IMG/VR virus record: IMGVR_UViG_3300020195_000110
Coordinates: 1-32,856 of that record
Length of the DNA stretch: 32,856 nucleotides
Origin: a virus
Strand: one strand, 5' to 3'
In this document: positions 1 through 32,856 of the stretch, in pieces
Position numbering within the stretch: position 1 is the stretch's first letter
Layout: each line of letters starts with the position of its first letter
Made by a program: the position numbers and the translations under genes
The notes under the pieces: model-generated
What the model saw: the letters and a program-made list of their open reading frames with translations, nothing else
What the model was told of the DNA's origin: nothing
Database searches by the model: none

Positions 1-104
1 CGCCTCCCAAGAACCAAGCAAGGGGCGCAAACGGCTCGTTTTCGTCAGTTCCCACAGATTTTGAGGCCTTCAAGGCCCGCATAAGGAAAGAGCAAAGTGG
101 CTAA
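1..104 (+). CDS. C-terminal end of an upstream gene, probable scaffolding protein (partial)
   Basis: Frame 3 is open from the left edge to a TAA at 102-104 and encodes about 33 residues ending in the charged, probably helical tail DFEAFKARIRKEQSG. It overlaps the coat gene start by 8 bases. In P22-type phages the scaffolding gene lies directly upstream of the coat gene, and a basic, helical C-terminus is the coat-binding part of such scaffolds. The frame and overlap are seen directly. The scaffolding role is inferred from position and the charged tail, because too little of the protein is in the window to recognise a family. Confidence 0.45.
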   Translation, partial: PPKNQARGANGSFSSVPTDFEAFKARIRKEQSG

Positions 105-1371
105 CCAGTTTCTTGACGACACCATCTATGTCAACTCCATGCTCCTGTTGGTCGAGAACCATCTGGTCATGGGTAAACTTGTCTCGAACAAGTTCCAGGA
201 CAAGGTCAACGACCACAACCGCCTGAAAGTGTACGAAAAGCGCCCGTCGCGCTTCACCGTCACGGACGGCGCCACGCTCCAACTCCAGGACAGCGTGACT
301 GGATCGGCCAACATCGCGATCGACAAGTACAAGGGCGTTCACATCTCGGTCGGCGACCTGGAGTGGATCCAGTCGTACAACGACCTGATGCAGAACCAGG
401 ACATGAAGTCGGCCGCCTCCGCCATCGCGCAGGCAATCGACTCCAACCTGCACACGCAGCTCCTCAAGTTCCCGAGCTGGGTCAACGCACCGGGCTCCAC
501 GGCGACCGACTACGCGCTGGCCACTCCGCAGCAGTTCATCCCTGTTCGCACGCGCCTCGAGAACCTCTCGGCTCCGTCCAGCGACCGTGTCTCCGTGTTC
601 TCCACCGAGGACAGCGCGGGCGTCATGGGCTCGTTGATCGACAAGTTCATGTCCTCCACCGCGGTTGACGCGCTGAAAAACGCGCGTATCCCGATGCTTT
701 CGGGCATCGACAACTATGAGACGCAGGCCACGCGCAGCCTCACGACCGGCACCCGCACGACTTCCGGCGCGGCGCAGGTCGACGGCGCCGCCGAGAACGT
801 GAACTACCGTGACGTCAAGGACGTTATGACCCAGACGCTCTCGCTGAAGGGTCTCACCAACGGCCACACGATCAAGGCCGGCGAAGTGTTCACGATTGCC
901 GGCGTCTTCGCCGTCAACCAGCGCACGCAAGAGACGCTGACCTACCTCCAGCAGTTCACCGTGACCGCAGACGTCACCGTGACCGGCACCACGGAGGACG
1001 TCACGATCCGTCCGGCCATCATCGTCACCGGCACGACCGACGGCACCTCCGTCGTTCAGAACACCGTGTTCGCCACCGTCAACTCGGTCCCGGCTGACAG
1101 CGCCGCTGTGACATGGTCAGGCAACGCCTCGTCCACGTTCCGTCAGCGCGCGGCCTGGCACAAGTCCGCCATCCAGCTCGTGTCTGCCCGTCTCCGTATG
1201 CCGGATACCGGCGTGGCGTCGTTCGCCGTCTCCAAAGAGACCGGCATCGGCATCCGCTACTGGCGCGGCTCGGACATCGCGACCGGCGCGCACATCCACC
1301 GCTGGGATTGCACGTTCGGCTCCGAGGTCATGGACCCGATGCTGGGTACGCGCTTCTCCGGCACGGCGTAA
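97..1371 (+). CDS. Major capsid protein, P22 coat protein-like
   Basis: This 424-residue protein resembles the P22 gp5 coat family (gp5 is about 430 residues). It starts MANQFLDDTIYVNSML and has a conserved early segment with K-V-Y-E-K-R-P-S-R-F-T-V, typical of the N-arm and early E-loop region of this family. The C-terminal half is rich in beta-strand and Thr/Val, followed by a segment (SARLRMPDTGVASFAVSKET) like the end of P22-type coats. The start is GTG at 97, preceded by AAGGA at 84-88. It would form the icosahedral shell. The strong hairpin directly behind the gene fits a highly expressed coat gene. The family call is from recalled patterns and gene order and was not searched. Confidence 0.85.
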   Translation: MANQFLDDTIYVNSMLLLVENHLVMGKLVSNKFQDKVNDHNRLKVYEKRPSRFTVTDGATLQLQDSVTGSANIAIDKYKGVHISVGDLEWIQSYNDLMQNQDMKSAASAIAQAIDSNLHTQLLKFPSWVNAPGSTATDYALATPQQFIPVRTRLENLSAPSSDRVSVFSTEDSAGVMGSLIDKFMSSTAVDALKNARIPMLSGIDNYETQATRSLTTGTRTTSGAAQVDGAAENVNYRDVKDVMTQTLSLKGLTNGHTIKAGEVFTIAGVFAVNQRTQETLTYLQQFTVTADVTVTGTTEDVTIRPAIIVTGTTDGTSVVQNTVFATVNSVPADSAAVTWSGNASSTFRQRAAWHKSAIQLVSARLRMPDTGVASFAVSKETGIGIRYWRGSDIATGAHIHRWDCTFGSEVMDPMLGTRFSGTA

Positions 1372-1384
1372 TCACAGGAATAAG

Positions 1385-1416
1385 CCCCCAGCCTCTGCCG
1401 AGAGGTACGCTGGGGG
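1385..1416 (+). terminator. Strong hairpin after the coat gene
   Basis: CCCCCAGC (1385-1392) pairs perfectly with GCTGGGGG (1409-1416), and CTCT/AGAG extends the stem inside to a GCCG loop. The following bases (TGTCCTCCT) are only weakly T-rich, so this may be a leaky terminator or an mRNA 3'-end stabiliser that lets coat be made in excess over the tail genes. Confidence 0.5.
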
Positions 1417-1449
1417 TGTCCTCCTGAAGCCCCGCGCAAGGAGCGCCCT

Positions 1450-2928
1450 GTGACGACCAAATTCGAGACCCTCACCGTTACCCCGATTGCCGAGGCGCTT
1501 AGCCGCGTCGTGCAGACGGCCCAATTCGACTCCTCTTCCGACCTGACCGGTTGGGCACTGTTCGGCGAAGGCCTTGTGCAGTTCCAGGGCTATGGCCCCG
1601 TGGACGGCGCCACGCTGAACCTGCAACGCTCCACCACCGACCCCTCCGGCACAGCGAGCCCCGCGGTAGTCGCCACCGTGACGGGCAACGCCTCCACGGT
1701 CGGTGTCGCCGCCTCGTTTGATAACGCCGCCCCCGCATGGTTCCGCCTCGCCAATGCGTCCACGTTCGGCCCGGCTAACTCGGTCGTCGCCCGCACGCTC
1801 GAGTCGCTCGCCGCGGCCATCAACGGCTGGCAGCCCGCCGTGTACGACTTCGCAGTCGACACGGACGATGTCCCTACCGTCAACGCGACCTACACCGCCA
1901 CCACTATTGTCCTGACCGCCCTCACGGCCGGCGCAGCGGGCAACGCCATCGCCACGACCGAGACCCTCGCCAACGGCGCGTTCGGAGCGGCTACTCTGGC
2001 CTCCGGCGCTGACGCCGTCGCAGCGGTCGGCACGTACACGTACACCGGACAGCCCTCCGCCGCTCAGACGGTCACAATCGGCACGACGGTCTACACCTAC
2101 GTCGCTGCGCTGACCGGCGCGGCCTACGAGGTTCTTATCGGCGCGTCTGCCGAGGCCACCCGCGACAACCTTCTCGACGCTATCAGCGAGACCGGGGATG
2201 TCGCCACGGGCGTCCTGACGGCGACTGCCAACCCCGCTGCCGGCGGGATCGTCCGCATCGGCAGCTACTATTACACCATCGTCACGGCCCTCACGGCTGC
2301 CGGGGTTCCTTTCGAGGTCCTCCGCGGAGCCTCGGCGTCCGATACCCTCGATAACCTGATCGCGGCCATAAACTCTGGAGCCGGCGCAGGCACGACCTAC
2401 GGCAACACGACGCCGCCCAACCCCGACGTCTCCGCTGCTGCGGGCGCTGGCGACACGATCGACCTGTCCTCGCGCTACTCCGGCGTCGACGCTAACTACC
2501 TGACCACCACGGAGGACTCCGCGTCCCTGTCGTTCGGCGCAGACACCCTGACCGGCGCGACCGGCGCTGGCGTGACCTACGACGCTGACGTCGTGGCGCA
2601 CACCCTTGTCACGGCCGTAGCTGTGAGCACGGACGAAATTGACGTGACGGCGCGCACCGCCGGTGTGGCCGGTAACGCCATCGCCACGACTGACACAGCA
2701 GCCAACGCCTCTTGGGGAGCTGCTACGCTCGCCACGGGGGCCGCCGCAGTCGCCGCCACTGGCACACTCACCATGTCTGGCGCGTTCGTCACGACGAACA
2801 CGATCACGATTGGCGTCGTCGTCTACACGGTCAAGACAGCCTTGACCCCGACGGCGGGAGAGGTCATGATTGCCGGGACGCAGATGGACGTCACGTTGTT
2901 CGGAACGCGCGACGGTAATGCGCCTTAA
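1450..2928 (+). CDS. Repeat-built virion structural protein (decoration or tail protein candidate)
   Basis: This is a 492-residue Ala/Thr/Val-rich protein starting GTG, with AAGGAG at 1438-1443 six bases upstream. Residues 1-112 look like a separate beta-rich domain. Residues 115-478 consist of whole and half copies of one module. The N-half has the pattern TVTIGxxVYTxxxALT..EVLIGASA..TLDNL..AIN and the C-half AGxAGNAIATTET...WGAATLASGA. In order I see a C-half (115-190), an N-half (194-250), a full copy (253-370), a C-half (375-432) and an N-half (436-478). The same module occurs in the proteins at 4074 and 5276. Its place right behind the coat gene suggests a head decoration or surface-fibre role, but this is inference; I do not recognise a named family. 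The overall low-complexity beta composition fits a secreted-like virion surface protein. Confidence 0.75.
   Translation: MTTKFETLTVTPIAEALSRVVQTAQFDSSSDLTGWALFGEGLVQFQGYGPVDGATLNLQRSTTDPSGTASPAVVATVTGNASTVGVAASFDNAAPAWFRLANASTFGPANSVVARTLESLAAAINGWQPAVYDFAVDTDDVPTVNATYTATTIVLTALTAGAAGNAIATTETLANGAFGAATLASGADAVAAVGTYTYTGQPSAAQTVTIGTTVYTYVAALTGAAYEVLIGASAEATRDNLLDAISETGDVATGVLTATANPAAGGIVRIGSYYYTIVTALTAAGVPFEVLRGASASDTLDNLIAAINSGAGAGTTYGNTTPPNPDVSAAAGAGDTIDLSSRYSGVDANYLTTTEDSASLSFGADTLTGATGAGVTYDADVVAHTLVTAVAVSTDEIDVTARTAGVAGNAIATTDTAANASWGAATLATGAAAVAATGTLTMSGAFVTTNTITIGVVVYTVKTALTPTAGEVMIAGTQMDVTLFGTRDGNAP
1792..2883 (+). repeat. Array of ~115-residue module, two N-halves, two C-halves and one full copy
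   Basis: Internal protein-level repeats in the gene at 1450. Copies are recognisable by TIG-x2-VYT, EVLIGASA, DNLxAAIN, AGNAIATTET and WGAATLA-GA. They are diverged at the DNA level, so duplication is not very recent. Confidence 0.75.
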
Positions 2929-2995
2929 GTACGGCGAGTTCATGGAAGACGCGGCTTACCACGCCGCGAGCAGACCGGTTACGAGGAGTTACACT

Positions 2996-3319
2996 ATGGC
3001 GAAAGGCCCCAAAGTCTACTGGCCTTCTTGGCGCTACGGCCCCAACGACCAAGCGATGATCTGCAACACGCAGGCCGACGTTCCCGAGGGCTGGGTCGAC
3101 CACCCGTCCAAGCTCGTGGCACCCGAACCTGCACCCGAAAATACCCAAAAGCCCGCCCCCGCGGCGCCTGTCTCCAAGAAAGCGGAGAAGGCCGAGGCAT
3201 ACCGCCAAGCGCTTCTGAAAGAGGCCCGCGCCAAGTTCGGTGCTGTGCCGGAAGAAGCCACGGTTGCTGAGCTGGAGGCCGCCCTGGCACCGAAGGCTCC
3301 GAATGGCAACGCTGGCTGA
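2996..3319 (+). CDS. Small phage head-to-tail region protein with HeH/SAP-like tail
   Basis: The protein has 107 residues. The chosen ATG at 2996 has GAGGAG at 2983-2988, seven bases upstream; an in-frame ATG at 2918 overlaps the previous gene but lacks such a site. The N-terminus (KVYWPSWRYGPNDQAMICN, then VPEGWVDHP) matches a motif I recall in many small phage structural-region proteins: a tryptophan/arginine beta segment followed by P-x-G-W-x-D. A Pro/Ala-rich linker (about 42-58) leads to a helical C-terminus with KFGAVPEEATVAELEAAL, which resembles helix-extension-helix or SAP-like folds. The role is unknown. It overlaps the next gene by 17 bases, so the two are probably translated together. 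Confidence 0.75.
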   Translation: MAKGPKVYWPSWRYGPNDQAMICNTQADVPEGWVDHPSKLVAPEPAPENTQKPAPAAPVSKKAEKAEAYRQALLKEARAKFGAVPEEATVAELEAALAPKAPNGNAG

Positions 3320-4070
3320 GCTTATCGCGCGGGCATACCGCCAAGAGAACCTGACGGCCGCAGGACAGGGCCTCACCACGGTTCAACTGGATGAAGGCGT
3401 CGGGATATTCAACGACATCTGGCGCCAGATGCTCGGGACCACCGCCGGTGAGAAGCTGGGCGACTGGCCCGTTCCGCCCGGCCCCACGTCTCCGGTGTAC
3501 GCCGACTACCCTCTGGTTCCGCGGGCGCAGAGCCTGCCGACCGACGTGTACCCGTACCCCCAGCAGAACTACAACCTCGTCACGAACCTCTCGGCTCCGC
3601 AGACCGTCTACTTTCAACAGAACCCGGCAGACGGCGCCCGCATGGGCCTCACGAACGTCGGGGCGTCCTACGCCACGCAGCCGCTGACCATCAACGCCAA
3701 CGGCCGACTCATTGAGGGCGCGGCTACGCTCGTTCTCAGCGCCGCCACGGCCACGCCGCTTCTCTGGTTCTACCGTGCCGACCTGAGCGACTGGAAACGA
3801 GTAGCCACGCTTGTAAGCACCGACACAAGCCCTCTACCCGAGGATTTCGACGCCTTCTGGCGCTGCGCCATCGCGATCGAGCTTTGCCCCCGCTTCGGCA
3901 AGGACCCCAAGTCCGTGACGGTAAAGACGCACCGGGAGGGCAAGGCTAAGATCGTTGGACGCTACAACCAGACCATGCCGTCCGCTGTCGATCCGTACAA
4001 CGTCTGGCGGATGCCCTATCAGGGCTTCGGGCCTGGCGTCTGGGGCGGCGGCGTGCCGTTCGGGAACTAG
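3303..4070 (+). CDS. Putative head-tail adaptor / tail accessory protein (P22 gp4-like position)
   Basis: The protein has 255 residues. The ATG at 3303 follows GAAGG at 3292-3296 and lies inside the end of the preceding gene. The N-terminus (MATLAELIARAYRQENL, then LDEGVGIFNDIWRQML) is a helical bundle seen in short adaptor proteins that dock under a portal. A Pro-rich and beta-rich middle follows (residues 55-150). The C-terminal part has an acidic helix (LPEDFDAFWRCAIAIELCPRFG) of the kind found in phage connector proteins, then a Gly-rich tail. Gene order (coat, adaptor, gp10-like) parallels P22 coat/gp4/gp10. It is longer than P22 gp4 (166 residues). The adaptor call is inference from order and helices. 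Confidence 0.7.
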   Translation: MATLAELIARAYRQENLTAAGQGLTTVQLDEGVGIFNDIWRQMLGTTAGEKLGDWPVPPGPTSPVYADYPLVPRAQSLPTDVYPYPQQNYNLVTNLSAPQTVYFQQNPADGARMGLTNVGASYATQPLTINANGRLIEGAATLVLSAATATPLLWFYRADLSDWKRVATLVSTDTSPLPEDFDAFWRCAIAIELCPRFGKDPKSVTVKTHREGKAKIVGRYNQTMPSAVDPYNVWRMPYQGFGPGVWGGGVPFGN

Positions 4071-4073
4071 GTC

Positions 4074-5279
4074 ATGGCGCGTGTTCCGCTCGGGATAGGG
4101 GCCTACGACAGAAGCTACGGCAACACTCCGCCCGTTCGCCTCATCAACAGGTTCTTTGAGAAAGACCCAACCAACCTCGTAAACGAGGTGTCGCTGTTCT
4201 CGCGGCCCGGCGCCACGTACCTGGCCCCGTCTGGCCAGAACCCTTTCGTGCGCGGAAACTTCACCCTTGAAGGCGCTTTTGCCGGAGCCCTGTTCACCGT
4301 CTCAGGTACGGGCTTGCAGCGTATGGAGCGTACTCTGGTGCGGCAGGCCATCACAGGCATCGTGCTGGGGGACGGTATCGTCAGCATGGCGGCCACGGCC
4401 ACGACACTTTGGGTCGCCGACGGCTCGAGCCTACAGTTCTATCAGGCCAGCGGGAGCCGCGCGACGGGCACACTCACGGCCACAGGCAACCCCTCCAACA
4501 CGCAGACCGTGACGATAAACGGCGTCGTCTACACGTTCAACACCGTCCTCGGCGGAGCCTACTCCGTCCTGATCGGGGCGACGGCCTCTGAGTCGCTCCT
4601 GAACCTGTCCTACGCGATCAACGCTACCGCCGCGTTCGAGGGGATCAACTACGGCACGGCCACCGTCGTCAACGCCTTCGTCTACGCCGACACTCCCGCC
4701 TCCACGGACCTTATCGTGCGGGCGAAAGTGGGCGGCGTAGCCGGCAACGCCTACACGACCACGGAGACCTCGGGCACCCTGTCTTGGGGCGCTGCGACAC
4801 TCACCGGCGGTGCGGCCAACGCCCTGAGCGGCGTGCAGACCCCCGACGACGTGGGCATCGTGTCCGTGTGCGTGCTGGGCGGCTACACCTTCTGCCTCGC
4901 GGCGGCGGACGAGCTTATCTACTGGATCAACCCCGGCGAGGTGACGATCGACCCTATTAACCGCATTGCTGCGGAAGCGACGCCCGACCAGGGTATCTCG
5001 CTTATCACGGTCGGCGACGTGTTCTACTGTTTCGGAGCGGACAGCACGCAGGTGTTCTACCTGACCGGGGGCGAGGATGTCGTAGCGCCGATCAGGGGCA
5101 GAGCCTTCGCGACAGGCATTCTGGCCGGGACGGAAACTCTTACTCCCACCGGCGACCCGGTAGTTGTCGGATCGGACGGTGTGGTGTACCTAGTTTCCGG
5201 ATCGCCGACGAGAATCTCGAACAACGGTATCGAACAAATTATCCGCCAAGCGCGGGAGATCGAAAGGGCGGCCCCATGA
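4074..5279 (+). CDS. P22 gp10-like packaged DNA stabilization protein, N-terminal half
   Basis: The protein has 401 residues. The start follows the previous stop by three bases. The opening (MARVPLGIGAYDRSYGN, then LINRFFE and SRPGATYLAP) is the typical start of gp10-type tail-hub proteins, which plug the DNA channel under the portal. Repeated beta-blade segments follow (TLWVADGSSLQFY, YTFCLAAADELIYWI, VFYCFGADSTQVFYLTGG) and it ends at SGSPTRISNNGIEQII. In single-gene homologues I recall, RIS-x2-(G/A)IE is followed by a second half that reads the C-terminal propeller. Here that second half appears as the gene at 7407. Residues 131-248 hold one copy of the module also found in the 1450 and 5276 genes, apparently inserted between blades. 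Confidence 0.8.
   Translation: MARVPLGIGAYDRSYGNTPPVRLINRFFEKDPTNLVNEVSLFSRPGATYLAPSGQNPFVRGNFTLEGAFAGALFTVSGTGLQRMERTLVRQAITGIVLGDGIVSMAATATTLWVADGSSLQFYQASGSRATGTLTATGNPSNTQTVTINGVVYTFNTVLGGAYSVLIGATASESLLNLSYAINATAAFEGINYGTATVVNAFVYADTPASTDLIVRAKVGGVAGNAYTTTETSGTLSWGAATLTGGAANALSGVQTPDDVGIVSVCVLGGYTFCLAAADELIYWINPGEVTIDPINRIAAEATPDQGISLITVGDVFYCFGADSTQVFYLTGGEDVVAPIRGRAFATGILAGTETLTPTGDPVVVGSDGVVYLVSGSPTRISNNGIEQIIRQAREIERAAP
4464..4817 (+). repeat. Module copy inserted in the gp10-like protein
   Basis: Residues 131-248 of the gp10-like protein carry TVTINGVVYTFNTVL, SVLIGATASESLLNL and AGNAYTTTET plus SWGAATLTGGA. This is one full copy of the module of the 1450 and 5276 genes. Confidence 0.75.
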
Positions 5280-7393
5280 CAATTAAGTTTCTGGAGAATT
5301 TCGAGACGTTCGGCAACGACACCGACCTCATGCTTGACGGCATCTGGGCCGAGCTCGGCTTCGGGACGACGCTCACGAAGCCGCCGTTCGACACCGAGGG
5401 CCGCTACTGGATCACCTTCCCCGCCAGCATCTCTTTCGTGCGGCGCGTCATCCCCGGCGCTGCGCTCACTGGGGTCGGCTGCTTCCTACGCCCCTATTTC
5501 GAGACGCTGCCCGACACCGCCAACCGCGTCTACATCGCTGTGGTGCGCGACGGTAGCAACGACTCGATCGTGACGCTGCGCCTACAGCCCGACGGGAACA
5601 TCCACGCTTACAACTTCGCCGGCACCCTTGTGGCGCAGACGGCCGCGCCTATTATCCGCGCGGGAACCCTGCACGACATCAAGTTCCAGGCCGTGTTTCA
5701 CCCTACGCTGGGCACCCTCGAGGTTCGCGTCGACGGCGTCGCTGTCATCACAGCCACCAACCTCGTCCTCACTGGCACAGCCGCTCAGATGTATTTCGGC
5801 AGAGGCGCCGCCGGCGCTGGGGGATTCATCACGTGGTATATCAAAGACCTCGCCGTCTGGTCGCTCGCCGGCACGTACAACAGCTCGTGGCCGTCCATCA
5901 CTGGGGTTCTCTCGCTCTATCCCGACTCTGACACGGCTGACGCCGGGTTCACGCCCCGCCCCCGCCAGATCATCGCGGCGGGCGTTCTCATCGTGCCCGG
6001 AAGCGCCTCCGTACTCGACTGCGGAGCAGACGCGGACTACGACCTCGGCGGCGCGGACTTCACGATCGAGACGTTCTACCGCCCCGTCGAGCCTGTCACC
6101 ACGACCAACTTCGGAACGCTCCTCGGCAAGTGGTCGGCGTCTACCGGCAGACGCTCCTATCGCCTCGTCCAGTACGGCCCCGACGTCAACAACGGGGAGC
6201 TGCGGTTCGAGATCACGACGGACGGTACGCTGGCCACGCTGGCCACTGTGCTGGCGCTCAACTACGACTTCCAGACCGGGTACACCTACGCTATCGCAAT
6301 CGAGCGCGAGAGCGACCTGACTCGCATCTACATCAACGGCGTACAGGTTGGCCTGGATGTTGCAGATACCGCGGTCTATTACGCGGCAGCGGCCAACGCC
6401 AAGTTCACCGTCGGCGGCGAGATGTCTGGGGTAGCCACGACGGTTCTCGCCAACTCGTCCGTTAACGCCATCTTTGACGAGGTGAGGATCACCCCCGGCG
6501 TCGCAAGGTACAGCGCCAACTACGCGCCCACCACCACGGCCTACCCCCGCAGCGCGCCCAGCGATCCCAACTTTGCCAGCGTCGTACTGTTGGCCGGGTT
6601 CGACGAGTCCGTCGCCGACGAGAGTTCCTTCGCCCAGACACTCACCGTTCGCGGCACCGCTGCGCGCATCGTCCCCGCTGACAAGCCCTACGAGTTCGAG
6701 ACCGTGGACGCCACCGCCCCGCTGGACGACCGCTATCTCGAGGCTGCGCTGGTGAGCGCCACGGGTATCTTCACGCTCGAGGCTATCCCGGCCAACGCAA
6801 CGACCGTGACGCTCGGGGCCTCCGTCTACACGTTCAACACGGTCCTCGGCGGCGCAGGCTCCGTGCTCATCGGCGTTGACGAGGGCGCCTGTATCGACAA
6901 CCTCGTAGCGGCCATCAACGGCGGCGCAGGCTCGGGAACGCTTTACGGCACCGGCACGGTTGTCAACGCTTCCGCGACCGCTGAGAACGCGCCCACAGCC
7001 CTGCAGCTAACCGCCACGGCCATCGCAGCGGGCACAGCGGGCAACACGATCGCCTCGACAGAGACCGTCACCGGCGGCTCGTGGACGGCTGCAACGCTGG
7101 CTGGCGGCGCTGAGATACCCGCAGTATCGCGGTTCGGGCTTCAGACGCTGCCGGCTGCCGTCACCGGGGTTCGCGCTATCGAGATGCGGAACCGCTCGTA
7201 TGTCGACAACGGCGCGGCGAGCCTGCGAGTATCGTTCCAGGTTGACGCGGTGAACGCCAACGGGGCAGACAACGCGCTCACGAACAACGCGACGTCAAGG
7301 TTCGACATTTTCGAGGAGGACCCCGACACTGTCGCGGCTCTGACCCCGGCGTCTGTCAACAATGGATCGGTTGTTCTGGACCGCACAGCCTAG
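5276..7393 (+). CDS. LamG-domain virion protein (tail or appendage)
   Basis: The protein has 705 residues and starts at an ATG overlapping the previous TGA (ATGA). Two concanavalin A/LamG-like beta-sandwich domains are visible. The first is about 20-200 (LHDIKFQAVFHP, LEVRVDGVAV). The second is about 245-420 (FTIETFYRP, LTRIYINGVQVG, FDEVRITPGVARY), a classic LamG ending. Residues 496-612 are a full copy of the shared module. The C-terminal part ends FDIFEEDPDTVAALTPASVNN, a tail-protein ending I recall from other phage structural proteins. LamG domains commonly bind glycans, so attachment to the cell surface is plausible. It lies between the two gp10-like halves, in one tightly spaced operon. 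Confidence 0.8.
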   Translation: MTIKFLENFETFGNDTDLMLDGIWAELGFGTTLTKPPFDTEGRYWITFPASISFVRRVIPGAALTGVGCFLRPYFETLPDTANRVYIAVVRDGSNDSIVTLRLQPDGNIHAYNFAGTLVAQTAAPIIRAGTLHDIKFQAVFHPTLGTLEVRVDGVAVITATNLVLTGTAAQMYFGRGAAGAGGFITWYIKDLAVWSLAGTYNSSWPSITGVLSLYPDSDTADAGFTPRPRQIIAAGVLIVPGSASVLDCGADADYDLGGADFTIETFYRPVEPVTTTNFGTLLGKWSASTGRRSYRLVQYGPDVNNGELRFEITTDGTLATLATVLALNYDFQTGYTYAIAIERESDLTRIYINGVQVGLDVADTAVYYAAAANAKFTVGGEMSGVATTVLANSSVNAIFDEVRITPGVARYSANYAPTTTAYPRSAPSDPNFASVVLLAGFDESVADESSFAQTLTVRGTAARIVPADKPYEFETVDATAPLDDRYLEAALVSATGIFTLEAIPANATTVTLGASVYTFNTVLGGAGSVLIGVDEGACIDNLVAAINGGAGSGTLYGTGTVVNASATAENAPTALQLTATAIAAGTAGNTIASTETVTGGSWTAATLAGGAEIPAVSRFGLQTLPAAVTGVRAIEMRNRSYVDNGAASLRVSFQVDAVNANGADNALTNNATSRFDIFEEDPDTVAALTPASVNNGSVVLDRTA
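6761..7111 (+). repeat. Module copy in the LamG protein
   Basis: Residues 496-612 carry TVTLGASVYTFNTVLGGA, SVLIGVDEG, DNLVAAING and GNTIASTETVTGGSW. This copy is closest by eye to the one in the gp10-like protein (both share VYTFNTVLGGA). Confidence 0.75.
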
Positions 7394-7406
7394 TTAGGAG
7401 CGGGCC

Positions 7407-8225
7407 GTGACCAACTACTCCGCCACGTCACAGGTCGCCGTTCTAGCCGGCGCCGAAGCCACCGTAGGCGCGTCGCGCTCCGCGCAGGTCGTCGCCCTCG
7501 TGGCGGCCGACCAGACAGTGCTTGCGCCGTCGGCCCGCATGTCGCAGGTCGTCGCCCTCGTGGCCTCTCAGTTTTCCGCCCAGCCCTCTCGCACGGCGCA
7601 GGCTGTGGCGTTGCTCGCGTACAACGAGGGCTCCCGCGAGAACAACAATCTGCGCGCGTGGTCATTCGTTCTCGACGGGAACGTGTTCTACGTTCTCCAC
7701 CTCGGCGACCTCGGCTCCTACGTCTGCAACCTCACTCAAGGCAACCAGTGGTCTCGCTGGGTCACTGAGGGCATGGTGACGTGGAACGCAGAGCAGGGCC
7801 TGATGTGGGACGGGCGGATCGTCGCGGGCGACTCCCAGAACACGACTCTCTGGATCGTCGACCCTGAGCAGGAGAACGACGAGGAGGGGTTCAAGCCTAT
7901 TCGGCGGACGGCCACGGTGCTTATCCCGGCGCGCGGACGCAAGACCATCTCCGTCGACATGTTCAGCATCAACGCGGCCACAGGTAACCCCTCTACGACG
8001 AACGCGGAGCTTAGCGTCCGCTTCAGCGACGATAACGGCGCAACGTGGTTCTCCATGGCGTCCGTCGTTTTCGAGGATGGGAACTTCAACCAGAACCTGC
8101 AATTCGGCTCCATGGGTTCGTTCGGACAGCCCGGAAGGATACTAGAGGTATCCGACTTCGGCGGCTCCATGCGTCTTTCCGACATCGACGGTGAGTTCAC
8201 CGGCGGCGACCCGTGGGAGGCGTAA
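7407..8225 (+). CDS. P22 gp10-like protein, C-terminal half, with N-terminal ~20-residue repeats
   Basis: The protein has 272 residues. The start is GTG at 7407 behind TTAGGAG. Residues 1-75 contain about four copies of an SQVVALVA-type repeat of 18-20 residues; two copies share an identical 20-base DNA stretch 60 bases apart. From residue 82 the sequence follows the C-terminal half of gp10-like stabilization proteins: SFVLDGNVFYVLHL, W-x-RWVTEG, GD-x7-W-x-VDP, a run of IRRTATVLIP, then VRFSDDNGATW and PGRILEVSDFGG. It lacks the N-terminal half, which is the gene at 4074. The two products would have to assemble together to form one hub. This could be a real split gene or a duplicated and trimmed copy. 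Confidence 0.8.
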   Translation: MTNYSATSQVAVLAGAEATVGASRSAQVVALVAADQTVLAPSARMSQVVALVASQFSAQPSRTAQAVALLAYNEGSRENNNLRAWSFVLDGNVFYVLHLGDLGSYVCNLTQGNQWSRWVTEGMVTWNAEQGLMWDGRIVAGDSQNTTLWIVDPEQENDEEGFKPIRRTATVLIPARGRKTISVDMFSINAATGNPSTTNAELSVRFSDDNGATWFSMASVVFEDGNFNQNLQFGSMGSFGQPGRILEVSDFGGSMRLSDIDGEFTGGDPWEA

Positions 8226-9005
8226 GTGGCTACGGCTCCCCGGAAATGGCAGGTCGACCCCCTCACGTACAACTCGGTCATCGCGAACCAGGGCGGCACG
8301 CCGACCCCGGAGTTCATGCAGCAATGGAACCTGCTGCTTCAGCTCGTCAGGCAGGTTACGTCCGTTTCTGGCGTAGAGATCGAGACTACGGCGCCCATCG
8401 GCGGCGGCGGCGCCCTGACCGCGCTTACCCCCATCACCCACGACAACAGCGGGGCGACGCCGGGGGTCTACGGGGACGCCACCAACGTCGCTCAAGTGAC
8501 CGTCGACGCAACCGGCCACGTGACCGCGGTGACCGAGGTAGCCATCTCCTCCGGTCCCGGAACATCGTGGACGCAGGTAGCCTCCCACAACTTCACAGCC
8601 ACGCCGCAGGCCACATTCGACGCAGATGTCACCGGCTACAGCGACGTCTTGCTCGTATGGTCCGCCGTTGCCCTAGCGGCTTCCGGGTTCCGGGCGGCGC
8701 GGGTCAGCACTGACGGGGGCGGCACGTTCCACGCCACGCTAGGCGACTATGTCAGCACCTCGGCAGGCGGCTTGATCACGAACGCCGCATCCGTCACATT
8801 CCACGCCACGGCGGCGTCAGGCTCGCGGACGGGGCAGATGCTGCTGTCCGCGATCAACGTTAACGACACGGCCCCCAAGACGTTCATAGGCGGCGACAGC
8901 GCCAGCCAGTTCGTCGCCAACGGGCTGCCAATTACGGATGTCCGCTTTCTAAGTACAGCGGCTGGTAATATCACAGCGGGCACGGTATACGTGCTCGCAA
9001 AATAG
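8226..9005 (+). CDS. Tail fibre / tail appendage protein
   Basis: The protein has 259 residues. The GTG at 8226 directly follows the previous stop, with GGGAGG a few bases upstream. The N-terminus (KWQVDPLTYNSVIANQGG, PTPEFMQQWNLLLQLV) looks like an adaptor that binds the virion. Residues about 70-105 carry SGATPGVYGDATNVAQ and VTVDATGHVTAV, the trimeric fibre motif found in many phage tail fibres. The rest is a beta-rich domain of unknown type. Two further fibre-region genes follow in the same operon. Confidence 0.75.
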   Translation: MATAPRKWQVDPLTYNSVIANQGGTPTPEFMQQWNLLLQLVRQVTSVSGVEIETTAPIGGGGALTALTPITHDNSGATPGVYGDATNVAQVTVDATGHVTAVTEVAISSGPGTSWTQVASHNFTATPQATFDADVTGYSDVLLVWSAVALAASGFRAARVSTDGGGTFHATLGDYVSTSAGGLITNAASVTFHATAASGSRTGQMLLSAINVNDTAPKTFIGGDSASQFVANGLPITDVRFLSTAAGNITAGTVYVLAK

Positions 9006-9014
9006 GGACCCCCC

Positions 9015-9335
9015 ATGACCGCGTACCTTATGGCCTCAAAGCCGGGCGACTACACCAAGGAGGGGCTCATCGTGGGAAACCCGGAGGCCGTGGCGAACGC
9101 CATTGTCCCCGCGGGAACCTACGGCGTTGCCGTACTCACGTTCGACGTGGGCGCCAAGCGCCTCTTGTCGATCGTGACAGACGCGGCCGTCGACATCTTG
9201 CAGACCAGCGAGAACGAGACCTCTGCGACGGGAGGGCTTGTGCCAACGCGCGTCCCCGTCCCCGCCAGCGGGCAGGTGAGCTACGCCTGCTTCGTACATC
9301 CCGCAACCACGGCTATCTATGTGAAGTCAGCATGA
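9015..9335 (+). CDS. Small hypothetical protein in the tail fibre operon
   Basis: This 106-residue protein has no motif I recognise. It is beta-rich with no signal peptide or membrane segment. It starts at ATG 9015, ten bases after the previous stop, and its TGA overlaps the start of the next fibre gene (ATGA). The context suggests a small tail or fibre accessory protein. Confidence 0.65.
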   Translation: MTAYLMASKPGDYTKEGLIVGNPEAVANAIVPAGTYGVAVLTFDVGAKRLLSIVTDAAVDILQTSENETSATGGLVPTRVPVPASGQVSYACFVHPATTAIYVKSA

Positions 9336-10654
9336 GGCCCGGCCTGTTTCAGTACGACCCGCAGCCTGGCGTCGTCCCTCCGGGGTCGATCAGCAACGCT
9401 GAACTCGCGGCGATGGCGGCGCTTACCGTCAAGGCGAACCCGACGAACGCGAGCGGGCAGCCCCAGGACGTCGCAGCGGCCAGCGCCAGCACAGTGTTCG
9501 CCCGCAGCGCCTCTAACACGCTGGAGTTCTCCGCCGTCACTGACGCGATGATGCAGAACCAGAAGGTGAACCGCACCGGCGACACGATGACAGGCGTACT
9601 GGCTGTCAACCTCAACGCTGCCGCAGCTCCCACACCGTTCGCGTCAACCGTGCTGCATATTATAAATGTCGACGGGTCTGCTGCTCGAATGCTCTTGGAT
9701 ACTTTCGCGACGCAGTCAGTCCTCACCTTTCGTCGGGCTAACGGCACTAACGCCGCACCTACAGTTATTGTTTCTGGAGACGCCCTCGGCAATATCAACA
9801 CCATGGGCTATAGGGCCACGGGCTATGTGACCAATGCCCGAGCGGCGTTTGCATTCTTTGCGGCGGAAAACTGGACGGATACAGCAAACGGAACGCGACT
9901 TACGTTTAACACGACCGCTAACCTATCCCAAACCAGCACGCTGCGGTGGGGTATCGAGAACGACGGCTCGTTCGTCTACAACGGCGGCACAGTAACCGGC
10001 GTCTCGACAATCAACGCGGTGGACTACTTTGATAACGGCGTGAACATCAACACGATTTATGCGCCCCTCGCAGTCGCGAACACGTTCACGGCGGCGCAGA
10101 CGATCAACGCGAACGCGACGTTTGGGCTTGAACTCCGCCGAACGGATAACGGCAGCTCAGGCCCCGGTATGAAGTTCCTACACGAAACAACTTCGCCAGC
10201 GCTAAACGACTCTGTCGGGCTTTTCAACTTCTACGGTAGGGACGCCGTCGCCACCGAGCGGCTAGGCGGCGCATTCCAGGTGCTTCTGCTGGACCCGGCA
10301 GCCGCGACTTACGCCACCGAAGCTAGAATTTTGTGTTCTGAGGCGGGGTTCCACATTCGCGACACCGGCATCGTGACGCTGTCTGGTGGGTCAACCGCTA
10401 CCGGAGGCGCCACGACCGGCGGCGGAACGATCAACGCCAAAGGGTACTATGCCAACAACCAACTAGTTGCCGACTCCGTTGGCTTGCTCCGAGCCCGCCC
10501 CTACACGGTCGCCACCCTTCCGGTCGCGCCGGCTGACGGCTCCGTCGCAAAGGTCGCGGACGCCCTCGCGCCCGTCAAAGGTACGGCGCTCGCGGCCGGC
10601 GGCGCAGTATCCACAATCGCACTGTACTCTGGCGGCGCTTGGGTCGCAGGTTAG
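9332..10654 (+). CDS. Tail fibre protein, likely receptor-binding
   Basis: The protein has 440 residues. The N-terminus (PPGSISNAELAAM) and the segment MMQNQKVNRTGDTMTGVL are fibre motifs; GDTMTG is widespread in phage tail fibres. A long low-complexity beta region (about 100-390) follows, and the end (YTVATLP, ADGSVAKVADA, then YSGGAWVAG) is a common fibre C-terminus. No peptidase-type chaperone domain is visible. Part of the shaft (about 9650-10330) is visibly richer in A/T than the flanks, which suggests exchange of receptor-binding sequence between phages. It is coupled by overlap to the 106-residue gene upstream. Confidence 0.8.
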   Translation: MRPGLFQYDPQPGVVPPGSISNAELAAMAALTVKANPTNASGQPQDVAAASASTVFARSASNTLEFSAVTDAMMQNQKVNRTGDTMTGVLAVNLNAAAAPTPFASTVLHIINVDGSAARMLLDTFATQSVLTFRRANGTNAAPTVIVSGDALGNINTMGYRATGYVTNARAAFAFFAAENWTDTANGTRLTFNTTANLSQTSTLRWGIENDGSFVYNGGTVTGVSTINAVDYFDNGVNINTIYAPLAVANTFTAAQTINANATFGLELRRTDNGSSGPGMKFLHETTSPALNDSVGLFNFYGRDAVATERLGGAFQVLLLDPAAATYATEARILCSEAGFHIRDTGIVTLSGGSTATGGATTGGGTINAKGYYANNQLVADSVGLLRARPYTVATLPVAPADGSVAKVADALAPVKGTALAAGGAVSTIALYSGGAWVAG

Positions 10655-10663
10655 GATAAAGAC

Positions 10664-11239
10664 ATGAGAACCTATGAGAAAATTGTCGAGAGCTTCGCGG
10701 TCCTATTCGACCCGGCAAACCCTGGCCGGGAGCCTGCGTTCGACGTTCACGTCGTAAAGATGGTCGACTTAGAGGACGGTAGCACGCCCTTCATGGACCC
10801 GCGCACTCCCCGAAAGGTGCTCAACGTCGCGGAGGCCAGGCGCCAGGGGTTCGACCTGCCAGCCATTGCGGCGGCCATGTCGTCGGTAGCCGTCGTGGCG
10901 ATGCACACGGAGCGCGCCCGCGCCGAGAAGTCCGAAGTAAATGCCTCGGCCGCGGCCGAAGCAGCCTATGTTGCGCTTTCCACTAAGGCCGCCGCGGAGA
11001 AGGCGCTCGCTGAGTTCACGGTCCTCCACGACGATACGCTCCGTATGCGGGATCAGGCCGAAGCCGAAGCGCGGCGAGAAGCCGAAGCCGAAGCCGCAGC
11101 CCTGCGGGCCGCGACAGAGGCTCTCACAGAAGAGTTGGCCGCTATCAAGGCGACACCGGCTCCCGCGGTAGTGAAGCCCGCGGTAGTGGAGACCCAGTCT
11201 CTGCTGAGCAAGCTGACCTTCGGCCTTCTCGGATCATAG
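10664..11239 (+). CDS. Coiled-coil protein of unknown function
   Basis: The protein has 191 residues. Residues 1-65 form a small domain (KIVESFAVLFDP, then FDVHVVKMVDLEDG). Residues about 80-160 are a long Ala/Glu/Arg-rich helix (RDQAEAEARREAEAEAAALR) predicted to form a coiled coil. The tail is Pro/Val-rich and ends KLTFGLLGS. There is no membrane segment. It lies between the fibre gene and another coiled-coil gene; a fibre chaperone, tail-associated or lysis-related role are all possible, and none is shown. Confidence 0.65.
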   Translation: MRTYEKIVESFAVLFDPANPGREPAFDVHVVKMVDLEDGSTPFMDPRTPRKVLNVAEARRQGFDLPAIAAAMSSVAVVAMHTERARAEKSEVNASAAAEAAYVALSTKAAAEKALAEFTVLHDDTLRMRDQAEAEARREAEAEAAALRAATEALTEELAAIKATPAPAVVKPAVVETQSLLSKLTFGLLGS

Positions 11240-11248
11240 GGGCACAAG

Positions 11249-11737
11249 ATGGCACTGAAGCGACGCGCGGTACTTAAGAAGGTTCTCCTCACGTTCGACG
11301 CCGAGGGGAAGTATGTCGTAGGCGAGGCCCTGTACGAAGAGGGCGCGTGGGACGACGCCACGAACGACTGGGTTGGGGTCGCCGTTGTCAACGAGCACCC
11401 GCTCCACAACCACACGCCGGAGGGCCGCAAAGTCCTCAACGACGTCGTGGGGGCGGCGGCGCTGAAGGCGCTCGAGGTGGTTGAAATCTCAAAGTCGGCT
11501 GTCGAGAAGGCTATCACGCAGGCCAAGGCCGCAGAGGACCACGCCCAGAGCCTCGTGGTTCAGCTCGCAGACGCCCTCGGCGCCCGCGACAATTTCGCCA
11601 AACTGCACAAAGAGGCGAAGGGCCTCCTCATGGCGACTACCGGATACGGCGACGACCAGTTTGCGGCCAGGCACAAGGCGGAGGTTCTGCTCACCAAAAT
11701 TCCGCTCTTGCTCCGGCGCATGTTCGGTGCAATCTAG
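11249..11737 (+). CDS. Hypothetical protein with helical C-terminal half
   Basis: The protein has 162 residues. The N-terminal part (about 1-60) is a small beta-containing domain with FDAEGKYVVGEALYEEGAW. Residues about 75-125 form an amphipathic helix likely to be a coiled coil. The C-terminus (LLTKIPLLLRRMFGAI) is hydrophobic and basic and may be a short amphipathic membrane contact. I recognise no family. It is nine bases behind the preceding coiled-coil gene and upstream of a small membrane protein, so the three may act together. Confidence 0.65.
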   Translation: MALKRRAVLKKVLLTFDAEGKYVVGEALYEEGAWDDATNDWVGVAVVNEHPLHNHTPEGRKVLNDVVGAAALKALEVVEISKSAVEKAITQAKAAEDHAQSLVVQLADALGARDNFAKLHKEAKGLLMATTGYGDDQFAARHKAEVLLTKIPLLLRRMFGAI

Positions 11738-11755
11738 CCCTCTAACCCCAGCCTG

Positions 11756-11769
11756 AAAGGCGGTGATCC
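11756..11769 (+). promoter_or_regulatory. Extended Shine-Dalgarno that fixes the start at 11772
   Basis: AAAGGCGGTGATCC matches 12 of 14 positions of the sequence complementary to the bacterial 16S rRNA 3' end (TAAGGAGGTGATCC). Its core lies about eight bases before GTG 11772. A GTG at 11763 lies inside the site, so it is unlikely to be the start. Confidence 0.6.
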
Positions 11770-11771
11770 AA

Positions 11772-12044
11772 GTGTCTCTCCTGTCGAAACTCAAGGGCTT
11801 TCGTAGCCTGCTCGTAAACGGGCTCATGCTCGTTACCATGGTTCTGGCTGCGGCCGGCGTCATCCCGAACCCGCTCGACGCCGTCGACGCGAACCAACTG
11901 GCCGACAGTGCCGAGGCGGTCGCGAACGCCGCCGTGAACGTCCAAGACTCCAACGCCGTGACGGCAGGTGTCCTCGCGGCCTACGCCGCCGTGAACGTCG
12001 TCCTCCGCTTCATGACGAAGACGCCGGTGGGCAAGAAAGTTTAA
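11772..12044 (+). CDS. Small two-helix membrane protein, holin-like
   Basis: The protein has 90 residues from GTG 11772, chosen because of the extended Shine-Dalgarno site just upstream. One hydrophobic segment is near the N-terminus (SLLVNGLMLVTMVLAAAGVI) and a second near the C-terminus (VLAAYAAVNVVLRFM), followed by a basic tail (TKTPVGKKV). The layout fits a holin or another small phage membrane protein; the ending NVVLRF-x-TKTP is one I recall from phage proteins annotated as holin-like. A second holin-like gene lies at 16149, so which one triggers lysis is unclear. It is the last gene before the terminator at 12091. Confidence 0.65.
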   Translation: MSLLSKLKGFRSLLVNGLMLVTMVLAAAGVIPNPLDAVDANQLADSAEAVANAAVNVQDSNAVTAGVLAAYAAVNVVLRFMTKTPVGKKV

Positions 12045-12063
12045 TAGCGAACGCCGCTATTAA
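12041..12063 (+). other. Perfect 9-bp inverted repeat spanning a stop codon
   Basis: TTAATAGCG (12041-12049) and CGCTATTAA (12055-12063) are perfect inverted repeats around AACGC. The left arm includes the TAA stop of the membrane protein. No T-run follows, so it is not a classic terminator. It may be a processing site, a protein-binding site, or part of a double 3'-end structure with the hairpin at 12091. Confidence 0.45.
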
Positions 12064-12090
12064 GCGAACCGGCTGTTTCCTTTCCTAACG

Positions 12091-12119
12091 ACGCCCCACT
12101 TGCAAAGGTGGGGCGTTTT
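12091..12119 (+). terminator. Intrinsic terminator
   Basis: ACGCCCCAC (12091-12099) pairs with GTGGGGCGT (12108-12116) around the loop TTGCAAAG, and is followed by TTTTC. It closes the coat-to-tail operon. The remainder of the gap 12045-12194 shows no convincing promoter or ORF. Confidence 0.85.
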
Positions 12120-12194
12120 CGTTACACGTGAGGCTGGCTAGTTTTCGGCGCGCCGGCAACGGTCAGCTTATTGTGATTCAGGCGGCAGAAACGC

Positions 12195-12746
12195 ATGGCA
12201 GACCCCTTTACAACCGGCTTCGCAGCCCTCGGCAGTTTCCTGGGCGGCGAGGCCGCGCGCAAAGGCTTCAAGAACGCCGGTAACGCTGCGTCAGCCGTCG
12301 TCGACAAGTCACAATCTGCGACCACCTACGCCCCCGGCGGAGCCAAGGCGTTCACGCAGCAGCAGAACCTACTCGGCCTCGGAGACGAGGCGGCTGGGCA
12401 GGCCGGGTTCCAGAACTACCTGGGCTCAACCGGCTACAGGGCGCAGCTACAGGGCGGTAACGACGCGATCACGTCCAGCATGGCTGCGGGGCTTGGCAAC
12501 AAGTCTGGCGCGGCTGACAAGGCGCGTCTCAGGTTCGGCACCGGCCTGGCCAACGACTATTTCCAGAACTACTTCAACAACCTCGGCGGACAGTCTATGG
12601 CCGGCCAGAGGGCGGACCAGTTCGCCACGGGCGCCAAGGCCGGGTTCAAGTGGGACCAGTACGCCGGCGCCGGCAAGGCCAAGTCCGACATGTACAACAA
12701 TGTGTTCGGCGACATCGGGTACGGCACCGGGAAGGGAGCGCCGTAG
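12195..12746 (+). CDS. Internal virion / DNA ejection protein 1
   Basis: The protein has 183 residues and is Gly/Ala-rich. The opening (FTTGFAALGSFLGGEAA) is hydrophobic and may touch membrane. The middle (NDAITSSMAAGLGNKSGA, then NDYFQNYFNNLGGQSMAGQ) follows a pattern I recall in podovirus ejection or transfer proteins. It is the first of three consecutive overlapping genes of increasing size (183, 399 and 735 residues), like the P22 gp7-gp20-gp16 group whose products leave the virion and form a conduit for DNA. It overlaps the next start by one base. It is the first gene after the terminator at 12091. Confidence 0.7.
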   Translation: MADPFTTGFAALGSFLGGEAARKGFKNAGNAASAVVDKSQSATTYAPGGAKAFTQQQNLLGLGDEAAGQAGFQNYLGSTGYRAQLQGGNDAITSSMAAGLGNKSGAADKARLRFGTGLANDYFQNYFNNLGGQSMAGQRADQFATGAKAGFKWDQYAGAGKAKSDMYNNVFGDIGYGTGKGAP

Positions 12747-13945
12747 TGGTAGGCTCATTTTTCCAAGGCCGCAGGCTCGCCGAGGCTGACCAGATCGCCA
12801 GGCGCGAAGCGGACCAGATCGCTACGGGGCGCGACGCCGCTCTGAAACGGCAGCCGATCCTCGACCAACAGGCCGACGCTGCCCGTGCGCTCGCTCTCGG
12901 CGACGAGCAGGTAGCTCGAGAAGACGCGGCGGCCAGGTCCAAGCGGGATGCGCGTCTGCGTGGCCTGATGACAGTCAAGGCCGGCATGACCAACGGCATG
13001 GACGTAGGCGACGCCCTACAGACCCTCGGTCCCGGCGGTCTCCGCGCATTCGGCGACGACTTCGGCGACATGGCCGGGTTCGCCAACGCGGTACGCCAGA
13101 ATCCCAAAGTTCTCGACGCCCAGATCGCCGGCCTATCAGGAAACGCGAGGGCGCGCGGCGTCAAGGCCGAGGAGTACGTGACCGGCCCTGACGGTAAGGA
13201 GGGCCTGCACGTCCTCTACGACGACGGAACAGACGCCTTCCTGCCGGGGTTCAAGAAGCAATTCTCCCCGACCGACGGCCCCAGCGTGGCGCAGGGCGCC
13301 GGCCTTCCCGGCACCGAGTACCGTCCTGGACAGGGATATTTCGACGGAGACGGCAACAAGCTGACGGCCGATCAGGTGCGGCAGTTGGCGTTCGACTTCA
13401 AAGCCTCTCAGGCTGCCGGCACGGCAGCGGGCAAAGAGGGCGCCAGCGAAGTCCCGTGGACCCAGGTGCAGGCGATCAACGCCAGGACCACGTTCGACAC
13501 GCTCTCGCTCAAGAACGAGAACCTTAACTCGGCGATCGACACCGCGCTGTCCAACGTCAACTGGGCCTCTGCCGGCCTTGTGGGCCAGCTCAAGGGTGTC
13601 GCCGGCGAGCCGGCGAACCTTGCGGCCATGCTCCAGTCTGTCGGCGCGCAGATCGGCCTCGACGAGCTTACGAAGCTAAAGCAGGCTGGCGTCACGCTGG
13701 GTCAGGTCACGGAGGCCGAGCACAAGCTGCTGCAATCCATGATCGCCGATCTGTCGCAGATAACCGACCCGAATGTGCTCCGCGCGGCGCTACAGAAGGT
13801 CAAGCAGCAGTCCAACAAGGCGTGGCGCATCACCCGCGACAACCTTACCGGGATCGCGCAGGCCAAGGGAGGCATGGGGCAGACCGGCGGTGACGCCCCC
13901 GCCGAGCCGTCCTCGCCCAAGAAGTCGTCAAAGTATTACGACTGA
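12746..13945 (+). CDS. Internal virion / DNA ejection protein 2
   Basis: The protein has 399 residues. The GTG at 12746 shares a base with the TAG of the previous gene, and AAGGGAG at 12732-12738 is well placed. Residues 1-70 are a charged helix (ADQIARREADQIATGRDAAL). The middle holds small Gly/Asp-rich turns (GPDGKEGLHVLYDDG, YFDGDGNKLTADQV). The C-terminal 150 residues are helical (ELTKLKQAGVTLGQV, KLLQSMIADLSQI, LRAALQKVKQQ), typical of podovirus internal proteins, then a Pro/Ser/Lys tail. There is no enzymatic motif. The function is inferred from order and helical content. Confidence 0.7.
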   Translation: MVGSFFQGRRLAEADQIARREADQIATGRDAALKRQPILDQQADAARALALGDEQVAREDAAARSKRDARLRGLMTVKAGMTNGMDVGDALQTLGPGGLRAFGDDFGDMAGFANAVRQNPKVLDAQIAGLSGNARARGVKAEEYVTGPDGKEGLHVLYDDGTDAFLPGFKKQFSPTDGPSVAQGAGLPGTEYRPGQGYFDGDGNKLTADQVRQLAFDFKASQAAGTAAGKEGASEVPWTQVQAINARTTFDTLSLKNENLNSAIDTALSNVNWASAGLVGQLKGVAGEPANLAAMLQSVGAQIGLDELTKLKQAGVTLGQVTEAEHKLLQSMIADLSQITDPNVLRAALQKVKQQSNKAWRITRDNLTGIAQAKGGMGQTGGDAPAEPSSPKKSSKYYD

Positions 13946-16152
13946 TGCCAACCTGGGAGCAGCACCAGCGGGCACTAGGCAAGGCTCGCGCGGCGGGCGA
14001 CGCCGAAGCCGTGGCCGAGATCGAGGCAAACATTGCCGAAGCCACACAGAATGTATCGCCTTCGGGCGGCGAAACTCAGTACGACAAGGCGCGCTTCCAG
14101 AAGGCGCTGGGACGCGCCATGGAGGCCAGGGACGTCGAGGCTGCCGATGAGATTGCGAACGACTGGATGGACGCCGCAGAGGCCGCCGGCGGGCGCTCTC
14201 CGCGCCAGTACAGCGACGACGAGCTACGTGAGTCAGGCGGCAAGGCCGCGCAGGCTCGGGACATGGAGAGCCTCACCCTCCTGTCCGCGGAGGCCAAGCG
14301 CCGCGGGCTCGGGCCGACGGGTCCTCTCGACGACGTCTCCAAGATGGTCGGCGACACGGTCGACGCCGTAGTCGGCCTCCCCGGAGCCTTGGCCAAGGGC
14401 GCCGATGCGACTGTCCGCGACCCTGTCAGGGCCGTGCACACATTGATACGCAACGTCCCCGCAGCCGACTTCGTGCACACCGGCACCGGCCACATCGTGA
14501 ACTTCCTGAAGGGCGACGAGTTCAACCCCCAACTCTTGCAGCAGACCCGCGACGAGGCTGCGGCCATGGCGCAGGAGAACCCTCTGGCGGCGCTGTTAGG
14601 CGGAGGCCTTGGCGCAGGCGTTGTAGCCAATAAGCTACTCAAAGTACCCGGCCTGGCCGCGGTCCCCGGCCAGACGCTGCGCAACGTGGGCCGCGTGGCG
14701 GCGACCGGCGGCGCTACCGAGGCTATCGTCTCGCTGGCTGACACAGGAGATGCCGGGCAGGCCGTGCAGCGCGCAGTATCCGGCGCTGTCCTCGCCCCTA
14801 TCGTCGGCGCTGTGGCCAAGACAGCAATCAGCCTCGTGGGAGCGCCGTCTGTCCGCATGGCGACGGGCAAGACGTACCCCTCCGGGTTCAAGAAGCTCGC
14901 CCAGATTGTCAAGATGCCCCAGAGCGCGCTGGAGAAGGCGTTCAACGACCTGAAAGCGGTGCGCGGCGGTAACCCCAGCGTCGCCGAGATTGTGGACACC
15001 GCGACGAAGCAGCGCCTACAGCCGGTCATCGCGACCCAAGCCAAGGTGGCTGCGGCTGCCCAGAAGGCGGCGGAGGACGCGGAGCTTGCGCGGCCGACAC
15101 GTGGACAGAAGCAGGTTAACCCGACGGGCAGGTCGGACGCTTCCGCGGCTGCCGAGGTTGCGCGAACCAGGAACCTCACAGCGGCGCTCAACACGCACGG
15201 TAAGCGCCCCGTCGTGATCGACGCGCCTGAGTGGTTCGACCGCCCGGCCATCCGCTCGGAACTCAAGAGGCAGATGGAGAACGCGGCGCCGAACTCTCCC
15301 GAGAAGCAGGTCCTCAGCGGCTTCCTACAGGCTCTCGAGGGTAACCGCGGCGCCATCACGGCGACCCTGCGTGACGTGGAGGCGCTGCGTAAGACGGTGG
15401 CCGACATCCTCGCCACGGAGAAGGGCGCCCAGCTAACCGGCTCTCTCGGCCCTGTGCGCGACAAGCTGGCGTCGATCGCCGAGACGCAAATCCCCGAGTA
15501 CGGCGCGGCCATGGCTGCGTACAAGAGCCTTGGCGACAAGGCGCAGGGTATCGACATCGGCAAGGCGGCAGTCGACGGCTCCAGGAGCGAGACGAAGGCC
15601 GCGCTCATCCCGAAGCCCAAGACGGACGTGGCGGCCCTGCGTGACGGCGCTGCCGGCGGGTTCAGGACCAAGCTGTCGGAAGATGTCGGCAAGTCGTTCG
15701 GCAACTCCGGCCGCAAAATGGAGCAGCTCCAGAACCCCGAGTTCCAGAACAGGGCCGCGGAACTTCTCGGCCCCGCCGAGGCTGCGCGTCTCGCAACCGT
15801 GGGCAAGCTGGAAGGACAGGCGGCCCGGAACCTGGACGACCTCGACCCGGCCCCGAACCCGCGCGCCTCGAGACCGAACGACAACCTTTCCGACGTGGTC
15901 GGGGGCGTGTCAGCGCTGGGGCCGTCCGGTGCGGGACACAAGGCCGCCGTGGTGCTGTCTCTGCGCCAGCGGCTCACCAAGTCCGGCATGTCGGATCGCG
16001 CGGCAACGGGGATTTCCGAGGCGCTGTTCGACCCGGCGCGGGCGCAGCAAGCGATCGACACTCTGCGCCGCATCGGCAAGGACCAGGAAGTAGCCACGTT
16101 CCTCGCGCAGCAGATCGCAACAATCCAAGCTGGTACACAGGGCAACGAATGA
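13945..16152 (+). CDS. Internal virion / DNA ejection protein 3 (large)
   Basis: The protein has 735 residues and starts at ATG overlapping the previous TGA. Three related ~22-residue helical repeats open it (near 9-30, 53-74 and 98-118), each with an A-x2-A-x-D-x-E-A-like core. Hydrophobic stretches at about 212-245 and 278-300 (AVLAPIVGAVAKTAISLV) could insert in the cell membrane during ejection. The rest is Ala-rich helix without a recognised catalytic site; I saw no lytic transglycosylase motif. Size and order fit the largest ejection protein of a P22-like set. Its stop overlaps the holin-like gene (ATGA). Packaging of its products in the capsid is inferred. Confidence 0.75.
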   Translation: MPTWEQHQRALGKARAAGDAEAVAEIEANIAEATQNVSPSGGETQYDKARFQKALGRAMEARDVEAADEIANDWMDAAEAAGGRSPRQYSDDELRESGGKAAQARDMESLTLLSAEAKRRGLGPTGPLDDVSKMVGDTVDAVVGLPGALAKGADATVRDPVRAVHTLIRNVPAADFVHTGTGHIVNFLKGDEFNPQLLQQTRDEAAAMAQENPLAALLGGGLGAGVVANKLLKVPGLAAVPGQTLRNVGRVAATGGATEAIVSLADTGDAGQAVQRAVSGAVLAPIVGAVAKTAISLVGAPSVRMATGKTYPSGFKKLAQIVKMPQSALEKAFNDLKAVRGGNPSVAEIVDTATKQRLQPVIATQAKVAAAAQKAAEDAELARPTRGQKQVNPTGRSDASAAAEVARTRNLTAALNTHGKRPVVIDAPEWFDRPAIRSELKRQMENAAPNSPEKQVLSGFLQALEGNRGAITATLRDVEALRKTVADILATEKGAQLTGSLGPVRDKLASIAETQIPEYGAAMAAYKSLGDKAQGIDIGKAAVDGSRSETKAALIPKPKTDVAALRDGAAGGFRTKLSEDVGKSFGNSGRKMEQLQNPEFQNRAAELLGPAEAARLATVGKLEGQAARNLDDLDPAPNPRASRPNDNLSDVVGGVSALGPSGAGHKAAVVLSLRQRLTKSGMSDRAATGISEALFDPARAQQAIDTLRRIGKDQEVATFLAQQIATIQAGTQGNE

Positions 16153-16403
16153 TAGGCGAGCCGGGACTTACCACGGCGCAGGTCGCTACCTACGGAGGTG
16201 GCAGCTCGGCTGTTTTCTTTGGGCTCACGGCCAACGAGACGGCCGCGGCTGTTGGCGCGATCGTTGCAGTAATCGGCCTGGTGATGCAGTGCTGGTACAC
16301 GCTTGACAAAAGAGCGCGTGCCGTTGAGATGCATCGGGCGGAGTTGGAGGCTCTGAGGAATGGCGGAAAGACTCTCGGACAAAGAGTGGGCGAGGACGCT
16401 TAA
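16149..16403 (+). CDS. Holin-like small membrane protein
   Basis: The protein has 84 residues. An N-terminal Gly/Ser segment with SSAVFFGLTANE leads to a membrane segment at about 34-50 (AAVGAIVAVIGLVMQCWY), then a charged Lys/Arg/Glu tail. GGSSxVFFGLTxxE followed by one hydrophobic helix and a basic tail is the pattern I recall for the HP1/class II-type holin families. Its expected job is to permeabilise the inner membrane at the end of infection. It overlaps the ejection gene by 4 bases and the next gene by 44 bases. No endolysin gene was recognised beside it. Confidence 0.7.
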   Translation: MIGEPGLTTAQVATYGGGSSAVFFGLTANETAAAVGAIVAVIGLVMQCWYTLDKRARAVEMHRAELEALRNGGKTLGQRVGEDA

Positions 16404-18141
16404 AGCGCTCGCCAGGCACAACGGCCACCAGAGAAGCGCTGCCAAGGACCTCGGGATAGGGCGGCCGGCAATCGCCTCCCGCATTCTCAACGCCAGAGCG
16501 CGCGGCCTCGAGGTCCCGGTGTACGAGCGCATCGCAGGCGGCCCCAGGCTCTCTGCGGGCAAGGTGGCGGAAGCTGTGGCCGCCTTGGAGGCCCACGGGG
16601 GCCACAAGACAAACGCTGCGCGTAGCCTCGGGTTGCACCGGAACTCGTTCGCCAGCCGCCTATCCACGGCTGAGCTACGCGACGACTGGATTCCGCAGGG
16701 CCGCGCCAGAGCGCTCACGCCTGTCAAGATGCCTCTGCCGACGGGAAACAAGGTCGCCCGATACGTCCTGACCTGTGCTCAATCTGGGACGAAACTTCAT
16801 GAGCCAACCTGGACCGCCCTCAACGCCCTCGCCAGGCACTACGGCGCAAAAACGCTCGTCAGCACATTCAGCTACGCGCATCGGCAAGAGGGCTCTGCGA
16901 AACGCGGAACGCAAGGCGGCGATCGCGGCGTCGACTGGTACGACCCGCGAATCGAGCCTCATGTGTCCGACGACATGGTTGCTCTCGCTCCCAGCCTGAT
17001 TTGGAACGGCCACATGAACATCCTGCCCACGGCGGTCGATCCGCTGTCGGGCATGTCCAACTACAACGGACGCGCAAGCTCCATCTTCCCACACGTCAAG
17101 GTCGCCATGGTGTCCGTCCCGACGATGGCCGGCAGCGCGGCGAAGCTCCAGTATACCACGGGCACGGCGACCCAGCTTAACTACATCGCCAAGAAAGCCG
17201 GGCAGAAGGCCGAGTTCGACCACGTGTTCGGCGGCCTCATTGTCGAGGTGAACTCGGACGGCGCGTGGTGGGTCCGCCAGCTCCACGTGGACAGCAAGGG
17301 GCGTTTGTACGACCTGGACCTGTGCGTGATGCCCGACGGGGTCGTCGCCCCCGGCATCGGCGCCTCGGTGGTGGTCTTCGGAGACCTGCACGACGCCCAG
17401 CTCGCCGACACGACGCGCGCGGAGAAGTGGGGCAGTAAAGGCATGGTCGCAGCGCTGCGGCCAGCCGTGCAGATTGCACACGACATATTAGATTTCCAGA
17501 GTAGATCGCACCACGCCCGCAAAGACCCTCACGCCATGTTCGAGCTTCACGCCCGAGGCAAGGAGAACATACAGGACGAGGTGAAGGGCGTTGGGGCGCT
17601 ACTTAAGCTGATGGCGCAGCACTCCAAGGTGATCGTCGTCAACTCGAACCACGACCGCCACCTCGAGCGCTGGCTCAAAGAGGCCGACTGGCGCACAGAC
17701 CCTGTGAACGCGGAGTTCTACGTCGCCTGTCAGGCCGCGTTTCTCGGCGCGATCCGTGCAGGCAAGAGATTCGACGCGCTCAAGTGGGCGGTAGACAAGT
17801 ACAACGCAGCAAAAGGAGTACGGTTCCTTGACCCCGGAGAGAGCTTTATTGTTTGTCGTGACGGTTCTGGTGGCGTTGAACTTGGCCTGCATGGTGATCT
17901 TGGTCCTGGCGGTTCTCGAGGCTCAATCCGAAATCTCAGCCGCATTGGGCGCAAGGTGGTTATCGGACACTCTCACAGCGCTGGGATTCACAACGGGGCA
18001 TACCAGGTAGGCGTGTCGGCGCGGCTGGATATGGAGTACGCCCGCGCGGCGCCGGGAGCGTGGTCGCACACCGACTGCGTGGTCTACCCGAACGGAAAGA
18101 GGGCGCTGCTGACGTGGTGGCGCGGAAAGTGGAGAGCGTAG
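16360..18141 (+). CDS. HTH plus metallophosphoesterase-fold phage protein
   Basis: The protein has 593 residues; the ATG at 16360 follows GGAGG at 16346-16350. Two Fis-like helix-turn-helix segments are visible at about 12-45 (HQRSAAKDLGIGRPAIASR) and 66-102 (HKTNAARSLGLHRNSFASR). A middle domain (about 131-330) has DPLSGM, TTGTATQLNYIAKKAG and AEFDHVFGGLIVEV, a set I recall from an uncharacterised phage family. From about 335 it reads as a calcineurin-like phosphoesterase: GDLHD (341-345), NSNHD (428-432, in place of GNHD), HGD (511-513) and GHSH (536-539). The substrate is unknown; DNA or a nucleotide is plausible given the HTH part. The G-to-S change before NHD is unusual. A hydrophobic ORF is nested in its last third (17828-18010). 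Confidence 0.8.
   Translation: MAERLSDKEWARTLKALARHNGHQRSAAKDLGIGRPAIASRILNARARGLEVPVYERIAGGPRLSAGKVAEAVAALEAHGGHKTNAARSLGLHRNSFASRLSTAELRDDWIPQGRARALTPVKMPLPTGNKVARYVLTCAQSGTKLHEPTWTALNALARHYGAKTLVSTFSYAHRQEGSAKRGTQGGDRGVDWYDPRIEPHVSDDMVALAPSLIWNGHMNILPTAVDPLSGMSNYNGRASSIFPHVKVAMVSVPTMAGSAAKLQYTTGTATQLNYIAKKAGQKAEFDHVFGGLIVEVNSDGAWWVRQLHVDSKGRLYDLDLCVMPDGVVAPGIGASVVVFGDLHDAQLADTTRAEKWGSKGMVAALRPAVQIAHDILDFQSRSHHARKDPHAMFELHARGKENIQDEVKGVGALLKLMAQHSKVIVVNSNHDRHLERWLKEADWRTDPVNAEFYVACQAAFLGAIRAGKRFDALKWAVDKYNAAKGVRFLDPGESFIVCRDGSGGVELGLHGDLGPGGSRGSIRNLSRIGRKVVIGHSHSAGIHNGAYQVGVSARLDMEYARAAPGAWSHTDCVVYPNGKRALLTWWRGKWRA
17828..18010 (+). CDS. Candidate nested small membrane protein
   Basis: This 60-residue frame lies inside the phosphoesterase gene. 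It would start at TTG 17828, with AAGGAG (17813-17818) nine bases upstream. The product has a clear membrane helix (FVVTVLVALNLACMVILVLA) followed by a helical tail (EAQSEISAALGARWLSDTL). In the host frame the site is spelled by codons aaa-gga-gta, unusual in this GC-rich genome. A holin, antiholin or other lysis regulator would fit the neighbourhood, but the role is unknown. Against it: a TTG start, and any frame in GC-rich DNA can look open. Confidence 0.4.
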   Translation: MTPERALLFVVTVLVALNLACMVILVLAVLEAQSEISAALGARWLSDTLTALGFTTGHTR

Positions 18142-18142
18142 C

Positions 18143-18769
18143 GTGAGCAGCCGAATCGAAGTCCTGCACCAGAGGTTCGTGGACCCTCTGAACCCAAACC
18201 CCGCCGACATCCGCATCCAGGACATAGCGCACGCACTGTCCAATCAGTGCCGGTTCAGCGGCTACACCTCTCGTCACTATAGCGTCGCCGAGCACAGCGT
18301 GTATGTGGCGAAGATGGTATCGGCACATCTGCGCTACAAGACCAAGGTGAGCCAGCAAGACCACAACCGCATCGTTCGCCAGGCGCTCCTGCACGACGCC
18401 ACCGAGGCGTACCTCGTCGACCTGCCGACCCCGATCAAAAAACACTTCCCCGAGTTTCGCGCCGCCGAGAAGAAACTGTGGACCGTGATCGCCAAGGTGT
18501 TCGACGTTGACGAGGAGATGCATCCTCTCGTGAAGGAGGCCGACGGACGGATGTGTACGACGGAGAAGCTGGCCCTCTTGTCAGACTTCGTGTCGCCGGC
18601 CGAGTGGGGCAAGTTCTTCACCGACTTCCCGCCGTACACCGGCAAGGACGACATCATTGACCGCGAAGTCGTGAATCTTCCGCAGGCACGCCGCCTCTTC
18701 CTCAGCCACTACGACAAGGTCTCTGTACTGGCCTCGCCTGTCGCGTTGGCCGTGGCTCGCGCTACCTGA
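18143..18769 (+). CDS. HD-domain nucleotide phosphohydrolase
   Basis: The protein has 208 residues. It starts at GTG 18143, one base after the preceding stop region. HD-superfamily metal ligands are in the expected order: HYSVAEHS (about 49-56, first His), HDATEA (HD pair), then EAD (final Asp) in VKEADGRM. The opening pattern (DIRIQDIAHALSNQCRFSG) and LPTPIKK are those of the YfbR/YfdR-like phage and bacterial 5'-nucleotidase or dNTPase group. It probably trims nucleotide pools during replication. The phage 2-aminoadenine pathway uses a dATP-specific HD enzyme (DatZ) of broadly similar type, but no PurZ-like gene is in this window, so ordinary nucleotide metabolism is the safer reading. A dNMP kinase-like gene follows. 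Confidence 0.8.
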   Translation: MSSRIEVLHQRFVDPLNPNPADIRIQDIAHALSNQCRFSGYTSRHYSVAEHSVYVAKMVSAHLRYKTKVSQQDHNRIVRQALLHDATEAYLVDLPTPIKKHFPEFRAAEKKLWTVIAKVFDVDEEMHPLVKEADGRMCTTEKLALLSDFVSPAEWGKFFTDFPPYTGKDDIIDREVVNLPQARRLFLSHYDKVSVLASPVALAVARAT

Positions 18770-18814
18770 CTATCGAAACACCTGCTTTCTCACCAGAAGG
18801 CTCAGGAGGGCCAA

Positions 18815-19354
18815 ATGTCACGTATAGTCGTATTTGCAGGGTTAGCGGGGCACGGCAAGGACACCGCCGCCGCTGTGCTGATGGAAAACGGGTTCCAGAG
18901 GGCTCCGCTCGCCGGGCCGCTCAAGGATATGATCCGCACAGTGCTCCGTGCGCGCGACTACCGCCCGGACATCATCGAGCGGCTTGTCGACGGCGACCTT
19001 AAGGAGACGCCGCACGAGGCGTTCGGCGGCAACACCTGCCGCGTGGCCATGCAGAAACTGGGGACCGAGTGGGGCCGCGCCCTGTTCGGCGAAAAGTTCT
19101 GGCTGGATACGTGGTCGATCCAACACTGTCAGCCGGCAAACTACGTCGTCGCGGATTGCCGGTTCGCCAACGAGGCCGGCTATCTCAACCGGCTGGGCGC
19201 CGAGATTTACCTCGTCCGCCGTCCGGGGTTCGTAGGCGGAGCGGGGCAACACGCGAGCGAGGACTTGGCGTGGGCCAAGGGTCTCGAGGTGCTGTGGAAC
19301 GACTTCGCCACGGCCGAGGAGTTCCAGGACTCGATTCGGGCGAGGTTCTTTTGA
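18815..19354 (+). CDS. Deoxynucleoside monophosphate kinase-like P-loop protein
   Basis: The protein has 179 residues. The start has a strong AGGAGG at 18804-18809. The N-terminus VFAGLAGHGKDTAAAVL contains the P-loop (G-x4-GKDT) of dNMP kinases of the phage T4 gp1 type, which typically have GK-D/S-T. FADPLK-like PLAGPLKDMI, the segment KLGTEWGRALFGEKFWLDTW and the VADCRFANEA strand are also typical of this family. It should phosphorylate dNMPs to feed DNA synthesis, together with the HD hydrolase upstream. It is the last + strand gene; its stop is 3 bases from that of the convergent spanin gene. Confidence 0.85.
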   Translation: MSRIVVFAGLAGHGKDTAAAVLMENGFQRAPLAGPLKDMIRTVLRARDYRPDIIERLVDGDLKETPHEAFGGNTCRVAMQKLGTEWGRALFGEKFWLDTWSIQHCQPANYVVADCRFANEAGYLNRLGAEIYLVRRPGFVGGAGQHASEDLAWAKGLEVLWNDFATAEEFQDSIRARFF

Positions 19355-19357
19355 CCG

Positions 19358-19708
19358 CTAGGTATTTGGCAGCGAAGGCGTCCTGCGAGCGGGCACATGC
19401 GGCGCTCCTAGAACTTCTAGGCAGACTTCCGCTCCGGTACGGCACAGACCCTTTGGGAACCCTTCGGGCGCCGACTCAGGGAACGCGCAGTAGAACGTAG
19501 TCGAGTGCTCGACGACCTGGCACAGCGTGCCGTAGGTCATGCGGTCGCTGGCGTGCAGCGTGATCGGCGGGAACATGCGCGCCACGTCGCGGCGCAGCAT
19601 GACCTCAGCGGCGCTTAAGCCAATCTGGGATGGAGGCGTCTGGCACGACGTCAGGAACATCGTGAAGCCCAGGAGCCCTGCGGGAATCAGCAACTTCAGA
19701 TACTTCAC
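19358..19708 (-). CDS. Outer-membrane lipoprotein, Rz1-like o-spanin candidate
   Basis: The protein has 116 residues. The GTG start at 19708 has AAGGAG (minus strand of 19716-19721) seven bases upstream. The N-terminus is a lipoprotein signal: KYLK, hydrophobic core LLIPAGLLGFTMF, then lipobox LTSC with Cys22. The mature part has further Cys residues (LCQVV, YCAF, LCRTG, VCLEV) and a Pro-rich tail (PHVPARRTPSLPNT). It starts inside, and in another frame from, the TM-plus-helix gene at 19605-19850, the classic Rz/Rz1 overlap. An o-spanin pairs across the periplasm with the i-spanin to disrupt the outer membrane in the last lysis step. It is longer than typical Rz1 proteins (about 40-60 residues). 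Confidence 0.7.
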   Translation of the reverse strand: MKYLKLLIPAGLLGFTMFLTSCQTPPSQIGLSAAEVMLRRDVARMFPPITLHASDRMTYGTLCQVVEHSTTFYCAFPESAPEGFPKGLCRTGAEVCLEVLGAPHVPARRTPSLPNT

Positions 19709-19850
19709 GTGACGTCTCCTTGATCTCGGCGTCTTTCTCGACAGACGCCAGCTTGTCCAGCGCCTCCTGCACTTCGCGGCCCTGATTCTTTGCCCACCAC
19801 GCCAGCAGCGCGAAGGCGACGAGTACGCCGATGACGAAATATGCTTCCAT
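19605..19850 (-). CDS. Inner-membrane Rz-like i-spanin
   Basis: The protein has 81 residues. One N-terminal membrane segment (AYFVIGVLVAFALLAWWA) leads to a charged, helical periplasmic region (REVQEALDKLASVEKDAEIK), which is the i-spanin layout (N-in, C-out, coiled coil). The lipoprotein gene begins within it in another frame. It is short for Rz but complete, ending SIPDWLKRR. The gene starts immediately after a UUCG-capped hairpin; the GGAG that could serve as its ribosome site lies in that hairpin's 3' arm, so translation may be controlled by the structure. Confidence 0.7.
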   Translation of the reverse strand: MEAYFVIGVLVAFALLAWWAKNQGREVQEALDKLASVEKDAEIKETSREVSEVADSRRAPGLHDVPDVVPDASIPDWLKRR

Positions 19851-19883
19851 AAGAAAAGGGCTCCACGGCGAACCGCAGAGCCC
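19851..19883 (-). terminator. UUCG-loop terminator / translation-masking hairpin
   Basis: Read on the minus strand: GGGCTC, TG, CGG, loop TTCG, CCG, TG, GAGCCC, then TTTTCTT. Outer and inner stems are perfect around two TG/TG mismatches. It follows the helicase stop (19911) and directly precedes the i-spanin ATG, so it can end replication transcripts. It also buries the GGAG nearest that ATG. Both roles are inference from position. Confidence 0.75.
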
Positions 19884-19910
19884 AAGGTACTCCGGGGGAG
19901 GAGCTTCTGT

Positions 19911-20438
19911 CTAGAGGGAGACCGCGAGGGCCTTGATGGCCGCCGCGACCAAGTCGCGCGCGCCGGAGATGTCGATTCGGACGTTGACGTAGCGCGTTTC
20001 GGAGTGTTCGAGCGCGAGGCTCGGACCCTCTGTGTACGTGACGGCTCCCGCGTCGGAGGTGGGACTCGCCTTGGCAACGCGGCTACGGGGCGCCCTGGTC
20101 TTGGACGCCTCGCCGTCGGTGAGCGCAGGCTGTTCCGGCGGAAGCGAAGCCGGGCTGTAGGTGTTCGGTGCGCCAATGGACGCCGCAGCGGTCTGAAGCT
20201 CGAGAGAGAAGTGGCCCATGCCACCAGGCTCCGGCGGCGAGGTATCGAGAGCGGGCTGCGTGGCCGGAGGACCCCATGAGCCTCCGCCCTGAAGGCGCGC
20301 GGCGATCTCGGGGGCGTTGGCGGCAGGCGCGACAGAGGCCGGAGGACCCCAGCCTCCACCGTTCGGAGGCGGCGCAGCGGCTGCGGGAGCGGGAGCGCCC
20401 CACGTGCCGCCCGATTGCATTGGCATCTTGTCAGTCAT
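19911..20438 (-). CDS. Internal in-frame start: separate Gly/Pro/Trp-rich C-terminal protein
   Basis: ATG 20438 is in frame with the helicase and has AAGGAG (minus strand of 20445-20450) at six bases, the best ribosome site in this part of the operon. It would give a 175-residue protein starting MTDKMPMQSGG with GG-x-WG-x-P repeats, a disordered Pro/Ala/Thr region, and a final folded-looking segment (TRYVNVRIDISGARDLVAAA). The simplest explanation is a downstream gene fused to the helicase by loss of a stop codon, still expressed alone. Alternatively both forms are made. The function of the segment is unknown. Confidence 0.55.
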   Translation of the reverse strand: MTDKMPMQSGGTWGAPAPAAAAPPPNGGGWGPPASVAPAANAPEIAARLQGGGSWGPPATQPALDTSPPEPGGMGHFSLELQTAAASIGAPNTYSPASLPPEQPALTDGEASKTRAPRSRVAKASPTSDAGAVTYTEGPSLALEHSETRYVNVRIDISGARDLVAAAIKALAVSL

Positions 20439-21863
20439 AGGTATCTCCTTCTGATCCGGCGTACCGGCATCCTGTTCCATCGCCTGCAACAAGCGGGCCT
20501 GGTCGACGGACTTGTCCTCCATCGCCTCCAGCTTGTCCTCGTCGAGCGTGCCCCGCATGGCGAGAATGTGGTTCACAATTCTTGGGGACTTGTTTCCCTG
20601 ACGCCATAGGCGTCGGATGAGCTGCTCCCAAAGTTCAAGGTCGAACGTAACAGAAAACCAGCACACGTGGGAAGCCCCGCCGCGCTGCAAATTGAGACCG
20701 TGGCCGATCGAGGCGGGGTGGACGTAAAGCTCCTTGATCTCCCCCGCGTTCCACGCGCGCTGCGTCTCCTCCGCGATCCTGGCTGTGACGCCGCCCGCGA
20801 GGACGTGGATGTCCTTGCCCCTCCGCGCACGGATACGCTCGATGTCGTGGTGGAACTGGAAGGCCACCATGAGCGGCTGCCCATTCATCTCCTCGATAAG
20901 CTCGTCGAGGGCGTCCAGCTTGGCGTCGTCGAACGCGACGTACTCCTCCTCGCCGGGCTTGATGTAGACGGCGCCGTTTGCCATCTGCTCAAGGGCCGAC
21001 TGGTGGGCGCCAGTAGAGCCGGCGACGATGAGGTGCGGGCCGATCTGGACGACCTGCTCCTTGTCCATCGTCTTGTAAATCTTCCTGCCCTCGGCGCTCA
21101 TCTCGCACCAACGCGGGTCGTTCACGAGCGGGGGCAGGTCGGTAAACGGCAGCCTGTGGACGAGATGAGCGATGGCCAGCTCTATGCGCTCGCCGCCGCC
21201 GTTCTGTAGGTCGTAGTCGAATCCGTTGAAGGCCTTGCGAAAGAACTTGTCGCGGAAGTGGGTCACGAAGCGCCCTAGCGCCGCGCCGCTGTCGAGCCAG
21301 AGGAACTGGCCGAACAGGTCCTCGTAGCCGTTGGGGTTAGGCGTGCCGGTGAGCATCCACTTGCGCGGGGTGTTGACGGTGCATTTACGCAGGGCCTTGG
21401 AGCGCTCGGCCTGGTGGTTCTTGATCTTGGTGGACTCGTCGAGGCAGACGATGTCGAACGGCAGGCCACGCGGAAACTGCTTCGCCAGCCACGCCAGGCC
21501 GTCGAAATTGAGGAGGTAGATGTCAGCCTTCCCGCGGAGTATCTCGTCTTTCTTTGGCCCGTGCAGGAACGCGATCTTGAGGTGCATGAACTGCGACCAC
21601 TGGAGAGCCTCCTGCCTCCACTGGAGCTGGCAGACTCTCAGCGGGGCCACAACCAGCATAGTGCGCGCGGAGCCGCTCTGTCGGAGTGTCTCGAATGCCG
21701 AGAGAGTTATAGAGGTCTTGCCGGCCCCCGGATCGGCCCAGAGAGCGCACCGCGTCCGCGTCACTAGCGCTGAGACGGAGCCTCGCTGCCCCTCTGACGG
21801 CGCCCACTCGACGTGAGAGGGCTTCGCAAGCCTCGTCCGCATTGTCAAACCAGTCTGCGTCAT
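19911..21863 (-). CDS. SNF2/DEAD-type superfamily 2 helicase with C-terminal extension
   Basis: The protein has 650 residues from ATG 21863, preceded by GAGGGG; an in-frame TTG lies six bases earlier. Helicase motifs are in order: Walker A DPGAGKT (about 44-50), motif II as DEST (142-145), TGTP (172-175), and the C-terminal lobe with IGHGLNLQRGG and LIRRLWRQGN (about 385-430). It is a DNA-dependent ATPase of the SNF2-like phage type, probably acting in replication or recombination with the nucleases encoded just upstream. After about residue 455 comes a 175-residue extension rich in Gly, Pro and Trp with three GG-x-WG-x-P repeats, unlike helicases; this part has its own Shine-Dalgarno and ATG (see 19911-20438). 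Confidence 0.85.
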   Translation of the reverse strand: MTQTGLTMRTRLAKPSHVEWAPSEGQRGSVSALVTRTRCALWADPGAGKTSITLSAFETLRQSGSARTMLVVAPLRVCQLQWRQEALQWSQFMHLKIAFLHGPKKDEILRGKADIYLLNFDGLAWLAKQFPRGLPFDIVCLDESTKIKNHQAERSKALRKCTVNTPRKWMLTGTPNPNGYEDLFGQFLWLDSGAALGRFVTHFRDKFFRKAFNGFDYDLQNGGGERIELAIAHLVHRLPFTDLPPLVNDPRWCEMSAEGRKIYKTMDKEQVVQIGPHLIVAGSTGAHQSALEQMANGAVYIKPGEEEYVAFDDAKLDALDELIEEMNGQPLMVAFQFHHDIERIRARRGKDIHVLAGGVTARIAEETQRAWNAGEIKELYVHPASIGHGLNLQRGGASHVCWFSVTFDLELWEQLIRRLWRQGNKSPRIVNHILAMRGTLDEDKLEAMEDKSVDQARLLQAMEQDAGTPDQKEIPMTDKMPMQSGGTWGAPAPAAAAPPPNGGGWGPPASVAPAANAPEIAARLQGGGSWGPPATQPALDTSPPEPGGMGHFSLELQTAAASIGAPNTYSPASLPPEQPALTDGEASKTRAPRSRVAKASPTSDAGAVTYTEGPSLALEHSETRYVNVRIDISGARDLVAAAIKALAVSL

Positions 21864-22092
21864 AGCCAAGTCCCCTCAGAGTTTCGAGCCGCAGCATCTG
21901 TAGCGCGGTGGGCTTCTTGCCCTTCTGCTTCATCTCGACGAGCCAGACGCGCCCGCCGGAGATGTAGAACTTCAAGTCCGGGTAGCCGCTGGCCGCGCCG
22001 AGCCCTTTGTGGATGCGCTCCCACACGACACTCAGCCTGTCGGCCAGGGTGGTGAGCTGCTTTACCTCGTCGCGTTCTAGCCTTCGGCGCAT
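21523..22092 (-). CDS. VRR-NUC domain nuclease with long overprinted tail
   Basis: The protein has 189 residues from ATG 22092, preceded by AAGGGCGG. The VRR-NUC fold is in the first ~92 residues: GYPDL (36-40), VEMKQKGKK (52-60, the E-x-K pair) and ALQ (63-65), giving D39, E53 and K55 as likely catalytic residues. Such nucleases act on branched or structured DNA. The domain ends at about 21816, but no stop occurs in frame until 21523, so about 95 further residues are read in a frame different from the overlapping helicase (341 bases of overlap). That tail is Arg/Ala/Pro-rich and looks like a shadow frame. The start overlaps the upstream nuclease gene by 16 bases. Confidence 0.7.
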   Translation of the reverse strand: MRRRLERDEVKQLTTLADRLSVVWERIHKGLGAASGYPDLKFYISGGRVWLVEMKQKGKKPTALQMLRLETLRGLGYDADWFDNADEACEALSRRVGAVRGAARLRLSASDADAVRSLGRSGGRQDLYNSLGIRDTPTERLRAHYAGCGPAESLPAPVEAGGSPVVAVHAPQDRVPARAKERRDTPREG

Positions 22093-22793
22093 GGTCCGCC
22101 CTTGTGTTTCGACGACAGCGGGCAGTAGTTGCAGAACTTGTTGGGCCGGGGCGGGTAGATCGTGGCGCTCAGCATCTTCTGCGCCCGAGCCGTCCACTTG
22201 GACATCAGCTTGGGAGCCTCGGCGAGCTTGAAGCTGGCTGTTACCTCGAGGCCCGAGTCGAGATACCAGAGGCGCGTCTGCACCTCCGGCGCGCGGAACT
22301 TCTGGAACGCCGACACGCCGTAGAGTTCCATCTGGTCGTCGTTCTTGTCGTCGTACCGCTTCCCCGTCTTGAAGTCGACGATGTCCGCTGTTTTGTCTGG
22401 GTACACGATGCCCGCGTCCCACTCGAGGCGCATCCACACGTCCTTGTCGAACCAGCCGCCGCGGCGCACCTCCCAGCTCGGCGTGAACGTCATCTTCAGG
22501 TCGGCGTAGGCTCCGGCTTTCCGCATATAGGCCATGCCGTCCGCGAAGTGCTTGTAGTAGTCGGGGAGCGGTGAGCCTGGCATCTGTAAGTAATGCGCGC
22601 CGGCCCCGTGGACCTTGCGCCCCTTCAGCAGCGCGGGGGACGGCGGGTCAGGCCAGCCGAGAATGCGGACGGCGTAGAACCGCTGCGGGCAGTCCTCGTA
22701 GAACGCGACGGCGCTGGCGCTCCACGCCGTGACGGGCTTCACGGGCTTGCCGTCGTAGCGGTAGCCGGAAGGGGGGAGCTTGAGGAGGGTCAT
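22077..22793 (-). CDS. PD-(D/E)XK nuclease, RecB/Cas4-like
   Basis: The protein has 238 residues. ATG 22793 overlaps the stop of the small gene upstream (ATGA); a longer frame to 22865 has no support. The N-terminus SASAVAFYEDCPQRFYA is the typical opening of RecB/Cas4-family nucleases. The catalytic core reads D-AGIVYPDKTAD-IVDFKTGK (motif D-x-K), followed by Q-x3-YG. Four cysteines suit an iron-sulfur cluster of the Cas4/AddB type: one in the opening motif and three at the C-terminus (FCNYC, then GGPC). It is likely a 5'-3' or 3'-5' exonuclease acting in recombination or DNA end processing, together with the VRR-NUC protein and helicase that follow. Confidence 0.8.
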   Translation of the reverse strand: MTLLKLPPSGYRYDGKPVKPVTAWSASAVAFYEDCPQRFYAVRILGWPDPPSPALLKGRKVHGAGAHYLQMPGSPLPDYYKHFADGMAYMRKAGAYADLKMTFTPSWEVRRGGWFDKDVWMRLEWDAGIVYPDKTADIVDFKTGKRYDDKNDDQMELYGVSAFQKFRAPEVQTRLWYLDSGLEVTASFKLAEAPKLMSKWTARAQKMLSATIYPPRPNKFCNYCPLSSKHKGGPCAEG

Positions 22794-22978
22794 CCGAGGA
22801 AGGGCTCCGGTATGCCGTGTTGGGCGGCGAGTTTCTGGGCGTCTTCGTATAGGGCTTTGGCCCACACAGAACGTTTGAAATCTTCAAACGACGCGCTCTT
22901 ATTTTTCATGCGGACACTCTCGGCGATCATGCGGAACCGCGCCCTCTCGCGGGCTTTCCAGACTTGATGGCGGGTCAC
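22790..22978 (-). CDS. Small basic helical protein
   Basis: The protein has 62 residues. It starts at GTG 22978, coupled to the preceding small ORF by a GTGA overlap, and ends in an ATGA overlap with the RecB/Cas4-like nuclease gene. It is rich in Lys/Arg (WKARERARFRMIAESVRM, DFKRSVWAKALYEDA) and is probably a nucleic-acid or protein-binding helix bundle. I recognise no family. Tight coupling suggests a partner of the nuclease. Confidence 0.6.
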   Translation of the reverse strand: MTRHQVWKARERARFRMIAESVRMKNKSASFEDFKRSVWAKALYEDAQKLAAQHGIPEPFLG

Positions 22979-23121
22979 GGCGGGCTCTCTCCTCTAACGT
23001 TCATCCACAGCAAGTGGCACGCCAGCCGGTCCCAGCTCCAGTCCTCAAACCCAGGCCGCGCCTTGAGACGCAGCAGCGCGGAGTTCCACCACTCCCAGAA
23101 GATTTGGAACTCGGGGGTCAT
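22975..23121 (-). CDS. 48-residue Trp-rich small protein
   Basis: ATG 23121 overlaps the methyltransferase stop (ATGA), and its TGA overlaps the next GTG (GTGA). The product begins MTPEFQIFWEWWNSALLRL and has seven Trp residues in 48. There is no recognised family and no clear membrane segment. Start and stop overlaps on both sides make it likely to be translated as a link in the operon. Confidence 0.55.
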   Translation of the reverse strand: MTPEFQIFWEWWNSALLRLKARPGFEDWSWDRLACHLLWMNVRGESPP

Positions 23122-24086
23122 GGACAGCACTCCATGAAGGCCTCTACGAAGCCTTGCGCTTGCGAAGCGTCGAGGGCGTTTCCGTAGGCACGCAGTCGTC
23201 CCACTCGCGCGGTATCCTCATGAGCCAGCGGGAATGTCCCGCTCTCAACCGGCCGATACTTCCCGTCTCGGCAGGGGAGCCAGTCAACCGAGCCTGTTTG
23301 TCCAGGTGGACGTTCCCGCCGCCCTGTGTCTCCGTCGTCCGCCCGCCCGATCCGTCCGTCGCTTTCGGCGTGGCCCATCCCACCAACCAGGCTTGGCGCC
23401 CCAACAGGCCGTTCACCGGCACCGTACCCACCGAGTCGCCGTCCTTGTGGTCCCGCGTCGTCGGCGTAGCCCAGCCGCACAAACTCGCGTCGTGGCTCAG
23501 TGCCCCGACCGCCTGATTCGGACCTCCGTTCGCCCCGTCCGTTGCCCGCGGCGTGTTCCAACCTTTTTGCTCCCCAGTAGAGGCGCTGTCTGATGTGGAA
23601 CCCTTCGTCGCCTTCCTCGGAGGCGAAGCCCGCAGCGCAGGTATCGACCGCCCCGACGGCATAGCCCTCTGCTTCCAGGTCAGCCTGTACACCCTCGAGC
23701 CAACCGAGGCCGTCAGGCGACGCAACCTGCTCGCCAAGGACACCGTCAGGACGGCAGACGCGGATGAGATGGTGGAACGCTGGCCATAGGTGCCGCTCGT
23801 CAGCAACCCCAGCTCTTTTGCCTGCCGCGGAGAAAGGTTGGCAAGGACAGCTTCCGGTCCAGATAGGCCGCTCATCAGGCACGCCAGCTCTGCGGAGGGT
23901 GTGAGACCATATCCCGATTCCGGCGAAGAAATGTGCCTGCGTAAATCCAAGTAGGTCTGTTCCGCGGACATCCTCTATACTCCTCGTGTCGACCTCGCCC
24001 GGCGCGATGTGGCCGGCGGCGATCAGGTTACGCAGCCACTGTGCGGCGAACTCGTCGTGCTCGTTGTAATACGCCGCTATTCGCAC
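23118..24086 (-). CDS. C5-cytosine DNA methyltransferase
   Basis: The protein has 322 residues. The GTG at 24086 follows GGAG at eight bases and gives MRIAAYYNEHDEFAAQWL, the start I recall for this phage family. Motifs: FAGIG (54-58, AdoMet), TGSCPCQPFSAAGK (78-90, with catalytic Cys82 in PCQ), GEQV (119-121, where ENV is usual), RQRLYW (motif VIII), and RLRAYGNAL near the C-terminus. It would methylate cytosine in a specific sequence, most likely protecting phage DNA from host restriction; no partner endonuclease is visible. The target-recognition part (about 185-270) is Gly/Arg-rich. A second long ORF in another frame occupies 23144-23971. It overlaps the polymerase stop by 10 bases. Confidence 0.85.
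   Translation of the reverse strand: MRIAAYYNEHDEFAAQWLRNLIAAGHIAPGEVDTRSIEDVRGTDLLGFTQAHFFAGIGIWSHTLRRAGVPDERPIWTGSCPCQPFSAAGKRAGVADERHLWPAFHHLIRVCRPDGVLGEQVASPDGLGWLEGVQADLEAEGYAVGAVDTCAAGFASEEGDEGFHIRQRLYWGAKRLEHAAGNGRGERRSESGGRGTEPRREFVRLGYADDAGPQGRRLGGYGAGERPVGAPSLVGGMGHAESDGRIGRADDGDTGRRERPPGQTGSVDWLPCRDGKYRPVESGTFPLAHEDTARVGRLRAYGNALDASQAQGFVEAFMECCP
23144..23971 (-). CDS. Overprinted protein within the methyltransferase gene
   Basis: The frame has 275 codons on the same strand, offset by one base from the methyltransferase. ATG 23971 has GAGGAG (minus strand of 23980-23985) eight bases upstream. The product does not look like a random shadow: it has RVYRLTWKQRAMPSGR, then repeated W-x-TP-x-D-x-G units (WNTPRATDGANGG, WATPTTRDHKDGDS, WATPKATDGSGG), NGLLGRQAWL, and HSRWLMRIPREWDDC near the end. 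I recall this set of motifs from uncharacterised phage proteins encoded next to or over cytosine methyltransferases. In the methyltransferase frame the ribosome site uses agg-agt-ata, rare codons here, which suggests the site is selected. The function is unknown. Confidence 0.6.
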   Translation of the reverse strand: MSAEQTYLDLRRHISSPESGYGLTPSAELACLMSGLSGPEAVLANLSPRQAKELGLLTSGTYGQRSTISSASAVLTVSLASRLRRLTASVGSRVYRLTWKQRAMPSGRSIPALRASPPRKATKGSTSDSASTGEQKGWNTPRATDGANGGPNQAVGALSHDASLCGWATPTTRDHKDGDSVGTVPVNGLLGRQAWLVGWATPKATDGSGGRTTETQGGGNVHLDKQARLTGSPAETGSIGRLRAGHSRWLMRIPREWDDCVPTETPSTLRKRKAS

Positions 24087-25969
24087 TTCACCAACTCCCC
24101 CCACGACCGGCCCTGCTTGCCGTCGCTACGCATGGGAACCGAGAGGCGATCGACCTCCATGATCTCGCGCAACAGCGCCATCTGGGCGTCCGCCTTGTCC
24201 TCCGGCGCCGACACGTTGATCTCGTCGTAGACCTGGACGAGAAAGCGCGCCTCGCGGTCAGGGTGCTCGAACCACTCGACGCACGCCTGTTTCGTCAGGT
24301 CCGCGGCGCCGCCCTGCACCAGCGTGTTGAGGCCTCGGTACTCGTAGGTCGTGTAGCGACCCTGCTTCTTGTCGAACCCCGGAGCCTGGCAGTAGTTCAC
24401 CCGGCCGCCCAGTGTGACGATGGGCTCCCCGCGCTTGAACGTCCGTTTGATCTCCCCCTCGAGCGCAGTCTTACCCGGCAGCGCCGACTCGTGGACCCTC
24501 CTAAGCTCCTTGGCCTCGCTCGCCGTTATCTCCAGAGCCTTGGAAAGCGCCGGAACGCCGCCGCCATATAAGCCCTGAAAGTTGAGAACCTTGATAGTGG
24601 TCTTGTCGAACGATCGACCTGCGGCAGCCTCCATAATTGGCCTGACCCACTCGTCATGGGGGTCGAGCATGGGGCTCCGGCAGTAGGCGTCGTTGAGAGG
24701 GCCGCACTCATGGTGGGCAAACACACGCAGCTCTTGTCCCTTAAAGTCACGATGTAGGAAGCGGTGCCCCACATCGGGCAGAACATATTTCCGCACAAGC
24801 GGCAGATTAGGTAGCCCGAGGAACTCAGGGTGAACATATCCGTCTTTCTTGCTCTCGAAATCTTTCGACAGGTTCAGGAAGTTGTGGCTGTTGCACGAAG
24901 GACGCCCGGTGCGCGTGCCGCCTCCCTCGCCTCGGGTCTGGTTCCAGTTGGTGTGGATTGTCCCGCCGGTCTTCTGGGCCTGCTCAAGCCACGGCGCCAT
25001 GAACATGGTCAGGCACGTCTTGAGCCGGTTGCGGTAGCCCAGCGCCGACGCCACGTCGGGGTCGTTGAACATGTGCGCGCGTAGGTTGGCCTTGCTGACG
25101 CTGCGCTGTCCGCTTTCCGTCAGAACCCACTTGTCGTCGTCGACGATACCGCCACGGGACAGGGCTTCCGCCACCTCCTCGTCCGCGTCGAAATTGATCT
25201 CCGGGGTTCCGAGGCGCTGCTTGAGAGCGGCCTCAACTGTCAGAAGGGCGCCTGCGTAATTCTGACAGTCTGTGTCCAGCTTATCGACGTCTACGCGCAT
25301 CCCCAGTCGTTCGTTTTCCATGCACACTTGCAGGAACCGGCGTTCTCGGTCATACGCCTGGCCCATGCCGGCGGCGAGGACTTTGGGGTGCAGGTGCTCG
25401 AACAGGCGGAAGGTGCGCTCGACGTCGCCGATGGCGTAGGGGGCCAGTACCGCGGCGGGGACTTTCGAGAACCAGCGCCAGACATTGTTGACCTTGCCCT
25501 TGGTGCGGCTGATGTCCTCGCCGGGGTAGGCCTCGCGCAGCGCCTTGCGGTGCTCCCATACCCAGTCGCTGACCGCGTCGCGCTCCTCGGGAGGAAGCCC
25601 AAGGATCGCTTCGGCCGCCCGCTTAAGATCGAGGGCCTGGCGGTTCGGATCGTCGAGGAACATCAGGAGCATTGTGTCGTGCTGGCGGCGCCACGGGATA
25701 AGGGGCAGCCCAGCGCCCTCGGTGGCCATCTGGAGGTCGAACTTTATGTTGTGGCATAGGATGGGCCTCCCACTGTCCCAGGCCCACCTGAGCACGCTCA
25801 GGGCGTCCTGGTAGGTGGCGTTGTTGCCGGAGGGATGGCCGAACGCGAGGTACCGCGACGCGTTGTAGCCGTCCTTCACAGCGAGCCCGATGGGTCGCGG
25901 TGGGAAGTTGGGACGCGCCTCTATCGGATGCGACTCCCAGTCGAGCGTTATGACGTCGGCGGCGCGCAT
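24077..25969 (-). CDS. Family A DNA polymerase with 3'-5' exonuclease
   Basis: The protein has 630 residues. Exonuclease motifs: DWE (10-12), CHNIKFD (72-78) and YAIGD (178-182), so proofreading looks intact. Polymerase motifs: TGRPSCNSHNFLNL (about 354-367), motif A DFKGQELR (408-415, usual form DYSQIELR), motif B around KTTIKVLNFQGLYGG (456-470) and motif C VYDE (580-583). Tyr replaces the usual His of motif C. There is no 5'-3' exonuclease domain. It would replicate the phage genome with the primase-helicase encoded upstream. The ATG at 25969 has a weak ribosome site. A 64-base A/T-richer gap separates it from the GapR-like gene. Its stop overlaps the methyltransferase start. Confidence 0.9.
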   Translation of the reverse strand: MRAADVITLDWESHPIEARPNFPPRPIGLAVKDGYNASRYLAFGHPSGNNATYQDALSVLRWAWDSGRPILCHNIKFDLQMATEGAGLPLIPWRRQHDTMLLMFLDDPNRQALDLKRAAEAILGLPPEERDAVSDWVWEHRKALREAYPGEDISRTKGKVNNVWRWFSKVPAAVLAPYAIGDVERTFRLFEHLHPKVLAAGMGQAYDRERRFLQVCMENERLGMRVDVDKLDTDCQNYAGALLTVEAALKQRLGTPEINFDADEEVAEALSRGGIVDDDKWVLTESGQRSVSKANLRAHMFNDPDVASALGYRNRLKTCLTMFMAPWLEQAQKTGGTIHTNWNQTRGEGGGTRTGRPSCNSHNFLNLSKDFESKKDGYVHPEFLGLPNLPLVRKYVLPDVGHRFLHRDFKGQELRVFAHHECGPLNDAYCRSPMLDPHDEWVRPIMEAAAGRSFDKTTIKVLNFQGLYGGGVPALSKALEITASEAKELRRVHESALPGKTALEGEIKRTFKRGEPIVTLGGRVNYCQAPGFDKKQGRYTTYEYRGLNTLVQGGAADLTKQACVEWFEHPDREARFLVQVYDEINVSAPEDKADAQMALLREIMEVDRLSVPMRSDGKQGRSWGELVKCE

Positions 25970-26033
25970 AAGCTACTGCTGCTTAAGATATATGGACAGC
26001 GGGCCGAAGGTTTCTTTGACAATCCCCAAGGCC

Positions 26034-26462
26034 TTAGTCCTTGTCGCCCAGCGCCACGAGGTAGACGTCGAGGATGGCTTCGGCCTCCTCGCGCTCCTGG
26101 CGGTCGATCTTCATGAGTCGGATCGCCGTCCGCATGGCCTTCGTGTCGTACCCCATGCTCTTGGCCTCGGCGTATACGTCCTTGATCTGGCCGGCGATCT
26201 CCTTCTTCTCCTCCTCCAGCTTGTTCACCCGCGCCACGACGAGCCGCAGCTTGTCGCGCACCGCCATGGTGAGGGCGGAGACGTCGGCAGCGGTGAACTG
26301 CCCGGAGTTGTGCCCGACGCCGGGCCGCGTCCACTCGGGTACAGGCGTGCTTACGGCAACGGGCTCGGACTCGTAGTCCTCCCCCAGCTCTGCGGCTGCT
26401 TCCGCCGTGGAGATACCGCGGGTCGCGGCGTACTCTCTGACGTCGATCTGGTCGTTAGACAT
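26034..26462 (-). CDS. GapR/DUF2312-like DNA-binding protein with N-terminal extension
   Basis: The protein has 142 residues. GAGGAG (minus strand of 26469-26474) abuts ATG 26468 but is six bases from ATG 26462, so 26462 is chosen. The C-terminal ~80 residues match GapR/DUF2312: [20 protein letters not shown], then [18 protein letters not shown] and [10 protein letters not shown]. GapR is a tetrameric coiled-coil clamp that binds overtwisted DNA ahead of replication and transcription in Caulobacter and relatives. GVGHNSG just before the domain is a recurrent lead-in I recall. The first ~50 residues are an acidic extension ([17 protein letters not shown]) not in cellular GapR. Its position in a replication operon suggests a topology or chromosome-takeover role. 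Confidence 0.85.
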
Positions 26463-26547
26463 TGTCATCTCCTCAAATGGGGTGCCCGGAGCAAGTCACC
26501 CGGCCGGGCGCCGGTTGAAAGGGACAGGGCGCTTGCTGCCCGTCTTG

Positions 26548-27429
26548 TTACCGCCTGCCGAGGCCCTGCGACGTCGCCGGCACGGGGGCCGATCGTGGCT
26601 GGTAGGCCGGGGTAGCGGTGGGCGGAGCGAACTCGGGGCCGGGCTCACGGGGCGGCGAGAAGGGCTCGATCATGTTCTCGTGCGCGGCGATGTAGCGGTC
26701 GCGGATCGTGAGGAACAGGTCCTGCGGGACAAGCTCCTCCATTTGGAAGCTGAGCGTAAAGGCCCCCTCCTGCCGCGGCTCGACAGTGATGACAGTCCGC
26801 ACACCCCACGGCGGCCGACCCGTCGTCTGGATAACCTTGTTCGAGTACTCGCGGAACGGCTTCACCGACAGGACCGGAAGGTCGAGCTTGTGAATCTCGG
26901 CGCTCGAGAACCACGAGGGATCGTCGAACAGTTGCAGGTCGTAGCCGTAGCTGCCTTTGCGCTGGAGGAACTGGCCGGCGGGGATCAGCGCCAGGCGATC
27001 GCGGTTCTGGCACGCCTTGCCTTTGCCCTTCTGCGCCGTACCGAACTGGTTCCACTTGCAACCAGAGCACGGGCCGACCTCGCCGGTCGCCGGGTTCAGC
27101 GTCTGCGGGTAGAACGTGTCCATGTGGAGCTTCATCGACTCGACGTGTGGGCGCATCTCCTCGGGCGGGAAGCCGTAGGCGTAGCACTTCGGCACGGACT
27201 TCTGCCCGTCCTCCCACGCGCCTTCGTAGTAGGTGTTGATTGCGACGCTGTCGATGATGACCGCGCACAGCCGCGTGCCGATGACGTCTTCGGGGTTCGG
27301 GCCGGTGGCGAACATGCCGCCCTTCAGCGAGATTCGTTTCCCGCTGTGGGACGTGACGGGAACCTGCGTCTGGAACGACCTGGCGTAGGCCAGCCAGTCC
27401 TCATCGTAGTTGGTAAGTTCGGTTGTCAT
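26548..27429 (-). CDS. Zinc-finger phage replication protein, possible ssDNA-binding
   Basis: The protein has 293 residues. ATG 27429 follows GAGG at about eight bases. A Cys cluster is at about 120-139 (PCSGCKWNQFG, then GKGKACQNRDRLALIP), a conserved pattern in an uncharacterised phage family found beside primases and polymerases. An early segment (SGKRISLKGGMFATG) and a long beta-rich body surround it. The C-terminal ~50 residues are Pro-rich and disordered, with an acidic stretch, as in single-strand-binding proteins that recruit partners by their tails. The ssDNA-binding role is inference from context and shape. Confidence 0.7.
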   Translation of the reverse strand: MTTELTNYDEDWLAYARSFQTQVPVTSHSGKRISLKGGMFATGPNPEDVIGTRLCAVIIDSVAINTYYEGAWEDGQKSVPKCYAYGFPPEEMRPHVESMKLHMDTFYPQTLNPATGEVGPCSGCKWNQFGTAQKGKGKACQNRDRLALIPAGQFLQRKGSYGYDLQLFDDPSWFSSAEIHKLDLPVLSVKPFREYSNKVIQTTGRPPWGVRTVITVEPRQEGAFTLSFQMEELVPQDLFLTIRDRYIAAHENMIEPFSPPREPGPEFAPPTATPAYQPRSAPVPATSQGLGRR

Positions 27430-27439
27430 TGGTCTATCC

Positions 27440-27841
27440 TCAAACCTTGGTGACGCTCAGGTCGACGTCCACGGCGCGCTCGGTGCCGGGGATCGCCACG
27501 CCCTGCGCGGTCTCGTCGCCATCCCACAGCGCAAGCAAGGCGCCGGGGTTGACCCGCTTCTGCATCGTGTCGAAACGTCCCGTAGTGCGGACCCACGTAA
27601 GGAACGCGGGCCAGCCCTCGGCGCTGACGCGGATGGTAGGCTTCTGCGTCACCTGCGCCTTGTACTGCAAGCCGAACACGCCGGCCTGGTCCTTCGGGAT
27701 ATTGTCGATCATGTGGCGCTTGATGGCCTTCTCGTAGGCCTCAATGCGCTCGACCTCTTTCTGCATAGCCAGTCGGACGCCGGAGACGCGCTTGTACTCG
27801 TCTGGGCACTGGTTAAGCGGCGGAAATGTATATTCGGCCAT
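27440..27841 (-). CDS. Conserved phage replication-associated protein
   Basis: The protein has 133 residues. ATG 27841 has AGAGGG upstream. The first ~45 residues are helical (KEVERIEAYEKAIKRHMIDN), then a domain with GVFGLQYKAQVTQKP, W-PAFLTWVRTTGRFDTMQKR and NPGALLALWDG. I recall this order in unnamed proteins next to single-strand-binding-like genes in other podoviruses. It lies ten bases before the zinc-finger gene in the same operon. A replication or recombination accessory role is likely from context only. Confidence 0.7.
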   Translation of the reverse strand: MAEYTFPPLNQCPDEYKRVSGVRLAMQKEVERIEAYEKAIKRHMIDNIPKDQAGVFGLQYKAQVTQKPTIRVSAEGWPAFLTWVRTTGRFDTMQKRVNPGALLALWDGDETAQGVAIPGTERAVDVDLSVTKV

Positions 27842-27859
27842 CGTTTCCCTCTCAGGGCG

Positions 27860-30010
27860 CTATGAAGCACGTTTCTTTTCATGCTGCAACGCCCGTGCCG
27901 CGTTGTAGGTCTGGAACGTGCCCATCCATGTCTCAAACTCGGCCTGTGTAAGCCCCGCGCGCCAAGTGTCCTGGTCTGCAATGATAAGGAACTGCGCCAC
28001 GCGGCCTTTCCAGCGGAACCCCTCCGGGTTGTCTCTGCACTTGAGGTAGGGCACGCCCTGATTACGTAGCTGCGTGCTGATCTCGCCGCTTGGGGTCGCG
28101 TCTACCTTGCGGCTTCCGTGGAGCTGGTTGACGATGTGCGGGAACATCATCGCAATCTCGTCGGGCGTGTAGAACGGGCGTATCTGCGCGTACCCCAGCG
28201 TCCCGCTTATATCGCGGGCACGTGCGGCGGCGGCGGCGTCATGTCCCGCCTCGGCAACCCGCGCCCACGACATCGCGGCGTCGATCCACATGGCGATAAC
28301 GTTGTGATCTGCGGTCAGCATCTCTTCGGCCAGCTTCTCCACAGGGCGCAGCGCCTCTATGCGGGCCATGTGCTTCTCGGCGGTAAGCGGCGCCATCTTG
28401 GGAGGCGTCCAGCCGGCAAGGTCAAAGTCCAGAAGGTAGCGCATGAGCCGCGCGGGTCCGCCGGCCTTCTCCCACGCCACGACGCGGTCGTAAAAGTCAT
28501 CCTCGCGCTTCCGCGGACAGTCGATCACGATGTGCCGGCGGTCGTCGCGCTCAAAGGCGCCAACCCGGCGGTCGTTGGACGTGAGGATGAACTGGCAGTA
28601 GGTCTCAATCTGAACCTGGCTGACGTGCTTTTTGTTCAGCTCCTGCCGCGACTCTGAAATGAGGTTCTTCAGCTTGTCGCGGGCGCCCTCAACGTGGACA
28701 GCCTGGGCCTCGTCGATAACGACGATAAGGCTGTCCTCAAGGAACGGCTGGAAGTCCGCCTTGAGAGCTTTCGACGGTACAGCGTAGTGGTATGGGGCGA
28801 ATGCTCCGCCGACAATCCGCGCCCACAGCGACTTGCCGCCACCTTGCGGGCCGATCACGGCCAGAGCCAGCGGAACCTTGATGTGTGGAAACTGCGCCTT
28901 GTACGCCAGCAGCCGTAGCGCCAGGTCCCCCACGTCGCCCTCTGTGTTGCTGAACAGGTAAGCGTGAAGCTCCAGGAACGGCTCAACTGATCCCTCTTGC
29001 GTCTTGAACCCGCGCCAGCGGTTCAGCAGCGTTCCGCGGTGAGACTGTACTTCCGGGTCCCTGGTGCTGGGGTCGAACGTGGTCCCGGCATAGCGGCGCG
29101 TTCCGGGGTGTATGAGGTACAGCGGCGCCAGCTTCGTGCGCGAGGGGGCGGGCTTGCCCTTGATGATCTTGACCACGTCGGTTTCCAGCGCAGAGTACCG
29201 GGAGCCTGTCACGAAGGCGGACTTTGACAGCTTGAGATTTTCCTCAAGAACAAACACGCAGTCCTCGTCTTCCAGGTAGGCCAGCTCCTTATTCAACGCC
29301 ATGACGTCAAGTTCCAGCGTCGAGACCCACTCGGCCTTGGTAAGCAGCGACATGAGCACGTCGGAACGCCCGGCCGCTATATAGTCGTCCATCCCCTGCT
29401 TCTTGCCGTCTGCGGAGTGGTCCAGTCTCGCTATGCGGACGTCGGCGCCGCGGCGCTGCAACTCGGCGCATAGGGCCAACTCGGCGTGGCGCACCTGCGG
29501 ATTGTCCACAGCGTCGGAGTCGTAGCAGATGATTATCTGCTTCCCCGGCATGGTAATGTCGGCGAGCTCGGCGAGGAGCTTGTCATCCCGCCGCCAGTTG
29601 GAGCAACCGCCCAGGCCGATCGTCGGGATACCGTGCAGGCAGGCGCTCGCGGCCTTCTTCTCGCCCTCGGTGATAACGATGGGGATAGCGGGGTTGTCAA
29701 GGATCGGCGCCCACTCGATCGCCGGGCAGAAGTAGGCGCGTGCTCCGCTGCCTCCGGGCTGGCTGTAGCGTTTGACCTTGCCGTCAGAGTCTCGGACCTC
29801 CTCAAGATACCGAACGCGAGTGAACGGCTTCCCGTTGGCCATCATCGGCTCTCGCGTGCGCGGCTCCATATAGGGGATGACGACCGCGGCAACACGATGA
29901 TAGCCGAGGCTTACCATGCGCGCATTGTCTACGGGGTACATCCCGCAGCGGCGCGCGGCCTCCGGGGTAATGCCGGATCGGGCTAGGTCAGCGGTCGCCA
30001 GCTCTGACAC
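27860..30010 (-). CDS. Primase-helicase (TOPRIM-like DUF3854 plus SF3/D5-like helicase)
   Basis: The protein has 716 residues. GTG 30010 follows GAGG at about eight bases. The N-terminal part (about 1-215) is a TOPRIM-like domain: ARRCGMYPVDNA, RYSQPGGSG, VITEGEKKAA (112-121, metal-binding Glu) and YDSD (163-166). A helicase domain follows with Walker A GPQGGGKS (387-394), Walker B VVIDEAQ (430-436) and a sensor-like ILTSNDRRVGAFERDDRRH. This is a DUF5906-type superfamily 3 helicase. Together they would prime and unwind the phage replication fork ahead of the family A polymerase. The C-terminal ~150 residues contain a winged-helix-like segment (ISTQLRNQGVPYLKCR). Confidence 0.85.
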   Translation of the reverse strand: MSELATADLARSGITPEAARRCGMYPVDNARMVSLGYHRVAAVVIPYMEPRTREPMMANGKPFTRVRYLEEVRDSDGKVKRYSQPGGSGARAYFCPAIEWAPILDNPAIPIVITEGEKKAASACLHGIPTIGLGGCSNWRRDDKLLAELADITMPGKQIIICYDSDAVDNPQVRHAELALCAELQRRGADVRIARLDHSADGKKQGMDDYIAAGRSDVLMSLLTKAEWVSTLELDVMALNKELAYLEDEDCVFVLEENLKLSKSAFVTGSRYSALETDVVKIIKGKPAPSRTKLAPLYLIHPGTRRYAGTTFDPSTRDPEVQSHRGTLLNRWRGFKTQEGSVEPFLELHAYLFSNTEGDVGDLALRLLAYKAQFPHIKVPLALAVIGPQGGGKSLWARIVGGAFAPYHYAVPSKALKADFQPFLEDSLIVVIDEAQAVHVEGARDKLKNLISESRQELNKKHVSQVQIETYCQFILTSNDRRVGAFERDDRRHIVIDCPRKREDDFYDRVVAWEKAGGPARLMRYLLDFDLAGWTPPKMAPLTAEKHMARIEALRPVEKLAEEMLTADHNVIAMWIDAAMSWARVAEAGHDAAAAARARDISGTLGYAQIRPFYTPDEIAMMFPHIVNQLHGSRKVDATPSGEISTQLRNQGVPYLKCRDNPEGFRWKGRVAQFLIIADQDTWRAGLTQAEFETWMGTFQTYNAARALQHEKKRAS

Positions 30011-30013
30011 AGG

Positions 30014-30061
30014 TTAGACCTCGTTCAGAATAGCAACTAGGTCGTTGATAGGGAGTCGCAT
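30014..30061 (-). CDS. 15-residue micro-ORF between two genes
   Basis: ATG 30061 overlaps the upstream gene's stop (TGATG), and TAA ends at 30014, four bases before the primase-helicase GTG. The peptide would be MRLPINDLVAILNEV. It may only carry ribosomes between the two genes. No independent evidence for a stable product. Confidence 0.35.
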   Translation of the reverse strand: MRLPINDLVAILNEV

Positions 30062-30537
30062 CAGAACACCTTGCCAGCTTGCAGCGTCCCAGCCTTGCCC
30101 ACAGCGTCCGCCTCGGTCTTGTGGACGTACAAGTCCACCCAGACGTCAGGCGTCTCAGGCGGCTTGCGGGAGGCCGGCAGGATCACGACGACATGCGCCG
30201 CGGCGCTGCGCGATAGCGACACGCGGGCGCCGCCAAGCATGTGCTTCACACAGTCCACAGCCGGCGGCTCGAGCCCTGCGAACTCGGCGGCTCGCTGCGC
30301 CAGGTATGAGAGCTGATCCAGGCCGGTTATCCGCATGGCGCCGGGTAGCGGCGCGGCAATGCCTCGCTGGATCACGCGGCCGGCGACGTGATACTCACGC
30401 GCGCGGCCGTCCATTTTTCCGATTTTCTCGTCCACAAGTTGCTCACGTAGAGCAACGCTGATTGTTGACGGGCTGCGAAGCCCTAGCGTGGCGGCATCCC
30501 TGCGGATGGCCTCCATAGTTGTCGGGCTGAATGGCAA
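30061..30537 (-). CDS. Hypothetical protein with winged-helix-like N-terminus
   Basis: The protein has 158 residues. TTG 30537 has AGGAGAGG upstream; the alternative ATG 30516 lacks such a site. Residues about 8-55 (MEAIRRDAATLGLRSPSTIS, then EKIGKMDGRAREYHVAGRV) resemble a phage DNA-binding or replication-initiation winged helix. The C-terminal half is beta-rich (HVVVILPASRKP, VWVDLYVHKTEADAVG). No named family. It comes directly before the primase-helicase, so a regulatory or origin-related role is possible. Confidence 0.6.
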   Translation of the reverse strand: MPFSPTTMEAIRRDAATLGLRSPSTISVALREQLVDEKIGKMDGRAREYHVAGRVIQRGIAAPLPGAMRITGLDQLSYLAQRAAEFAGLEPPAVDCVKHMLGGARVSLSRSAAAHVVVILPASRKPPETPDVWVDLYVHKTEADAVGKAGTLQAGKVF

Positions 30538-30595
30538 GGCGTCCTCTCCTCTGCGGTGGCAGTTGTGCGTCTACGAAGGGTCCGTTGTCAAGCGC

Positions 30596-30886
30596 CTAGC
30601 AGCCGCGCGGACACCGTTCCTGTTTGAATCCGGTGGCGACCCATCCCGAACCGCGACAGGCTGGGCAGTCGGTCACGGGGAGCGGGGCGCAGCTTAGCAG
30701 GACCTCGCGGGCCTCCTTGAGCGTGGCCATAGACTTCTGGCCCACCATGTCCACGGTCATCGCTCGCCCGTCTGGATGGTGGCGCTTGACCTGCCTCGCG
30801 AACGCCTCGCGCACCTCGCCGGCGCGCGGCGGAGTCCACGGGGACGGGCCGAAGCCCAACACAGTTAGCGCTTCGTCGCGTGTCAT
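30596..30886 (-). CDS. J-domain protein with zinc-finger tail
   Basis: The protein has 96 residues from ATG 30886, starting MTRDEALTVLGF. A J-domain is visible: a helix with VREAFARQVKRHHPDGR, including the essential HPD, and a following helix (MATLKEAREVLLS). The C-terminus has a DnaJ-like zinc finger, CPACRGSGW, followed by CPRGC. J-proteins stimulate Hsp70 ATPase; phages use them to recruit host DnaK in replication or assembly. The start is coupled by ATGA to a tandem micro-ORF. A longer GTG start at 30937 exists but would read through the repeat in another frame. Confidence 0.7.
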   Translation of the reverse strand: MTRDEALTVLGFGPSPWTPPRAGEVREAFARQVKRHHPDGRAMTVDMVGQKSMATLKEAREVLLSCAPLPVTDCPACRGSGWVATGFKQERCPRGC

Positions 30887-30927
30887 CGCGCGACACCCAG
30901 GAACTCGCGGCCTTTGTTCGGTGTCAT
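30883..30927 (-). CDS. 14-residue micro-ORF, second tandem copy
   Basis: ATG 30927 to TGA 30883, encoding MTPNKGREFLGVAR. Its stop overlaps the J-domain ATG (ATGA). Identical to the upstream copy. Product stability unknown. Confidence 0.4.
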   Translation of the reverse strand: MTPNKGREFLGVAR

Positions 30928-30968
30928 CGCGCGACACCCAGGAACTCGCGGCCTTTGTTCGGTGTCAT
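30924..30968 (-). CDS. 14-residue micro-ORF, first tandem copy
   Basis: ATG 30968 to TGA 30924, encoding MTPNKGREFLGVAR. Its ATG overlaps the stop of the 45-residue membrane protein, and GAGGA lies nine bases upstream. Stop/start overlaps run from membrane protein to copy 1, copy 2 and the J-domain gene. Confidence 0.4.
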   Translation of the reverse strand: MTPNKGREFLGVAR

Positions 30969-31102
30969 CGGGTAGCGTCCTCTATTTCGTCAATTACGTA
31001 AGCGTACAGCGTCTCGACCTCTCGCGCCAGTAGGTCGCCCGCCCGGATCAGCGCGACGGCGCCCAGCGCGATCGTGAGGGCAACGGCGACTAGCGCGCGC
31101 AC
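30965..31102 (-). CDS. 45-residue single-span membrane protein
   Basis: GTG 31102 has GAAGGA at six bases. The product starts MRALVAVALTIALGAVALIR (one membrane helix) and has an acidic tail (YVIDEIEDATR). Too short for family recognition. It is inside a run of overlapping small ORFs. Confidence 0.5.
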   Translation of the reverse strand: MRALVAVALTIALGAVALIRAGDLLAREVETLYAYVIDEIEDATR

Positions 31103-31167
31103 GCCTTATCCTTCTTTTCCGCATCCTCAAGGGCGCGCATAAGCAACCATTCCGCTTGCATGGTCAC
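31090..31167 (-). CDS. 25-residue charged micro-ORF
   Basis: GTG 31167 has GGAGGA nine bases upstream, the strongest ribosome site in this group. The peptide starts MTMQAEWLLMRALEDAEKKD. It overlaps the next start by 13 bases and heads the run of small ORFs. Confidence 0.45.
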   Translation of the reverse strand: MTMQAEWLLMRALEDAEKKDKACAR

Positions 31168-31231
31168 GTTAAGGAATCCTCCAAAAGTTAACTTGTGGTC
31201 GGTGTCGTGTTACGCGCCGAGGCGCGAGGGG

Positions 31232-31438
31232 CTAGGCCTCCTCGCCCACGGCATGCCGGGTAGGGTATGCCCGCACAACCACGACCGCGACGGGCCGGCA
31301 CCCCATAAGCTCAAGGTGTGCCGCCTCCTGATATGTGAAGGTGCAGGCGCTAAGCGACAGGCTGCCGACTGCGTCGGGGTATGGCGCCGGCGTGAGGAAC
31401 CCGGCTTCGTTTATCGCAGCTTTGAAATATAGTTTCAT
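31232..31438 (-). CDS. Small hypothetical protein, 68 residues
   Basis: ATG 31438 has GAGG eight bases upstream. The sequence (MKLYFKAAINEAGFLTPAP, then EAAHLELMGCRPVAVVVVR) is beta-rich without signal or membrane segment. No family recognised. It lies between the repeat protein and the small-ORF run. A short GC hairpin (31213-31226) follows its stop without a T-run. Confidence 0.5.
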   Translation of the reverse strand: MKLYFKAAINEAGFLTPAPYPDAVGSLSLSACTFTYQEAAHLELMGCRPVAVVVVRAYPTRHAVGEEA

Positions 31439-31494
31439 CGGAAAAACCTCACGTCAGGCGCAGCAGAACAGGTCCAGAAGGCGATGGCCCATGA

Positions 31495-32856
31495 TCAGGT
31501 CTCAATTTCCGGCCGGTAGTCTTCCCAACGCCGGAACGCGAGCTGCGTCGTGTCGGATTTGACGCGCCAAGTCGATGCCATCGCGGCGTGGCATTCGCGC
31601 CCCGCCTGACCGCCATAGGCATTCGGATCAACCCGCAGCAGGTATCGCTTGTACTCGCCAGTTTTCGGGTCAGGGGTGGAGTCCTGCATGTCCAGCATCA
31701 CCATGGGCTCGTCTTCTGTGAGGTCACGGCGAAGCAGGATCGCATTGCGCAGGCCCATGATCGGATGGTCAGGGCCGCATTTGTCCACGACCGTGAAGTT
31801 GCCTTCACGCGCATAACGAGCGGAGCCAAACAGCGAGATCATGACGCGCCGGACTTCAGCGTTGCGCTCACTGTCGATGCGCTGACCAGTGAGTGCGCTC
31901 GGGGTCTCGTAGATATCAGCCGGCATTCTGACGCCGTGATGGCTGTATATAGACCAGCCATCCGGCCAAACCACAGCCGGGCCACGTTCAGCGTGCAGCT
32001 GGTGGGATCCCCAGCCGCGCGTCTGGCTCGGGTTGCGAGCCTCGCGATTGATGGCTGTTGGACGTTCGCACACAACAATAAAGTCTCGGTGCGGCCACCA
32101 CCAGCAGGCGGATTGGATCGTGTCTTCATAGGCGCGCGCACGCCCCCACAGGTCGCGGGGCAGTTCGAGGCTGCACACTTCCCGAAAAAACGAAGTGAAC
32201 GCGCCGCCCCAGTAATAGCCGCCGACCCAGAACTGACCGCCGATGTAGTTGCTCCAGGAACGCTGGATGACGTTCAGGATCGCGCCGCCAACCGCGTCGC
32301 GAACCGCGCCGCCAACCGCGGCGTTAACCGCGTCGTTAACCGCCCCGCTAACCGCGGCGTCTACCGCGACGCGAACCACGGCGTTAACCGCGCCGCTAAC
32401 CGCCCCGCGAACCGCGCCGCGAACCGCGCCGTCAACCGCGTCGCCAACCGCGTCGTTAACCGCCCCGCGAACCGCGGCGTCAACCGCCCCGCTAACCGCG
32501 GCGTAAACCGCGGCGTCGACCGCGTCGTCGACCGCGCCGCGAACCGCGCCGTCAACCGCGTCGCCAACCGCGTCGTTAACCGCCCCGCGAACCGCGGCGT
32601 CAACCGCGTCGTCTACCGCGACGCGAACCGCGACGCCAACCGCGGCGTTAACCGCCCCGCGAACCGCGCCGCCAACCGCGGCGTCAACCGCGTCGCGAAC
32701 CGCGCCGTCAACCGCGGCGTTAACCGCCCCGCTAACCGCGGCGTAAACCGCGGCGTCGACCGCGTCGTCGACCGCGTCGTCTACCGCGACGCCAACCGCG
32801 CCGCCAACCGCGTCGCGAACCGCGCCGCGAACCGCGCCGCCAACCGCCCCGCGAAC
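31495..32856 (-). CDS. Tetrapeptide-repeat protein with DUF6745-like C-terminal domain (5' end outside window)
   Basis: The frame is open without a stop from the right window edge, so the true start is outside. A GTG at 32379 is the only in-window start-like codon in this frame and sits inside the repeat, so it is probably just a Val/Val variant (unit 9). At least 48 units of Val-x-x-Ala (32281-32856) are followed by about 260 residues: IGGQFWVGGYYWGGAFTSFF, GPAVVWPDGWSIYSHHGVR, ERNAEVRRVMISLFG, then STPDPKTGEYKRYLLRV. I recall this domain as DUF6745, function unknown, often preceded by Val/Ala-rich repeats. A 4-residue period with Val and Ala at fixed places would suit a helix with one greasy stripe. 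Role in the phage unknown. Confidence 0.75.
   Translation of the reverse strand, partial: VRGAVGGAVRGAVRDAVGGAVGVAVDDAVDDAVDAAVYAAVSGAVNAAVDGAVRDAVDAAVGGAVRGAVNAAVGVAVRVAVDDAVDAAVRGAVNDAVGDAVDGAVRGAVDDAVDAAVYAAVSGAVDAAVRGAVNDAVGDAVDGAVRGAVRGAVSGAVNAVVRVAVDAAVSGAVNDAVNAAVGGAVRDAVGGAILNVIQRSWSNYIGGQFWVGGYYWGGAFTSFFREVCSLELPRDLWGRARAYEDTIQSACWWWPHRDFIVVCERPTAINREARNPSQTRGWGSHQLHAERGPAVVWPDGWSIYSHHGVRMPADIYETPSALTGQRIDSERNAEVRRVMISLFGSARYAREGNFTVVDKCGPDHPIMGLRNAILLRRDLTEDEPMVMLDMQDSTPDPKTGEYKRYLLRVDPNAYGGQAGRECHAAMASTWRVKSDTTQLAFRRWEDYRPEIET
32281..32856 (-). repeat. 48 in-register 12-bp tandem units (Val-x-x-Ala coding)
   Basis: 576 bases divide into exactly 48 units with no insertion or deletion, continuing past the window. 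On the coding strand each is GTN, N-(A/G)-C, GNC or GGG, then GCG (once GTG). Six positions of twelve are invariant in all 48. Larger blocks recur: 32413-32484 equals 32533-32604, and 32485-32532 equals 32725-32772. Array growth by block duplication is therefore visible. Confidence 0.95.

Follow-up and report, generated by a model that had tools for sequence, protein, structure and literature searches.

The two-polypeptide C5 cytosine methyltransferases (MTases) provide the closest described parallel to the arrangement reported here. M.EcoHK31I (YGGCCR) has its small gene lying inside the large one, in a different frame, and a second chain of about 176 amino acids. The larger chain of this enzyme contains motifs I–VIII and X, while motif IX is found alone on the smaller polypeptide (PMC3404938), and the title of a 1995 paper cited in the same source states that two proteins are needed for methylation in vitro. 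In M.AquI, a two-subunit C5 MTase, the catalytic motifs lie on one chain, and the other carries motif IX together with the last part of the variable region (PMC3404938); the small chain also bears motif X, and that source gives no account of one M.AquI gene nested whole within the other. A different kind of overlap is represented by the ShiLan-type phage methylases, where a second protein is likewise found in another frame of the methylase gene, in that case a mobile HNH gene inserted in it (PMC11855218).

The locus described here belongs to a virus record whose full length of 32,856 nucleotides (32.9 kb) constitutes the window. A C5 cytosine MTase gene, flanked by two other genes, lies on its minus strand, and most of it is shared with a second gene in the +1 frame, hereafter the overprint. 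The features are listed below in window coordinates.

22077–22865: PD-(D/E)XK exonuclease gene, neighbour of the MTase gene on one side
24077–25969: family A DNA polymerase gene, neighbour of the MTase gene on the other side
23118–24086, minus strand: C5 cytosine MTase gene (PF00145, 1e-7; phrog_363, 1e-67), with motifs I, IV, VI, VIII and X and without motif IX
23829–23846, minus strand: MTase motif IV (PCQPFS), from the translation and PF00145
23574–23597, minus strand: MTase motif VIII (HIRQRLYW), from the translation and profile alignment
23172–23201, minus strand: MTase motif X (GRLRAYGNAL), starting where the motif IX-like element of the overprint stops
23980–23985, minus strand: Shine-Dalgarno sequence GAGGAG, 8 bases ahead of the overprint ATG, within the MTase Arg-Ser codons agg-agt
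23144–23971, minus strand: overprint, 275 codons from an ATG in the +1 frame of the MTase, of the phrog_1008/phrog_31772 family; its open frame is kept in relatives found through the MTase, apart from shifts at the edges
23840–23971, minus strand: overprint residues 1–44, a leader without constraint, covering MTase motif I and reaching motif IV
23597–23839, minus strand: overprint residues 45–125, conserved N domain (NLSxRQAK...GSxxYxLTWK...LRAS); four-fold identity mostly 0.64–0.85, with 0 stops against 60 expected
23549–23560, minus strand: first W-x-TP repeat, overprint residues 138–141; four-fold identity peak 0.75
23462–23473, minus strand: second W-x-TP repeat, residues 167–170; peak 0.75
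23366–23377, minus strand: third W-x-TP repeat, residues 199–202; peak 0.79
23201–23248, minus strand: motif IX-like end, residues 242–257; four-fold identity 0.77–0.86, the family profile aligning best with C5 motif IX

The outer frame is assigned to the C5 cytosine MTases by Pfam (PF00145, 32.1 bits against a cut-off of 22) and by the motifs I, IV, VI, VIII and X that can be read in its translation. The MTase likely starts at the GTG at 24086, the open reading frame itself (23118–24104) opening at a further GTG at 24104; depending on which of these is counted as the start, the overprint spans 84–85% of the MTase, close to the 85% proposed in an earlier note made from the sequence of this DNA alone. 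That note had singled out the 275-codon frame within the MTase gene, and the frame proves to be real. The ribosome site it placed eight bases from the ATG, under the host codons agg-agt-ata (R-S-I), is found as described, and the internal W-x-TP repeats it mentioned number three, beginning at residues 138, 167 and 199. The predicted isoelectric points of the two products are 10.3 for the overprint and 5.7 for the MTase; the high value of the former agrees with its being a second MTase chain, yet could stem from the frame alone.

Likened by its published description, M.EcoHK31I resembles the gene in the window in that the MTase chain there, too, carries motifs I–VIII and X without motif IX. Unlike the window gene, M.EcoHK31I is a restriction-modification enzyme rather than a phage gene, and its second chain is smaller; its large chain also reportedly holds a predicted TRD, whereas the TRD-like region of the MTase frame described here is poorly conserved. 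The presence of motif X on the small chain of M.AquI separates that enzyme from the typical overprint, and is shared with a single exceptional locus (L342) considered below. In contrast to the ShiLan type, the window MTase contains no insert and shows no HNH match: the overprint has no hit in Pfam, and conserved MTase motifs lie within the overlap. The same overprint does occur in phage K1ind1 (GenBank GU196279), where ORF28, a ‘Mte8-like protein’, lies within ORF29, a C-specific methylase; this is a record name only, and no paper on the overlap or function of the protein was found.

Taken by itself, the window gives modest evidence for the second frame, with 0 stops in the overprint span against a mean of 3.48 expected from 20,000 synonymous codon shuffles of the MTase (P = 0.0074); what settles the matter is comparison with relatives. 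A set of 42 non-redundant MTases, the window included, was found by MTase sequence alone, and the span was set by the MTase alignment; in this set the +1 frame contains 11 stops against 177.1 expected, all of them near the span ends and none in the core, while the +2 frame, serving as a control, contains 543 against 507 expected. Stops in this frame among close relatives, which the earlier note had said would refute its proposal, were looked for in this way, and the finding stands. Every one of 80 MTase relatives found using the MTase sequence only also has the overprint. Searches with the overprint itself by tblastn returned matches in 156 phage records, 134 of which extend across at least 80% of its length. 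In all of the 312 loci compared, the overprint is present in an identical register, the MTase frame being the one that is broken in a few. Phages of other groups and one plasmid, at 46–60% GC, have no +1 stops where 3.2–8.4 are expected, the largest expectation (8.4) belonging to the phage of 46% GC. Conventional C5 MTases from the same host genomes lack the overprint and carry +1 stops at the expected number.

Selection on the product was gauged from the identity of MTase four-fold third bases across 84 diverse genes. Identity in codons that serve the MTase only is 0.32–0.37, and overprint residues 1–44, at 0.33–0.36, do not depart from this baseline. It then rises to 0.69 at residues 45–54, stands at 0.46 at 55–64 and reaches 0.64–0.85 at 65–124; beyond these, three isolated peaks fall exactly on the W-x-TP repeats, and a last block of 0.63–0.86 covers residues 225–264 before identity drops back to 0.34 past the end of the overprint. 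Excess constraint at MTase-silent positions, as called for by the earlier note, is found in most of the conserved overprint blocks from codon 45 onward and not in codons 1–44. Shared ancestry accounts for part of this conservation, although none is seen in the baseline stretches of these genes. Compared with its nearest relative (L070), the window differs at 0.15–0.26 of MTase four-fold sites in overprint codons 45–275 and at 0.80 in codons 1–44, the corresponding values in the polymerase gene and the downstream exonuclease gene being 0.59 and 0.38. Within the repeat region, differences at the first, second and third MTase codon positions are 0.37, 0.07 and 0.15, so it is the overprint frame, and not the MTase frame, that is constrained there.

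At several sites the overprint residue is almost invariant although the MTase residue is free to vary, with identities of 0.95 against 0.29 at P254, 1.00 against 0.50 at L250 and 1.00 against 0.48 at L79. Shared ancestry inflates the z-scores of overprint identity relative to synonymous shuffles, as the +2 control is high as well, and such columns and the four-fold sites are relied upon instead. Judged from these comparisons, the overprint is beyond doubt a real, conserved second protein-coding frame. Its repeat number ranges from 1 to 7 across 378 distinct homologues. AlphaFold models of the overprint are poor (pLDDT 61 and 60), a helix at residues 70–89 and a β hairpin at 96–116 being the most confident part; with these low-confidence models, Foldseek and VIA-align gave nothing above background and matched no known structure, and sequence searches of solved structures found no relative.

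The canonical single-chain enzyme places motif IX between the variable region and motif X on the same chain, a layout that the MTase frame does not follow. When 84 of these MTases were aligned by hhalign with 16 conventional C5 MTases, motifs I–VIII were covered (98% probability) and motif X weakly, whereas motif IX had no counterpart in the profile alignment and the motif IX model scored the MTase frame at control level. The most conserved part of the overprint, LNPx5LMGxPxxW, aligns best with this very motif (LTPRECARLQGFPxxF/W). Four overprint alignments, drawn from overlapping sets and so not independent, each score on motif IX above all 150 of their column shuffles; the hhalign E-values against one target are 0.007–0.1, weak because the motif is short. 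When 351 overprints were scored with the motif IX model, 263 exceeded a low threshold of −2, 250 of them at the LNPx5LMGxPxxW element, compared with 15–26 that pass among the MTase-frame, +2, antisense and shuffled controls. The family consensus of this end is LNPxxSRWLMGxPxEW; the copy in the window has diverged (LRAGHSRWLMRIPREW), having lost the LNP and the G of LMG, and is without a match to the model. Opposite it, the MTase frame retains a conserved segment, CRDGKWRPVEPGTFPL, and given this conservation the MTase frame may have a recognition element of its own.

From these features, the MTase gene probably encodes two proteins, each from its own start, of which the overprint would be a companion chain that carries motif IX and, probably, a portion of the domain that reads the DNA. 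Ribosomes starting at the MTase GTG would make the C5 methyltransferase chain, with motifs I–VIII and X, and those starting at the internal ATG, after the Shine-Dalgarno sequence in the Arg-Ser codons, would read the +1 frame. The predicted product of the latter is a basic protein of 275 residues, comprising the conserved N domain, a variable W-x-TP array and a C-terminal motif IX-like helix. Both chains probably assemble into one working MTase, to which the MTase frame would contribute the catalytic domain and the overprint motif IX along with, probably, part of the small (DNA-recognition) domain. By analogy with other C5 MTases, the repeat array appears to stand where their variable recognition domains lie. 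We infer translation of the overprint in vivo, its physical partnership with the MTase, its need for methylation and its role in target recognition. The overprint is read as a second MTase chain because motif IX stands alone on the small polypeptide of M.EcoHK31I, and because the exceptional locus L342 reproduces the chain split of M.AquI, with motifs IX and X on the small subunit. In L342, which represents one phage with two identical contigs, the MTase frame stops after motif VIII and has 4 stops within the overlap, and an uninterrupted overprint frame is joined, in frame, to motif X (RIKALGNAVVP).

Of the functional pairings suggested in the earlier note, a specificity or structural partner of the MTase offers the best reading, in view of the motif IX-like end, the lack of motif IX in the MTase frame, the variable repeats at the TRD position and the failure to find a free-standing copy; an inhibitor or anti-restriction factor is unsupported, with evidence found neither for it nor against it, Pfam, NCBIfam and PADLOC giving no match of that kind. 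The overprint might nevertheless be a genuine protein that merely resides in the MTase gene and has a function of its own, such as anti-restriction, MTase inhibition or another early phage function. This is an appreciable though minor possibility. The coding evidence is neutral on function, pairings of MTases with counter-defence functions are common among phage genes, and two loci (L154 and L471) keep the overprint despite a stop in the MTase frame. Against an independent job stand the location of the motif IX-like end in the right place, the failure to find any copy without a surrounding MTase or a clear remnant of one in phages and plasmids whose hosts differ widely, and the lack of a match to defence or counter-defence families, the last an absence only.

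With the companion-chain reading still preferred, the manner in which the overprint is started bears on two further alternatives. Among relatives that have an ATG at this position of the MTase, 36 of 53 loci write the MTase Arg-Ser pair with GGAG, compared with 2 of 18 where the ATG is absent and with 14% predicted from codon usage; a ribosome site belonging to the overprint itself, as the earlier note had supposed, is supported by this pattern. The local RNA structure around the start is not unusual. Stops directly upstream of the ATG are not depleted (47 against 42 expected), whereas residues 2–44 contain 4 against 22.5 expected. Since this depletion begins at the ATG, residues 1–44 are probably translated with little sequence information, and as they show no excess constraint, the open frame there is, on the sequence comparisons, a leader only. 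The abrupt onset of constraint at residue 45, opposite MTase motif IV and after an unconstrained stretch, would also suit an alternative MTase C-terminus reached by +1 frameshifting near the PCQPFS codons, rather than through an ATG of its own; frameshifting would need neither the conserved Shine-Dalgarno site tied to the ATG nor the stop depletion in residues 2–44, and is considered improbable. An internal start within the MTase message might also serve a regulatory purpose, with translation of the overprint tuning MTase synthesis and its product having no role, but the overprint is conserved at the amino-acid level between distant families, some of its residues being invariant at sites where the MTase is not, which makes this very improbable. 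A chance open frame in GC-rich DNA, allowed for by the window P of just 0.007, is rejected almost with certainty by the shuffles, the stop counts in relatives and in other-group phages and the plasmid, and the silent-site constraint in the MTase.

The distribution of the arrangement is broad and takes in phages or plasmids of several phyla. In the same register, it occurs in Proteobacteria, phages of Paenibacillus and Lacticaseibacillus, a Bacteroides plasmid and an Acidobacteria phage, and further in the T4-like Krischvirus, in N15 and in MTase genes on Acinetobacter, Nostoc and Methanomethylovorans plasmids. Those of Nostoc and Methanomethylovorans are ranked as probable, their open frame being shorter or interrupted near the gene start. 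Nearly every overprint inspected sits on an MTase with the register unchanged, and no free-standing homologue, which would show the older frame, was found in the viral, genome, plasmid and phage collections. One candidate annotated as a lone hypothetical protein (L627) was rejected as free-standing, since an MTase frame left out of the annotation overlaps it in the usual register. A search of E. coli genomes with one phage gene as the query matched 2 of 5,426, which is uninformative on prevalence. An overprint-like match of 65% identity also lies in a cytosine methylase at 31056–31316 of NC_023841.1, recorded as Dunaliella viridis virus SI2 with an algal host; the record may be that of a phage with the wrong host name.

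A more far-reaching version of the companion-chain reading is tentative. It would see a very old enzyme split over two frames of the same DNA, with catalysis in one and target recognition (the repeats and motif IX) in the other, near-universal in a large phage and plasmid class of C5 MTases from bacteria to archaea, and evolving its specificity by repeat gain and loss that is tolerated as a linker in the catalytic chain. The likely kind of enzyme, a two-chain C5 MTase with a separate motif IX, is known from few examples; what appears new in the sources searched is the nested, overprinted form with a repeat array, in a very large phage and plasmid class. No paper describing the overlap was found in the open-access library searched, and an earlier description may exist elsewhere. 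Should the partner role be true, a curiosity of one or two restriction-modification enzymes would become a general design, and long same-strand overprinting in phages would gain an example of uncommon age and spread.

Annotation has largely missed one half of these loci. Database records mostly show one frame, with both given in a few, K1ind1 and Arcticfreeze among them, and the overprint only in L627. For hundreds of ‘DNA cytosine methyltransferases’ of phages and plasmids, the annotation appears to cover just half of what the gene encodes, gene callers keeping one of the two proteins. In accordance with the earlier suggestion of an uncharacterised phage protein family, the overprint matches phrog_1008 (4e-21, residues 37–265) and phrog_31772 (6e-21, residues 135–274), as do all 39 members of one overprint alignment (A1), each matching both. 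The PHROGs v4 name of these two families, ‘DNA methyltransferase’, is misleading for the overprint, since the catalytic MTase chain matches another family, phrog_363; tools that use PHROG names will label the overprint a methyltransferase. No match to the overprint was obtained in Pfam, NCBIfam or PADLOC, including any defence or counter-defence family, searches that a new family would escape. In practical terms, recoding or truncating such an MTase gene for a heterologous test would remove the second protein, and the enzyme could be mistaken for an inactive one.

A number of loci vary the arrangement. The split of the MTase into a motif I–VIII chain and an overprint–motif X chain occurs at L342:2968–3801 and also in L481 and L482, and L154:2846–4058 has a stop in the MTase frame inside the overlap with the overprint intact. 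The MTase open reading frames of L036 (2380–3882), L019, L041 and L042 are about 500 codons long, and in them a stretch matching MTase residues 288–325 recurs approximately 420 bases downstream of the overprint end, a pattern that looks like an in-frame insert or duplication ahead of motif X. In L056, L151 (Pseudomonas phage PMG1) and L303, the N-terminus of the MTase, upstream of motif I, is in a different frame from the rest; the overprint is intact in all three, and in PMG1 it is the annotated gene. Elsewhere in the window, an 891-codon open frame on the minus strand (14076–16751) lies antisense to a 735-codon open reading frame at 13945–16152 and is probably a shadow frame of GC-rich DNA.

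Follow-up and report, generated by a model that had tools for sequence, protein, structure and literature searches.

What does a long array of four-residue units do in a phage protein, and how can its units remain diverse while the array itself turns over? The question is raised by the window, that is, the whole stretch of DNA that was analysed, which is an entire viral record of 32,856 bases. On its minus strand, an open reading frame with 453 visible residues and an open 5' end (31495-32856; ORF list, and relatives with a complete reading frame) contains both a 12-bp tandem array and a DUF6745 domain. The array (32281-32856, minus strand) consists of 48 in-frame units encoding V-x1-x2-A in the unit table and runs past the contig end. 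TRF reported a single array at this place, with period 12, 48.0 copies and 0% indels, in agreement with an earlier note on this DNA, which had claimed 48 indel-free units in a constant frame. Because the record stops inside the array, 48 units are a minimum and the gene start is out of view. Directly downstream and in the same frame, the alignment places the array-to-domain junction and the start of the conserved C-terminal part (ILNVIQRSWSNYIGGQFW...) at 32131-32280, followed by the core match to DUF6745 (PF20530) at 31600-32130 (both on the minus strand). This Pfam match (residues 243-419, E 2.3e-32, 112.4 bits against a gathering cut-off of 27) identifies the window protein as a DUF6745 protein, so the proposed attachment of the array to a DUF6745-like domain was correct. 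An ORF on the plus strand (31588-32856) was rejected as a gene; it lies antisense to the array and lacks support.

Inspection unit by unit confirmed that the V-x1-x2-A array is real. Codon 2 is N-A/G-C in every unit, giving R, G, D, N, S and Y, and codon 3 is GNC or GGG throughout, which is the restriction that had been described. Valine is kept in all 48 units, with the silent codon variation that had been pointed out (GTT 41, GTC 4, GTA 3). The parallel claim for alanine holds in 47 units, which end in GCG, and fails in unit 40, where GTG places a V at the end. Recurring blocks of 72 and 48 bases were also found as claimed: units 22-27 are identical to units 32-37, and units 8-11 to units 28-31. 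The exact repetition of six units, compared with matches of at most four in unit shuffles of the same array, supports turnover by whole units.

Relatives were collected by a protein search with the domain, followed by one with an alignment (A1) built from nine of them; this gave 67 viral loci. An array with period 4 is present in 36 of the 37 viral DUF6745 ORFs that are complete, where it lies between DUF6745 and a conserved N-domain with the motif ..RDxWxxxGLxTxPADR..AYxxAG..WxxSP..; one such complete ORF (L010) encodes 549 residues with 47 units. Cellular DUF6745 proteins of Actinobacteria and other bacteria have the same order of N-domain and C-domain, but none of the 79 best homologues carries an array (one MAG contig, itself cut in an array, was left out), whereas the linker of the phage proteins has grown to roughly 11-80 units. 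Among the 59 cellular homologues with a recognisable linker, 33 have one VR[DE]xVR-like motif in it, which is a possible seed of the array. The array is therefore an elaboration across a whole phage protein family and not peculiar to the phage of the window. Matches were found in only 2 of 50,697 records of named phages, and the plasmid collection held only distant DUF6745 proteins. A literature search found no paper naming DUF6745, and the tetrapeptide-repeat module of these phages seems to have been undescribed so far.

A search with the DNA pattern of the units found 70 VxxA arrays, 68 of them inside a DUF6745 protein, and 121 xxQ arrays, 111 of them inside such a protein, so the array is mostly, not exclusively, a DUF6745 module. 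VxxQ arrays without DUF6745 occur in L286, L317 and L329, which share a tail of about 50 residues (SYWAxKVxLGLxIKHWFFDFLKLGxMIV...GKYLGEYDE); an array of this type may be a portable module. Five viral contigs (L159, L186, L190, L206 and L249) have different period-4 repeats, e.g. HGA[V/A], that are unlinked to DUF6745.

The arrays of related phages differ in length, order and residue type. The clearest case is given by four M. abscessus prophages (L014, L068, L069 and L070), which have 46, 19, 62 and at least 21 units, respectively, in differing order. The DNA of their N- and C-domains is identical except for one base in L069 (the N-domain of L070 lies outside its record), and the DNA flanking the array in L014 and L068 (3.6 kb on one side, 2.6 kb on the other) is 99.4% identical. 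Likewise, L018 and L020 have one silent difference in 244 codons, yet their last array units differ. These comparisons show that array length and order change fast through in-frame gain and loss of whole units; the earlier note had suggested that fast length change between isolates may occur. Contingency loci that vary by phase have units that are not a multiple of 3; here the units are 12 bp and the frame is always kept, and a frame-switching repeat was rejected.

Over longer distances the period is kept between phages and the residues are not. The arrays are of the types VxxA, VxxQ, LxxQ, LxxS, VxxS, VxxT and LxxN, always with period 4. Of 5,282 units, 99% have V or L at position 1 and 98% have Q, A or S at position 4. 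On a quick tree of the DUF6745 part, in which 27 of 73 inner branches are open, there were at least 33 changes of the anchor-codon pair and 14 changes of residue type; entire arrays are repeatedly replaced or re-homogenised. These data bear on the idea that the repeat acts as DNA, as a site of recombination, replication or packaging, with an incidental peptide. Such a site would agree with the perfect period, the many copies and the contigs that end there, but it is the peptide pattern that is conserved across phages and not the DNA: 39 different codon frames are used, and V/L and A/Q/S are exchanged. The contig ends follow from assembly, since at least eight contigs have the N-part and the C-part of the gene at opposite ends. 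We regard this as the least probable of the explanations considered here.

The same eight or more contigs both start and end in an array; they are probably complete, with a circular map that was opened within the array and therefore looks linear. They include IMGVR 3300031718_000027, 3300037993_000169, 3300048837_000745, 3300050821_004237, 3300025289_000048, 3300014156_000002, 3300031718_000092 and 3300045410_000071. The array accounts for the frequent breaks of phage contigs at the DUF6745 gene. In 30 of the 67 viral loci the gene is truncated on its 5' side, with the break almost always inside the array, so that the gene and its N-domain are hidden from databases.

What, then, keeps the units diverse? 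Since loci found by the DNA pattern have some bases fixed by construction, the main statistic was restricted to loci found through the DUF6745 protein (60 arrays of at least 10 units, 1,797 units). Synonymous and non-synonymous sites were compared by unit position, as the earlier note had proposed. Mean pi was 0.42 at positions 1-2 of the x1 codon and position 2 of the x2 codon; the four third positions averaged 0.038. Diversity at the x sites exceeded that at third positions in all 60 arrays, and 33 of these had zero variation at third positions. The peptide differed in 82% of unit pairs, whereas the DNA differed in 3.5% of the pairs with the same peptide. The window array falls short of the purity of most others: its third-position diversity is 0.14. 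Codon use does not fix the silent sites, because the third-position consensus differs from array to array (pi 0.44-0.62), and GTT makes up 41 of the 48 Val codons in the window array against 13% in the other genes of the window. The excess over silent sites points to diversifying or balancing selection on x1 and x2, although the arrays share ancestry and the 60 are not independent. The earlier suggestion of a selected scaffold with variable positions is thus supported by the site diversity, and mere tolerance at x1 and x2 is not, since their diversity far exceeds that of silent sites.

A neutral minisatellite, kept in frame only because V and A are under purifying selection, would fit the unit turnover and block duplication, which are plain to see. 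It predicts that silent sites vary as much as x1 and x2, but their diversity was 11 times lower. When unit turnover and mutation were simulated under neutrality, 0 of 274 arrays resembled the real ones, and the order of charges described below is not random; we consider this explanation highly improbable. Targeted mutagenesis of x1 and x2, for instance by a diversity-generating retroelement, would fit variation that is limited to fixed bases of each unit, and is yet harder to believe. Such elements have a reverse transcriptase in the genome, and RVT_1 was found in 0 of 47 array-bearing records (several of them fragments), while the controls matched; moreover, the variable bases extend beyond template adenines, with G/C and A/G alternatives dominating.

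Next we consider how neighbouring units are arranged. Compared with within-array unit shuffles, R-D at x1 of adjacent units (i,i+4) was enriched (z +3.2 and +4.3) and RR and DD were depleted (z -2.9 and -3.7), and in xxQ arrays WW at adjacent x1 was depleted (z -2.6); this set includes loci found by pattern, and the z-scores ignore shared ancestry. The shuffles gave no charge-order effect two units apart. Adjacent x1 residues therefore seem to be close to each other, as on an alpha helix, though a stacked solenoid would also serve. Proline is almost absent (8 of 20,644 residues). AlphaFold drew long helices for the array with low confidence (28-66), which counts against treating any array fold as established, while the N-domain and DUF6745 were predicted with confidence. 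The earlier proposal of a four-residue helix or a bundle thus stands in its helix-like part, through the i,i+4 charge order and the low-confidence AlphaFold helix, and not as a bundle. The arrays keep a strict four-residue period and lack the seven-residue hydrophobic pattern of a heptad coiled coil. Searches for solved relatives found none by sequence and, for the N-domain and DUF6745, no PDB match by fold at E <= 0.001 (best VIA Z 3.4). In BFVD, DUF6745 matched other phage DUF6745 proteins and uncharacterised phage proteins.

These results may be explained as follows, and we hold this explanation to be about evenly balanced between right and wrong: the array would be a fast-evolving module with a rod-like variable surface, whose diversity is selected by a changing partner. 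It would form a long amphipathic helix, or an ordered rod of a similar kind, in which V/L and A/Q/S line one side while x1 and x2 are exposed. Selection would hold the exposed x1 and x2 diverse because the rod meets a partner that itself changes; a factor of the host or of a rival phage, met early in infection, is the most likely candidate. Turnover of units would supply new x1/x2 combinations, much as PRDM9 zinc-finger arrays or TALE repeats change through shuffled units together with selection on a few contact residues. The array would then be a widespread phage route to protein diversification without a retroelement. A more specific idea, which we think unlikely, is that the x1x2 pairs are a readable or escapable code in a modular recognition system of four-residue units, reshuffled by unit turnover without reverse transcriptase.

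The main rival is that the array is a structural spacer: a rod or stalk whose length can be adjusted, in which x1 and x2 need to be mixed only to keep the rod soluble and free of self-association, and which recognises no partner. We regard it as possible, though doubtful. The composition of x1 is stable: G, R and D each account for about 30% in VxxA arrays, as do G, R and W in xxQ arrays. The narrow residue alphabet, stable from phage to phage, could reflect a limit on composition no less than recognition, which counts against the explanation by a changing partner. Alternation of charges and avoidance of WW suit folding and solubility, every array has mixed x1 residues, none using a single one throughout, and array length varies freely. 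But a spacer alone leaves unexplained why diversity at x1 and x2 survives fast homogenisation in every array, since a repeated balanced pair of units would be soluble too.

The array can be compared with known repeat proteins. PRDM9 is built of 84-bp DNA-binding zinc-finger units, in contrast to the 12-bp units of the phage. TAL effector repeats are helical hairpins of 33-35 residues that read DNA and have a repeat-variable diresidue; like them, the phage array has units that are uniform except for a neighbouring pair of variable residues, but its units have four residues and there is no homology. Pentapeptide-repeat proteins form a beta-solenoid with period 5 and resemble the array in that each of their very short units contains a single hydrophobic residue, but the array has a strict period of 4 and helix-like neighbour preferences. 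The zinc-finger array of PRDM9 is a coding minisatellite with high polymorphism and positive selection at the DNA-recognition residues (PMC3890296); to that extent the two arrays are alike in working, without homology. The phage arrays have the homogenised repeats with diversity focused on a few residues that mark PRDM9 and TALE arrays. DNA reading is unlikely, since the arrays are usually net negative; with 164 of 195 arrays of this kind, DNA binding by charge was rejected.

Genes near the array locus encode ParB, RecT, YqaJ, an integrase, a phage metallopeptidase and an HTH protein. In the window, the array gene is the furthest upstream of the leftward genes, which include those of a primase-helicase-like protein and DNA polymerase A. 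From this neighbourhood and position we infer that the array protein is probably non-structural and early. Searches of PHROG, PADLOC and NCBIfam, including defence and anti-defence functions, gave nothing of substance for it; a weak PADLOC match to a nicking endonuclease sits on the array, looks compositional and was rejected. The leftward genes also include a C-5 cytosine DNA methylase-like gene (23118-24104, minus strand), and in L007 a similar reading frame, read by eye, immediately follows the DUF6745 gene on its downstream side. Elsewhere in the window, a small ORF that encodes a zinc-finger-like CPACRGSG motif has at its start a perfect tandem duplication of 41 bp (30880-30970, 2.2 copies). 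On the plus strand, three adjoining and probably structural genes (1450-2928, 4074-5279 and 5276-7393) share a repeated module (..TVTIGTTVYTY..LIGA..AINGG..) with 24-46% identity, and the third has an additional Laminin_G_3 match.
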